Assembly: GCA_027593245.1 (NCBI GenBank)
Contig: JAQCJC010000008.1
Coordinates: 1-45,660, forward strand
Source: Bacteroidota bacterium
Lineage (GTDB): Bacteria > Bacteroidota > Bacteroidia > Flavobacteriales > Flavobacteriaceae
Reading direction: 5' to 3'
Length of the DNA stretch: 45,660 nt
Shown: in pieces, positions 1-45,660 of the stretch
Layout of the letters: each line of letters opens with the position of its first letter
Numbering within the stretch: position 1 is the first letter of the stretch
Notes under the pieces: model-generated
The model's database searches: none
Seen by the model: only the letters and a program-made list of their open reading frames with translations
Told to the model about the DNA's origin: nothing
Position numbers and translations under genes: made by a program

Positions 1-995
1 CTCCAGCCTTCGATGCAACCACGACTACTGATTATAGCTTTACACCTGATGCTGGGCAATGTGCCACAACTCCTGCGCCTGTTCAAGTTGTAGTGAATCC
101 GATTGTTACTCCAGAATTTGATTCAATTGATCCTATTTGTGCTGGCGATAGTATTGCGCCGTTACCAACAACTTCCAACAACGGAATTACTGGAACATGG
201 AACCCAGCAACCATTGACAATACAACAACTGACGTATATACCTTTACACCTGATGCTGGTGTTTGTGTAATTCCTACAACGATTGAAATTACAGTTTTAC
301 AACAAATAACTCCTACTTTTCTAATAGATGATATTTGTGTTGGTGAAAGTACTGCACCGCTTCCTATTGTTTCAGAAGAAAATATTTCGGGAAGTTGGTC
401 TCCATCAACGGTAAATAATTTGGTAACGACAACATACATATTCACTCCAGATCCTGGACAATGTGCAAATACAGCCACTGAAACCATTAATGTCAATCCA
501 ATAAATACGCTTTCAATAGCTACAGAAAACACTTCTGCGCCGTTCGATAGCAATCAAATAATTGAAGTTACAGTAACTGGGGGGAGCGGAAACTACGAAT
601 ACCAATTGGATGGTGGAATTTGGCAAAACAGCCCAGTTTTTCAAAATGTAATTGGATGTCAAGAGCACATTGTAAAAGTCAGAGACGAGGAGGGCTGTAG
701 TAACGACCCTGAATCCGTAGTCACTATATTGTCCTATCCAAAATTTTTCACCCCAAATGGTGATGGCTATAACGATTTTTGGAACATCGAATGCCTTAAA
801 AACCGTACTGGACTTATTTCAATTTTTGATCGTTTTGGCAAGCTCCTCAAACAATTCAAAACAACAAGCTCAGGGTGGAATGGAAGCTACAATGACGCCT
901 TAATGCCGACAAGTGATTATTGGTTTATGGTGCGTTATTTTGATGAAAATGGGCTCGAAAAGGAATTTAGATCGCATTTTACATTAAGGCGCTAA
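1..995 (+). CDS. C-terminal part of a T9SS-exported repeat adhesin (5' end outside window)
   Basis: The reading frame is open from the left edge (frame starts at base 3), so only the end of a larger gene is present. The visible protein holds about two and a half copies of a roughly 65-residue repeat with the pattern C-G-x-x-x-A-P-L-P, then G-x-W-x-P, then Y-x-F-T-P-D-x-G-x-C. After it comes a SprB-like repeat (VTGGSGNYEYQLDGG). The final ~90 residues contain FFTPNGDGYND and end in HFTLRR, which fits the gliding-motility-associated type-B C-terminal domain (TIGR04131-like) that directs type IX secretion. By family knowledge such proteins are large surface adhesins of gliding Bacteroidota. The ligand cannot be told. 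The gene converges with the next one, with only 12 bases between stop codons. Confidence 0.88.
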   Translation, partial: PAFDATTTTDYSFTPDAGQCATTPAPVQVVVNPIVTPEFDSIDPICAGDSIAPLPTTSNNGITGTWNPATIDNTTTDVYTFTPDAGVCVIPTTIEITVLQQITPTFLIDDICVGESTAPLPIVSEENISGSWSPSTVNNLVTTTYIFTPDPGQCANTATETINVNPINTLSIATENTSAPFDSNQIIEVTVTGGSGNYEYQLDGGIWQNSPVFQNVIGCQEHIVKVRDEEGCSNDPESVVTILSYPKFFTPNGDGYNDFWNIECLKNRTGLISIFDRFGKLLKQFKTTSSGWNGSYNDALMPTSDYWFMVRYFDENGLEKEFRSHFTLRR

Positions 996-1007
996 AGCAA
1001 TAAGATA

Positions 1008-4000
1008 TTAAAAATAAGCCTTCAACTGAACTGTTCCGGAATGAATTGTACGGCTTGTTTCACTTTTTCTGCCAAAGTAACTTAGATTCAAATCTAAAAA
1101 TTTAGTCAATTTTTTTTGAGCAATTAAATTCCAAGTGAAGTTCACACCTGGTTGAAGCCCCTCCATCATTTGATAAGCTACAGGGGTGTTAGCGTCTCCT
1201 TGAAAAAGATTTGAAAAATAGTTGAATTCCGCTGTTACAGATGCCTTTTGATTTTGAGTCATCACAGCAGAAAGGCCTAATTTGTGCTGCGTTAATTGTT
1301 CTTTTGCTCGAATTAAATTATCCTTAGTTTGAAATTGGTAAAAAATATCAAAACGCTTGTTATCGTCTAGTAAATAAGAAATTTTTGGATTCAATAATAA
1401 CTGATCTAAATCAAAATTCTTTGAAGAATAATTTTCACTCTCAGACTTGTTGTTTTCAAGATTAGTTTGAATATTTAACAACCACTGCTGTCGGATTTTG
1501 TGGGTGAAATTTATTTGATGCGCATATCCCTTTTGTGCAATAGTCCCAAATGAGAGTACATTGTTTAGTTCTGATCCAGAAAAACTATAAGAAACAGTGA
1601 AGTGTTGTTTCCCCCTATTAAAAAATAATTGATTTCGAAAATTGGACTGCAAAGCTAATTGATTGTCTAAATCGGTTTGAAATGGGTTTAGACTTATACT
1701 TTCACCGTCGTTCCGCTGTTTACGATCGATCAAAAATGTAGTTTGATTGTGAAAATGAGCCCAAAAACTTTTAGTTTTGTTCTTAGAACCGCTCCATTGT
1801 ATAGGGTCAAATATTAGGGTCTGACTCAAGCGATTTTGATGGGTTCGAATATACTGCTGATTTGGTAAAAGTACGCGTATATAAGTGGCTTGGTCCTGAA
1901 ACTGAGCTACTTCAAACTCTTCCAATTCTTGAATACCATTGTTGTTGTAATCGAACCAAACATAGCTTCCTTGTCCTGGTTCAACAGCTACATAAGTAAA
2001 ATCTTGCTGGGGGAGGCGGCCTGAGCTAGTTTCATAAACAGTTTGCCATTGGACTAAATTTTGTGCGAACTTTTGATCATAAGATAATCTAGAATTGAGG
2101 GTTTTTTGTTGAGCTCTTTGCTGATCCTTAGGATGCAAAATCCTATAATTCAAATAGGTCCTTAAGTTAGAGTTTTGATTTTGAACAATTTGCGCATTTA
2201 AGTAATAAGTATCAGAAGAATTTATGCGTTTGATGCTGTTATTTTGAACACTATCATTTAAACGCTTTATGTAGCCTGCTTTTACAAAAACTTTTGTTGA
2301 ATCACCAACACCGACAAAAGCTTCGTAAGCAGTGAATCTCTGACTTTTCAAATCTAACATATTTGATGGAAGTTGAGTGATTTCGTTTTGCTCAGTAGAA
2401 AACTTTACTCCAGGCCAAATCATTTTTGAATCATATTTAAGTTCAGAAAGCGAACGAAAAAAGGTTGATTTAGACTGAGCTCCATACGTATTCAACAGGC
2501 TTGTGTTTGTTCTAAATTTAAAAGATTTAAATGCGAGATTAGCATCCAAAATATGGCGATTCCCATTAAACCTTTCAGAAAAATTAAGATGTTGAAATTG
2601 GTAGCTGATGTGGTTCATTTGTTCATTGCTGTAGGATGCTCCAGCGGTTACAAAAAGCTGATCTCCTAAATCTGCTATGACCTGATTGCTGGTGGGCAGC
2701 TCTAAATTCCAATCTCGATTAAATTCTGGACTATACAGCCTTTCAAGATTTCTAAAGTCTTTTTGTATATAATCAAGTTCAGAGTCCATGCGTATTTGCC
2801 ATCCCTTCTTGGTTTTAAAAAGTTGTTGCTCCAAGGCATAACGTGCAGCGATGCCATCATTGTCTTCATCTGAAATTCCTGAAAACATGTTCAAGTCATT
2901 TTTACTCGCTGCTAATTCAAAATTTAAAGTTGTTTTTTCGCTGGGTTCATAAGTTCCATTGAGTACAGCAAGCTGCAATTGTACTGGCGCAACCAATTGA
3001 ATAATGGGGGCATAACTTCCTTGTTTTTCACCTGAGATAGGGGGAACATAGGAATAAATATTAGAAATTGCTGCTGAATTGGATAGTATGTAATCTCCTT
3101 GTTGTGCTCCAACAAATAAAAAATTGACTTGATATAAATTGTCCTCTGGATTGTTTGAAAATACAAAAACTTCCGTACCCTCTATAATTTCTTTCTTGTA
3201 TAAAATCCTATTTTCGCTAAATTCAGCAGGACTAGCGGATGGGGCAATCATAAGTGAATTGTCATCCCCAGCATTGGCAAGAATACTCACCTGATCTGAA
3301 TTTAAATTTTGTTGGAGAGGCTGATTCTTTAAATCATTCTCATTATAAAAAGATAGACCAAATTTTAATTTATCGGCATGATATTCAGCACCAGCATAGC
3401 CTACAAATCGGGTATAATTACGTTCGCTGTATTGGTAATCAACAGTAATACGCATTTCTGAAGTAATAGGGTAAGTCGGGTTGAAAACAAGCTCACCCGC
3501 ATTGTAATCAATTAAATAATCCTTTGTTGCGCCACGTTCTAATGGAACGCCATTGACATAAACTGTCTCACTTCCGGAAACTACTAAAACAAATAACTCA
3601 TTGTTAGGTCCTTTGAGCTTATAAGGGCCCTGATTACCCTCTTGAGCATTAAACTGACTGGTCACAAACTGCCCGCGAACTAGCGCACCAGAAGCATACG
3701 CCTTAATCTTGGCTTCTTGATAACTAAAGGTAGACGAAACTGAAAGGCCTTGAACTCGCTTAGAAAATGCCCCAAAATAAGAACTATTGTTTTCTAAATC
3801 TATATCCCCTGCACGCAATACCCATTGATCAGTAAAAGCTTCAATAAAGACTTGATCAAACTCATCTAAACGCTGAGAATATCCACTTTGTTGAAGCGGT
3901 ATATTTGCATCCTGAATAGAAGCTCTTAAAGTTACTTTTTCGCTTATTTTACCACTAATCTGTAAATCCAATTCACTGTTTAAAACTGAGTTTTGGTTGT

Positions 4001-4445
4001 TGCCAATAGTCACACCCCGCGCAATACTTCCTGAAATCGTGAGGCCATCAAATGGCACCACACTTGTCGTATTGTTTGGCGTGGATAATTGATATAAATT
4101 TTGCAATACACCAGTAGAGTTTACAATAACAGATTGATCAATTTGCTTGTAGGTTTTAGTCAAAAAGTTGGGGTAATTTAAATAAGAAACTTGTATGGAA
4201 TCTGTCAGCTTGGGCAGTATATTAAATTTCAGTCGAGCTTTGTTAAAGTCAACTGTATACAATGTAGAATCTATTATTTTGCCGTTTTTATCTGCAACAT
4301 TAAAGTAGGATGGGTTAATACTTAGGCTGTCTAAAATAACAACATTGCTTAGAGCAAATTTTTTAGTTTGAAATAAGCTATTTGCTTCTTGCGCCACAGC
4401 AAAAGAAGATGAAAATAGGAGTACAAAAATGAAGAACCTATGCAT
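1008..4445 (-). CDS. Uncharacterised large outer-membrane beta-barrel-like protein
   Basis: An 1145-residue protein that starts with a signal peptide (hydrophobic FIFVLLFSSSFAVAQ, cleavage after about residue 18). The rest is rich in alternating polar/aromatic beta strands and ends in a terminal aromatic (QLKAYF), which is typical of outer-membrane barrels. Residues ~100-250 contain phrases such as ISGSIARGVTIGNNQ and WVLRAGDIDLEN. Aspartate-rich turns (SDEDNDGIAA, DYNNNGIQELEEFE) resemble calcium-binding loops. I do not recognise a named family. It is an isolated gene, divergent from xth and convergent with the adhesin, so a role with surface or T9SS proteins is only a guess. The AT-rich stretch upstream carries a possible -7 element (TATTTTTC). 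The coding call is strong because of length and signal peptide; the function is unknown. Confidence 0.85.
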   Translation of the reverse strand: MHRFFIFVLLFSSSFAVAQEANSLFQTKKFALSNVVILDSLSINPSYFNVADKNGKIIDSTLYTVDFNKARLKFNILPKLTDSIQVSYLNYPNFLTKTYKQIDQSVIVNSTGVLQNLYQLSTPNNTTSVVPFDGLTISGSIARGVTIGNNQNSVLNSELDLQISGKISEKVTLRASIQDANIPLQQSGYSQRLDEFDQVFIEAFTDQWVLRAGDIDLENNSSYFGAFSKRVQGLSVSSTFSYQEAKIKAYASGALVRGQFVTSQFNAQEGNQGPYKLKGPNNELFVLVVSGSETVYVNGVPLERGATKDYLIDYNAGELVFNPTYPITSEMRITVDYQYSERNYTRFVGYAGAEYHADKLKFGLSFYNENDLKNQPLQQNLNSDQVSILANAGDDNSLMIAPSASPAEFSENRILYKKEIIEGTEVFVFSNNPEDNLYQVNFLFVGAQQGDYILSNSAAISNIYSYVPPISGEKQGSYAPIIQLVAPVQLQLAVLNGTYEPSEKTTLNFELAASKNDLNMFSGISDEDNDGIAARYALEQQLFKTKKGWQIRMDSELDYIQKDFRNLERLYSPEFNRDWNLELPTSNQVIADLGDQLFVTAGASYSNEQMNHISYQFQHLNFSERFNGNRHILDANLAFKSFKFRTNTSLLNTYGAQSKSTFFRSLSELKYDSKMIWPGVKFSTEQNEITQLPSNMLDLKSQRFTAYEAFVGVGDSTKVFVKAGYIKRLNDSVQNNSIKRINSSDTYYLNAQIVQNQNSNLRTYLNYRILHPKDQQRAQQKTLNSRLSYDQKFAQNLVQWQTVYETSSGRLPQQDFTYVAVEPGQGSYVWFDYNNNGIQELEEFEVAQFQDQATYIRVLLPNQQYIRTHQNRLSQTLIFDPIQWSGSKNKTKSFWAHFHNQTTFLIDRKQRNDGESISLNPFQTDLDNQLALQSNFRNQLFFNRGKQHFTVSYSFSGSELNNVLSFGTIAQKGYAHQINFTHKIRQQWLLNIQTNLENNKSESENYSSKNFDLDQLLLNPKISYLLDDNKRFDIFYQFQTKDNLIRAKEQLTQHKLGLSAVMTQNQKASVTAEFNYFSNLFQGDANTPVAYQMMEGLQPGVNFTWNLIAQKKLTKFLDLNLSYFGRKSETSRTIHSGTVQLKAYF

Positions 4446-4566
4446 GTTTAGCTTAAACTAAAAAAAAAGAAAAATATTTTGTTGATACTTTTCTATAAAT
4501 CTGTAAAAATTATTTAGTGTAAAAGTAAGGCTTTAATTATTTTAGCTGAAATAATCAATTCTATCT

Positions 4567-5331
4567 ATGAAAATTGTTTCTTATAATGTCAATGGGATTA
4601 GAGCCGCGCTAAAAAAAGGCTTTTTGGAATGGCTGGTGGCAACTGCTCCTGATGTGATTTGTTTACAAGAAATAAAAGCCCAAGAAGAACAGTTAGATCT
4701 TGGGGTTTTTGAATCTGCTGGATATCCCTATAATTACTGGTTTAGTGCTCAAAAAAAAGGATATAGTGGTGTTGCTATTTTATCCAAAATAAAACCCAAA
4801 AACATAGTTTATGGCACTGGAATTGAATCCATGGATTTTGAAGGGCGTAATATTCGCGCTGATTTTTCTGATATATCTGTAATGAGCATGTACTTACCAT
4901 CAGGAACTAATATTCAGCGCTTAGAACATAAATTTGAATATATGGATCTACTCCAAAATTATGTTGACAAATTAAAAAAAGAATTGCCAAATCTTGTGAT
5001 ATGCGGCGATTACAATATATGCCACGAAGCGATTGATATTCACGATCCCGTTCGCAATAAAAATGTATCTGGATTTTTGCCTGAAGAACGAGCATGGATG
5101 ACAAATTTTTTAAAAAGTGGTTTTGTTGATGCGTTTAGAGCCTTAAACAATGCACCTCATCAGTACAGTTGGTGGAGCTACAGAGCCAATGCACGTGCCA
5201 ATAACAAAGGATGGCGAATGGACTATACATTAGTTTCGACTCCTTTAAAAGAAAATATAAAAAGAGCCGTTATACTAACTGAGGCAGTCCACAGTGACCA
5301 CTGCCCTGTATTATTAGAATTGAATCTATAA
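4567..5331 (+). CDS. xth: Exodeoxyribonuclease III
   Basis: A 254-residue exonuclease III/AP endonuclease of the EEP superfamily, involved in base-excision repair in the cytoplasm. The order of motifs matches the family: SYNVNGIRA (Asn7), CLQEIKAQ (metal-binding Glu35), GDYNI (Asp148 and Asn150), and C-terminal HSDHCPV (Asp244 and His245). Length is as expected. The ATG at 4567 sits just before the conserved KIVSYNVNG, so the start is secure. It is the first gene of a tight rightward cluster, with only 10 bases before the OmpA-family gene. It diverges from the large barrel protein. Confidence 0.97.
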   Translation: MKIVSYNVNGIRAALKKGFLEWLVATAPDVICLQEIKAQEEQLDLGVFESAGYPYNYWFSAQKKGYSGVAILSKIKPKNIVYGTGIESMDFEGRNIRADFSDISVMSMYLPSGTNIQRLEHKFEYMDLLQNYVDKLKKELPNLVICGDYNICHEAIDIHDPVRNKNVSGFLPEERAWMTNFLKSGFVDAFRALNNAPHQYSWWSYRANARANNKGWRMDYTLVSTPLKENIKRAVILTEAVHSDHCPVLLELNL

Positions 5332-5341
5332 AATTAAAATT

Positions 5342-6301
5342 ATGCTTAAAAACCTCATTTTTTTATCCGTATATGCACTATTAAGTACATCCTGTGTGTC
5401 CTCTAAACTATACAAAGAATTAGAAGGCAAATACAGTAATCTTAAATCAGATTATGACGAATTGTCTAGTAGTAATGACCAAGAAATTCTTCAAAAAAAA
5501 GAATTAGAACAACAACTCAGCATGCTTCAAGCATCGTTCGAGGACGTACAATCAGAACGCGATCAACTGCTACAAGAGTTGGCGGCACTTCAAAAAAAAT
5601 ATGATAATTTAGATGCTGCTTACACAGCTTTAGAACAAAACAGTTCAAAGTCAATAGAACAAAACGCACAAAAAAACAGAGAACTTCTTGCGCAACTTGA
5701 GGCCAAAGAACAAGCCCTTGCCGCGGAGAACGAACGCTTAATGCGCTTGGAGGCCGATATGCAAGAGCGTGCACAACGCATCGCAGAACTTGAAGCGTTA
5801 ATTTCAGCTAAAGACCAAGCCATGACAGTCTTGAAAAATGCCATATCAAATGCTCTAACAGCTTTTGAAGGCAAAGGTTTAACAATAGAACAACGTGACG
5901 GTAAAGTATACGTATCTATGGAAAACAAACTCCTCTTCAAGTCTGGATCCTGGGCTGTAGGCACTGAGGGTAAAAAAGCAATTCAACAGCTAGGAAAAGT
6001 CCTTGGTGAAAACCCAGATATAGCCGTTTTGATTGAAGGACACACAGACAACGTTCCTTATTCATCAGGTGGGCAGGTAGCAAATAATTGGGATTTATCG
6101 ACCAAAAGAGCCACTTCAATAATTGCTATTCTGAGCCAAAACGAAAATATCAAACTTGAAAATCTGACTGCTGCAGGACGAAGTGAATTTGCACCAATTG
6201 CAACCAATGAAACAAAAGAAGGAAAGTCTAAAAATAGACGCATCGAGGTTGTCTTGACCCCAAAACTTGATGAAATTTCAAAATTATTGAATACTAACTA
6301 A
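5342..6301 (+). CDS. OmpA-family peptidoglycan-binding lipoprotein with coiled coil
   Basis: A 319-residue protein with a lipoprotein signal (LLSTSC, lipidated Cys18). A long Glu/Gln/Leu/Ala-rich coiled coil follows over residues ~22-165, then an OmpA C-terminal domain over ~180-312 with the typical IEGHTDNVPY, a STKRA helix and NRRIEVVL motifs. By family knowledge it anchors the outer membrane to peptidoglycan in the periplasm. It lies 10 bases after xth, and its stop overlaps the next start by one base (TAATG), so the three genes are probably co-transcribed. The gene is more G/C-rich in the coiled-coil part, which gives long antisense open frames that are not genes. Confidence 0.93.
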   Translation: MLKNLIFLSVYALLSTSCVSSKLYKELEGKYSNLKSDYDELSSSNDQEILQKKELEQQLSMLQASFEDVQSERDQLLQELAALQKKYDNLDAAYTALEQNSSKSIEQNAQKNRELLAQLEAKEQALAAENERLMRLEADMQERAQRIAELEALISAKDQAMTVLKNAISNALTAFEGKGLTIEQRDGKVYVSMENKLLFKSGSWAVGTEGKKAIQQLGKVLGENPDIAVLIEGHTDNVPYSSGGQVANNWDLSTKRATSIIAILSQNENIKLENLTAAGRSEFAPIATNETKEGKSKNRRIEVVLTPKLDEISKLLNTN

Positions 6302-7338
6302 TGGAGTACACCAAATTACCAAATACCAATATTAAAGTCAGTAAAATTTGTCTTGGGACCATGACTTGGGGCAATCAGAATACTGAAGATGAGGGTTTTT
6401 CTCAAATGGATTATGCTGTCGAGCATGGGGTTAATTTTATTGATACTGCTGAACTATATCCAGTACCCGCTTCCAAAGAAACGCAAGGACGTACAAGCGA
6501 AATTATTGGAAATTGGTTGAGTGCACGAAACAACAGAGATCAGGTTGTTATTGCAAGTAAGGTAGCTGGCCCTGGAGATTATACAGCTCATATAAGAACA
6601 ACAGGCTTCAAGGGCAGTTCCATTGAAGATGCTGTAAATATAGAACTCAAGCGGCTACAAACCGATTACATCGATTTATACCAATTGCATTGGCCAGAAC
6701 GCCAAACCAACACGTTCGGAATTCGGGACTTTACTCCAAAGCCAAATGATCCTTGGGTAGACAACTTTAATGAAGTCCTCCACAAATTAACTAAATTGGT
6801 AAACGCGGGAAAGATAAGAGCTTATGGGCTCTCTAATGAAAAAGGTTGGGGTAGTATGCGCTACCTAGAAGAGGTTAGGAAAGATAATTTACCAAAAATC
6901 AGTACTATTCAAAATGCCTATTCATTACTTAATAGGGTTTTTGAGGGTGACTTGGCAGAAATATCAATCCGTGAAAACATGGGGCTTCTTGCCTATTCCC
7001 CTCTAGCATTTGGGGTTCTATCCGGAAAATATATTTTAGGCACAGCAGCAGAAAATGCGCGCCTCAAATTGTTTCCGCGCTTTGCACGTTACAGCAGCGT
7101 AGAATCTACAGAAGCCACAAAAGAATATCTAGCTTTAGCTAATGATTTGGGTATTTCACTCACCTCCCTTGCTCTAGCCTTTGTAAACCAACGACCATTT
7201 GTCACGAGTAATATTATTGGTGCAACTACATTGAACCAACTCGAAGAAAATATAAATAGTATTGAAATAAAGTTGAGTGAGGAGACTTTAGCAAGGATCA
7301 ATGAAATTCACGCAAAGATCCCAAACCCTGCCCCTTAG
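6301..7338 (+). CDS. Aldo/keto reductase, Tas-like
   Basis: A 345-residue NADP(H)-dependent aldo/keto reductase, similar in length and sequence style to E. coli Tas. The N-terminus reads LGTMTWGNQN, followed by DYAVEHGVNFIDTAELYPVP. The catalytic tetrad is Asp48, Tyr53, Lys87 and His130 (in YQLHWPER). The C-terminal IIGATTLNQLEENI is the usual NADP-binding end. The substrate is unknown; Tas itself was found as a suppressor of tyrosine auxotrophy, which does not establish function here. The start overlaps the stop of the OmpA-family gene by one base. It converges with rlmN, with 14 bases between the stops. Confidence 0.93.
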   Translation: MEYTKLPNTNIKVSKICLGTMTWGNQNTEDEGFSQMDYAVEHGVNFIDTAELYPVPASKETQGRTSEIIGNWLSARNNRDQVVIASKVAGPGDYTAHIRTTGFKGSSIEDAVNIELKRLQTDYIDLYQLHWPERQTNTFGIRDFTPKPNDPWVDNFNEVLHKLTKLVNAGKIRAYGLSNEKGWGSMRYLEEVRKDNLPKISTIQNAYSLLNRVFEGDLAEISIRENMGLLAYSPLAFGVLSGKYILGTAAENARLKLFPRFARYSSVESTEATKEYLALANDLGISLTSLALAFVNQRPFVTSNIIGATTLNQLEENINSIEIKLSEETLARINEIHAKIPNPAP

Positions 7339-7352
7339 AAGGGCTGATAAAA

Positions 7353-8393
7353 TTAAGCCTTATTTGCCAACTGACCACAAGCCGCATCAATATCTTTCCC
7401 TCTAGATCGACGTACAGTAACTGTAATGTTTTTGGCTTCTAACATACTTACGTACTGCTCTATAACCGAGGTTTTAGCTTGCTGAAAAACACCATCATCG
7501 ATAGGGTTATACTCTATTAGATTCACTTTACTTGGCGCAAATTTACAGAAATCTATTAAGGCTAAAATATCTTTAGTAGTATCATTAATACCGTCCCAAA
7601 CCACATACTCATAAGTAATTTTACGCTTGGTCTTAGCGTACCAAAACTGAAGTGCTGCGCGTAAATCCTCAAGTGGAAATGTTTCGTTAAAAGGCATGAT
7701 TTTGGTGCGGACCTCATCAATTGCGGAATGTAAAGAAACTGCTAAATTAAATTTAACTTGATCTTCGGCCATCTTTTTTATCATTTTTGGGACTCCAGAA
7801 GTAGATACAACAATACGTTTTGGTGACATACCAAGTCCCTCACTTGAAGTGATTTTTTCTATTGCTTTCAGCACATTATTATAGTTCATGAGGGGCTCAC
7901 CCATCCCCATAAAAACAATATTGGTAAGTTTTTTGTTGTGATAAAGGCGGCTTTGCTTATCAATAGCAACCACTTGATCGTAGATTTCGTCCGGATTTAA
8001 ATTACGCATGCGCTTTAGTCTAGAAGTGGCGCAAAACTTACAATCCAAGCTACAGCCCACTTGAGACGAAACACAGGCGGTAGTTCGTTTTGCGGTTGGA
8101 ATCAAAACAGATTCAACAATAAGTCCATCATGAAGGCGAACAGCATTTTTCAAGGTTCCGTCCTTACTGCGTTGCATGGTATCTACCTCAATATGATTGA
8201 TGCTAAACGACTGCTCCAATAATTGTCGTGTGTCTTTAGAAAGGTTGGTCATGTCTTCAAATTTGTGCACTCCTTTTTTCCAAAGCCATTCGTACACTTG
8301 CTTGCCGCGAAATGCCTGATCCCCATTTTCAGAGAAAAAAGACATGAGTTGATCTTTGGACAAAGCGCGAATATCTTTTTTTAAAGTGCTCAA
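7353..8393 (-). CDS. rlmN: 23S rRNA (adenine2503-C2)-methyltransferase RlmN
   Basis: A 346-residue radical SAM methyltransferase that modifies A2503 of 23S rRNA (the enzyme also acts on A37 of some tRNAs in other bacteria). The radical SAM motif CSLDCKFC supplies Cys114, Cys118 and Cys121. The SAM-binding segment FMGMGEPLMNYNNV follows, and the C-terminal DAACGQL holds the Cys (about residue 339) that carries the methyl intermediate. Length is normal for the family. It lies downstream of queA but is separated from it by a likely terminator, so read-through or a local promoter must serve it. Both neighbours act on RNA modification. Confidence 0.97.
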   Translation of the reverse strand: MSTLKKDIRALSKDQLMSFFSENGDQAFRGKQVYEWLWKKGVHKFEDMTNLSKDTRQLLEQSFSINHIEVDTMQRSKDGTLKNAVRLHDGLIVESVLIPTAKRTTACVSSQVGCSLDCKFCATSRLKRMRNLNPDEIYDQVVAIDKQSRLYHNKKLTNIVFMGMGEPLMNYNNVLKAIEKITSSEGLGMSPKRIVVSTSGVPKMIKKMAEDQVKFNLAVSLHSAIDEVRTKIMPFNETFPLEDLRAALQFWYAKTKRKITYEYVVWDGINDTTKDILALIDFCKFAPSKVNLIEYNPIDDGVFQQAKTSVIEQYVSMLEAKNITVTVRRSRGKDIDAACGQLANKA

Positions 8394-8411
8394 TTGAAGA
8401 GTTCTTAGGTT

Positions 8412-8438
8412 AAAAAAAGCCTCAACTGAGGCTCTTTT
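8412..8438 (-). terminator. Intrinsic terminator after queA
   Basis: On the minus strand AGCCTC - AGTT - GAGGCT forms a 6-bp perfect stem with a 4-base loop, followed by a run of seven T (8418-8412). It sits between the queA stop (8442) and the rlmN start (8393). It probably ends or reduces queA transcription. Confidence 0.8.
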
Positions 8439-8441
8439 AAA

Positions 8442-9491
8442 TTATAAAATTAGCATGGCATCACCATAGCTATAAAATTTGTATTTTTCTTTTACCGCTT
8501 CCCCATATGCCTTTTTTACAAAGTCATAACCTCCAAAAGCAGAAGTCATCATCAGTAAGGTAGACTTTGGAGTATGAAAGTTTGTAATCATGCAATTCGC
8601 AATTGAAAAATCGTAAGGAGGAAAGATAAACTTATTGGTCCATCCAGAAAATTCATTTAATGTACCACTAGAAGAAACCGAGCTTTCGATGGAGCGCATC
8701 ACTGTAGTTCCAACAGCACATATTCGGCGTTTTTCTTTTAAGGCTGTATTAATAGTTTGAGTAGCTGGTCCATCGATTATAATTTCTTCACTATCCATTT
8801 TGTGTTTTGAAAGGTCTTCAACTTCTACAGGATTGAATGTCCCCAAACCAACATGAAGGGTAACTTCGGCAAAGTTAATCCCTTTAATTTCCATACGTTT
8901 TAAAAGATGTTTTGAAAAATGAAGCCCAGCGGTTGGCGCGGCTACAGCACCTTCATTTTTGGCATAAATTGTTTGGTAACGCTCCTCGTCTTCGGGCTCA
9001 ACATCTCGCCCAATGTATTTTGGAAGTGGTGTTTGTCCAAGGTCATTTAATTTCGATCTGAATTCTTCGTAAGACCCATCAAATAAAAAGCGAAGGGTTC
9101 TTCCTCTTGAGGTTGTATTGTCGATAACTTCAGCAACCAAACTCTCATCGTCGCCAAAATAAAGTTTGTTCCCAATCCTAATTTTTCGTGCCGGATCTAC
9201 CAATACATCCCAAAGGCGCTGCTCGGCATTAAGCTCTCTGAGCAAAAAGACTTCGATACGGGCTCCTGTTTTTTCCTTGTTCCCAAAAAGACGAGCTGGG
9301 AATACTTTGGTGTTGTTTAAAATCATCACATCTTCTTCGTCAAAATAATCAATAAGATCCTTGAAGTATTTGTGTTCAATAGTTTGTTTTTCTCGATTCA
9401 AAACCATCAATCGGGCTTCGTCTCTGTTTTCAGAAGGGTATTTAGCCAAAAGACTGTCAGGCAATTCAAAGTTAAAATGTGATAATTTCAT
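8442..9491 (-). CDS. queA: tRNA preQ1(34) S-adenosylmethionine ribosyltransferase-isomerase
   Basis: A 349-residue QueA. It transfers the ribose of SAM to 7-aminomethyl-7-deazaguanine in tRNA to make epoxyqueuosine. Family landmarks are the N-terminal [33 protein letters not shown], the central [11 protein letters not shown], and the C-terminal [12 protein letters not shown] with [12 protein letters not shown]. Length is normal. A good flavobacterial promoter lies immediately upstream, and an intrinsic terminator lies downstream, so this may be a single-gene transcript. Confidence 0.97.
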
Positions 9492-9514
9492 TAATTTTTT
9501 GTTTTTACAAGTTG

Positions 9515-9546
9515 CAAATATACAACCGCAGAATAGGCGTTGTCAA
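9515..9546 (-). promoter_or_regulatory. Promoter of queA (Bacteroidota type)
   Basis: On the minus strand there is TTG (9546-9544), a 21-base spacer, and TATATTTG (9522-9515). This is a full match to the flavobacterial TTG-N17-23-TAnnTTTG pattern. The -7 element ends 23 bases before the queA ATG. Confidence 0.72.
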
Positions 9547-9569
9547 GTAATTAGTGGTTTATTTTCTAT

Positions 9570-10790
9570 TTAATTAAGTTCAAAACCAAGCGCTGAGAGG
9601 TCAGACCAAAAATCTGGATAAGACTTAGAAACCACATCGGCATCGTCAATAAAAAGCTGAGTTTTGAGTCCAAGGGGAGCAAATGCCATCGCCATGCGGT
9701 GGTCATTATAGGTCGCAATATGTGCGTTGGAGTTTAATTTATTTGGAGATTTTAGATGTAAACTATCGTCTGTAATTTCAATTGAAGTCCCTAACTTTTT
9801 TATTTCGTTTTGTAGAGCGACTAGGCGATCTGTTTCCTTGATTTTCAGAGTATGCAGCCCCTTCAAATTACACCCTATCTTTAGTCCCAAGCAAGTTACA
9901 GCTATAGTTTGTGCTATATCTGGTGCATTGACCAAATCTAAAGTCAATTGTTTTGACTGTGGTTCAGCTAATTTTTTTAAGGACAAGGTAGTTTCATTAA
10001 ACGAACTTTCTACACCAAGTTCCTTATAAATGTTTTTCAATACAGCATCCCCCTGTAAGCTATTAGGTTTATAGGCTGAGAGATCAATTTGCGTTCCAAT
10101 TGGACTTAAAGCAACAATGCTGTAAAAATAAGATGCTGAGGACCAATCGGCCTCAACTGTAAAGGTCTTATTGATGTCTTCGGCAAATGGAAGAACAGAA
10201 ATCATTTGTCCGTCGAAAGCAGTTTGCACGCCTAATTCTTCAAGTAATGAAAGTGTCATTTTTATGTACGGTACAGATGTTATTTTACCTTCTAAATGAA
10301 GAGACAGCCCTTTTGACAAGGTGGGTGCAATAAGCAGCAATGCTGAGATGTACTGACTGCTGATATTGGCCTTTAAATACACCTTGCTATCCGTGAGGCT
10401 TTTGCCTTCTATTAGAAGTGGCGGATAGCCTTCATTTTTTGTGTAAGTGATAGATGCGCCTAAAGAATTAAGGGCCTCAACAAGAATTTTAATCGGCCGC
10501 TCTTGCATTCTGCTCGAGCCTGTCAAAGTTGTAGTAGTTCCGGGTCGAGTTGCGAAATAAGCAGTAAGAAAACGCATTGCTGTTCCCGCATGGTGGATAT
10601 CCACTGTTGAACTAGAGGAGGTAAGTGCAGCTTGCATTAATTGGCTGTCATCAGAATTAGATAAATTATTGATTTTGAGCCCTTTGTATAGGGCCTGCAA
10701 CAACAAAACTCTATTAGATTCACTTTTTGACCCCGTAATTTTAAGCGAAGAAAAGGGTTTAATTTCTGACTTGTTTATTGAGATTTGCAC
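9570..10790 (-). CDS. aroA: 3-phosphoshikimate 1-carboxyvinyltransferase (EPSP synthase)
   Basis: A 406-residue EPSP synthase, the sixth step of the shikimate pathway (shikimate-3-phosphate + PEP to EPSP). Substrate-binding residues are visible: Lys22, Ser23 and Arg27 in GSKSESNR, AGTAMR at 68-73, and the later KIKETDRL and DHRMAMAFAPLG motifs. It is slightly shorter than the E. coli enzyme (427 aa), with a compact N-terminus, as is usual in Flavobacteria. It starts 2 bases after the stop of the MazG-like gene and is probably co-transcribed with it. It lies near, but not in, the attenuated aromatic operon at 12690-16594. Confidence 0.96.
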   Translation of the reverse strand: MQISINKSEIKPFSSLKITGSKSESNRVLLLQALYKGLKINNLSNSDDSQLMQAALTSSSSTVDIHHAGTAMRFLTAYFATRPGTTTTLTGSSRMQERPIKILVEALNSLGASITYTKNEGYPPLLIEGKSLTDSKVYLKANISSQYISALLLIAPTLSKGLSLHLEGKITSVPYIKMTLSLLEELGVQTAFDGQMISVLPFAEDINKTFTVEADWSSASYFYSIVALSPIGTQIDLSAYKPNSLQGDAVLKNIYKELGVESSFNETTLSLKKLAEPQSKQLTLDLVNAPDIAQTIAVTCLGLKIGCNLKGLHTLKIKETDRLVALQNEIKKLGTSIEITDDSLHLKSPNKLNSNAHIATYNDHRMAMAFAPLGLKTQLFIDDADVVSKSYPDFWSDLSALGFELN

Positions 10791-10792
10791 TT

Positions 10793-11119
10793 TTATTTCA
10801 GTTTTTTATTAGCGTGATGACGATTGTGATCTCGCTTTGTTTTTAGCGCTAATTTATGGTCAAAAGCAGCTTGTAAATTTACGCCCGTCTGATTGGCTAG
10901 ACAAAACACCACAAACATGACATCCGCCAATTCTTCACCCAAATCTTTATTTTTGTCGCTTTCTTTTTCACTTTGCTCGCCGTATCGCCGAGCAATTATT
11001 CGTGCGACCTCACCTACTTCTTCAGAGAGCTGCGCCATATTGGTCAATTCATTGAAATAGCGTACGCCGTGGGTTTTGATCCATTGATCGACAGTTTCTT
11101 GTGCATTTTGGATGTTCAT
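10793..11119 (-). CDS. MazG-like nucleotide pyrophosphohydrolase
   Basis: A 108-residue all-alpha NTP pyrophosphohydrolase of the MazG/YpjD type. The metal-binding signature is visible as QLSEEVGEVAR (E-E-x-x-E) and DLGEELADVMFV (E-E-L-x-D), separated by a short charged loop. Such small enzymes hydrolyse nucleoside triphosphates, possibly damaged ones; the exact substrate cannot be told. It is the first gene of a two-gene unit with aroA (2-base gap) and has its own promoter match upstream. Confidence 0.92.
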   Translation of the reverse strand: MNIQNAQETVDQWIKTHGVRYFNELTNMAQLSEEVGEVARIIARRYGEQSEKESDKNKDLGEELADVMFVVFCLANQTGVNLQAAFDHKLALKTKRDHNRHHANKKLK

Positions 11120-11141
11120 AATAAGATGTTTTTAAGCTATA

Positions 11142-11172
11142 CTAAAGTACTTAATGTCCATTTTTATATCAA
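11142..11172 (-). promoter_or_regulatory. Promoter of the MazG-like gene and aroA
   Basis: On the minus strand TTG (11172-11170), a 20-base spacer, then TACTTTAG (11149-11142). This matches TTG-N17-23-TAnnTTTG with one mismatch. It lies 22 bases before the start codon. Confidence 0.6.
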
Positions 11173-11188
11173 ATAATTTCATATAAAT

Positions 11189-11641
11189 TTATTCACGGTT
11201 TTTGGTATCTATGACAAGAGTTACAGGGCCATCATTTAAAAGCGAAACCTTCATGTCTGCACCAAAAAGACCAGCTTGAATGTCTTGTTCTAAATCGTCT
11301 TTTAATTGATTTAAAAATTGTTCGTAAATCGGCACTGCAAGTTCTGGTCGTGCTGCTTTTATATAGCTTGGGCGATTCCCTTTTTTAGTTTTGGCATGAA
11401 GTGTAAATTGACTAATGACTAATATCTCGCCTTTTATGTCTTTTAAAGATAAATTCATGACACCTTCATCATCATTAAATACTCTAAGTTGTACAATTTT
11501 ATTACTCAGCCATTGAATATCTTCCAAAGTATCTTCACTGACAATACCTAAAAAGACCAATAGACCTGAAGAAATTTTTCCTTTGATGGTTCCGTCAATC
11601 GAGACGTTTGCCTGAGTCACTCTTTGAATTACTGCTTTCAT
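11189..11641 (-). CDS. dtd: D-aminoacyl-tRNA deacylase
   Basis: A 150-residue DTD that removes D-amino acids mischarged on tRNA and so protects translation. Both family signatures are present: SQFTLHA and, near the C-terminus, NDGPVTLVID (the N-x-G-P-V-T motif). Length is as expected. Its ATG overlaps the rsgA stop by four bases (ATGA), so the two genes are translationally coupled, and both concern translation. Confidence 0.97.
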   Translation of the reverse strand: MKAVIQRVTQANVSIDGTIKGKISSGLLVFLGIVSEDTLEDIQWLSNKIVQLRVFNDDEGVMNLSLKDIKGEILVISQFTLHAKTKKGNRPSYIKAARPELAVPIYEQFLNQLKDDLEQDIQAGLFGADMKVSLLNDGPVTLVIDTKNRE

Positions 11642-12588
11642 ATGGGGTCGTGTACATCAGTTCTATAATTTGCGTCCTCTCCATCCAAAATTTGAATGTA
11701 CGATTTGTAGCGCGAAGCGGCAATTTCATCAGCCTCAACAGCTTGTTTAACGGCACATTTTGGCTCATGAACATGTTGGCAATTATGAAATTTACAATTG
11801 GATTTTAATTTAAAAAATTCAGGGAAATATTGATCCAGTTCTGCGGCTTCAACATCAACAACACCAAAGCCTTTGATTCCTGGTGTATCGATAATGCGCG
11901 CATCAAAACTTAAATCAAACATCTCTGCAAATGTAGTGGTGTGCTGCCCTTGTTGATGAAGTTCTGATATGGCTTTTGTCTTCAAATTTAATGAAGGTTC
12001 AATAGCGTTTACCAGAGTCGATTTACCTATGCCTGAGTGCCCAGAAAACATACTTGTTTTGTTCTTCATTTTTATTTTTATTGGCCCTAGATTATCTGCT
12101 TTTCTAGCGGATATTTTTAAACATTCGTAACCAACATTTGAATAAATATAAATCAAATCCTCAACAATTTTTTTCGTCTTTTCCTCATAGAGGTCCATTT
12201 TATTGAACAACAAAATAGAGGTTATGCCAAAGGCCTCAGCACTTACTAAAAAACGGTCAATAAAACTTGTAAACGTAGGAGGGTTATCTATAGTAATGAG
12301 TAAAAATACTTGGTCAATATTACTAGCAATAATGTGTGTTTGCTTAGATAAGTTGACTGATTTTCGAACAATATAGTTTTTTCGTGTTTGAATGGTTTTT
12401 ATCACTCCAGTTTCTTTATTGTTACTGGTTTCTAAGTCAAAATCTACAACATCACCAACCGCAATTGGATTTGTGCTTTTGATTCCTTGCATGCGAAATT
12501 TACCCTTGATACGACACTCGTAAAAAGAACCCTCTAAGGATTTGACCGTATACCAACTGCCTGTAGATTTATAAACTGTTCCTGTCAT
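11638..12588 (-). CDS. rsgA: Small ribosomal subunit biogenesis GTPase RsgA
   Basis: A 316-residue circularly permuted GTPase acting in late 30S maturation. It has an N-terminal OB fold, then NKMD (G4) ahead of GHSGIGKSTLVN (G1) and DTPGIKGFG (G3), and a C-terminal zinc site with the pattern C-x5-C-x-H-x5-C (CKFHNCQHVHEPKC). I chose the ATG at 12588 (MTGTVYKSTGSW) rather than one 11 codons upstream. The family starts with this sequence, and GAAGG is placed 7 bases before the chosen ATG. It is coupled to dtd by a 4-base overlap and separated from the upstream aromatic operon by a terminator. Confidence 0.95.
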   Translation of the reverse strand: MTGTVYKSTGSWYTVKSLEGSFYECRIKGKFRMQGIKSTNPIAVGDVVDFDLETSNNKETGVIKTIQTRKNYIVRKSVNLSKQTHIIASNIDQVFLLITIDNPPTFTSFIDRFLVSAEAFGITSILLFNKMDLYEEKTKKIVEDLIYIYSNVGYECLKISARKADNLGPIKIKMKNKTSMFSGHSGIGKSTLVNAIEPSLNLKTKAISELHQQGQHTTTFAEMFDLSFDARIIDTPGIKGFGVVDVEAAELDQYFPEFFKLKSNCKFHNCQHVHEPKCAVKQAVEADEIAASRYKSYIQILDGEDANYRTDVHDPI

Positions 12589-12661
12589 ACTATAACCTTC
12601 GTTATCAACACAAAGAAACAAATTTCTTTTTATTGTGTGTTATAGGATATTTAAGTGTATT

Positions 12662-12686
12662 AAAAAAGGGTGATTCAACACCCTTT
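12662..12686 (-). terminator. Terminator of the aromatic amino-acid operon
   Basis: On the minus strand AAAGGGTG - TTGAAT - CACCCTTT forms an 8-bp perfect stem and is followed by more T. It lies directly after the stop of the DAHP synthase gene (12690) and before rsgA. Confidence 0.85.
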
Positions 12687-12689
12687 ATT

Positions 12690-13772
12690 TTATGATTTCA
12701 AAATTTGTTTTTGATGATTAATTGATTCTTGATGAATTGCCTTAAATAGTTTTAAAATAAACTCTTCGCTTAAATTGTGTTGTTCGCCCTCTAGAACCAT
12801 TTTACCTAAGATTTCGTTCCAACGTTTACTTTGCAGCACGGCAACATTTTTTTCTTTTTTCAAGGCGCCAATTGCCTCAGCCACTTTCATTCGTTTTCCT
12901 AAAGTATCTAACAATTGGTTGTCAGCTACATCAATTTGTGCTCTAAGATTTTGAAGTTCAGAAGTGTAATCAGCTTCAGTTGTGCTTTCCTTTCTGATTT
13001 TCAGGTCTTTGGTGTATTGTATAAGCGTTTTTGGAGTAATCTGTTGAGCAGCATCACTCCATGCATTATCAGGGTCATAATGAGTTTCAATCATTAATCC
13101 ATCAAAATTCAAGTCCAATGCTGTTTGGCATACATCAAATACCATGTCACGCCTTCCTGTAATATGAGAGGGATCATTTATGAGCGGTAAGTCAGGGAAT
13201 CTAGTTTGCAGCTCAATTGCCAATTGCCATTCTGGATTATTTCTGTATTTCGATTTTTCATATGTCGAAAAACCTCGGTGAATCACCCCTAAATTTTTGA
13301 TGTTAGCAGAAGACAAACGCTCTACTGCACCAAGCCATAAGGCAAGATCTGGATTTACTGGGTTTTTGATTAAAACAATCTTATCTGTTCCTTCTAAGGC
13401 ATCAGCGATTTCTTGAACAATAAAAGGGCTCACTGTTGACCGTGCACCTATCCACAGCAAATCGATATCGTGTTCTAGTGCAAGCTCAACATGTGCTCTG
13501 TTTGCCACTTCTGTTGCTGTTTTCAAACCAGTTTCAGCCTTAACTTTCTGGAGCCACTTTAAGCCTAAAGCACCTACCCCTTCAAAGTTTCCGGGTCGGG
13601 TCCGTGGTTTCCAAATGCCCGCACGAAAATAACTGACATCAGAATCCTTTAGTTCGTGTGCTATTTTTAATACTTGTTCTTCAGTTTCTGCACTACACGG
13701 CCCAGCGATGACTAGAGGGTGTTCAAGTTTCAAATCATCTAACCATGTGCTTAATTCTTTGCTATTTTGCAT
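12690..13772 (-). CDS. Bifunctional DAHP synthase / chorismate mutase
   Basis: A 360-residue fusion. Residues ~1-265 are a type I-beta DAHP synthase (PEP + erythrose-4-phosphate, first step of the shikimate pathway), with GPCSAE at 24-29, KPRTRPGNFEG, IGARSTVSPF and the metal-site segment INDPSHITGRR. Residues ~268-360 are an AroQ-class chorismate mutase (LRAQIDVADNQLLDTLGKRM and a following helix with K-x-x-x-V-L-Q-S-K-R). The order DAHPS then mutase is known in Bacteroidota; the mutase domain can also serve as the regulatory site for prephenate. It is the last gene of the pheA operon, 10 bases after tyrA, with a terminator behind it. Confidence 0.95.
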   Translation of the reverse strand: MQNSKELSTWLDDLKLEHPLVIAGPCSAETEEQVLKIAHELKDSDVSYFRAGIWKPRTRPGNFEGVGALGLKWLQKVKAETGLKTATEVANRAHVELALEHDIDLLWIGARSTVSPFIVQEIADALEGTDKIVLIKNPVNPDLALWLGAVERLSSANIKNLGVIHRGFSTYEKSKYRNNPEWQLAIELQTRFPDLPLINDPSHITGRRDMVFDVCQTALDLNFDGLMIETHYDPDNAWSDAAQQITPKTLIQYTKDLKIRKESTTEADYTSELQNLRAQIDVADNQLLDTLGKRMKVAEAIGALKKEKNVAVLQSKRWNEILGKMVLEGEQHNLSEEFILKLFKAIHQESINHQKQILKS

Positions 13773-13782
13773 AGTATTGGTT

Positions 13783-14634
13783 TTAAGAAATTCCTTTTAA
13801 AATTGTTTTTATATGATTAATACTTCTCATTTCGTTACGGACGGATTCAAAATCATCTGATTCCATTAACGCTTTAAAATGGTTTAAGTTTTGAATGTAT
13901 TCATTGAGTGTTTCAATAACATTATCTTTGTTTTGTTCAAAAATGGGAGCCCACATGTCAGGTGAACTTTTTGCTAAGCGTACAGTCGACTCAAATCCAC
14001 TGCCTGCCATGTCAAAAATATTAAGTTCATTTTTTTCTTTGTCAATTACTGTTTTGCCTAGCATAAATGAACTGATGTGGGATAAATGAGACACATAAGC
14101 AATATGCTTGTCGTGTTCGACTGCATCCATATAACGAATACTCATACCCATAGCTTTAAAAATCTCGATCATCTCTTTAGATCGCTTTGGTTCAGTTTTG
14201 TCTAGATCGCAAATAATATTGGTTTTGTTTTTAAACAAATCAACAAAAGCAGCTTTCGGACCAGAAAATTCAGTACCTGCTATTGGGTGATTGGCCAAAA
14301 ACTGAGCGCGTTTCGGATGTGCATCCGCAACTTGACATATTGAGGCTTTTGTGGAGCCCATATCGACAACTAGCCCTTGAGGTGGCAATAAATCTAATAT
14401 TCTTGGCAGTAAATTAAGTGTTGCATCAACAGGGATAGATAAGAGTACTAAATCGGCGCGCTCAATATCCTCAACTTCTGCCTTTTTATGTATTAACCCT
14501 AAGTTTAAAGCTTCCGTAAGATGACCTTCATTGTGATCAATACCATGAATTACAGCTTTGGGTTTAACGGCTTTCAAATTTAAAGCAAGACTACCTCCGA
14601 TCAGTCCAGTCCCTATGATGTATATATTCTTCAT
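13783..14634 (-). CDS. tyrA: Prephenate dehydrogenase
   Basis: A 283-residue TyrA that oxidatively decarboxylates prephenate to 4-hydroxyphenylpyruvate on the tyrosine branch. A Rossmann motif opens the protein (GTGLIGGS, residues 8-15). Then come SIPVDATL, MGSTKASI, HPIAGTEFSGP and YVSHLSHISS, which carries the catalytic-site His. It has no visible C-terminal ACT domain. The start overlaps the aminotransferase stop by four bases, so translation is coupled. Confidence 0.95.
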   Translation of the reverse strand: MKNIYIIGTGLIGGSLALNLKAVKPKAVIHGIDHNEGHLTEALNLGLIHKKAEVEDIERADLVLLSIPVDATLNLLPRILDLLPPQGLVVDMGSTKASICQVADAHPKRAQFLANHPIAGTEFSGPKAAFVDLFKNKTNIICDLDKTEPKRSKEMIEIFKAMGMSIRYMDAVEHDKHIAYVSHLSHISSFMLGKTVIDKEKNELNIFDMAGSGFESTVRLAKSSPDMWAPIFEQNKDNVIETLNEYIQNLNHFKALMESDDFESVRNEMRSINHIKTILKGIS

Positions 14635-15776
14635 GCTGTACGCTTTAGGGCTTCATTAATGTCTTCTATCGGGGCGCAGAGCGAAAAACGTATGTAACCT
14701 TCCCCATTGGATCCAAAAATGGTTCCAGGTGCTACAAAAATATTTTTTTCAACAAGTAATGTGTCTATAAACTGTTCTGCATCGATCCCTTGCGAAAGTT
14801 TTGCCCAAACAAACATTCCTGCCGTGTCTGGCTCAAATGTACAGCCAAGTTGAGTTGCTAATTCCCAAACTAAAGCGCGGCGCTTTTTGTAAACCTCGTT
14901 AAGACTAGTGAACCAATCATTAGAAGATTTCAGAGCAGCGACAGCACCTTTTTGAACACCATAGAACATACCTGAATCCATATTGCTTTTAACTTTTATC
15001 ACATTGTTGATGTGTTGTTCAGCGCCTAAAAGCATACCAACACGCCAGCCAGCCATATTAAAACTTTTACTTAACGAATTTAGCTCCAAGCACACCTCTT
15101 TTGCTCCCTTAATATTAAAAATACTATTTGGGTTATCGTTCAAGATAAAACTATAAGGGTTATCATTGACAAGCAGAATATTGTGTTTTTTTGCAAATTG
15201 AATTAAAGCCGTTAAATGCTGCTCTGAGCCAAGTGTACCCGTAGGCATGTGTGGGTAATTGACCCACATGATTTTCACTCTTGAAAGATCCAATCGTTCT
15301 AGTGCTGATATCTGCGGTTGCCAATGCTTTTCCGCAGTTAAATCGTAAAAAATAGGGGTTGCACCTACTAACTTTGTAACCGAGCTGTAGGTAGGATATC
15401 CTGGATTTGGAATCAATGCAGCATCACCCTCATTGAGATAGGCCATGGAGATATGCATAATACCCTCCTTACTGCCCATAAGCGGAAGAATTTCATTTTC
15501 AGCATTGATTAAAACATTGTAATTTTTTTCATAAAAACTAGAAATTGCGTGTCTAAGCTCAGGTAATCCTTGGTAACTTTGATACTTGTGGGCTTGGGGT
15601 TCAGACAGGCTGTTTTCAAGTGCCGCTAGCACTGAAGGATGTGGCGGTAAATCTGGACTTCCAATGCCTAGGTTAATTACAGCTGCGCCATTGGAAACGA
15701 GTGTACGTACTTCTTTCAGTTTTTTTGAAAAGTAGTATTCTTCAACAGTATCTAAACGACGGGCTACTAGACTCAT
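14631..15776 (-). CDS. PLP-dependent class I/II aminotransferase (aromatic pathway)
   Basis: A 381-residue fold-type I aminotransferase with the PLP lysine at about 237 (SLSKSFNMAGWRVG), INLGIGSPDLPPHPSV near the N-terminus and NPGYPTYSS. It resembles aspartate/LL-diaminopimelate-type aminotransferases. Its place between prephenate dehydratase and prephenate dehydrogenase, with 4-base overlaps on both sides, argues that it transaminates phenylpyruvate and 4-hydroxyphenylpyruvate (or prephenate) to finish Phe and Tyr. The exact substrate range is inferred from context only. Confidence 0.92.
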   Translation of the reverse strand: MSLVARRLDTVEEYYFSKKLKEVRTLVSNGAAVINLGIGSPDLPPHPSVLAALENSLSEPQAHKYQSYQGLPELRHAISSFYEKNYNVLINAENEILPLMGSKEGIMHISMAYLNEGDAALIPNPGYPTYSSVTKLVGATPIFYDLTAEKHWQPQISALERLDLSRVKIMWVNYPHMPTGTLGSEQHLTALIQFAKKHNILLVNDNPYSFILNDNPNSIFNIKGAKEVCLELNSLSKSFNMAGWRVGMLLGAEQHINNVIKVKSNMDSGMFYGVQKGAVAALKSSNDWFTSLNEVYKKRRALVWELATQLGCTFEPDTAGMFVWAKLSQGIDAEQFIDTLLVEKNIFVAPGTIFGSNGEGYIRFSLCAPIEDINEALKRTA

Positions 15777-16594
15777 TGTTTTGCATTTTTATAAGTACCA
15801 AGTACTTTAAATTCTTCAGCCATTATTTTCATCACAGCAGTTGCCTTTTCATAATCCTCATAATCATCAAATGTGACATCCACAAAGAATGCATACTTCC
15901 AAGGTGTATCAATTTTAGGTAAAGATTGAATTTTGGTCAAGTTAAGTTTGCAATCGCTCATGACATTGAGCATGGCGGCTAAACTCCCACGTTTATGATT
16001 CAGCATAAATTTTAATGAGGCTTTATTTATAGTTGAGGAAGGGTTTTCGTTCCGTTCAACGATTACAAAACGAGTTTCATTATGCCTAATGGTTTGAATG
16101 CTCTCAGCTAAAATATTCAATTTATATATCTCTGCCGCACTAGAACTAGCAATGGCTGCAACTCCCTTTAATTGTTTCTTGTGAATTCTTTGTGCAACCT
16201 CAGCAGTATCGCGATCCTCAACTAATTTTATATGTGGATACTTGTCGAAAAAAGATTGACATTGCAACAATGCCATGGGATGCGAGTATACTTCTCTTAT
16301 ATCTAAAATATCCTGACCAGACAATGCCATTAAATTATGTTGAATATCTAAATAATACTCTCCTGTTATATGTAAATTATTGGCATCGATTAAAGCATAA
16401 TTAGGAATTATAGAGCCCGCAATTGAATTCTCCAATGCCATTACAGCGGTATCAACTTTTTCTTTAATCAAGCTATCCACTACTTCATTGAATGTTAAGA
16501 GGGGTTCAATTTCTACTGGATGCACAAAATAATTTTGCGTAACCAAATGATGAAATGACCCTTTTATCCCTTGTATGGCGACTTTATTTATCAT
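15773..16594 (-). CDS. pheA: Prephenate dehydratase
   Basis: A 273-residue PheA converting prephenate to phenylpyruvate. The catalytic domain (1-~180) contains the conserved Thr-Arg-Phe at 174-176 (NETRFVIVE). The C-terminal ACT domain (~190-270) has KRGSLAAML and TKIQSLP in the positions of the phenylalanine-binding motifs, so feedback inhibition is likely. No separate chorismate mutase domain is attached; that activity sits in the last gene of the operon. The start codon directly follows the T-run of the attenuator, with no room for a Shine-Dalgarno sequence. The conserved start VAIQGIKGSFHH supports this ATG. Confidence 0.96.
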   Translation of the reverse strand: MINKVAIQGIKGSFHHLVTQNYFVHPVEIEPLLTFNEVVDSLIKEKVDTAVMALENSIAGSIIPNYALIDANNLHITGEYYLDIQHNLMALSGQDILDIREVYSHPMALLQCQSFFDKYPHIKLVEDRDTAEVAQRIHKKQLKGVAAIASSSAAEIYKLNILAESIQTIRHNETRFVIVERNENPSSTINKASLKFMLNHKRGSLAAMLNVMSDCKLNLTKIQSLPKIDTPWKYAFFVDVTFDDYEDYEKATAVMKIMAEEFKVLGTYKNAKQ

Positions 16595-16625
16595 AAAAAA
16601 AAATCTCGATATTTACATCGAGACT
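16595..16625 (-). terminator. Attenuator (intrinsic terminator) of the pheA operon
   Basis: On the minus strand TCTCGAT (16623-16617), loop GTAAAT, ATCGAGA (16610-16604), then nine T up to the base before the pheA ATG. Flanking G-T and A-T pairs can extend the stem to nine. It lies 25 bases after the stop of the aromatic leader peptide. An upstream segment GTCGAGGT (16670-16663), inside the leader frame, can pair with the left arm as an antiterminator. Confidence 0.88.
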
Positions 16626-16649
16626 CAAATTGAAAGTTATAATATTAAA

Positions 16650-16730
16650 TTACACATACAAGACCTCGACTCTTTTTTCAAAAAAGAAGTAATACCAGCT
16701 GTAGAATGTATAATATGTATTATGCATCAT
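16650..16730 (-). CDS. Aromatic leader peptide of the pheA operon (attenuation)
   Basis: A 26-codon frame, ATG at 16730-16728 and TAA at 16652-16650. Eleven of the 26 residues are aromatic: six Tyr, four Phe and one Trp. Codons 6-17 read YYTFYSWYYFFF. The frame ends 25 bases before an intrinsic terminator that precedes pheA. This is the classical arrangement of a leader peptide whose stalling, under shortage of charged tRNA-Phe or tRNA-Tyr, prevents the terminator from forming. A possible 1:2 hairpin covers the Phe codons (ACTTCTTTT / AAAAGAGT, one mismatch), and codons 21-23 hold the candidate antiterminator strand. It is too short to be found by ordinary gene calling. The composition and context make chance unlikely; the mechanism itself is inferred. 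Confidence 0.9.
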   Translation of the reverse strand: MMHNTYYTFYSWYYFFFEKRVEVLYV

Positions 16731-16744
16731 TAATTATTAGAGCG

Positions 16745-16773
16745 CTAAAGTAAATATTTTTTATTCAAAACAA
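16745..16773 (-). promoter_or_regulatory. Promoter of the pheA attenuated operon
   Basis: On the minus strand TTG (16773-16771), 18-base spacer, TACTTTAG (16752-16745), one mismatch from TAnnTTTG. It would start transcription at about 16738-16740, some 10 bases before the leader ATG. Confidence 0.6.
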
Positions 16774-16886
16774 AATTCAATTTTATGTTTTTTGAAATTC
16801 GCCTTCAATTTTCATTAATTCTAAAAAAAACAGCAAATTAATTGAACATTAACTAAAATATCGAGCTTTTACTGAATTGAATTCAA

Positions 16887-17633
16887 TCAATCCAAGAAAA
16901 TAAGTGCTCCCGTGTAAAGTTGGGTTACATCTACCTCTGCTGGGGTATGTACAGAGATCAAGTTCCCGGTACCGCGCAATTCTCCTTTAAGAGATTGTAA
17001 GGGATGTACAACAATATCATGGCTACTGCGGTGTGATATTATAACATTCTGTGCTAAAAGATTTGCTCCAAAAAAAGCTGTTGTCCCCGAATAGAATCCA
17101 ACAGAAAGATTATCCACAGCGCCAGATATAATAAATTGCGATAGATTATTGGAAATTACATTTAAGCTTTCAGCTTGTATTACCAAATCAAAGTCACCCA
17201 AACTTAATTGATCTTCACGAAAATTTTCAGAGATCAAATTCAAATTTTGAAATGTTAATAGCCCTAAAGATTTTATTGTATACTGAGAATTACTTCGAAT
17301 TTCTGAAAGATTTGGGGTAGTCACTGTGATTTTAGTAGGACTATAACTACGAATCCAATTGCAAAGATTGTGGTCTGTGAGGGACAGCACATCCTCGCTT
17401 ACAGCATAAGAGATATCGGAAATCAAATGGGCACCAGCATCAATACTTAGATGGAAATCAACTCCTTCCTTAACAACTAATTCTATGTTTTCATTAACCA
17501 AAATTTTACTGAATGGTTCAAGACTATATTCAACACTGATCCTATCGCCGGCAGTTTGTATACAATCTGGGGCTTTATCCTCAGCGCAGGCCAAAACAAG
17601 CAGAATAATACTATTTAATAATACCTTTTTCAT
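16887..17633 (-). CDS. GIN-domain (DUF2807-like) lipoprotein
   Basis: A 248-residue lipoprotein (lipobox LVLAC, Cys16). The mature part reads like a right-handed beta-helix of the GIN/DUF2807 'head' family: SLEPFSKILVNENIELVVKEG, a PTKITVTTPNLSEIRS segment, then repeated strands (LNLISENF, LNVISNNLSQFIISG, VDNLSVGFYSG, VIISHRSSHDIVVHP). These domains are common in Bacteroidota and poorly understood; they may bind or shield surface polymers. Its start overlaps the stop of the PagL-like gene by four bases, so the two are coupled and may work together at the outer membrane. It is followed by a ~250-base AT-rich region in front of the pheA promoter, in which I see nothing beyond that promoter. 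Confidence 0.85.
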   Translation of the reverse strand: MKKVLLNSIILLVLACAEDKAPDCIQTAGDRISVEYSLEPFSKILVNENIELVVKEGVDFHLSIDAGAHLISDISYAVSEDVLSLTDHNLCNWIRSYSPTKITVTTPNLSEIRSNSQYTIKSLGLLTFQNLNLISENFREDQLSLGDFDLVIQAESLNVISNNLSQFIISGAVDNLSVGFYSGTTAFFGANLLAQNVIISHRSSHDIVVHPLQSLKGELRGTGNLISVHTPAEVDVTQLYTGALIFLD

Positions 17634-18742
17634 AACCTTACACCTATACCAAATTCCAATGCTTCCGCTTTAGCAGCATGCGATTTTAATGTTGCCGATA
17701 TAAACCATTTTTTAGCTATGAAATGTTTCATTCCCAGGCGATTATAATAACGCCCTTCAAAATCAAACGGAGCATAGACATAATAGCCCAAATGAGCAAG
17801 CACAGAAAATCGCCCAAATAACAATTCGTACCCTAGGTAAAGACCTACACGCTTATAGTCAACGTCATTTTCCACTTGACTTTCAGGGTAAGCTACACTT
17901 TGATAGTAAATATATTCTTTCAAAAATTTGGAATTAAAATACTCTGTCCCAATGGAAATTAAGCTTTTATCATTAATCTGTTTATCGGCAAAAAAAGAAA
18001 ATACGTAAAAAGGAAATTGAGGACTTCCCACTACGTCACTTTGATTGATCCCAGCTTTGAATACGGCTCCATAATGGACACTTTGGTCTATTTCTTGACT
18101 AATCTCTTGATTTGTTGATGTAGCCTTTAAAAAATTAGATTTACCATCTAGGGCAGCAGTTAAACCGAAATTAAATGCGATGGTGTTGATACTGGTATTC
18201 GGTGCTTTGATACTTGCATTCGATAAGTGTAGCAATGTTATTCCGGCCTGAACCCCAACAACGCCCAATAATTGGGGGCGTTTGTAATTGAGCATTAAAT
18301 AAGTGCCACTGAGAAAAGGCGAACCAAAAGCAATATTTTTTGGGTTTTTGTACTTATCGTAAGGATTAGTTACTAAAGAGATTCCTTGAGCAATACGCAA
18401 CATCAAACGACGCTTTAGAAAATAAAAATTATAATGCACATGAAGTCCATAAGCATTACCCAGAGTTGAATTATTAAAATTTTGAATGCTTAAAGAGGTG
18501 CCAAATTCAGGAAAATTGTAGCGTTTATGCCATGGTTTTTCACCAGAAACACGCTTGTTCCATCCCAAGATTAAACCATTAAGATGCGCTTGAATCAAGT
18601 GGGTAATATTCTGGTTATGACGCGCAATATTTCCTGAATACAAATTTAAATCAATATAGCTAAAGGGCTTGAGCTCTTGTGCATGCCCCAAAAAGAGCAC
18701 CCCAAAAAAGAAAAATAAAATACCGTGTTTTACCATATCCAT
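17630..18742 (-). CDS. Acyloxyacyl hydrolase / PagL-like lipid A deacylase
   Basis: A 370-residue outer-membrane protein with a signal peptide (ILFFFFGVLFLGHAQ) and repeated amphipathic strands. The motif H-L-S-N-A at residues 172-176 matches the His-x-Ser-Asn site of PagL-type lipid A 3-O-deacylases, where the His and Ser are catalytic. The protein is roughly twice the size of Pseudomonas PagL, as is usual for the Bacteroidota members annotated as acyloxyacyl hydrolase. It would remodel lipid A at the outer leaflet. It overlaps the GIN-domain gene by four bases. The start may be the ATG at 18742 or the one two codons later. Confidence 0.8.
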   Translation of the reverse strand: MDMVKHGILFFFFGVLFLGHAQELKPFSYIDLNLYSGNIARHNQNITHLIQAHLNGLILGWNKRVSGEKPWHKRYNFPEFGTSLSIQNFNNSTLGNAYGLHVHYNFYFLKRRLMLRIAQGISLVTNPYDKYKNPKNIAFGSPFLSGTYLMLNYKRPQLLGVVGVQAGITLLHLSNASIKAPNTSINTIAFNFGLTAALDGKSNFLKATSTNQEISQEIDQSVHYGAVFKAGINQSDVVGSPQFPFYVFSFFADKQINDKSLISIGTEYFNSKFLKEYIYYQSVAYPESQVENDVDYKRVGLYLGYELLFGRFSVLAHLGYYVYAPFDFEGRYYNRLGMKHFIAKKWFISATLKSHAAKAEALEFGIGVRL

Positions 18743-18818
18743 TGAGCCGTAAATCTAGTTAAATACAATCTCAAATCATATAAGCAGATGAAAGATTTTT
18801 TTTTTTCATTATTATCTC

Positions 18819-18826
18819 TAAATTTG
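18819..18826 (+). promoter_or_regulatory. -7 element of the metK promoter
   Basis: TAAATTTG is an exact match to the flavobacterial TAnnTTTG element. It lies 14 bases before the riboswitch P1 stem. No clear TTG is found at -33; the upstream DNA is a run of T. Confidence 0.55.
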
Positions 18827-18838
18827 CAGCATTACTAA

Positions 18839-18893
18839 ACGAGGATAAATTTGATCTGATTGCAACCTCAAAAAAAAAAGCTAAAACAGTGCC
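18839..18893 (+). ncRNA. SAM-II-like riboswitch upstream of metK
   Basis: The element has the parts of a SAM-II (RF00521-type) pseudoknot in order. P1 is GAGG (18841-18844) with CCTC (18866-18869). Its loop holds ATTTGATCTG and ATTGCAA. An A-rich strand (18870-18879) can form the U-A pairs of P2 with the TTT. The hallmark GCTAAA follows (18880-18885), and CAG (18887-18889) is able to pair with CTG in the loop. SAM-II is known from alphaproteobacteria and Bacteroidota. Downstream, TTTAGCTT (18900-18907) is the exact complement of AAGCTAAA (18878-18885), so a competing hairpin can break the aptamer. There is no T-run, so control is probably at translation: high SAM reduces metK expression. Confidence 0.85.
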
Positions 18894-18940
18894 AACCCCT
18901 TTAGCTTGTTGCGCTTATCATTCCTCATAAATAACCTATT

Positions 18941-20197
18941 ATGAGTTACTTATTTACTTCCGAAAGTGTTTCAGAAGGACACCCCGATAAAGTAGCAGAC
19001 CAAATTAGCGATGCAATCATCGACCATTTTTTGGCCTTCGATCCGCAAGCCAAAGTGGCTTGTGAAACATTGGTGACTACCGGGCAAGTTATTTTGGCTG
19101 GTGAGGTCAAATCTAAAACCTATTTGGACGTACAACAGATCGCTCGAGACACAATAAATAAAATTGGTTATACCAAAAGCGAATACATGTTTGACGGGAA
19201 TTCATGTGGGGTTCTTTCAGCCATACACGAGCAATCGGATGACATAAATAGAGGTGTTGATAAAGAAACCCCTGAAGAACAAGGGGCTGGTGACCAAGGT
19301 ATGATGTTTGGTTACGCCACCAATGAAACCGAAAACTACATGCCTTTGGCATTGGATTTGTCACACCGTATTTTAAAAGAACTTGCTGCTTTGCGTCACG
19401 CAAACAAAGACATCACTTATTTGCGTCCAGACTCTAAAAGTCAGGTTACTATTGAATATGGTGATGACAATGTCCCGTTGCGGATTGATTCTATTGTAAT
19501 CTCTACACAACATGACGACTTTTCTGATGATGAAAAAGAAATGCTTGATACGATCAAAAAAGACATTAAGGCCATTTTGATTCCAAGAGTAATCTCAAAA
19601 TTACCTGAGACCATCCAAGCACTTTTTAATGATAATATTACGTATCACATCAATCCAACAGGTAAGTTTGTAATTGGCGGCCCTCACGGAGATACCGGAT
19701 TGACTGGCCGTAAAATTATAGTAGACACCTACGGCGGAAAAGGCGCACATGGTGGAGGTGCATTTTCGGGAAAAGACCCAAGTAAAGTAGACCGGTCAGC
19801 GGCCTATGCCATGCGTCATATTGCCAAAAATATAGTGGCAGCGGGGGTGTGTTCTGAGCTTTTGGTACAAGTAAGTTACGCTATTGGCGTAGCCGAACCT
19901 ACGGGTGTTTTTGTAGATACTTACGGCACGGCCAATGTGGCTCTCAACGATGGTGCTATTGCACAAAAAATAATGGAACTATTTGACCTGCGCCCAGCGG
20001 CAATTGAGCAACGACTAAAACTTCGCACCCCAATGTACAGCGAAACCGCTGCTTATGGCCATATGGGGCGTACAAACGAAACTGTAGAAAAAGTATTTTA
20101 TCTACCCAATGGTGAAAAACGAGTGTTGGATGTAGAACTTTTTACGTGGGAAAAACTAGATTATACAGAAGCAATTAAAACTGCTTTCAAGCTCTAA
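18941..20197 (+). CDS. metK: S-adenosylmethionine synthetase
   Basis: A 418-residue methionine adenosyltransferase making SAM from methionine and ATP. Signature segments are [13 protein letters not shown] at the start, [12 protein letters not shown], and [19 protein letters not shown] with the P-loop-like turn. It is somewhat longer than E. coli MetK (384), with insertions in the middle ([18 protein letters not shown]), as is usual in Bacteroidota. It is preceded by a SAM-II-like riboswitch and followed by a strong hairpin terminator. Confidence 0.98.
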
Positions 20198-20217
20198 ACT
20201 AAAAACTCTTAAAACAT

Positions 20218-20247
20218 AAAAATGCCCCGCAATAGCGGGGCATTTTT
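20218..20247. terminator. Bidirectional terminator between metK and the barrel-protein operon
   Basis: AAAAATGCCCCGC - AATA - GCGGGGCATTTTT is a 13-bp perfect inverted repeat with A and T runs on both sides. It can end transcription of metK (+) and of the convergent gene at 20265 (-). Confidence 0.93.
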
Positions 20248-20264
20248 ATTGTAATTTTTTTTAT

Positions 20265-22976
20265 TTACAACTCATAGCGCACACGAAATGTTATGTAACG
20301 TGGTTGTATAAAATACTCAGTAGCACTCACAGAAATATTCCCTGCATTACTTTGATTTTGCGCACGAGTGTCTAAAAAGTTAGTGGCCTTAATTTCGTAC
20401 TCAAATTTCGCATCTTCATTTTTTCGGTAAGACAATGATGCATTCCAAAATTCAAATGTATTGATCGTCCCGTTTTCATCACTAAAATCATTGTAGGAAT
20501 AATCCGTTCTAAATGTGAACGCTTTTAAGATATAAGCATCAAATTCTAGGGTTGGGCTTTTGGTAAAAAACTTAGTGCTGTTTTGCCCTAAATTATTGTC
20601 TTGAATAGAATAACGGTAACTTAAATCTAAATTGGGTGCTGTGCGGAAATTCGTTCGTATTTGTGCTCTATATGTTTGTGAAAAATTTTCATTTACAGAC
20701 CGGCGATTTTGTATAAATTGATTGAATTTTGAATAGTTGAAATTAGCGCGAATTGTTCCACGAATTTTTCCAAATGTACGTTGAAAACGACCATTCGCAC
20801 TCACGCTTTCGTCTGCAAAAGGAGAATTGAAGGGCGAGGATACTCGAATAACATTGCCTGGCTGAAATAGAGACTCTGTTCGTATATTATCAATGCTTTT
20901 ATTATAATTAATACTCGCAAAAACATTGGTGTAATTAAACATATTGAAGCTGTAATAAAATAAGTTCAAGTTGTGTGACAAGGCACTTTCTAATGCTGGA
21001 TTTCCCGTAAATAAAGCGTTGTAATTATTCAAAACCAAACCACTAGCAAAGTTTGAAACATCAGTAAATTGAGTTTGCATACTATAAGTAAGGTTCAATG
21101 TTTCACTCTTTTTCAACTGGACAATAACATTTAAATCGGGTAAAAATCTGAAGAAATTATCCGTTACTTTTTGGCCAAACTGGGTGTTATTTACATTGTA
21201 CATGTGACCAGAAATACCAGGAGTGATTGTAAAAATACCTGCTTTTAGGCGGTAGTGAAGCCCTAAATAAACATCAGAGAAATTGTAATCTATAGCATTG
21301 ACATCCGCACCATTGTTATCGGCTGGGGTTACGTCTAGTCGTGAATTGTCATCTAAAAATTGAAAAATGTTAGAGTTAAACTTTTGATGACTTAAGATCG
21401 TTCCAAACGTCAAGTTGATATTACTTTTCTTATTCAAGATATTCCAATAATCCAGTTTTGCATCTAACTGGTTAGATTTTACACGCTTTTCTTGAGCTAA
21501 GTTATAATTGCTTTGGTTGTCATCGAGACCTAAGTTAGCTGCTGTACCTCCATAGCTAAGTTTATCTTCGATTATTGCATTGTAAAAAGGATCTTCATCT
21601 TTGATCAGGTGTTGGGCTTCAAGAGCAAAAATATTATTTTCATCAAGAGTATAGTAATAATTCAAATTTTGATTTAAGCTAAAAGGAGTGGTTTCTTCCA
21701 ACTGATCGATGTTGTTGTTTATTGATGAAAAGAACTGTTGGTCTTGTTCACTTTTTGACATCTGGCCAAAAACATCATACTCTAATTGGTTGTTGGCGTT
21801 AGGCTGATATTTTGAAGACAACTTCAACATCCCTAGGTTGTTTTCTTGAACTGTGTTACTTTCTGTTTCCTCATCGGGAATACCAAGATCAGGATCGGTA
21901 TACTGAACAGAACGATTTTCTTGAAGTTCGTTTCTACTGTTTGATAAAATAGCAAATCCGCCAATATCTAGAGAACTTTTTGGCGACCAACTGAAATTTG
22001 TGGCTCCAAATTTTGTATTAATGTCTTTTGCGCGGTTGTTTTGAAGCGTTAAAAACCCGATATCGTTACTGCCCAGATTAATGCTTGTTCCACTACTTAG
22101 GCTAGGTTTTTTAAAACCTCCGGTAAAATTAAAATAGTCTCTTCGAGTAAATGCGACCTCACCAATATTATTTAAATCTCCAATGAAGTTAATACTGTAA
22201 TCTGGGCTGTAGTAGAATAATTTTGGTTGTGCTAAATACAATATTTCTTGATCTGAGTCTCCAGCACCAGCCGTTACATTTCCAAACCAGAAGTTCTTTT
22301 TACCTTCTTTTAATTTGATGTTTATAGCTACATTATTTTGATTGTTAGTCACGCCACCTAACTGGCTAACTTCTGAATAGTTCTTTAAAACTTGCACCTT
22401 ATCAACTGCGTTTGAGGGTATGTTTTTTGTGGCCAATTTAGTATCACCATCAAAAAAATCCTTTCCTTCAACCATGAGTTTTGAAACGACTTTCCCTTCA
22501 ACTTCAACTTGACCATCCTCATTGATCTCCACACCTGGTAAGTTTTCCAAAATATCCTCTAATTTTCGCTCCGTTCCTTTATTGAAAGAGTCAGCATTGT
22601 ACACCAATGTATCTCCACTAATCGTAACAGGCATTTCATAAGTAAGCTCAACTTCGTCTAGGGCGTTGTCTTCTTGTAGGGTGAAATTTTTATTAACATT
22701 CGATTCGCCGGTTTGTATCGCCTGCGTCATCGATTTCATACCAATATAGCTGACCTGTATTGAATACAGTGTGTTTTTTTTCAAATCTAATCTGTATTTT
22801 CCCTCATCATTAGTAATGCCGTAGGAATCTAAAGCACTGGTAGCTTTATTGATGGCAATTACATTGGCTAATTCCAATGGATTCCCTATAGAATCTTTCA
22901 CATATCCTTCCAATTTGATCTGAGAGAAAGTGAGTCCACTAATTGATAATAAAAGAATGCTTATGTAATATTTCAT
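20265..22976 (-). CDS. TonB-dependent-receptor-like outer-membrane barrel with CarboxypepD_reg domain
   Basis: A 903-residue outer-membrane protein. It has a signal peptide (ILLLSISGLTFSQ), then a carboxypeptidase-regulatory-like beta sandwich at ~20-95 (EGYVKDSIGNPLELANVIA ... NDEGKYRL). A plug-like part follows at ~110-225 (ENLPGVEINEDGQVEVEGK, KNYSEVSQLGG). The rest is a large barrel ending in FRVRYEL. This layout is typical of Bacteroidota 'outer membrane beta-barrel family' proteins linked to GLPGLI proteins. Substrate unknown; peptides or metal ligands have been suggested for relatives. It is the last gene of a cluster with two GLPGLI genes upstream (31 bases to the nearer one). Confidence 0.92.
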   Translation of the reverse strand: MKYYISILLLSISGLTFSQIKLEGYVKDSIGNPLELANVIAINKATSALDSYGITNDEGKYRLDLKKNTLYSIQVSYIGMKSMTQAIQTGESNVNKNFTLQEDNALDEVELTYEMPVTISGDTLVYNADSFNKGTERKLEDILENLPGVEINEDGQVEVEGKVVSKLMVEGKDFFDGDTKLATKNIPSNAVDKVQVLKNYSEVSQLGGVTNNQNNVAINIKLKEGKKNFWFGNVTAGAGDSDQEILYLAQPKLFYYSPDYSINFIGDLNNIGEVAFTRRDYFNFTGGFKKPSLSSGTSINLGSNDIGFLTLQNNRAKDINTKFGATNFSWSPKSSLDIGGFAILSNSRNELQENRSVQYTDPDLGIPDEETESNTVQENNLGMLKLSSKYQPNANNQLEYDVFGQMSKSEQDQQFFSSINNNIDQLEETTPFSLNQNLNYYYTLDENNIFALEAQHLIKDEDPFYNAIIEDKLSYGGTAANLGLDDNQSNYNLAQEKRVKSNQLDAKLDYWNILNKKSNINLTFGTILSHQKFNSNIFQFLDDNSRLDVTPADNNGADVNAIDYNFSDVYLGLHYRLKAGIFTITPGISGHMYNVNNTQFGQKVTDNFFRFLPDLNVIVQLKKSETLNLTYSMQTQFTDVSNFASGLVLNNYNALFTGNPALESALSHNLNLFYYSFNMFNYTNVFASINYNKSIDNIRTESLFQPGNVIRVSSPFNSPFADESVSANGRFQRTFGKIRGTIRANFNYSKFNQFIQNRRSVNENFSQTYRAQIRTNFRTAPNLDLSYRYSIQDNNLGQNSTKFFTKSPTLEFDAYILKAFTFRTDYSYNDFSDENGTINTFEFWNASLSYRKNEDAKFEYEIKATNFLDTRAQNQSNAGNISVSATEYFIQPRYITFRVRYEL

Positions 22977-23007
22977 TATTTGAGTTTAAGCTTAATTGGT
23001 AATTGTT

Positions 23008-23865
23008 TTATTTTCGTTTACTATTTCCCCGGCCACGGTACATCTCTCGCATTTCTTTCATTTTTTGCTTGACGGTAGCGTTGTACTCTTTTCTTGAAAT
23101 TACACGGCCTTTTTCTGGTGCAGAAATTATACTTTTTTGTTCGGGATTTATGACGATTTTAGAACACAGAATAGTGGTCTGGTCCGCATTGACTTCAAGA
23201 ATGAGTCCTGGTAAACCCCAGAATTCTCCAGGTCCTTGATTTACGGGGATTTGAGGAGTATACCAAGCTGTTACCTCTATAGTTTTAGGCACTTCAATAT
23301 CAGCAGTAACTGAAGTGGTTTTTGTAGAGTCTGTTTCGCTTTTTTTATCTTCTTTTTTGGGTGTTTTTCTTCTCATGCTTCGCCAGTCGAATTCATCGAC
23401 AGTTTTTGTAGCGGTGGCCTTCATACACAAGTATTGTCCAATTTGCTTGGTTTCAGAACCAAACTTCCATTCTAACTGTTGGAGTGAGTCAGTAATTAAA
23501 AATTGTCGTCCAAAAAACTCTTGGTCTTGAATAAACTCTTTAGTCTTTATATTTTTGTACTGCGGTCCAGCAGAAAAACTACTCCCCCACATTCCAAAGC
23601 CACCTTGCCCAGGCGCCTCAAGCACTTCTTCTTCTTTGTATATAGAAACTGATTTATCAAAACTAAGTATGTAGGTTTTTTCAAACATGCTGCTCATGCG
23701 CTCCATTATTTGTTTTTTTTGAACTTCACTCATTTGGCGACCGCCCCAACTATCCATATCCGGATTGGTTTTGGAAACATAATAAGCCTTACCCTGAAAA
23801 TCTTGAGAAAAAACAAATAAATTACTGATTAGGAATGTGAAAATAATGATGCGCTTAAAGGTCAT
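23008..23865 (-). CDS. GLPGLI family secreted protein (copy 1)
   Basis: A 285-residue protein with a signal peptide (…ISNLFVFSQ) and the hallmark GLPGLI at 217-222 in FWGLPGLILEV. It also contains KTYILSFDK, TITDSL-like and WYTPQIPVNQGP segments. The family is defined only by this motif, and its function is not known; its genes usually sit beside an outer-membrane barrel, as here. The C-terminus is basic (RGRGNSKRK). It is paralogous to the next gene upstream. A -7 element (TAAATTTG) precedes it. Confidence 0.93.
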   Translation of the reverse strand: MTFKRIIIFTFLISNLFVFSQDFQGKAYYVSKTNPDMDSWGGRQMSEVQKKQIMERMSSMFEKTYILSFDKSVSIYKEEEVLEAPGQGGFGMWGSSFSAGPQYKNIKTKEFIQDQEFFGRQFLITDSLQQLEWKFGSETKQIGQYLCMKATATKTVDEFDWRSMRRKTPKKEDKKSETDSTKTTSVTADIEVPKTIEVTAWYTPQIPVNQGPGEFWGLPGLILEVNADQTTILCSKIVINPEQKSIISAPEKGRVISRKEYNATVKQKMKEMREMYRGRGNSKRK

Positions 23866-23888
23866 TTTTGGTTTTCTTGAATATTATA

Positions 23889-23896
23889 CAAATTTA
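23889..23896 (-). promoter_or_regulatory. -7 element upstream of GLPGLI copy 1
   Basis: On the minus strand TAAATTTG (23896-23889) matches TAnnTTTG exactly, 23 bases before the start codon at 23865. There is no TTG at a fitting distance, so this is a weaker call. If real, copy 1 and the barrel gene can be transcribed without copy 2. Confidence 0.4.
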
Positions 23897-23984
23897 CATT
23901 TTGTTTTATATGGGGACGTTAAATAATTCACAAAAGGAATTAACCTCCAATACGAATCTCTATTACTTTATCATCAGATCCTCG

Positions 23985-24785
23985 TCACCTATACTGTTCG
24001 TTCATCTCTTCCATTTTTTTTGCCATAATTTTATCGTATTCCTTTTGTGTTACTTGTTTCCCTTTTTTGGGCTCGGAAATTTCAATTGGCTTTTTGGGAT
24101 TGAATGTGATTTTACTACAAAGAATCGTCAAATCTCCATCGTTGACTTCTAAAATAAGACCTGGTAAGCCATGGTAACTTTCCGGACCATTACTTACAGG
24201 AATTTGTGGTGTATACCAAGCTGTAACGGTTATTGTTTTCATTTCAGGTGAAGTTGTAGGCTCTTCGTCATTTTGTTCATCATCACTACTAAATGTCATC
24301 ATTGACATTTCTTCTATTTCTTTTGTATACGTTGCTTTATAGCAAATGTAATCACCAATATTCTTAGTATCGCTGTGCAATTCCCAATCAATTGGCTGTA
24401 AACTATCTTTGATAATAAATTGCTTTCCAAAAGTTTCCTTTTGATTTGTAAATGACTGATGCTTTATATCCTTATACAATGCTCCAGAACCGCCCATTGA
24501 AGAAATGACCATAATAGATCCTCCGGAAGATGGTGGTGCCAGTACTTCGTCTTCTTTGTAAATTGACGTGTTTTTGTCAAAACTTAAGACATATGTTTTT
24601 TGAAATTGCTTTTTTAACATAGCCATGAGTTGCTTTTGCATCTCTCCTCCTCCAACTTGCGTACTATCAATTTTAAGATCTAACTTACGTTGAGCTTTAT
24701 ATGTGGCTAAACCTTGAAAATCTTGAGCAAATAATGAAAATGTGGAACATAAAATGAATAATACAAGTCTAAAAATTGCGTCCAT
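23985..24785 (-). CDS. GLPGLI family secreted protein (copy 2)
   Basis: A 266-residue paralogue of the gene at 23008. It has a signal peptide (LFILCSTFSLFAQ), KTYVLSFDKNTSIYKEDEV, and GLPGLI at 206-211 in YHGLPGLILEVNDGD. The two copies share the order of motifs and spacing, which suggests a tandem duplication. The gap to copy 1 is 119 bases. It diverges from the gene at 24886 across a 100-base AT-rich region. Function unknown. Confidence 0.93.
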   Translation of the reverse strand: MDAIFRLVLFILCSTFSLFAQDFQGLATYKAQRKLDLKIDSTQVGGGEMQKQLMAMLKKQFQKTYVLSFDKNTSIYKEDEVLAPPSSGGSIMVISSMGGSGALYKDIKHQSFTNQKETFGKQFIIKDSLQPIDWELHSDTKNIGDYICYKATYTKEIEEMSMMTFSSDDEQNDEEPTTSPEMKTITVTAWYTPQIPVSNGPESYHGLPGLILEVNDGDLTILCSKITFNPKKPIEISEPKKGKQVTQKEYDKIMAKKMEEMNEQYR

Positions 24786-24885
24786 AAAAAATTTTAAATT
24801 ATTATCTAAAGAGTTTTCGATAGAATAGACGACTTATTAAAAGAATTGTAACAGAAAATTAAATTTATTTTTTTGTATTTTTCCA

Positions 24886-25671
24886 ATGATGAAAAAATTA
24901 AGCTTTTTAATACTCACTTTTTTTTTGTGTACTGCGCAAGCGCAGGATTATGTAGAGGCTAAATTCCTAAAAAAAACAAAAACGGAATGGAGTGATTTTG
25001 TTGGGGTCGACCGTTTTGACAAGTATTACTACATACAAGACAACACTCTGTACAATAAGCGCGATGAGAAGATTCAATCGTACAGCAATCTTCAATTAGG
25101 CGAAATAAACGATGTACAAGTGTTCAATGCGCTCAAAGTTGTGATCCTTCACAAACGCCAAAACACAGTTGTACTTTTGGATAATCGCTTAGCAGAATTG
25201 ATAGAACTTAATTTTAACACAATAAGCCCTTATCGATTGGTCAATGGAGTTGCACTTAGCAGTGACTCTAGCATTTGGGTATACAACGAGCTGACACTTC
25301 AATTAGAATTATTCGATTACGAAACAAACAAAACAAGACTTAAAACCCTGCCTTTGGATGAGCAAAAAGTCAGTATGAATAGTGATTATAATAATGTGTA
25401 TGTATTGACAGGTTCCCTTTTTTATGAGTTTAATTACACTGGAAGCTTAGTCCGAAAAATAAATCACACTGGATTTGACAGTTTCAGGGTATTCAACGAT
25501 ATTTTGTTATTTAAGCGCGATAACACTATTTTTTACAGAGTTAACAATTCTGATGAATTTCAAATTTTAAAAATTCCTAAAAATTTAATTAAACAGTTTT
25601 TTGTAATGAATCAAACCTTGTATATTTATGACGGTGAATTTCTTCACCACTACCAACTTATAAAATATTAA
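24886..25671 (+). CDS. Uncharacterised secreted protein
   Basis: A 261-residue protein with a signal peptide (LSFLILTFFLCTAQAQ). The remainder is a series of short beta strands with repeated Y-x-x-x-x-N and L-Y-x-Y-x-x segments (for example YYIQDNTLYNK, VWVYNELTLQLELFDY-like, NNVYVLTGSLFYEF, TLYIYDGEFLHHY), which looks like a single beta-propeller. I do not recognise a named family. It is followed after 3 bases by the deoxynucleoside kinase gene, so the two are probably one transcript, but a functional link is not obvious. Confidence 0.8.
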   Translation: MMKKLSFLILTFFLCTAQAQDYVEAKFLKKTKTEWSDFVGVDRFDKYYYIQDNTLYNKRDEKIQSYSNLQLGEINDVQVFNALKVVILHKRQNTVVLLDNRLAELIELNFNTISPYRLVNGVALSSDSSIWVYNELTLQLELFDYETNKTRLKTLPLDEQKVSMNSDYNNVYVLTGSLFYEFNYTGSLVRKINHTGFDSFRVFNDILLFKRDNTIFYRVNNSDEFQILKIPKNLIKQFFVMNQTLYIYDGEFLHHYQLIKY

Positions 25672-25674
25672 ATT

Positions 25675-26289
25675 ATGCACATTGCAATTGCAGGTAACAT
25701 TGGCGCTGGAAAAACAACACTAACCCAGCTTTTAGCAAAACATTATAAATGGGAGGCACAACTAGAAGATGTTGTAGATAACCCATACTTAGATGACTTT
25801 TATAACCAAATGGAGCGTTGGAGTTTCAATTTGCAAGTTTATTTTTTAAACAGCAGATTTCGTCAGGTTTTACAAATTCGAAAAAGTGGTAAAGACATTA
25901 TTCAAGACCGGACCATTTATGAAGATGCCAATATTTTTGCGCCAAATCTACACGCAATGGGGCTGATGACCAATAGGGATTTTGATAATTATAGCTCATT
26001 GTTTAATTTGATGGAAAGTATGGTCGAAGCACCAGACTTACTTATTTATTTGCGCAGTTCTATTCCGAATCTAGTAAGTCAAATTCATAAGCGGGGGCGG
26101 GATTATGAAAACTCCATAAGCATTGATTACCTAAGCCGACTGAACGAACGCTATGAAGCATGGATCCATGGATACAAAAAAGGACGTCTTTTAATTATAG
26201 ATGTGGATGATTTAGATTTTGTAGAAAACAAAGAAGATTTAGGCAGGATTATCAGTAAAATTGACGCTGAAATAAACGGCCTTTTTTAA
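25675..26289 (+). CDS. Deoxynucleoside (deoxyadenosine-type) kinase
   Basis: A 204-residue dNK-family kinase that phosphorylates salvaged deoxynucleosides. It has the P-loop GNIGAGKTT (8-16), the substrate Glu segment EDVVDNPYLDDFY, the DRTIYED motif, and the lid RGRDYE. Bacterial members of this size are usually deoxyadenosine or deoxyguanosine kinases; the base preference cannot be read from motifs. It follows the propeller-like gene closely and ends in a shared terminator with hppA. Confidence 0.94.
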   Translation: MHIAIAGNIGAGKTTLTQLLAKHYKWEAQLEDVVDNPYLDDFYNQMERWSFNLQVYFLNSRFRQVLQIRKSGKDIIQDRTIYEDANIFAPNLHAMGLMTNRDFDNYSSLFNLMESMVEAPDLLIYLRSSIPNLVSQIHKRGRDYENSISIDYLSRLNERYEAWIHGYKKGRLLIIDVDDLDFVENKEDLGRIISKIDAEINGLF

Positions 26290-26311
26290 GTAAAATACAA
26301 CATTACTAAAC

Positions 26312-26339
26312 AAAAAAAGCACGCTATCGGCGTGCTTTT
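26312..26339. terminator. Bidirectional terminator between the kinase gene and hppA
   Basis: AAAAAGCACGC - TATCG - GCGTGCTTTT is a perfect inverted repeat with A and T runs on both sides. It serves the convergent genes ending at 26289 (+) and 26364 (-). Confidence 0.92.
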
Positions 26340-26363
26340 ATATATAAGTGATGATGACTAAAC

Positions 26364-28739
26364 TTATTTTTTGGTGACGTCATTTATTCCTTCCTGTAAA
26401 AGTTTTTCAACTTCATCCTCAGTTCCGTAATATGATTTTTTTTTAATGATCTCAACGCCATTTTCGGTTGTAACACTTGTGATGCTAGCTGTAACATTTT
26501 CTGTATCAACCGCATCAATTGAAACATTCAATTCAACTTCATGGGTTGTCATTGCCGTTGCTTCTTCTGTATGTCCCCCTAAAATTGGCGCAATTACTAA
26601 GCCTATCAAACATGTAAGTTTGATTAAAATATTCATTGATGGCCCTGAAGTGTCTTTGAATGGATCACCTACCGTATCTCCAGTTACTGCTGCTTTGTGC
26701 GCATCAGAGCCTTTGAAGGTCATTTTACCATTAATTTCTACCCCTGCTTCAAAAGATTTTTTAGCATTGTCCCAAGCACCTCCGGCATTGTTTTGGAAAA
26801 TTGCCCAAAGTACACCAGAAACTGTAACACCAGCCATATAGCCTCCAAGCATTTCGGCGATGGCTAATGAATCCATACCGAAAATCATAGGAACAAAAGC
26901 TATAATAAGCGGAAAGCCTATTGTCAATAATCCAGGCAACATCATTTCTTTAAGAGAGGCTTGCGTTGAAATCGCAACACATTTGTCGTATTCTGGGGTC
27001 CCAGTACCTTCCATGATCCCTGCAATTTCTTTGAATTGACGTCTCACTTCTTGTACCATTTCCATAGCCGCTTTTCCAACAGCATTCATCGCAAGAGCAG
27101 AGAATACCACAGGCACCATTCCACCAACAAAAAGCATAGCAAGAACAGGAGCCTTAAAAATATTAATCCCGTCGATCCCGGTAAAGGTAACATAGGCCGC
27201 AAATAATGCTAAAGAGGTTAACGCTGCCGAAGCAATCGCAAATCCTTTTCCTGTAGCAGCGGTTGTATTTCCTACAGAATCGAGTATGTCTGTACGTTCA
27301 CGTACAATTGGTTCTTGTTCACTCATTTCAGCAATACCGCCAGCATTATCAGAAATTGGTCCAAATGCATCGATTGCCAATTGCATAGCTGTAGTTGCCA
27401 TCATTGCTGAAGCCGCTAAAGCTACTCCATAAAAACCAGCAAAACCGTAAGAGGCCCAAATGGCACCAGCAAACAATAATACTGATGGAAATGTTGAAAT
27501 CATACCAGTTGCTAAACCTGCAATGATATTTGTTCCTGCACCGGTACTCGATTGTTGTACAATCTTTAGAATTGGTGCTTTACCAAGTCCTGTGTAATAT
27601 TCAGTTACTGAAGAAATAACCGCGCCAACAACAAGTCCAACTAAAGTTGCATAAAACACACGCATTGATGATATGTCTTGCAAACCTTCGCCAAAAAATT
27701 CCATTTGCATGGTTTCAGGCAACATCCATGTTACAAGTCCATAACAAGAAATGGCTACAAGAATAATTGAAGTCCAATTCCCTTTGTTAAGTGCGCCCAT
27801 AACTTGAGCCTCCTTAGCTTCATTACTTTTAATTTTCACTAATAAAGTTCCTATAATAGAGATGATTATCCCAGCGCCTGCAATAGCCATAGGTAATAAA
27901 ATTGGGCCAATTCCACCAAAGTCATCTGAAATACTTCCACCCATATCGTTAATCACATAGTTACCAAGGACCATCGCCGCAAGAACAGTTGCAACATATG
28001 AACCAAATAAATCTGCACCCATTCCGGCTACATCTCCAACGTTATCACCAACATTATCTGCAATTGTTGCAGGGTTTCTAGGGTCATCTTCAGGAATTCC
28101 TGCCTCAACTTTTCCAACCAAATCAGCACCCACATCAGCAGCTTTGGTGTAAATACCTCCACCAACTCGAGCAAAGAGTGCAATAGATTCAGCACCAAGT
28201 GAAAATCCAGCAAGTGTTTCAAGAACAATAGTCATATCCATTGTACTGGTCCATTGACCATCCATAAAGAAATGGAAGAAAATTATAAAAAATACCGTTA
28301 AACCTAAAACTGCAAGACCAGCAACACCAAGACCCATTACCGTTCCGCCACCAAAAGAAATTTTTAGTGCATTAGGAAGACTGGTTTTTGCGGCTTGGGT
28401 AGTTCTGACATTAGTTTTTGTAGCGATTTTCATTCCAATATTCCCTGCATATGCAGAAAAAATAGCACCAAAAATAAAGGCAACTACTATGAGTATATGT
28501 GTTGTCGGAACGATAAATGATACTGCCGCAAGTGCGATACTTACTACCAAAACAAAAATTGAGAGCAGTCTGTATTCTGCTCTTAAAAAGGCTAAAGCAC
28601 CTTCATAGATGTAGTCAGAAATTTCCTTCATCTTACCATCTCCTGCATCTTGCTTCATTACCCAGGACTGCTTTGTCCACATGTAAACTAATCCTAATAC
28701 TGCCATCACAATTGGCATGTATATCATCATTGATTCCAT
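26364..28739 (-). CDS. hppA: Membrane-bound ion-pumping pyrophosphatase
   Basis: A 791-residue integral membrane PPase that couples PPi hydrolysis to Na+ and/or H+ export. The catalytic loop [19 protein letters not shown] is intact, and there are about 16 hydrophobic segments. The [10 protein letters not shown] motif carries Ala at the position that is Lys in K+-independent enzymes, so a K+-dependent type is expected. Whether it pumps Na+, H+ or both is not certain from the sequence; Na+ is common in marine Flavobacteria. After the last membrane segment there is a soluble C-terminal extension of about 60 residues ([10 protein letters not shown] ... EGINDVTKK), which makes it longer than most members. 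Confidence 0.97.
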
Positions 28740-28768
28740 AATTTAATTTTAATTTATTTTAAAGGCCA

Positions 28769-28776
28769 CAAATGTA
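28769..28776 (-). promoter_or_regulatory. -7 element of the hppA promoter
   Basis: On the minus strand TACATTTG (28776-28769) matches TAnnTTTG exactly, 29 bases before the hppA ATG. The -33 region is T-rich without a clear TTG. Confidence 0.5.
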
Positions 28777-28834
28777 ATGAATTGAATAAGAATAGAAAAA
28801 CCTATTTTTTTACTTTTTTTAGAACCCCTGTAAT

Positions 28835-29812
28835 TTATTTATACAGTACTTTTTTTACGGCCTTAACAACATCATTGCTGTTAGGTAACCACTCCTCCAA
28901 TAAAACAGGAGAATAAGGCGCAGGTGTATCCGCTGTGTTTATTTTAATGATCGGTGCATCGAGATAGTCAAAAGCTTTTTGCTGCACTTGATATGTAATT
29001 TCTGTTGAAACATTTCCAAAGGGCCATGCTTCTTCCAAAATAACAAGTCTATTTGTTTTTTTAACAGATTGCAAAATTGAATTGATATCCAATGGACGTA
29101 CAGTTCTTAAGTCAATAACTTCACAAGAAATACCTTCTTTTTCTAAATCATCTGCTGCCTTGTATGCTTCTTTTATAATTTTACCAAATGAAACTACGGT
29201 CACATCAGTTCCTGCTCTTTTAATTTCAGCAACTCCAATAGGTAAAACATACTCCCCTTCAGGAACCTCACCTTTATCGCCATACATTTGCTCACTTTCC
29301 ATAAATATGACTGGATCATCGTCGCGAATTGCTGCTTTAAGTAAACCTTTTGCATCGTATGGGTTGGAAGGTACTATTACTTTAAGCCCTGGACAGTTTG
29401 CATACCAACTCTCGAAAGCCTGGGAGTGGGTAGCAGCCAATTGCCCTGCCGAAGCCGTTGGGCCTCTAAATACAATAGGGCACTTAAACTGACCTCCAGA
29501 CATTTGTCTAATTTTAGCAGCGTTATTAATGATTTGATCTATGCCTACTAATGAGAAATTAAACGTCATAAACTCCACGATTGGTCTGTTGCCAGTCATC
29601 GTAGACCCTACAGCTATTCCTGAAAAACCAAGCTCTGCAATTGGAGTGTCAATCACACGCTTTTCGCCAAATTCATCAAGCATGCCTTTTGATGCTTTGT
29701 ATGCACCATTATATTCCGCAACTTCCTCGCCCATCAAATATATACTTTCATCACGACGCATTTCTTCGCTCATGGCTTCACAAATTGCTTCTCTAAACTG
29801 TATTGTTTTCAT
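28835..29812 (-). CDS. pdhB: Pyruvate dehydrogenase E1 component, beta subunit
   Basis: A 325-residue E1-beta of the pyruvate dehydrogenase type. It contains REAICEAMSEEM, GEEVAEYNGAYKASKGM, the ELGFSGIAVGS turn, and PFGNVSTEITYQVQQ. It pairs with an alpha subunit that is not in this window. The product feeds acetyl-CoA to the TCA cycle. It diverges from etfB, and the intergenic region carries a 24-bp palindrome. hppA follows with its own promoter candidate. Confidence 0.95.
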   Translation of the reverse strand: MKTIQFREAICEAMSEEMRRDESIYLMGEEVAEYNGAYKASKGMLDEFGEKRVIDTPIAELGFSGIAVGSTMTGNRPIVEFMTFNFSLVGIDQIINNAAKIRQMSGGQFKCPIVFRGPTASAGQLAATHSQAFESWYANCPGLKVIVPSNPYDAKGLLKAAIRDDDPVIFMESEQMYGDKGEVPEGEYVLPIGVAEIKRAGTDVTVVSFGKIIKEAYKAADDLEKEGISCEVIDLRTVRPLDINSILQSVKKTNRLVILEEAWPFGNVSTEITYQVQQKAFDYLDAPIIKINTADTPAPYSPVLLEEWLPNSNDVVKAVKKVLYK

Positions 29813-29831
29813 TCACTAATTTTTGATGGGG

Positions 29832-29839
29832 CAAAAATA
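29832..29839 (-). promoter_or_regulatory. -7 element of the pdhB promoter
   Basis: On the minus strand TATTTTTG (29839-29832) matches TAnnTTTG exactly, 19 bases before the start codon at 29812. No TTG is at the expected spacing. The palindrome at 29878-29901 begins 38 bases upstream of this element. Confidence 0.5.
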
Positions 29840-29877
29840 AGAATAATGTACAATAATAATTACATCATTTGTTTAAA

Positions 29878-29901
29878 ATTTCCTATGCATGCATAGGAAA
29901 T
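29878..29901. promoter_or_regulatory. 24-bp perfect palindrome, candidate operator between pdhB and etfB
   Basis: ATTTCCTATGCA is followed directly by its own reverse complement, giving a perfect inverted repeat with no spacer, centred at 29889/29890. It is the longest perfect palindrome noticed in the window outside terminators. It covers the -33 region expected for the etfB promoter, so a bound dimeric regulator would act on etfB and could also affect pdhB. The regulator is unknown. Confidence 0.65.
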
Positions 29902-29915
29902 ATGAACTTTTTTTG

Positions 29916-29923
29916 TACCTTCG
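29916..29923 (+). promoter_or_regulatory. -7 element of the etfB promoter
   Basis: TACCTTCG matches TAnnTTTG with one mismatch, and lies 37 bases before the etfB ATG. The palindrome occupies the place where a -33 TTG would be expected. Confidence 0.45.
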
Positions 29924-29960
29924 CTTAAATATTTAATAGAAACGTTAAAATACCCAAATA

Positions 29961-30707
29961 ATGAAAATATTAGTATGTATAAGCCATGTCCCTGACACCA
30001 CTTCAAAAATAAATTTTACTAATGATAATACTGCTTTCGACACCAATGGTGTTCAGTTTGTTATAAACCCCAATGATGAATTTGGTTTGACCAGAGCCAT
30101 GTGGTTTAAAGAAAAGCAAAACGCGACTGTCGATGTGGTAAATGTTGGTGGTCCAGAAACAGAATCAACCCTTAGAAAGGCCTTAGCCATAGGTGCTGAT
30201 GCTGCCTTTAGAATAAATACAACGCCTACAGATGGTTATGCAGTTGCTAAAGAACTTTCAAAAGTTGCAGTAGATGGAAATTACGACTTAATCATAGCGG
30301 GGCGTGAATCCATTGATTACAACGGCGGTATGGTTCCTGGGATGATGGCTGCCGAGCTAGGCGCCAGCTTTGTGAACAACTGTATTTCATTAGAAATTGA
30401 CGGTACTAATGCAACCGCAGTACGAGAAATTGACGGCGGAAAAGAAACACTATCAAGCACTTTACCCTTGGTCATAGGAGGTCAAAAAGGCTTAGTTGAA
30501 GAAAGTGATCTGAAAATTCCAAACATGCGTGGAATCATGATGGCCAGAAAAAAACCATTAACGGTTTTGGAACCAGCACAGCAACAAACATGTACATCAT
30601 CCGTAAAATTTGAAAAACCTGCTCCCAAAGGAGCAATCAAAATGGTTGATGCCGATAATATTGATGAACTTATTGATCTTTTGCATAACGAAGCGAAAGT
30701 CATCTAA
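29961..30707 (+). CDS. etfB: Electron transfer flavoprotein, beta subunit
   Basis: A 248-residue EtfB, the AMP-binding subunit of the flavoprotein that takes electrons from acyl-CoA and other dehydrogenases. Features are KILVCISHVPDTTSKI at the start, FVINPNDEFGLTRA, the ALAIGADAAFRI helix and RESIDYNGGMVPGMMA. The later SDLKIPNMRGIMMARKKPL is the C-terminal recognition region. It is followed after 12 bases by etfA. Confidence 0.96.
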   Translation: MKILVCISHVPDTTSKINFTNDNTAFDTNGVQFVINPNDEFGLTRAMWFKEKQNATVDVVNVGGPETESTLRKALAIGADAAFRINTTPTDGYAVAKELSKVAVDGNYDLIIAGRESIDYNGGMVPGMMAAELGASFVNNCISLEIDGTNATAVREIDGGKETLSSTLPLVIGGQKGLVEESDLKIPNMRGIMMARKKPLTVLEPAQQQTCTSSVKFEKPAPKGAIKMVDADNIDELIDLLHNEAKVI

Positions 30708-30719
30708 AATTTTAAAAAT

Positions 30720-31673
30720 ATGCCTGTACTTGTATATATAGAATCTGAAAATAAGATGTTTAAAAAAGCAGCTTTAGAAGTTGCTTCATATGGCAGAGCT
30801 GTAGCGAACACTCTAAACACCAGCCTGAGTGCTGTAGTTTTCAATACTGAAGACTGCTCGCAATTGGCTGACTATGGAGTTGATAAAGTATTGACAGTCA
30901 ATCACTCAAATGGTTTTAATGCAAAAGTGTATGCCGATGTTATTGCTCAAGCTGCTCTGAAAGAAAGCGCCAATGTAATTGTTTTAAGCAGCAGCGCTGA
31001 TAGTCGATACCTCGCTCCAATTTTGGCAGTAGGACTGAAAGCAGGATACGTGCCAAATGTTGTAGAGCTTCCCAAGACGCAACCCTTTTCAGTTAAAAGG
31101 ACAGCATTTAGTAACAAAGCATTTTGTGAAACACAAATCACAACAGAAGTTAAAATCATTGGTTTATCCAATAACGCTTTTGGCCTTATTGAGCACCCCA
31201 CGTCCTTGCAATCAGAAGCATTTTCACCACAAATTACATCGTCAGACATAAGTGTTGAAAAGGTAGATAAGGCAACAGACAAAGTTTCTATTGCAGACGC
31301 AGAAACTGTAGTTTCAGCAGGTAGGGGATTGAAAGGCCCTGAAAATTGGAATATGATCGAAGAACTTGCGGACGTACTTGGTGCTGCTACGGCTTGTTCA
31401 AAACCTGTTTCAGACTTAGGCTGGAGGCCACACAGTGAACACGTTGGTCAAACAGGGAAACCTGTTGCTAGCAATCTTTACATTGCCATAGGAATTTCTG
31501 GAGCTATTCAGCATTTGGCAGGAATAAACTCATCCAAAGTAAAAGTGGTGATAAATACTGACCCTGAGGCACCATTTTTTAAAGCTGCTGATTATGGCAT
31601 TGTAGGAGATGCCTTTGAGGTTGTGCCCAAATTGATTGAAAAACTTAAAACATTTAAAGCGCAAAACAGTTAA
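30720..31673 (+). CDS. etfA: Electron transfer flavoprotein, alpha subunit
   Basis: A 317-residue EtfA carrying FAD. The FAD-binding C-terminal domain is clear: VSAGRGLKGPENWNM, the SKPVSDLGWRPHSEHVGQTG segment, IAIGISGAIQHLAGI and INTDPEAPFFKAADYGIVGD. The N-terminal domain is the usual Rossmann-like part. It forms a heterodimer with EtfB; the downstream electron acceptor (ETF:quinone oxidoreductase) is not in this window. Confidence 0.96.
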   Translation: MPVLVYIESENKMFKKAALEVASYGRAVANTLNTSLSAVVFNTEDCSQLADYGVDKVLTVNHSNGFNAKVYADVIAQAALKESANVIVLSSSADSRYLAPILAVGLKAGYVPNVVELPKTQPFSVKRTAFSNKAFCETQITTEVKIIGLSNNAFGLIEHPTSLQSEAFSPQITSSDISVEKVDKATDKVSIADAETVVSAGRGLKGPENWNMIEELADVLGAATACSKPVSDLGWRPHSEHVGQTGKPVASNLYIAIGISGAIQHLAGINSSKVKVVINTDPEAPFFKAADYGIVGDAFEVVPKLIEKLKTFKAQNS

Positions 31674-31784
31674 TCTGTTTCACATTCAATTATTTATAAT
31701 TTACTTTTTAGTCCAATTTATTAAAACTTAGATGGTTAAGTTTGGTATTTTAGGAATTAAAACTGTTATTTGTTAGTACAAATA

Positions 31785-32399
31785 ATGAGCTTAGTCCGTC
31801 TTAACATAAAGGGTATATCGTACAGTCAAACGCAAAGCGGTGCTTATGCACTGATTCTCAGCGAGGTAGATGGTGAACGAAAACTCCCAATTGTGATTGG
31901 TGCATTTGAAGCACAGTCCATCGCAATACCTCTAGAGAAAGATATTCGACCACCAAGACCTTTGACACACGATTTGTTCAAAAATTTTTCAGACCGGTTC
32001 GATATTGTAGTCAAGCAGGTTATTATTCATAAGCTTGTCGATGGTGTATTTTATGCTTCTCTTATTTGCGAACGAGACAGCAAAGAAGAAGTTATTGATG
32101 CGCGTACAAGCGACGCCATCGCGCTTGCCTTACGCTTTTCTGCACCTATTTTTACCTACAAAAACATTCTCGAAAAAGCAGGTATTATTCTGAAAATTAA
32201 CCCTGACGATCCAGAAAAATCTGATGACACTCTTGTTTTTGAAGAAGTATCAATGGACACTTCTTCTGAAGATTTAGAGAAAGAAGATTCTTATAAAAAC
32301 CTTTCCCTAGCTGAACTTGAAGACCTACTTCAAAAAGCTGTTTCTGATGAAAATTATGAAGTTGCAGCAAAAATAAGAGACGAAATTTCAAAACGCTAA
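31785..32399 (+). CDS. Bifunctional nuclease family protein with C-terminal UVR motif
   Basis: A 204-residue protein. Residues ~1-135 are the bifunctional nuclease (DUF151/BFN) domain, with GAFEAQSIAIPLE and ARTSDAIALALRF. The end is a UVR motif (SLAELEDLLQKAVSDENYE, AAKIRDEISKR), the small helical hairpin that also occurs in UvrB/UvrC. I start at the ATG at 31785 (MSLVRLNIKG), the family start, and not at a TTG 5 codons upstream. The role in bacteria is unclear. It sits 11 bases before the transporter gene. Confidence 0.92.
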   Translation: MSLVRLNIKGISYSQTQSGAYALILSEVDGERKLPIVIGAFEAQSIAIPLEKDIRPPRPLTHDLFKNFSDRFDIVVKQVIIHKLVDGVFYASLICERDSKEEVIDARTSDAIALALRFSAPIFTYKNILEKAGIILKINPDDPEKSDDTLVFEEVSMDTSSEDLEKEDSYKNLSLAELEDLLQKAVSDENYEVAAKIRDEISKR

Positions 32400-32410
32400 G
32401 ATTAACTCAC

Positions 32411-33802
32411 ATGAATAAAGTAATTGCAGTATTTTTTACCATCAGCAGCCATACGCTTTTTGCACAAGATGGTGTGTCTCAAATAATTGAAAATCAAGGA
32501 TTTAGTCTAGATAGTTTCCTTAGAGGTATTCTTGGAATGGTCGTTCTTTTAGGGATTTGTATTGCTTTAAGCACCAACAGAAAAGCAATTAATTGGAGAA
32601 CCGTAGGGTTTGGCTTAGGGATACAATTGCTCTTAGCCTTGGCTGTATTGAAGGTTGAATTTGTTCAGAAAATATTCAAAGGAATAGGATCTATTTTTTT
32701 AGCGGTACTTGACTTTACTCAAAAAGGAACAGAATTTTTATTTGCAGCCTTTTCTACTGGTGAAATTGAAGCACCACTAAATACTTTTGCGATTTCAATT
32801 CTTCCTACTATTATTTTCTTTTCGGCCCTAACTTCTGTTTTATTTTACTTGGGTGTTATACAGAAAGTTGTGAAAATATTTGCTTGGCTATTAACAAAAT
32901 TACTTCAAGTTTCTGGGGCTGAGAGTCTAAGCGTAGCGGGGAATATTTTTTTAGGACAAACTGAAGCACCTCTGATGATAAAAGCTTATTTAGAAAAAAT
33001 GAACCGTTCCGAAATTCTATTGGTGATGATTGGTGGAATGGCAACTGTTGCAGGGGGTGTACTTGCCGCATATATTGGGTTTCTAGGGGGCGAAGACGAA
33101 ATTCTTAGACAGTATTATGCAAAACACCTTCTAACAGCATCTGTTATGGCAGCACCAGGGGCGATTGTAATCTCAAAAATTTTATACCCTCAAACCGAAG
33201 CCATCAATAACGATCTTGTAGTTTCGCAAGAAAAAGTGGGAACCAACATCCTGGATGCCATCGCTAATGGAACCACCGAAGGGCTTAAACTTGCCTTCAA
33301 TATAGGCGCCATGCTTCTGGTTTTTCTAGCATTTATAGCGATGCTCAACGGGATCTTGGGATGGTTAGGAGATTTTGGAGGCTTAAATGAATGGGTGCAG
33401 ACAAACACTCCATACCAACAGTTCTCGTTAGAACTGATACTTGGCTATGCTTTTGCACCACTAATGTGGCTCATCGGTATAGCAAAAGATGATGTCGCAC
33501 TTATGGGACAACTGCTCGGGATTAAACTCGCTGCCAGTGAGTTTGTAGGCTACATCCAACTTGCAGATCTTAAAGATCCTATGGCTTTAGTTCATCTTAA
33601 ATATGAAAAATCAATTATCATGGCAACCTATATGCTTTGCGGCTTTGCTAATTTCGCATCGATTGGAATTCAAGTTGGGGGAATTGGTTCATTAGCACCA
33701 GGGCAAAGAAAAACACTTTCTGAATTGGGAATGAAGGCTCTTGTAGGGGGAACCATTGCGTCCCTGCTATCTGCCACAATTGCTGGGCTTATCATAGGGT
33801 AA
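32411..33802 (+). CDS. CNT-family nucleoside transporter (NupC-like)
   Basis: A 463-residue concentrative nucleoside transporter. The hallmark NIFLGQTEAPLMIKAYL is in the middle. The C-terminal core has LMWLIGIAKDD, KLAASEFVGY and CGFANFASIGIQVGGIG. It imports nucleosides with Na+ or H+. The N-terminus carries a cleavable-looking leader (HTLFAQ) and ~20 polar residues before the first core helix, which is longer than E. coli NupC. It precedes thyA and folA, so salvage and thymidylate synthesis are grouped. Confidence 0.94.
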   Translation: MNKVIAVFFTISSHTLFAQDGVSQIIENQGFSLDSFLRGILGMVVLLGICIALSTNRKAINWRTVGFGLGIQLLLALAVLKVEFVQKIFKGIGSIFLAVLDFTQKGTEFLFAAFSTGEIEAPLNTFAISILPTIIFFSALTSVLFYLGVIQKVVKIFAWLLTKLLQVSGAESLSVAGNIFLGQTEAPLMIKAYLEKMNRSEILLVMIGGMATVAGGVLAAYIGFLGGEDEILRQYYAKHLLTASVMAAPGAIVISKILYPQTEAINNDLVVSQEKVGTNILDAIANGTTEGLKLAFNIGAMLLVFLAFIAMLNGILGWLGDFGGLNEWVQTNTPYQQFSLELILGYAFAPLMWLIGIAKDDVALMGQLLGIKLAASEFVGYIQLADLKDPMALVHLKYEKSIIMATYMLCGFANFASIGIQVGGIGSLAPGQRKTLSELGMKALVGGTIASLLSATIAGLIIG

Positions 33803-33897
33803 TAAAGCCGTTAATAACTTTTCAAATTAATCCCAAAACACGCTTTATAATCTTCTTAGCATTAATTATTTTTAAACTGTAATAACTAACCCTTTTT

Positions 33898-34722
33898 ATG
33901 AAGCAATATTTGGACTTAGTAAACCATGTTTTGGAACATGGGAATGAAAAGAGCGACCGTACGGGGACGGGAACAAAAAGTGTTTTTGGATACCAAATGC
34001 GTTTTGATCTAAGCAAAGGCTTTCCTATGGTGACAACAAAAAAACTTCACCTAAAATCTATTGTTCATGAACTATTGTGGTTTCTAAAAGGAGATACTAA
34101 TACAAAATATCTTACCGACAATGGCGTACGTATTTGGAATGAATGGGCAGACGATAATGGCGATTTAGGCCCAGTTTATGGCCACCAATGGCGTAACTGG
34201 AACAGTGACGAAATTGATCAAATTAAATCTGTTATCCACACCCTTAAAACAAACCCAAACAGCAGGAGAATGTTGGTTTCAGCATGGAACCCATCCGTTT
34301 TGCCAGATACCTCTAAATCTTTTTCAGAAAATGTAGCAAATGGAAAAGCAGCACTCCCGCCTTGCCATGCCTTTTTTCAATTTTATGTTCACCAAGGCAA
34401 GTTGTCTTGTCAGCTTTACCAGCGTAGTGCTGATATCTTTTTAGGAGTACCCTTCAATATTGCTTCTTATGCTTTATTTACCATGATGATGGCTCAAGTT
34501 TGTGGATACGAAGCTGGAGATTTTGTTCATACTTTTGGTGATGCGCATATCTATAGCAATCACTTAGAGCAGCTAGAATTGCAACGCTCAAGAGAACCAC
34601 ACCCCTTACCAAAAATGATCCTTAATCCTGAGGTAAAAGATATATTTGACTTTACTTTTGAAGACTTTACACTACTTGATTATAGTCATCACCCTCACAT
34701 CAAAGGCAAAGTTGCTGTATAA
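33898..34722 (+). CDS. thyA: Thymidylate synthase
   Basis: A 274-residue ThyA that methylates dUMP to dTMP using methylene-tetrahydrofolate. It has [16 protein letters not shown] (the phosphate-binding loop), the catalytic Cys156 in [30 protein letters not shown], and ends in GKVAV. Length is normal. The dihydrofolate reductase that recycles its product is the next gene. Confidence 0.98.
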
Positions 34723-34743
34723 TTTCATCTGAAAACGCTATTT

Positions 34744-35271
34744 TTGCGGACTAAGTTTAATCTATTGAACAAAGTAAAACATCAAATACTGACTATAATT
34801 GTTGCTGTATCAGAAAATCAAGTGATTGGTAAAGACAATGATTTGATTTGGAAATTGAGTTTGGACCTCAAACGCTTCAAATCATTAACTTCAGGGCATC
34901 ATATAATAATGGGGCGAAAAACATTTGAAAGTTTTCCAAAACCGCTGCCCAACAGAACACATGTGGTGATCACACGGCAAAAGGATTATAAAGCCCCGGA
35001 AGGTGTTATCGTTGTAAATTCATTAGAAAAAGCAATTCAGGCCTCAAAATCAGATTCATCACCATATATTATTGGAGGTGGAGATGTTTATAAACAAGCT
35101 TTAGCAATCGCAGACCGTGTTGAACTTACACGAGTTCATGCCCATTTTGAAGGAGATACCTTTTTTCCTGATTTGGATTTGAGTCAATGGAAAGAAAGCA
35201 ATAATAAATTCATTCACAAGGATGAGAATCATGCCTTTGACTTTAGTTTTATAACATACATAAGGCAATAA
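34744..35271 (+). CDS. folA: Dihydrofolate reductase (non-ATG start)
   Basis: A 160-175 residue DHFR reducing dihydrofolate to tetrahydrofolate. The family core begins TIIVAVSENQVIGKDNDLIWKL, then IIMGRKTFESFPKPLPNRTHVVITRQ and YIIGGGDVYKQAL. No ATG exists between the thyA stop and the core, so translation must begin at a non-ATG codon: the TTG at 34744, or the TTG at 34765 (NKVKHQ...), which is closer to the family start. The gene is in the same reading frame as thyA, 21 bases after its stop. I give the longest version. Confidence 0.93.
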   Translation: MRTKFNLLNKVKHQILTIIVAVSENQVIGKDNDLIWKLSLDLKRFKSLTSGHHIIMGRKTFESFPKPLPNRTHVVITRQKDYKAPEGVIVVNSLEKAIQASKSDSSPYIIGGGDVYKQALAIADRVELTRVHAHFEGDTFFPDLDLSQWKESNNKFIHKDENHAFDFSFITYIRQ

Positions 35272-35297
35272 TTTTTAAATTAATATAATATCAGAAG

Positions 35298-36182
35298 ATG
35301 AACGCATATATTTTTCCTGGTCAAGGCGCACAATTCTCAGGAATGGGACAAGAGCTATACGAACACTCTTCATTAGCTAAAAACATGTTTGAAGAAGCCA
35401 ATTCGATTTTAGGTTTCGACATTACCAAAACCATGTTTGAAGGAAGTGCAGAGGACCTGAAACAAACAAATGTAACACAACCAGCTATCTTTATCCACTC
35501 CGTGGTTTTAGCCAAAAGCATGGGTGATCGTTTCAAGCCTGAAATGGTTGCAGGACATTCTCTAGGTGAATTTTCAGCATTAGTTGCCAACAATACTTTA
35601 AGTTTTGAACATGGGTTAAAACTTGTAGCGCAACGTGCTGATGCCATGCAAAAAGCATGTGATTCAACAGAAGGGACTATGGCTGCTGTTTTAGGACTAG
35701 AAAATGAAGTAGTAGAATCTGTTTGTAAAGGCATTGAAGGGATTGTTGTTGCAGCCAACTACAATTGCCCTGGTCAATTGGTGATTTCAGGTGCAATTGA
35801 GCCGATTCATACTGCTTGTGAACTATTGAAAGAAAAAGGAGCGCGTCGTGCATTGGTCCTGCCCGTTGGCGGAGCATTTCATTCACCATTGATGGAGCCC
35901 GCTCGTGAACAGTTAGCTTCAGCTATTGAACAAACAATATTTAGCACACCAAGCTGTCCTATTTATCAAAATGTTACAGCAAATGCAGTTGATGATACTG
36001 CGAAAATCAAGACTAATTTGATTGCGCAACTTACCTCACCTGTACGTTGGACCCAGTCTGTAGAACAAATGATTGCTGACGGTGCTCAACACTTTATTGA
36101 GGTTGGCCCTGGTAAAGTGTTACAAGGATTGGTAAGAAAAATAAACAGAGAAGCAAACACAAGCGCAGCTGATTTAGAATAA
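35298..36182 (+). CDS. fabD: Malonyl CoA-acyl carrier protein transacylase
   Basis: A 294-residue FabD that loads malonyl groups onto ACP for fatty-acid synthesis. It opens with IFPGQGAQFSGMG, has the nucleophile Ser88 in GHSLGEF, and the active-site His in GGAFHSPLM. QNVTANAV and FIEVGPGKVLQGL are the late motifs. Length is as expected. It follows folA by 26 bases and lspA follows after 7. Confidence 0.97.
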   Translation: MNAYIFPGQGAQFSGMGQELYEHSSLAKNMFEEANSILGFDITKTMFEGSAEDLKQTNVTQPAIFIHSVVLAKSMGDRFKPEMVAGHSLGEFSALVANNTLSFEHGLKLVAQRADAMQKACDSTEGTMAAVLGLENEVVESVCKGIEGIVVAANYNCPGQLVISGAIEPIHTACELLKEKGARRALVLPVGGAFHSPLMEPAREQLASAIEQTIFSTPSCPIYQNVTANAVDDTAKIKTNLIAQLTSPVRWTQSVEQMIADGAQHFIEVGPGKVLQGLVRKINREANTSAADLE

Positions 36183-36189
36183 TAAGAAT

Positions 36190-36684
36190 ATGAACAAAAG
36201 AGTTGGATTTATCCTTTTTTTAGTCCTATTAAACATTGGTCTAGATCAGATTACTAAACACATTGTAAGAGCTGAGGTTGTTCCAGGGTCTAGAACTGAA
36301 GTTGTTGGTGAGCTACTACAACTGATGAACGTCGAAAATTCTGGAGCATTTTTGGGTATGGGAAGTGAATTTCACCCAACGATAAAGCTTATTTTTCTTT
36401 TGATTCTTCCCGTAATCGTATTGGGAGTTGTACTTCATTATCTATTCATTAATACTGAGCTCGATAAGTTCTCAATAGTTGGGTTTAGTGCTGTTGCAGG
36501 AGGTGGTATTGCCAATCTGTATGATCGATTCATGTTTGGATCTGTAACAGATTTCTTATTTATGGATTTTGGATTTGTTCAAACCGGAATTTTCAATGTC
36601 GCAGATTTATCAGTGACAACAGGAATGATATTGCTCATTATTGCTTCATACAAGCAAAAAAAGGAAACAACACTAGAAAGCTAA
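36190..36684 (+). CDS. lspA: Signal peptidase II (prolipoprotein peptidase)
   Basis: A 164-residue membrane aspartic protease that cleaves prolipoprotein signal peptides after lipidation; the window contains several of its predicted substrates. It has four hydrophobic segments, the NVENSGAFLG segment, NLYDR, and the catalytic aspartates Asp121 (SVTDFL) and Asp139 (FNVADL). It converges with the amidohydrolase gene, with 3 bases between them. Confidence 0.95.
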   Translation: MNKRVGFILFLVLLNIGLDQITKHIVRAEVVPGSRTEVVGELLQLMNVENSGAFLGMGSEFHPTIKLIFLLILPVIVLGVVLHYLFINTELDKFSIVGFSAVAGGGIANLYDRFMFGSVTDFLFMDFGFVQTGIFNVADLSVTTGMILLIIASYKQKKETTLES

Positions 36685-36687
36685 TTT

Positions 36688-37965
36688 CTATTTTTTGTAA
36701 ATCTTACCCGCTTTCATTACAAAATCTATGCGTTCCATAGCAGAAATATCGTCTATGGGATTAGAATCAGTGGCTACAATATCAGCTATATAATCAGTTT
36801 TGATTTGACCTAATTGATCGGCTAAACCCAAGACTTTAGCGTTAGTAATGGTTGCCGACTGAATCGCTTCCATTTCTGGCATCCCCACTTCGACCATATA
36901 CCCAAACTCTTTAGCATTAAGCCCATGAGGAAAAACTCCAGCATCGGTTCCAAAAGCAATGGGCACACCGCGCTTGTATGCTTTGGCGAAAGTACTTTGT
37001 ATTTTGGGTCCTATCTCTAAAGCTTTTGGAACAATAATTTCAGGGTAAAATCCATCAATTTTTGCATTTTCAGCAACAGCTTTCCCAGCTGTGATTGTGG
37101 GTACAAAATAAGTGCCATACTCTTTCATTAAGTCCATGGTTTTTATGCTCATTTTTGTCCCATGTTCAATGGTTGTAACGCCACCAATTACCGCGCGCTG
37201 CATTCCCTCATCACCATGCGCATGTGCCGCTATAATCATTCCGTAATCTTTAGCCGTTGCGCAAATTGCTTTTACTTCTTCTATTGTAAACTGGGGATTT
37301 TGACCATTTTTCGCAACGCTCAACACACCACCTGTAGCAGTAATTTTAATGTTATCCGCGCCATTTTTATAACGTTGCCGCACGGCCTTACGTGCTTCAT
37401 CAGGGCTGTTAATTACGCCTTGCTCAGGACCTGGGTCTCCCATCAGAAGTTTGTTTCTACCATTAGTTGGGTCAGCATGACCTCCTGTAGTAGCAATAGC
37501 CTTGCCTGCAGTAAAAATTCTAGGCCCTACAATCGTATTGTTATTGATGGCATTTCTCAGTGCAATATTAACCCCCGTACCACCGAGATCACGTACAGTA
37601 GTAAACCCTGCCAAAAGAGTAATTTCTGCATAATTAACCGATTTGAACGCCACATCAGCTTCATTTGCGGTAAACTGGTCCATGTAACGTGCAGGATTAT
37701 ATTCATTTTCCATATGCACATGCATATCGATGAGCCCTGGCATTATAGTTTTAGATTTTAAATCTACAACTACATCTTTGGGATTTTCAGGAACTACAAA
37801 ACCGTTTTTAATGGCCTTTATTTTTTCACCTGAAACAATAACTGTTTTTTTGGTTAGTACCACACCCTTTTCGGTGTCAATAAGTTGACCACAATGCAAA
37901 TATATATTTTGAGCAGCACTCAAATTCATTTGCAATACACATAAGATAAAAATTAGCTTTTTCAT
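36688..37965 (-). CDS. Secreted amidohydrolase (imidazolonepropionase/Xaa-Pro dipeptidase-like)
   Basis: A 425-residue TIM-barrel metal hydrolase with a signal peptide (LIFILCVLQMNLSAAQ). Metal ligands are visible: His82 and His84 in MHVHMEN, a likely carbamylated Lys in NIKITATGGV, HAHG, EHG and FGTDAG. This subgroup of amidohydrolases cleaves cyclic amides or dipeptides; the substrate cannot be read from the motifs. The signal peptide places it in the periplasm or outside. It lies 11 bases after the aminotransferase gene on the same strand. Confidence 0.9.
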   Translation of the reverse strand: MKKLIFILCVLQMNLSAAQNIYLHCGQLIDTEKGVVLTKKTVIVSGEKIKAIKNGFVVPENPKDVVVDLKSKTIMPGLIDMHVHMENEYNPARYMDQFTANEADVAFKSVNYAEITLLAGFTTVRDLGGTGVNIALRNAINNNTIVGPRIFTAGKAIATTGGHADPTNGRNKLLMGDPGPEQGVINSPDEARKAVRQRYKNGADNIKITATGGVLSVAKNGQNPQFTIEEVKAICATAKDYGMIIAAHAHGDEGMQRAVIGGVTTIEHGTKMSIKTMDLMKEYGTYFVPTITAGKAVAENAKIDGFYPEIIVPKALEIGPKIQSTFAKAYKRGVPIAFGTDAGVFPHGLNAKEFGYMVEVGMPEMEAIQSATITNAKVLGLADQLGQIKTDYIADIVATDSNPIDDISAMERIDFVMKAGKIYKK

Positions 37966-37976
37966 GATTTTTGTTT

Positions 37977-39128
37977 TTAAGTTAAGTAAGCCAAAACTGA
38001 GCTAGTGATAAATTCTATTTGTTCATCGTCAAGTTCAGTATGCATTGGGAGTGAAATTACTTCATTGGATAGTTGGTTAGTGATTCGGAAATCTTTATCG
38101 TCGTAACGATCGTCTTGATATGCTTTTTGGTTGTGCAATGGAATAGGATAATATACACCGCATGGGATACCTTTTGCATTAAGGTGGTCTACCAAACCAT
38201 CTCGATCCACATTTTTAAGTTTTAAGGTGTACTGATGAAAAACGTGACAATCGCAGTTATCACATAGTGTAACACATCCATTCCCCGCTTTTGGCGTTAT
38301 AATATTGGGGTGATCTTTAAATGCTAAATTATATTTTCGAGCGGTATTCTGACGCGCTTTATTATAGGAATCTAAATGCGGTAATTTAGCATCTAAAACA
38401 GCTGCCTGAATTGAGTCTAACCTAGAATTCACCCCTACCACATCGTGATGATAGCGTTTGTACATTCCGTGATTTACAATTCCACGGATGGTATGGGCTA
38501 AATCATCGTCGTTAGTGAAAATGGCACCGCCATCCCCATAGCATCCCAAATTTTTAGATGGAAAGAAGGAAGTTGAAGCGATATGACCAATAGTGCCAGC
38601 CTTGGCTTTGGTTCCATTTTTTGAAGTGTAGGTAGCCCCTATTGCCTGAGCGTTGTCTTCTATAACATATAATTGGTGTGCTTTGGCTAGTTCCATAATT
38701 TCGTCCATATGAGCACACTGGCCGAATAAATGTACTGGCACTATGGCTTTTGTCTTTGGGGTAATTGCCTTTTTAATTGCTTGTATATCGATGTTGAAAT
38801 TTTCAGAATCAACATCGACCAATACAGGAGTCAAGCCTAAAAGAGCAATAACTTCGACAGTTGCAGCAAATGTGAAATCGGCTGTAATAACCTCATCACC
38901 AGGCTTCAACCCAAGGCTCATCATGGCAATTTGCAAAGCATCGGTACCATTGGCACAAGGAATTACATGTTTTACGCCTAGATAATCTTCAAGGTTTTTT
39001 TGAAACGTTTTAACTTTTGGACCATTGATGAATGAAGTTGTATCAATCACCTCTTGTATAGAAGAATTGACCTGGTCTTTTATAGGAGCGTATTGACCTT
39101 TCAGATCAACCATTTGAATTTTTTTCAT
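37977..39128 (-). CDS. DegT/DnrJ/EryC1/StrS-family aminotransferase
   Basis: A 383-residue PLP enzyme of the sugar aminotransferase family, which normally forms amino sugars for surface glycans. It has the PLP lysine Lys192 (SFFPSKNLG) preceded by EDNAQAIGA, and the N-terminal FINGPKVKTF. The reading frame contains a small insertion with four Cys (285, 289, 292, 294; C-x3-C-x2-C-x-C) just before HVFHQYTLKL, where most relatives read only a short loop. The sugar is unknown. It diverges from the Kdo transferase gene, another cell-envelope function. Confidence 0.93.
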   Translation of the reverse strand: MKKIQMVDLKGQYAPIKDQVNSSIQEVIDTTSFINGPKVKTFQKNLEDYLGVKHVIPCANGTDALQIAMMSLGLKPGDEVITADFTFAATVEVIALLGLTPVLVDVDSENFNIDIQAIKKAITPKTKAIVPVHLFGQCAHMDEIMELAKAHQLYVIEDNAQAIGATYTSKNGTKAKAGTIGHIASTSFFPSKNLGCYGDGGAIFTNDDDLAHTIRGIVNHGMYKRYHHDVVGVNSRLDSIQAAVLDAKLPHLDSYNKARQNTARKYNLAFKDHPNIITPKAGNGCVTLCDNCDCHVFHQYTLKLKNVDRDGLVDHLNAKGIPCGVYYPIPLHNQKAYQDDRYDDKDFRITNQLSNEVISLPMHTELDDEQIEFITSSVLAYLT

Positions 39129-39219
39129 AGTGCTATTTTAATGAACAAATCTGCAAATTTGTACCTTACAAAAATACAAAAATAGCATTGGGCAAATGCT
39201 AAAATTAAGATAAAGAATG

Positions 39220-39227
39220 TATTTTTG
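39220..39227 (+). promoter_or_regulatory. -7 element upstream of the Kdo transferase gene
   Basis: TATTTTTG is an exact match to TAnnTTTG, 20 bases before the ATG. The nearest TTG upstream is 29 bases away, longer than the usual spacer. Confidence 0.45.
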
Positions 39228-39247
39228 TTTTAAACTAAAGCACTTTG

Positions 39248-40489
39248 ATGGCTGTCTATAATCTTATAATTAAATTGACTCGAACCTTGCTTCCAGTACT
39301 CGGAGGTATGAGTAAAAAACTAAAAAAAGGGATTGATGGCCGTAAAAACACCTTCAAAATTCTTCAAGAAAACATCCATAAAGACGATCAGGTCTTTTGG
39401 TTCCATTGTGCCTCACTTGGAGAATATGAACAAGGGCTACCGGTCTTCGAACTATTAAAATCTAAATATCCAAAATCAAAAATAGTACTCTCTTTTTTAT
39501 CGCCATCTGGATACGAGATTCGCAAGCAAAATCCAATTACATCAATCGTAGTGTATTTACCCTTAGACACTAGAAAACAGGTTCAACGGTTTTTGGCATC
39601 GACCCACCCAAAACTAGTAGTCTTTGTGAAATATGAATTCTGGCCAAACTACCTTAAAGCGTTAAAAAATCATAACGCAAAAGTTATTTTAATTTCAGCA
39701 TTGTTGCGCCCCGATCAGCATTTCTTTAAGTTTTATGGGAAACAATGGCAAAAGCTGTTTTTTAGTTTTGATCATATTTTTACGCAAAATATCGAGTCTA
39801 AAGAATTACTCAAAGAAATTGGATACACTAAAGCTACAGTTGCGAAAGACAATAGATTTGACCGTGTTTCAAATCAATTAAAAGAAAACAACTCACTTCC
39901 ATTTATAAACGAATTTGTAGACGAAAAGTTTTGTGTTGTTGCAGGAAGCACATGGAAAGAGGACGAAGATATTTTAGTTCCATACGTTCAAAATGCAGAT
40001 CAAAAAATGAAATTTATCATCGTCCCTCATTCTATTGAGGAACAGGGCATCCAAAGATTGAAAAAATATTTTGGCGTTAAAGCAGTCTTATATTCAGAAT
40101 ATAAACACGAGGAGCTGTCAGAAAAACAAGTTTTTATCGTTGACACTGTAGGCTTACTCTCTAAGATCTACAACTATGCTGATATAGCTTATGTTGGCGG
40201 TGGTATGGGCTCAAGCGGACTACACAATGTACTGGAACCAGCCGTATTTGCCGTGCCTATAATTATAGGTAAAAATTTCAGTAAATTTCCAGAAGCTAAA
40301 GAATTGATGAACTTAGGAGGGCTAATCAGCATCGACAGTGCTGCAAGCTTTAGTAGTGCGCTTGATACATTTGTCGAAGACATGGAGTTTCGTGAAAAAA
40401 GCGGGGAGAAAAATAAAGCATACATAGAAAAAAACACAGGTGCTTCTTCAACTATTTTAAAGGCAATTGGTCTTTTGCTTAAAGATTAA
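39248..40489 (+). CDS. waaA: 3-deoxy-D-manno-octulosonic acid (Kdo) transferase
   Basis: A 413-residue GT30 glycosyltransferase attaching Kdo to lipid A at the inner membrane. It has a short N-terminal hydrophobic anchor (NLIIKLTRTLLPVLGG), FWFHCASLGEYEQ (the N-domain motif), VFVKYEFWPNYL, DNRFDRV, and the nucleotide-binding C-domain with VGGGMGSSGLHNVLEPA. I start at the ATG at 39248 rather than the TTG directly before it. The last 11 bases overlap the 3' end of the convergent GH16 gene. Confidence 0.95.
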   Translation: MAVYNLIIKLTRTLLPVLGGMSKKLKKGIDGRKNTFKILQENIHKDDQVFWFHCASLGEYEQGLPVFELLKSKYPKSKIVLSFLSPSGYEIRKQNPITSIVVYLPLDTRKQVQRFLASTHPKLVVFVKYEFWPNYLKALKNHNAKVILISALLRPDQHFFKFYGKQWQKLFFSFDHIFTQNIESKELLKEIGYTKATVAKDNRFDRVSNQLKENNSLPFINEFVDEKFCVVAGSTWKEDEDILVPYVQNADQKMKFIIVPHSIEEQGIQRLKKYFGVKAVLYSEYKHEELSEKQVFIVDTVGLLSKIYNYADIAYVGGGMGSSGLHNVLEPAVFAVPIIIGKNFSKFPEAKELMNLGGLISIDSAASFSSALDTFVEDMEFREKSGEKNKAYIEKNTGASSTILKAIGLLLKD

Positions 40490-41258
40490 TGTCTTTATAA
40501 ACCTTAATATAATCAATGATAAATTCTTGTGGAAATATAGTATCATCTACTTCAAAACCTCCAAAGTAACCCCCAACAGCTAAATTAAGAATCAAGTAAA
40601 ATGGCTTATCAAAAGGCCAAATTTCAGCTGTTTTTTCGGTAGGTGCAAAGGTGTAAATTTCTTGATCATCAATAGAAAATTTAATTTGGCTTTCGTTCCA
40701 ATGCATTTTGTAGATATGAAATCCAGTTTCAATTTCTTCTACAGTCGTTATTTTTGTGTTTTTTGAGATACCATAACTGTCCTTGGTGTGCAGTGTGGTG
40801 TGGATTTTTCCAGGCATTCTTCCCACATATTCCATGATATCTATTTCACCGCAATTTGGCCAATAATTTTCGTCAATATCATGCCCTAGCATCCAAATCG
40901 CTGGCCATACGCCTAATCCTTTTGGGAGTTTTGCTTTGACTTCAACAGTTCCGTATTGAAACTCTATTTTATCTTTTGTTGTAATGCGGCCTGAAAAATA
41001 TTGATCTCCTTGTTTGGTTGCTTTAATGACTAGTTTTTCGTCACGTACAAAGACGTTTTCTTTTGTGTAGTGCTGATATTCTTTATTACCCCATCCACAG
41101 AGGTTTGGACATCCGTCCCCTAACTCATAGTTCCAATGATTTAAATTCAAAAAAGATTGTTCAAAATCTTCCGTAAATATGATACGTTTCCCTGGATTAT
41201 CGCCCGTTTTTTGAATTAGAGCAATAGATAATATGATTAAAATTCTAAACAACATCAT
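40479..41258 (-). CDS. GH16 beta-glucanase (laminarinase-type), short form
   Basis: A 259-residue single-domain GH16 enzyme. The active site is GEIDIME with nucleophile Glu138, helper Asp140 and acid/base Glu143; WPAIWMLG and the C-terminal LNLAVGGYFGGF are typical of beta-1,3(4)-glucanases. A hydrophobic N-terminus (LFRILIILSIALIQ) could be a signal or anchor, but no lipobox is seen. It is the last gene of the PUL segment and overlaps the GH3 gene by four bases. The substrate is inferred as laminarin from context. Confidence 0.93.
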   Translation of the reverse strand: MMLFRILIILSIALIQKTGDNPGKRIIFTEDFEQSFLNLNHWNYELGDGCPNLCGWGNKEYQHYTKENVFVRDEKLVIKATKQGDQYFSGRITTKDKIEFQYGTVEVKAKLPKGLGVWPAIWMLGHDIDENYWPNCGEIDIMEYVGRMPGKIHTTLHTKDSYGISKNTKITTVEEIETGFHIYKMHWNESQIKFSIDDQEIYTFAPTEKTAEIWPFDKPFYLILNLAVGGYFGGFEVDDTIFPQEFIIDYIKVYKDINL

Positions 41259-43516
41259 AATTTAAATTTGGTATTAAGTTTTGTTGTGGAATCTCCTCCA
41301 ACATATATAGAAAAGTCACCAGGTTGTACTGTAAAGTTTCCATCATTATCATAAAATCCAAGTTGAGTTTCGGTAAGCGTGAAATGTACTGTTTTGGTTT
41401 GATTCGGGTTTAAATCAATGAGTTCAAATCCTTTAAGACTCTTTATGGGTTGTGTTGGTCTAGCGAAGTGGTCTTTTATGTACAACTGAACGACTTCTTT
41501 ACCCTGAACATTACCTGTATTGGTAACTTCCACACTAACATCAATTGTTGTGTCAGTTTGACTATTAATTTTTAGATTGCTGTAAGCAAACGTGGTATAA
41601 CTTAGGCCATATCCAAAAGTATAAAGCGGCGCATTCTGTTCATCTTGGTAATGCGACCAAAACACTTCATCAGTTGATGGTAAGGTTGGCCTTCCGGTAC
41701 TTTTGTAATTGTAATAAATGGGTACTTGCCCTAAAGATTTAGGAAACGACATTGGAAGTTTGCCGCTGGGATTATAGTCTCCGTATAGTACCTGTGCAAT
41801 TGCATTTCCACTTTGGGAGCCCAATTGCCAGGCTTCGACTATTGCTGGAATGTATTGGTCTGCCCAATCCAATACGAGCGGTCTACCGTTGTTGAGTACG
41901 AGGATGATGTTTTGGTTGACTTTAAAAACTTGTTCTAAAAGTTCTTGCTGTAGCCCAGGGAGCCCAAGCTGTGTCCTGCTTCTTCCCTCTCCACTATGAA
42001 AACCATGTTCCCCCAGAACCATCACTACAACATCTGATTTTTTGGCAAGTTTTATTGCTGCTGGAAAATCACTTTTATCTGTGGTGTTAATATTCAATTC
42101 TTTGGCGAATTCTAAAGCTCCCGTATTGAGCTTGACGCCCACAGAAAATTCAAGATTATTGCCTTCATATGTCTTCATTCCTTCAAGGACTGACACTGCT
42201 GAATTCTTTTCTGCTGCTAAAATCCAATTACCGAGCGGACTTGTTTTATCGTCTGCAAGATCACCAATAAGGGCTATATTAAGCCCTTTCTTTTTTAGCG
42301 GCAATAGTTGATTTTTATTTTTTAAAAGCACTATTGACTTTTTGGCCATTTCTAAAGTGGCTTCTTGAAATTTTTCATGGCCAATGGTCGCCTTTTCACG
42401 CTCAATGTTACAGTATTTATATGGGTCATCAAAAAGCCCTAACTCAAATTTTACACGTAATATTCGTCGTACAGCATCGTCTATAAGGGCTTCCTGGACT
42501 ACTCCAGATTTGACCAAATCAGTCAAATGATCGACATACGCCAAAGATTGCATATCCATGTCGGATCCTGCCTCTACAGCAATTTGAGCAGCTTGTTTGG
42601 CATCTTTGGCATAACCATGTTCTACCATTTCTTCAATTGAACCCCAATCGGATACCACAAAACCATCAAAATTCCATTGATCTTTTAGTAGCGTACGCTG
42701 AAGATATTGACTCCCTGTTGCAGGAACGCCATTGAGTTGACTAAACGAATTCATAAAGGTTCTAACCCCAGCTTCAATGGTTGCTTTAAATGGAGGCATA
42801 ACCATATTATGCAAAGTTTGAGTGCCTATATCAACTGAATTGTATTCTTTGCCGGCTTCGGGAAAGCCATAACCAGCAAAATGTTTGGCACAAGCAGCTA
42901 TGGTTGTTGGAGCTGATAGGTCATCGCCTTGAAAGCCCTTTACTCTTGCAAATGCAATTTTTGAACCTAAATAGGGGTCCTCTCCTGCGCCTTCCATAAC
43001 ACGTCCCCAACGTGCATCTCTTGAAATATCGACCATTGGTGCAAAAGTCCAATTGATTCCTGCAGCTGAGGCTTCTAAAGCTGCATTTTTAGCCGATAAT
43101 TCTATAGCTTCTAAGTCCCAACTTGCAGCTTCAGCCAAAGGAATTGGGCTAATGGTTTTAAAGCCATGAATTACGTCAAACCCAAAGATTAAGGGGATTC
43201 CTAAACGCGTTTCTTCTACCGCAATTTGTTGTAATTTTCGAACATTTTCAACTCCGTGAACATTGAGCATGGACCCTACAAGTCCATTTTTAAGTTGCTC
43301 AAATTGTACGGCTGCTGAGCCTTCTTTTGGAGCAGGCCCAGTAACATCCCAAAAACTAGAATATTGATTCATTTGACCAATTTTCTCTTCAAGCGTCATT
43401 TTAGACAATAAAGAATTTAAACGATCATCAATGGATTGCATATTGGATTCTGAAGCACATGAATTGAACACAAAAAAACAAATTAATGTGAATATTTTCA
43501 GCTTGACTTTGATCAT
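41255..43516 (-). CDS. GH3 beta-glucosidase (BglX-like) lipoprotein
   Basis: A 753-residue GH3 enzyme with a lipoprotein signal (FVFNSC, Cys20). Residues ~30-370 form the barrel with the nucleophile Asp290 in GFVVSDWGS, plus the GRVMEGAGEDPYL and KHFAGYG motifs. The second domain (~390-610) has GEHGFHSGEGRSR, with the likely acid/base. A fibronectin III-like end follows (~650-753). It would split glucose from oligo-beta-glucans. It sits 2 bases after the larger GH16 gene and overlaps the smaller one by 4 bases, so it is in one operon with them. Confidence 0.95.
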   Translation of the reverse strand: MIKVKLKIFTLICFFVFNSCASESNMQSIDDRLNSLLSKMTLEEKIGQMNQYSSFWDVTGPAPKEGSAAVQFEQLKNGLVGSMLNVHGVENVRKLQQIAVEETRLGIPLIFGFDVIHGFKTISPIPLAEAASWDLEAIELSAKNAALEASAAGINWTFAPMVDISRDARWGRVMEGAGEDPYLGSKIAFARVKGFQGDDLSAPTTIAACAKHFAGYGFPEAGKEYNSVDIGTQTLHNMVMPPFKATIEAGVRTFMNSFSQLNGVPATGSQYLQRTLLKDQWNFDGFVVSDWGSIEEMVEHGYAKDAKQAAQIAVEAGSDMDMQSLAYVDHLTDLVKSGVVQEALIDDAVRRILRVKFELGLFDDPYKYCNIEREKATIGHEKFQEATLEMAKKSIVLLKNKNQLLPLKKKGLNIALIGDLADDKTSPLGNWILAAEKNSAVSVLEGMKTYEGNNLEFSVGVKLNTGALEFAKELNINTTDKSDFPAAIKLAKKSDVVVMVLGEHGFHSGEGRSRTQLGLPGLQQELLEQVFKVNQNIILVLNNGRPLVLDWADQYIPAIVEAWQLGSQSGNAIAQVLYGDYNPSGKLPMSFPKSLGQVPIYYNYKSTGRPTLPSTDEVFWSHYQDEQNAPLYTFGYGLSYTTFAYSNLKINSQTDTTIDVSVEVTNTGNVQGKEVVQLYIKDHFARPTQPIKSLKGFELIDLNPNQTKTVHFTLTETQLGFYDNDGNFTVQPGDFSIYVGGDSTTKLNTKFKL

Positions 43517-43518
43517 TT

Positions 43519-44664
43519 TTATTGATACAATCTAATGTAATCTACTTCCATCACATCTTGCGTGAAATTTGGATCGATTTCGCCGCCTAAAGTACCGCCC
43601 ATGGCGACGTTAAAAATTAGAAAGAAGTTTTCATTGAAGGGAAAATAAGGTCCAACTCCAGAATCTACTGTGTTCATGGAAAAATATTCAACTCCATCTA
43701 AATATGATTTGATACTTGTTGGGGTCCAATCGATGGAATAAATATGCCAATCAGAAGATGTGTTGTTAGCCGTTTCGAGGCCGTATTCTCCACGTTCACC
43801 ATTAGAAAGCTTCCAATGCAACGTTGATTTTACTCTATTCTTATCTTGGAATTGTTCCATGATATCAATTTCACCACATTGAGGCCACCCAACTTCTGGG
43901 AAATTTGACCCTAACATCCATAATGCAGGCCAAGTTCCTTGTGCAGATGGTAACTTAGCACGAATTTCTATAAGCCCATATTTAAATTCGAATTTATCTT
44001 GTGTTTTAATACGAGCAGAGGTGTATGCCCCGTTGGATTGTTTTATTGCTGTGATTTTTAAAATTCCACCCTCTTTTTTTATGTTATTAGAACTTGATGT
44101 GTAGTTTTGAACTTCTTGGTTCCCCCATCCATCAGAACCATTTCCAAGCTCATAAGTCCATATGTTAGGATTTATTTCTCCATTTCCGTCAAATTCGTCT
44201 GACCAAACAAGAACATCATTGTTTCCAGAACCACCACTACCTAAAACATAAACGGTTAGATTCGTTATTTTACTGATACGGTCGTCAGTACTGGAGTATG
44301 CATAAACATATAAAGGAAACTGATTAGTTCCTAAATCTGTAACTGTATATGAAAATAATCCGGTGGTGTTTTGTGTTTCCGTACCACTATTTCCTACTTT
44401 AAAACCATATTCTACCGCATCTGTAGCTGAAGCCGTAACCGAAAATTGTCCTGAACCATCCCCATTTGGATTTTGGTCGTCTTGCCCTTCAATTGTAACA
44501 TTGACCACGAGATTAGAAGGGATAACTTGCTGTGATCCGCCACCACCATTGTTACCACCGCCACCGCCAGAAGATCCGCTATCGCCTCCAGATGAGCATG
44601 AAAAAGTTAGTGCTGATAAGCTTAAAAGGATACTAAGAATGGATAAAAGGGAATTATTTTTCAT
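43519..44664 (-). CDS. GH16 beta-glucanase lipoprotein with N-terminal PKD-like module
   Basis: A 381-residue lipoprotein (LTFSC, Cys23), followed by a flexible Gly/Ser/Asn linker (23-47), an Ig/PKD-like beta-sandwich (~48-142), and a GH16 domain (~150-381) with CGEIDIME (Glu265, Asp267, Glu270), WPALWMLG and NVAMGGTLGGE. Lipidation and the linker fit an enzyme displayed on the outer membrane that makes first cuts in beta-1,3-glucan. The PKD-like module is homologous to that of the neighbouring lipoprotein. The gap upstream (56 bases) holds a strong hairpin. Confidence 0.94.
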   Translation of the reverse strand: MKNNSLLSILSILLSLSALTFSCSSGGDSGSSGGGGGNNGGGGSQQVIPSNLVVNVTIEGQDDQNPNGDGSGQFSVTASATDAVEYGFKVGNSGTETQNTTGLFSYTVTDLGTNQFPLYVYAYSSTDDRISKITNLTVYVLGSGGSGNNDVLVWSDEFDGNGEINPNIWTYELGNGSDGWGNQEVQNYTSSSNNIKKEGGILKITAIKQSNGAYTSARIKTQDKFEFKYGLIEIRAKLPSAQGTWPALWMLGSNFPEVGWPQCGEIDIMEQFQDKNRVKSTLHWKLSNGERGEYGLETANNTSSDWHIYSIDWTPTSIKSYLDGVEYFSMNTVDSGVGPYFPFNENFFLIFNVAMGGTLGGEIDPNFTQDVMEVDYIRLYQ

Positions 44665-44675
44665 CTTAAAAAGAG

Positions 44676-44704
44676 ATAAAGAGGCAGATAAAACTATCTG
44701 CCTC
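44676..44704 (-). terminator. Hairpin between the PKD lipoprotein and the GH16 gene
   Basis: GAGGCAGATA - GTTT - TATCTGCCTC is a perfect 10-bp stem with a 4-base loop, followed on the minus strand by TTTATCTCTTTTT. It lies between the PKD-domain gene and the GH16 gene. It may act as a partial terminator or protect the upstream mRNA, so that the enzyme genes are expressed less than the binding proteins. Confidence 0.7.
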
Positions 44705-44720
44705 GTATATTTTAAATAAA

Positions 44721-45660
44721 TTATTCAGATTTATATCTAGCATACCACGCAAAGCCGCCTCCTTCTTGTATACAACGTACATGAAGCGTATTTGCAGTAA
44801 TGGATATGATGTCATATTCTACATCACCTACATACCACCCCATAAATCCACCGTCTGACAGTTTAAAAGCTGTTTGACGGTATGGTTCTCCAGTATTAAT
44901 ATCAACGCCTTCAAGTGCAGCTTTTGAGGATGATGGGGAAAACGAAACGTTCTTTACTCCAAACATTGTTGTAGCTACTGATTCGTCATGACATGTATCG
45001 CCATCAACACCAATTACACCAGCATAAGCTCCGGGCACAAATGATGGCCCGGCTGTTTGCTCAAAGGTTAGACCGTTAGCTGTATTTGTAAATACAAATA
45101 CATTGCTACCAGTCATGCAAGCTTTTTCAGGATCATCTGGTTGAATAGAATTCCACCAGTTAGGCCATGAAAAATCTAAATTACCATAATCATCTAACAC
45201 TGGGCCTAAACCTATATAAGCAGGAGCATTTATATCCCAAACCCAAGTTTTACTATCACCTTCATTAGCTCCAGCCAAGAAAGTTTCAGCTTCTGCATCT
45301 TGAAAAGAACTATATACTTCAATATCGAAAGTTGTACTTGACAAGACACCTGCCGTACCTACTGCACTTACTATGACAGTGTACGAAGTTGTTCCTACTT
45401 GAGTATACCTGTGGGTGTAAATTCCTGAAGAATTTGTTGATGAATTACCATCACCAAAATTAAATTGATAGGCAAGTGCTCCATTTGCAGTAGCTGTAAA
45501 TGTAACAAATCCTGTACCATCCCCATTTACATTAGTGTCATCTGCACCAGCAATATCAACTGTTACTTGTACATTGCTTGGAGAAGTGATTTGTCCAAAA
45601 TCATGTTCATCTTCTTCACATGCTGTAAACACAAGCAGTGAAAGAAAAAGTACTGATAAA
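44721..45660 (-). CDS. PKD-domain surface lipoprotein of a laminarin-type PUL (5' end outside window)
   Basis: At least 312 residues; the frame is open past the right edge, so the start is not seen. Just inside the edge is a lipoprotein signal (LSVLFLSLLVFTAC). Next comes a PKD/Ig-like domain (~100 residues, with FNFGDGNSST and YTQVGTTSYTVIVSA), then a lectin-like beta-sandwich with many Trp (KTWVWD, FSWPNWWNSI, GFMGWYVGDVEYD, FAWYARYK). Such proteins, placed between SusD and the GH16/GH3 genes, are typical of laminarin PULs and probably bind glucan at the surface. The binding role is inferred from context. Confidence 0.85.
   Translation of the reverse strand, partial: LSVLFLSLLVFTACEEDEHDFGQITSPSNVQVTVDIAGADDTNVNGDGTGFVTFTATANGALAYQFNFGDGNSSTNSSGIYTHRYTQVGTTSYTVIVSAVGTAGVLSSTTFDIEVYSSFQDAEAETFLAGANEGDSKTWVWDINAPAYIGLGPVLDDYGNLDFSWPNWWNSIQPDDPEKACMTGSNVFVFTNTANGLTFEQTAGPSFVPGAYAGVIGVDGDTCHDESVATTMFGVKNVSFSPSSSKAALEGVDINTGEPYRQTAFKLSDGGFMGWYVGDVEYDIISITANTLHVRCIQEGGGFAWYARYKSE

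Follow-up and report, generated by a model that had tools for sequence, protein, structure and literature searches.

A probable leader-peptide attenuator with mixed aromatic control codons upstream of the pheA operon of Flavobacteriaceae

The pheA operon of a flavobacterium (Flavobacteriaceae; assembly GCA_027593245.1) is very probably preceded by a ribosome-mediated transcription attenuator. In the analyzed stretch of 45,660 nucleotides (contig JAQCJC010000008.1; hereafter, the window), an ORF rich in aromatic codons is separated from pheA by a predicted intrinsic terminator, the end of the ORF carries an antiterminator arm whose pairing excludes the terminator, and the spacing between the aromatic codons and this arm fits the footprint of a ribosome. 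The first-pass annotation of the window had proposed ribosome-mediated attenuation, and leader peptide, antiterminator and terminator all proved to be conserved in the comparison reported here.

The leader lies between a DUF2807 gene (16887-17633, minus strand, like pheA) and pheA, and consists, in this order, of a promoter candidate, a 26-codon ORF, a stem-loop and nine T (Table 1). Because the first three of the genes pheA, aminotransferase, tyrA and DAHP synthase-chorismate mutase overlap by 4 nt at both junctions, and the fourth follows tyrA after a gap of 10 nt, the four were taken as an operon, which makes Phe and Tyr. In the one-contig sister genome (G001), no DAHP synthase was found besides the counterpart of the one in this operon; the other PF00793 protein there is a KDO8P synthase, and class II DAHP synthase is absent. 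A second aminotransferase-tyrA-DAHP synthase-rsgA set is encoded in contig C59 of the window's own assembly (L241); its DAHP synthase domain is identical to that of the operon in 229 of 239 residues, and the set probably belongs to an admixed strain (assembly contamination, 3.6%). Downstream of the operon, past rsgA, the D-Tyr-tRNA deacylase gene and a MazG-like gene, an EPSP synthase gene (9570-10790, minus strand) might be co-transcribed with it. A search of Rfam 15 at the gathering threshold yielded no match in the leader region; the only match in the window is a SAM-II riboswitch (RF01726, 18835-18894, plus strand, 59.9 bits) upstream of a 418-aa ORF at 18941 that, by eye, looks like a SAM synthetase.

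Table 1. Features of the pheA leader and operon in the window
Feature	Position	Strand	Basis or remark
Candidate -33 element, TTTTG	16771..16775	-	sequence; inferred
Candidate -7 element, TACTTTAG	16745..16752	-	sequence; 5 of 6 specified bases of TAnnTTTG
Leader ORF, MMHNTYYTFYSWYYFFFEKRVEVLYV*	16650..16730	-	translation; 26 codons, 11 aromatic
Control codons, aromatic run YYTFYSWYYFFF, codons 6-17	16680..16715	-	translation; kept in 117 of 119 loci
Candidate small hairpin, Phe codons TTCTTTTT (16688-16681) with purine-rich linker AAAAAGAG (16677-16670)	16670..16688	-	
Region 2, antiterminator 5' arm, GTCGAGGT	16663..16670	-	within ORF, 9 nt past the last Phe codon
Region 3, shared arm, GTCTCGAT	16617..16624	-	antiterminator 3' arm and terminator 5' arm
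Terminator stem-loop, GAGTCTCGATG-TAAA-TATCGAGATTT	16601..16626	-	terminator scan; helix comparison over loci
Nine-T tract of the intrinsic terminator	16595..16603	-	sequence; abuts the pheA ATG at 16594
pheA, prephenate dehydratase	15773..16594	-	Pfam PDT, 2.9e-56
Class I/II aminotransferase gene	14631..15776	-	Pfam Aminotran_1_2, 2.2e-61; 4-nt overlap with pheA
tyrA, prephenate dehydrogenase	13783..14634	-	Pfam PDH_N/PDH_C; NCBIfam NF006307 above cut-off
DAHP synthase-chorismate mutase fusion gene	12690..13772	-	Pfam DAHP_synth_1 and CM_2

Translation agrees with the earlier reading of a minus-strand frame of 26 codons (16730-16650) that contains 11 aromatic residues, with the run at codons 6-17. 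The start is probably the second ATG, at 16727 (25 codons), because the closest relative (L003) has only a single ATG, which aligns with this one. A good promoter had also been claimed for the leader. This stands insofar as candidate -7 and -33 elements of the flavobacterial type are present, the former resembling the consensus TAnnTTTG described at -12 to -5 (PMC9723704), and the leader promoter looks to be of this type; it fails for sigma-70-type sites, which occur before pheA at chance level (three found against a shuffle mean of 3.2). Transcription is predicted to start at about 16740, which would leave a 5' UTR of approximately 10 nt if translation begins at the first ATG, or 13 nt if it begins at the second. 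Of the 117 family leaders, 112 have the pattern TAnnTT[T/A]G, a consensus relaxed after the window's own site had been seen, in the 60 nt that precede their start; in 68 of these 112 it ends 15-19 nt before the start. With 4 nt subtracted from this distance, the predicted 5' UTR is no longer than 15 nt in 92 of these 112. Bacteroidia ribosomes are reported not to recognize Shine-Dalgarno sequences (PMC9976891).

The hairpin and nine T that had been placed just before pheA were recovered as a stem at 16626-16601 and a T tract at 16603-16595 touching the ATG at 16594; the stem is the sole terminator-like site in 16400-17000 (shuffles: mean 0.3, sd 0.5). The proposed pairing of GTCGAGGT (16670-16663) with GTCTCGAT (16624-16617) also withstood scrutiny: its score was matched by 3 of 100 segment shuffles, with three wobble pairs included. 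Region 2, at the end of the ORF, is a near-copy of the right arm of the terminator, with which it competes for the left arm. The folding energies of the two helices in the window are -10.3 kcal/mol for the antiterminator and -9.9 kcal/mol for the terminator (z -1.84).

To place the leader in its family, pheA was searched for in related genomes; matches were found in 11 of 11 genomes of the genus and in 178 of 199 genomes of Flavobacteriaceae, that is, in 187 genomes when the nine further members of the genus are added to the 178. Upstream regions were taken at 119 loci from these 187 genomes, among the matches listed, with some listed ones skipped. At 117 of the 119 family loci, the window included, pheA is preceded by a short ORF with at least six F, Y or W in 12 codons. 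The two exceptions are L023, where the upstream region is cut by the contig end (left out from the terminator search onward), and L098, which has no leader (left out of the later ORF and structure counts, kept in the chance control on 300-nt regions). In that control, 111 of 118 of the 300-nt regions before pheA contained an ORF with at least eight aromatic residues in 12 codons, a density seen in none of the 118 reverse complements and in 2 of the 1180 dinucleotide shuffles. With the threshold lowered to six, the respective counts were 116 of 118, 6 of 118 and 61 of 1180. ORF and terminator were also found in 79 of 80 named records, the best 80 matches, whose genomes overlap partly with those of the 119 loci. 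Records with both ORF and terminator include ones named Flavobacterium, Tenacibaculum, Polaribacter, Winogradskyella, Kordia, Aquimarina and Maribacter; F. psychrophilum is not among the named loci, other Flavobacterium species are. All these counts are over related sequences, not independent events, and kinship is ignored in them. When 40 relatives were searched with a covariance model built on the leader (R1), 24 gave one strong match each (E at most 2.1e-8), several of them being part of the model's training set; weaker matches among those listed were taken as low-complexity noise and rejected. At L113, leader and terminator are kept and the leader ends 392 nt before pheA; there may be an insertion between them. 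A record titled Rhizobium sp. (L209) contains a Flavobacterium-like pheA with a matching leader and is probably a misnamed metagenome bin.

By its coding signature, the leader ORF is a reading frame, which would be translated. In the last four codons of the aromatic run of the 117 leaders, all 468 third bases are T or C; 466 of the 468 codons are TTY or TAY (Phe or Tyr), and the Leu codons TTA and TTG are absent from these 468 positions. Choosing the most aromatic ORF flatters such a codon count, yet permits single non-aromatic codons. F, Y and W interchange at many positions of the run across loci, as would be expected if codon identity is what matters. Phe codons (mean 5.1) and Tyr codons (mean 3.7) are present in all 117 leaders, and a Trp codon in 81, Trp making up 3.0% of the residues.

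The terminator is equally well preserved. A T tract of at least five T in 9 nt follows the stem at 116 of 116 measured family loci, where the terminator search itself demanded runs of four T. Helix counts were made on an alignment anchored on region 2 (A3; 114 loci, 112 distinct rows). A3 was built instead of an earlier alignment (A1; 71 of 116 loci, hand-picked for spread), because MAFFT held the codon register and thereby displaced region 2 by one base between pairing classes; A1 was not used for antiterminator counts. One locus with a mis-picked terminator (L043) was left out of the per-locus shuffle test, A1, A3 and the spacing count, and was added by hand for the permutation; two loci that did not match the core pattern (L065 and L091) were left out of permutation, folding, A3, covariation and the counts for the run-linker hairpin described below. 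The terminator core is paired in 672 of 672 cells of A3 and shows two-sided changes at all six pairs, in 50 cells (37 of these at one pair); shuffles yielded 0.9 two-sided cells, and none of 500 reached the observed level.

The antiterminator varies along with it. The left-arm core is GTCTCG at 73 of 115 loci, with region 2 most often CGAGAC (31), followed by CGAGGC (19); GTCCCG at 25, with CGGGAC in 16; and GTCCTG at 9, with a varying region 2 (CAGGGC, CAGGAT, TAGGAC). By eye, an extra class with left arm AATCCTG and region 2 AGGATT was seen in many Flavobacterium records. In A3, 96% of the 672 cells of the antiterminator core are paired, and this drops to 20-43% when the partner is slid by 1-3 columns; for both helices together, the comparison is 96% and 100% against 5-59%. 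Two-sided changes were found in 46 cells, against 16 in shuffles, a level reached by none of 500, with the covariation falling mainly at one position (39 of the 46 cells); the numbers of pairs with two-sided change (three) and of further pair types (nine) were reached by 140 of 500 shuffles. Region 2 was located by best pairing, leaning to the model, and the same choice was made anew when left arms were permuted among loci; observed pairing was 631, compared to 586 +/- 4 and a maximum of 599 in 1000 permutations. All six core positions are paired at 88 of 115 loci, at 47 by Watson-Crick pairs alone. Locus by locus, the pairing score of region 2 was reached by no more than 5 of 100 shuffles at 100 of 116 loci and by more at 16, clearly so at L069, L088 and L093, which together with L043 (two core mismatches) are the weak cases. 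In minimum-energy folds from which region 4 was omitted, region 2 pairs with region 3 at 113 of 115 loci, the exceptions being L088 and L100. Mean energies over the 115 loci are -13.5 kcal/mol for the antiterminator and -12.7 kcal/mol for the terminator (mean z -3.6); the terminator is the more stable of the two at 37. Thus, the alignment in relatives that the first-pass annotation had called for found the ORF and its aromatic run kept, as well as the terminator and the antiterminator that competes with it, with compensatory changes.

The spacing of these elements fits attenuation as well. Region 2 begins at least 9 nt (as a rule, 9-15) past the last aromatic codon at 108 of 116 loci, with a median of 11. 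Given a ribosome footprint that reaches about 10 nt past the A site, stalling at the last aromatic codon would leave region 2 just free, and stalls further up would leave it freer. With the stop codon in the A site, the footprint overlaps region 2 at all 116 loci, even where the stop precedes region 2, and covers it wholly at 99. What the compared sequences show is a reading frame with its aromatic run, two helices that covary, and a fitting spacing; ribosome stalling, co-transcriptional timing, termination and the question of which of the three amino acids count are matters that we infer.

Under the attenuation model, RNA polymerase would start approximately 10 nt before the leader ORF, with a ribosome following behind. 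When charged tRNA for Phe or Tyr (perhaps also Trp) is scarce, the ribosome would stall in the aromatic run, leaving region 2 free to pair with region 3 once the latter is made; the terminator would be blocked and the operon transcribed. With an ample supply of aromatic amino acids, the ribosome would reach the stop codon and sit on region 2, so that region 3 would pair with region 4 and transcription would end in the T tract before pheA.

Classical trp-type attenuators have four regions, with a protector or pause hairpin that takes in region 2; no hairpin hiding region 2 was found in this leader. When the window leader is folded in full, the Phe codons of the run form a small helix with the purine-rich linker that encodes Lys/Arg; this helix adjoins region 2 and does not cover it. 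Over 115 loci, the total score of this run-linker hairpin is 1782, compared to a maximum of 1688.5 in 500 permutations of equal-length linkers, and run and linker together fold with a mean energy of -4.3 kcal/mol, against -2.5 kcal/mol once the linker letters are shuffled. The hairpin is weak and, locus by locus, stands out at 35 of 115, in a test from which region 2 was kept out; kinship among the loci may account for part of the signal. A pause hairpin is one possible role for it, on evidence weaker than that for the two main helices, and its presence might explain the Lys/Arg codons after the aromatic run.

Could the arrangement be explained without attenuation? The DUF2807 gene lies on the same strand, and the stem-loop might be its plain terminator, with the ORF a chance product of AT-rich DNA and the operon unregulated. 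Such DNA does give F and Y codons readily (at least five in 12 codons in 198 of 1180 shuffles), but rarely the observed density (at least eight in the 2 of 1180 shuffles given above), the coding signature of the run counts against chance, and a plain terminator needs no covariation between regions 2 and 3; we consider this explanation extremely improbable. Translational control, with the hairpin masking the ribosome-binding region of pheA, draws some appeal from the genus, where hairpin and T tract directly adjoin the pheA ATG. Across loci, however, the stem lies anywhere between 6 and 344 nt from the pheA match (median 24), and yet all 116 retain the T tract, which makes this mechanism extremely improbable as well.

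Two further explanations concern the sensor. In nascent-peptide arrest, for which TnaC is the comparison system, the peptide itself would answer to free Phe or Tyr in the ribosome, and no wait for charged tRNA would be involved. Peptide identity is indeed partly kept in one large group (YxxWFYFFFSKRNE), but F, Y and W swap at many positions of the run, residues beyond the run vary, and the C-terminal residues vary with the RNA pairing class; arrest is thus very unlikely. A riboswitch or T-box in which the peptide plays no role would suit a structured 5' region ahead of a biosynthetic operon; against it, the Rfam 15 covariance models gave no match in 16560-16800 up to E 1, and what is conserved is a reading frame with short competing helices, so that of all explanations weighed here we give this one the least credence, as next to impossible. 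Ribosome-mediated attenuation remains the reading that we prefer.

Leaders of this kind extend beyond the order. In a class-level sample, 34 of 119 genomes had a pheA match; these were the source of 27 loci outside the order, from which four weak matches without a locus were left out. At 19 of these 27 Bacteroidia loci, from 13 families, a leader of score at least 5 was detected; 16 of the 19 leaders have a terminator with a perfect stem, and 11 of these 16 have a region 2 that outscores 95% of shuffles. The remaining 8 of the 27 loci lack such a leader; at two of these (L131 and L132), pheA seems to lie directly 3' of another gene.

Other amino acid operons of the same genome were inspected as well. 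A His leader peptide, MKNINLIHHHVHTGPQASCLCMD, is encoded before hisG (L121, about 1349-1475), with the control codons HHHVH and a stem, CCCGCTTGA/TCAAGCGGG, followed by eight T; it is a candidate histidine attenuator of pheA-like design. A Trp leader peptide, MNNKKQITWWWASRFN, is encoded between about 160 and 45 bases ahead of the trpE match (L122 and L123), in the sister genome too, with the control codons WWW and a stem, AAGGCTTGTC..GACAAGCCTT, with a T tract. Because TATATTTG is located just 8 nt before the ATG of the trpE leader, its transcript would be almost leaderless. Both resemble the pheA leader in that a control-codon peptide is followed by a stem and a T tract, and differ from it in that each would read one amino acid. 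Nothing comparable was found upstream of ilvD in the sister genome (L126). Leader-peptide attenuation thus probably serves several amino acids in this genome.

The attenuators of pheA, pheST and trp in Escherichia coli are of the classical leader-peptide type, and the leader described here shares with them the control-codon peptide and the antiterminator/terminator switch, as well as, in one case, the target, pheA. Unlike the E. coli attenuators, it mixes Tyr and often Trp codons with those for Phe, has a very short predicted 5' UTR, would govern a Phe/Tyr operon that contains DAHP synthase, and shows a candidate hairpin adjoining region 2 where one sequestering region 2 was not found. Multi-amino-acid leader peptides are known from ilvGMEDA of E. 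coli. Another is that of ilvB-II in Corynebacterium (PMC10272879); in these ilv leaders, too, one peptide reads several related amino acids of a common pathway, which are branched-chain and not aromatic. Phe attenuators are mentioned in PMC1262725, which lists tyrosine under T-box control in other species, not under attenuators.

In F. psychrophilum, a structured element without an Rfam match, conserved in other genera, was reported before pheA, together with 'strong clues' of leader-peptide attenuation before amino acid operons (PMC9723704, 2021). That element shares gene and family with the window leader and is very likely the same element; section 19 of that paper gives no pheA peptide, codons, antiterminator or covariation. 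In Bacteroides thetaiotaomicron, of the same phylum, short ORFs in long 5' UTRs have been described (PMC7366714), with no amino acid operon named in the passages on these ORFs and pheA absent from the main text. A pheA leader peptide is undescribed among the literature matches listed; Vitreschak 2004 and Lopatovskaya 2010 may hold Bacteroidetes predictions. The impression that a mixed aromatic sensor is less familiar in a flavobacterium is thus borne out only in part: such a mixed leader is little described, but it occurs family-wide, and attenuation had already been indicated in PMC9723704. What goes beyond the publications found is the occurrence across family and class and the mixture of Phe, Tyr and Trp codons; the mechanism is of the enteric phe/trp type.

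The least ordinary feature is a single peptide that would read Phe, Tyr and perhaps Trp. Sensing of all three would make sense because no DAHP synthase besides the operon's was found in the sister genome; Tyr and Trp may be real signals. A wider model, in which a Bacteroidia-wide, default-on leader peptide with a 5' UTR of about 10 bases and a pause hairpin on its Phe codons integrates the charging of Phe, Tyr and Trp tRNAs, is one that we advance tentatively, deeming it somewhat likelier to fail than to hold. If it is true, one peptide would govern the sole entry point of the pathway (DAHP synthase) along with both of its branches, and Tyr and Trp would act as signals in their own right instead of being tolerated neighbors of Phe, with the stall sites of the run lying upstream of region 2.

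A putative attenuator thus precedes pheA at nearly every family locus examined and recurs in other families of Bacteroidia, where it has hardly been described. It would offer a system for asking how Bacteroidia ribosomes, without Shine-Dalgarno recognition, remain coupled to transcription, and whether tyrosine can be read by a leader peptide.
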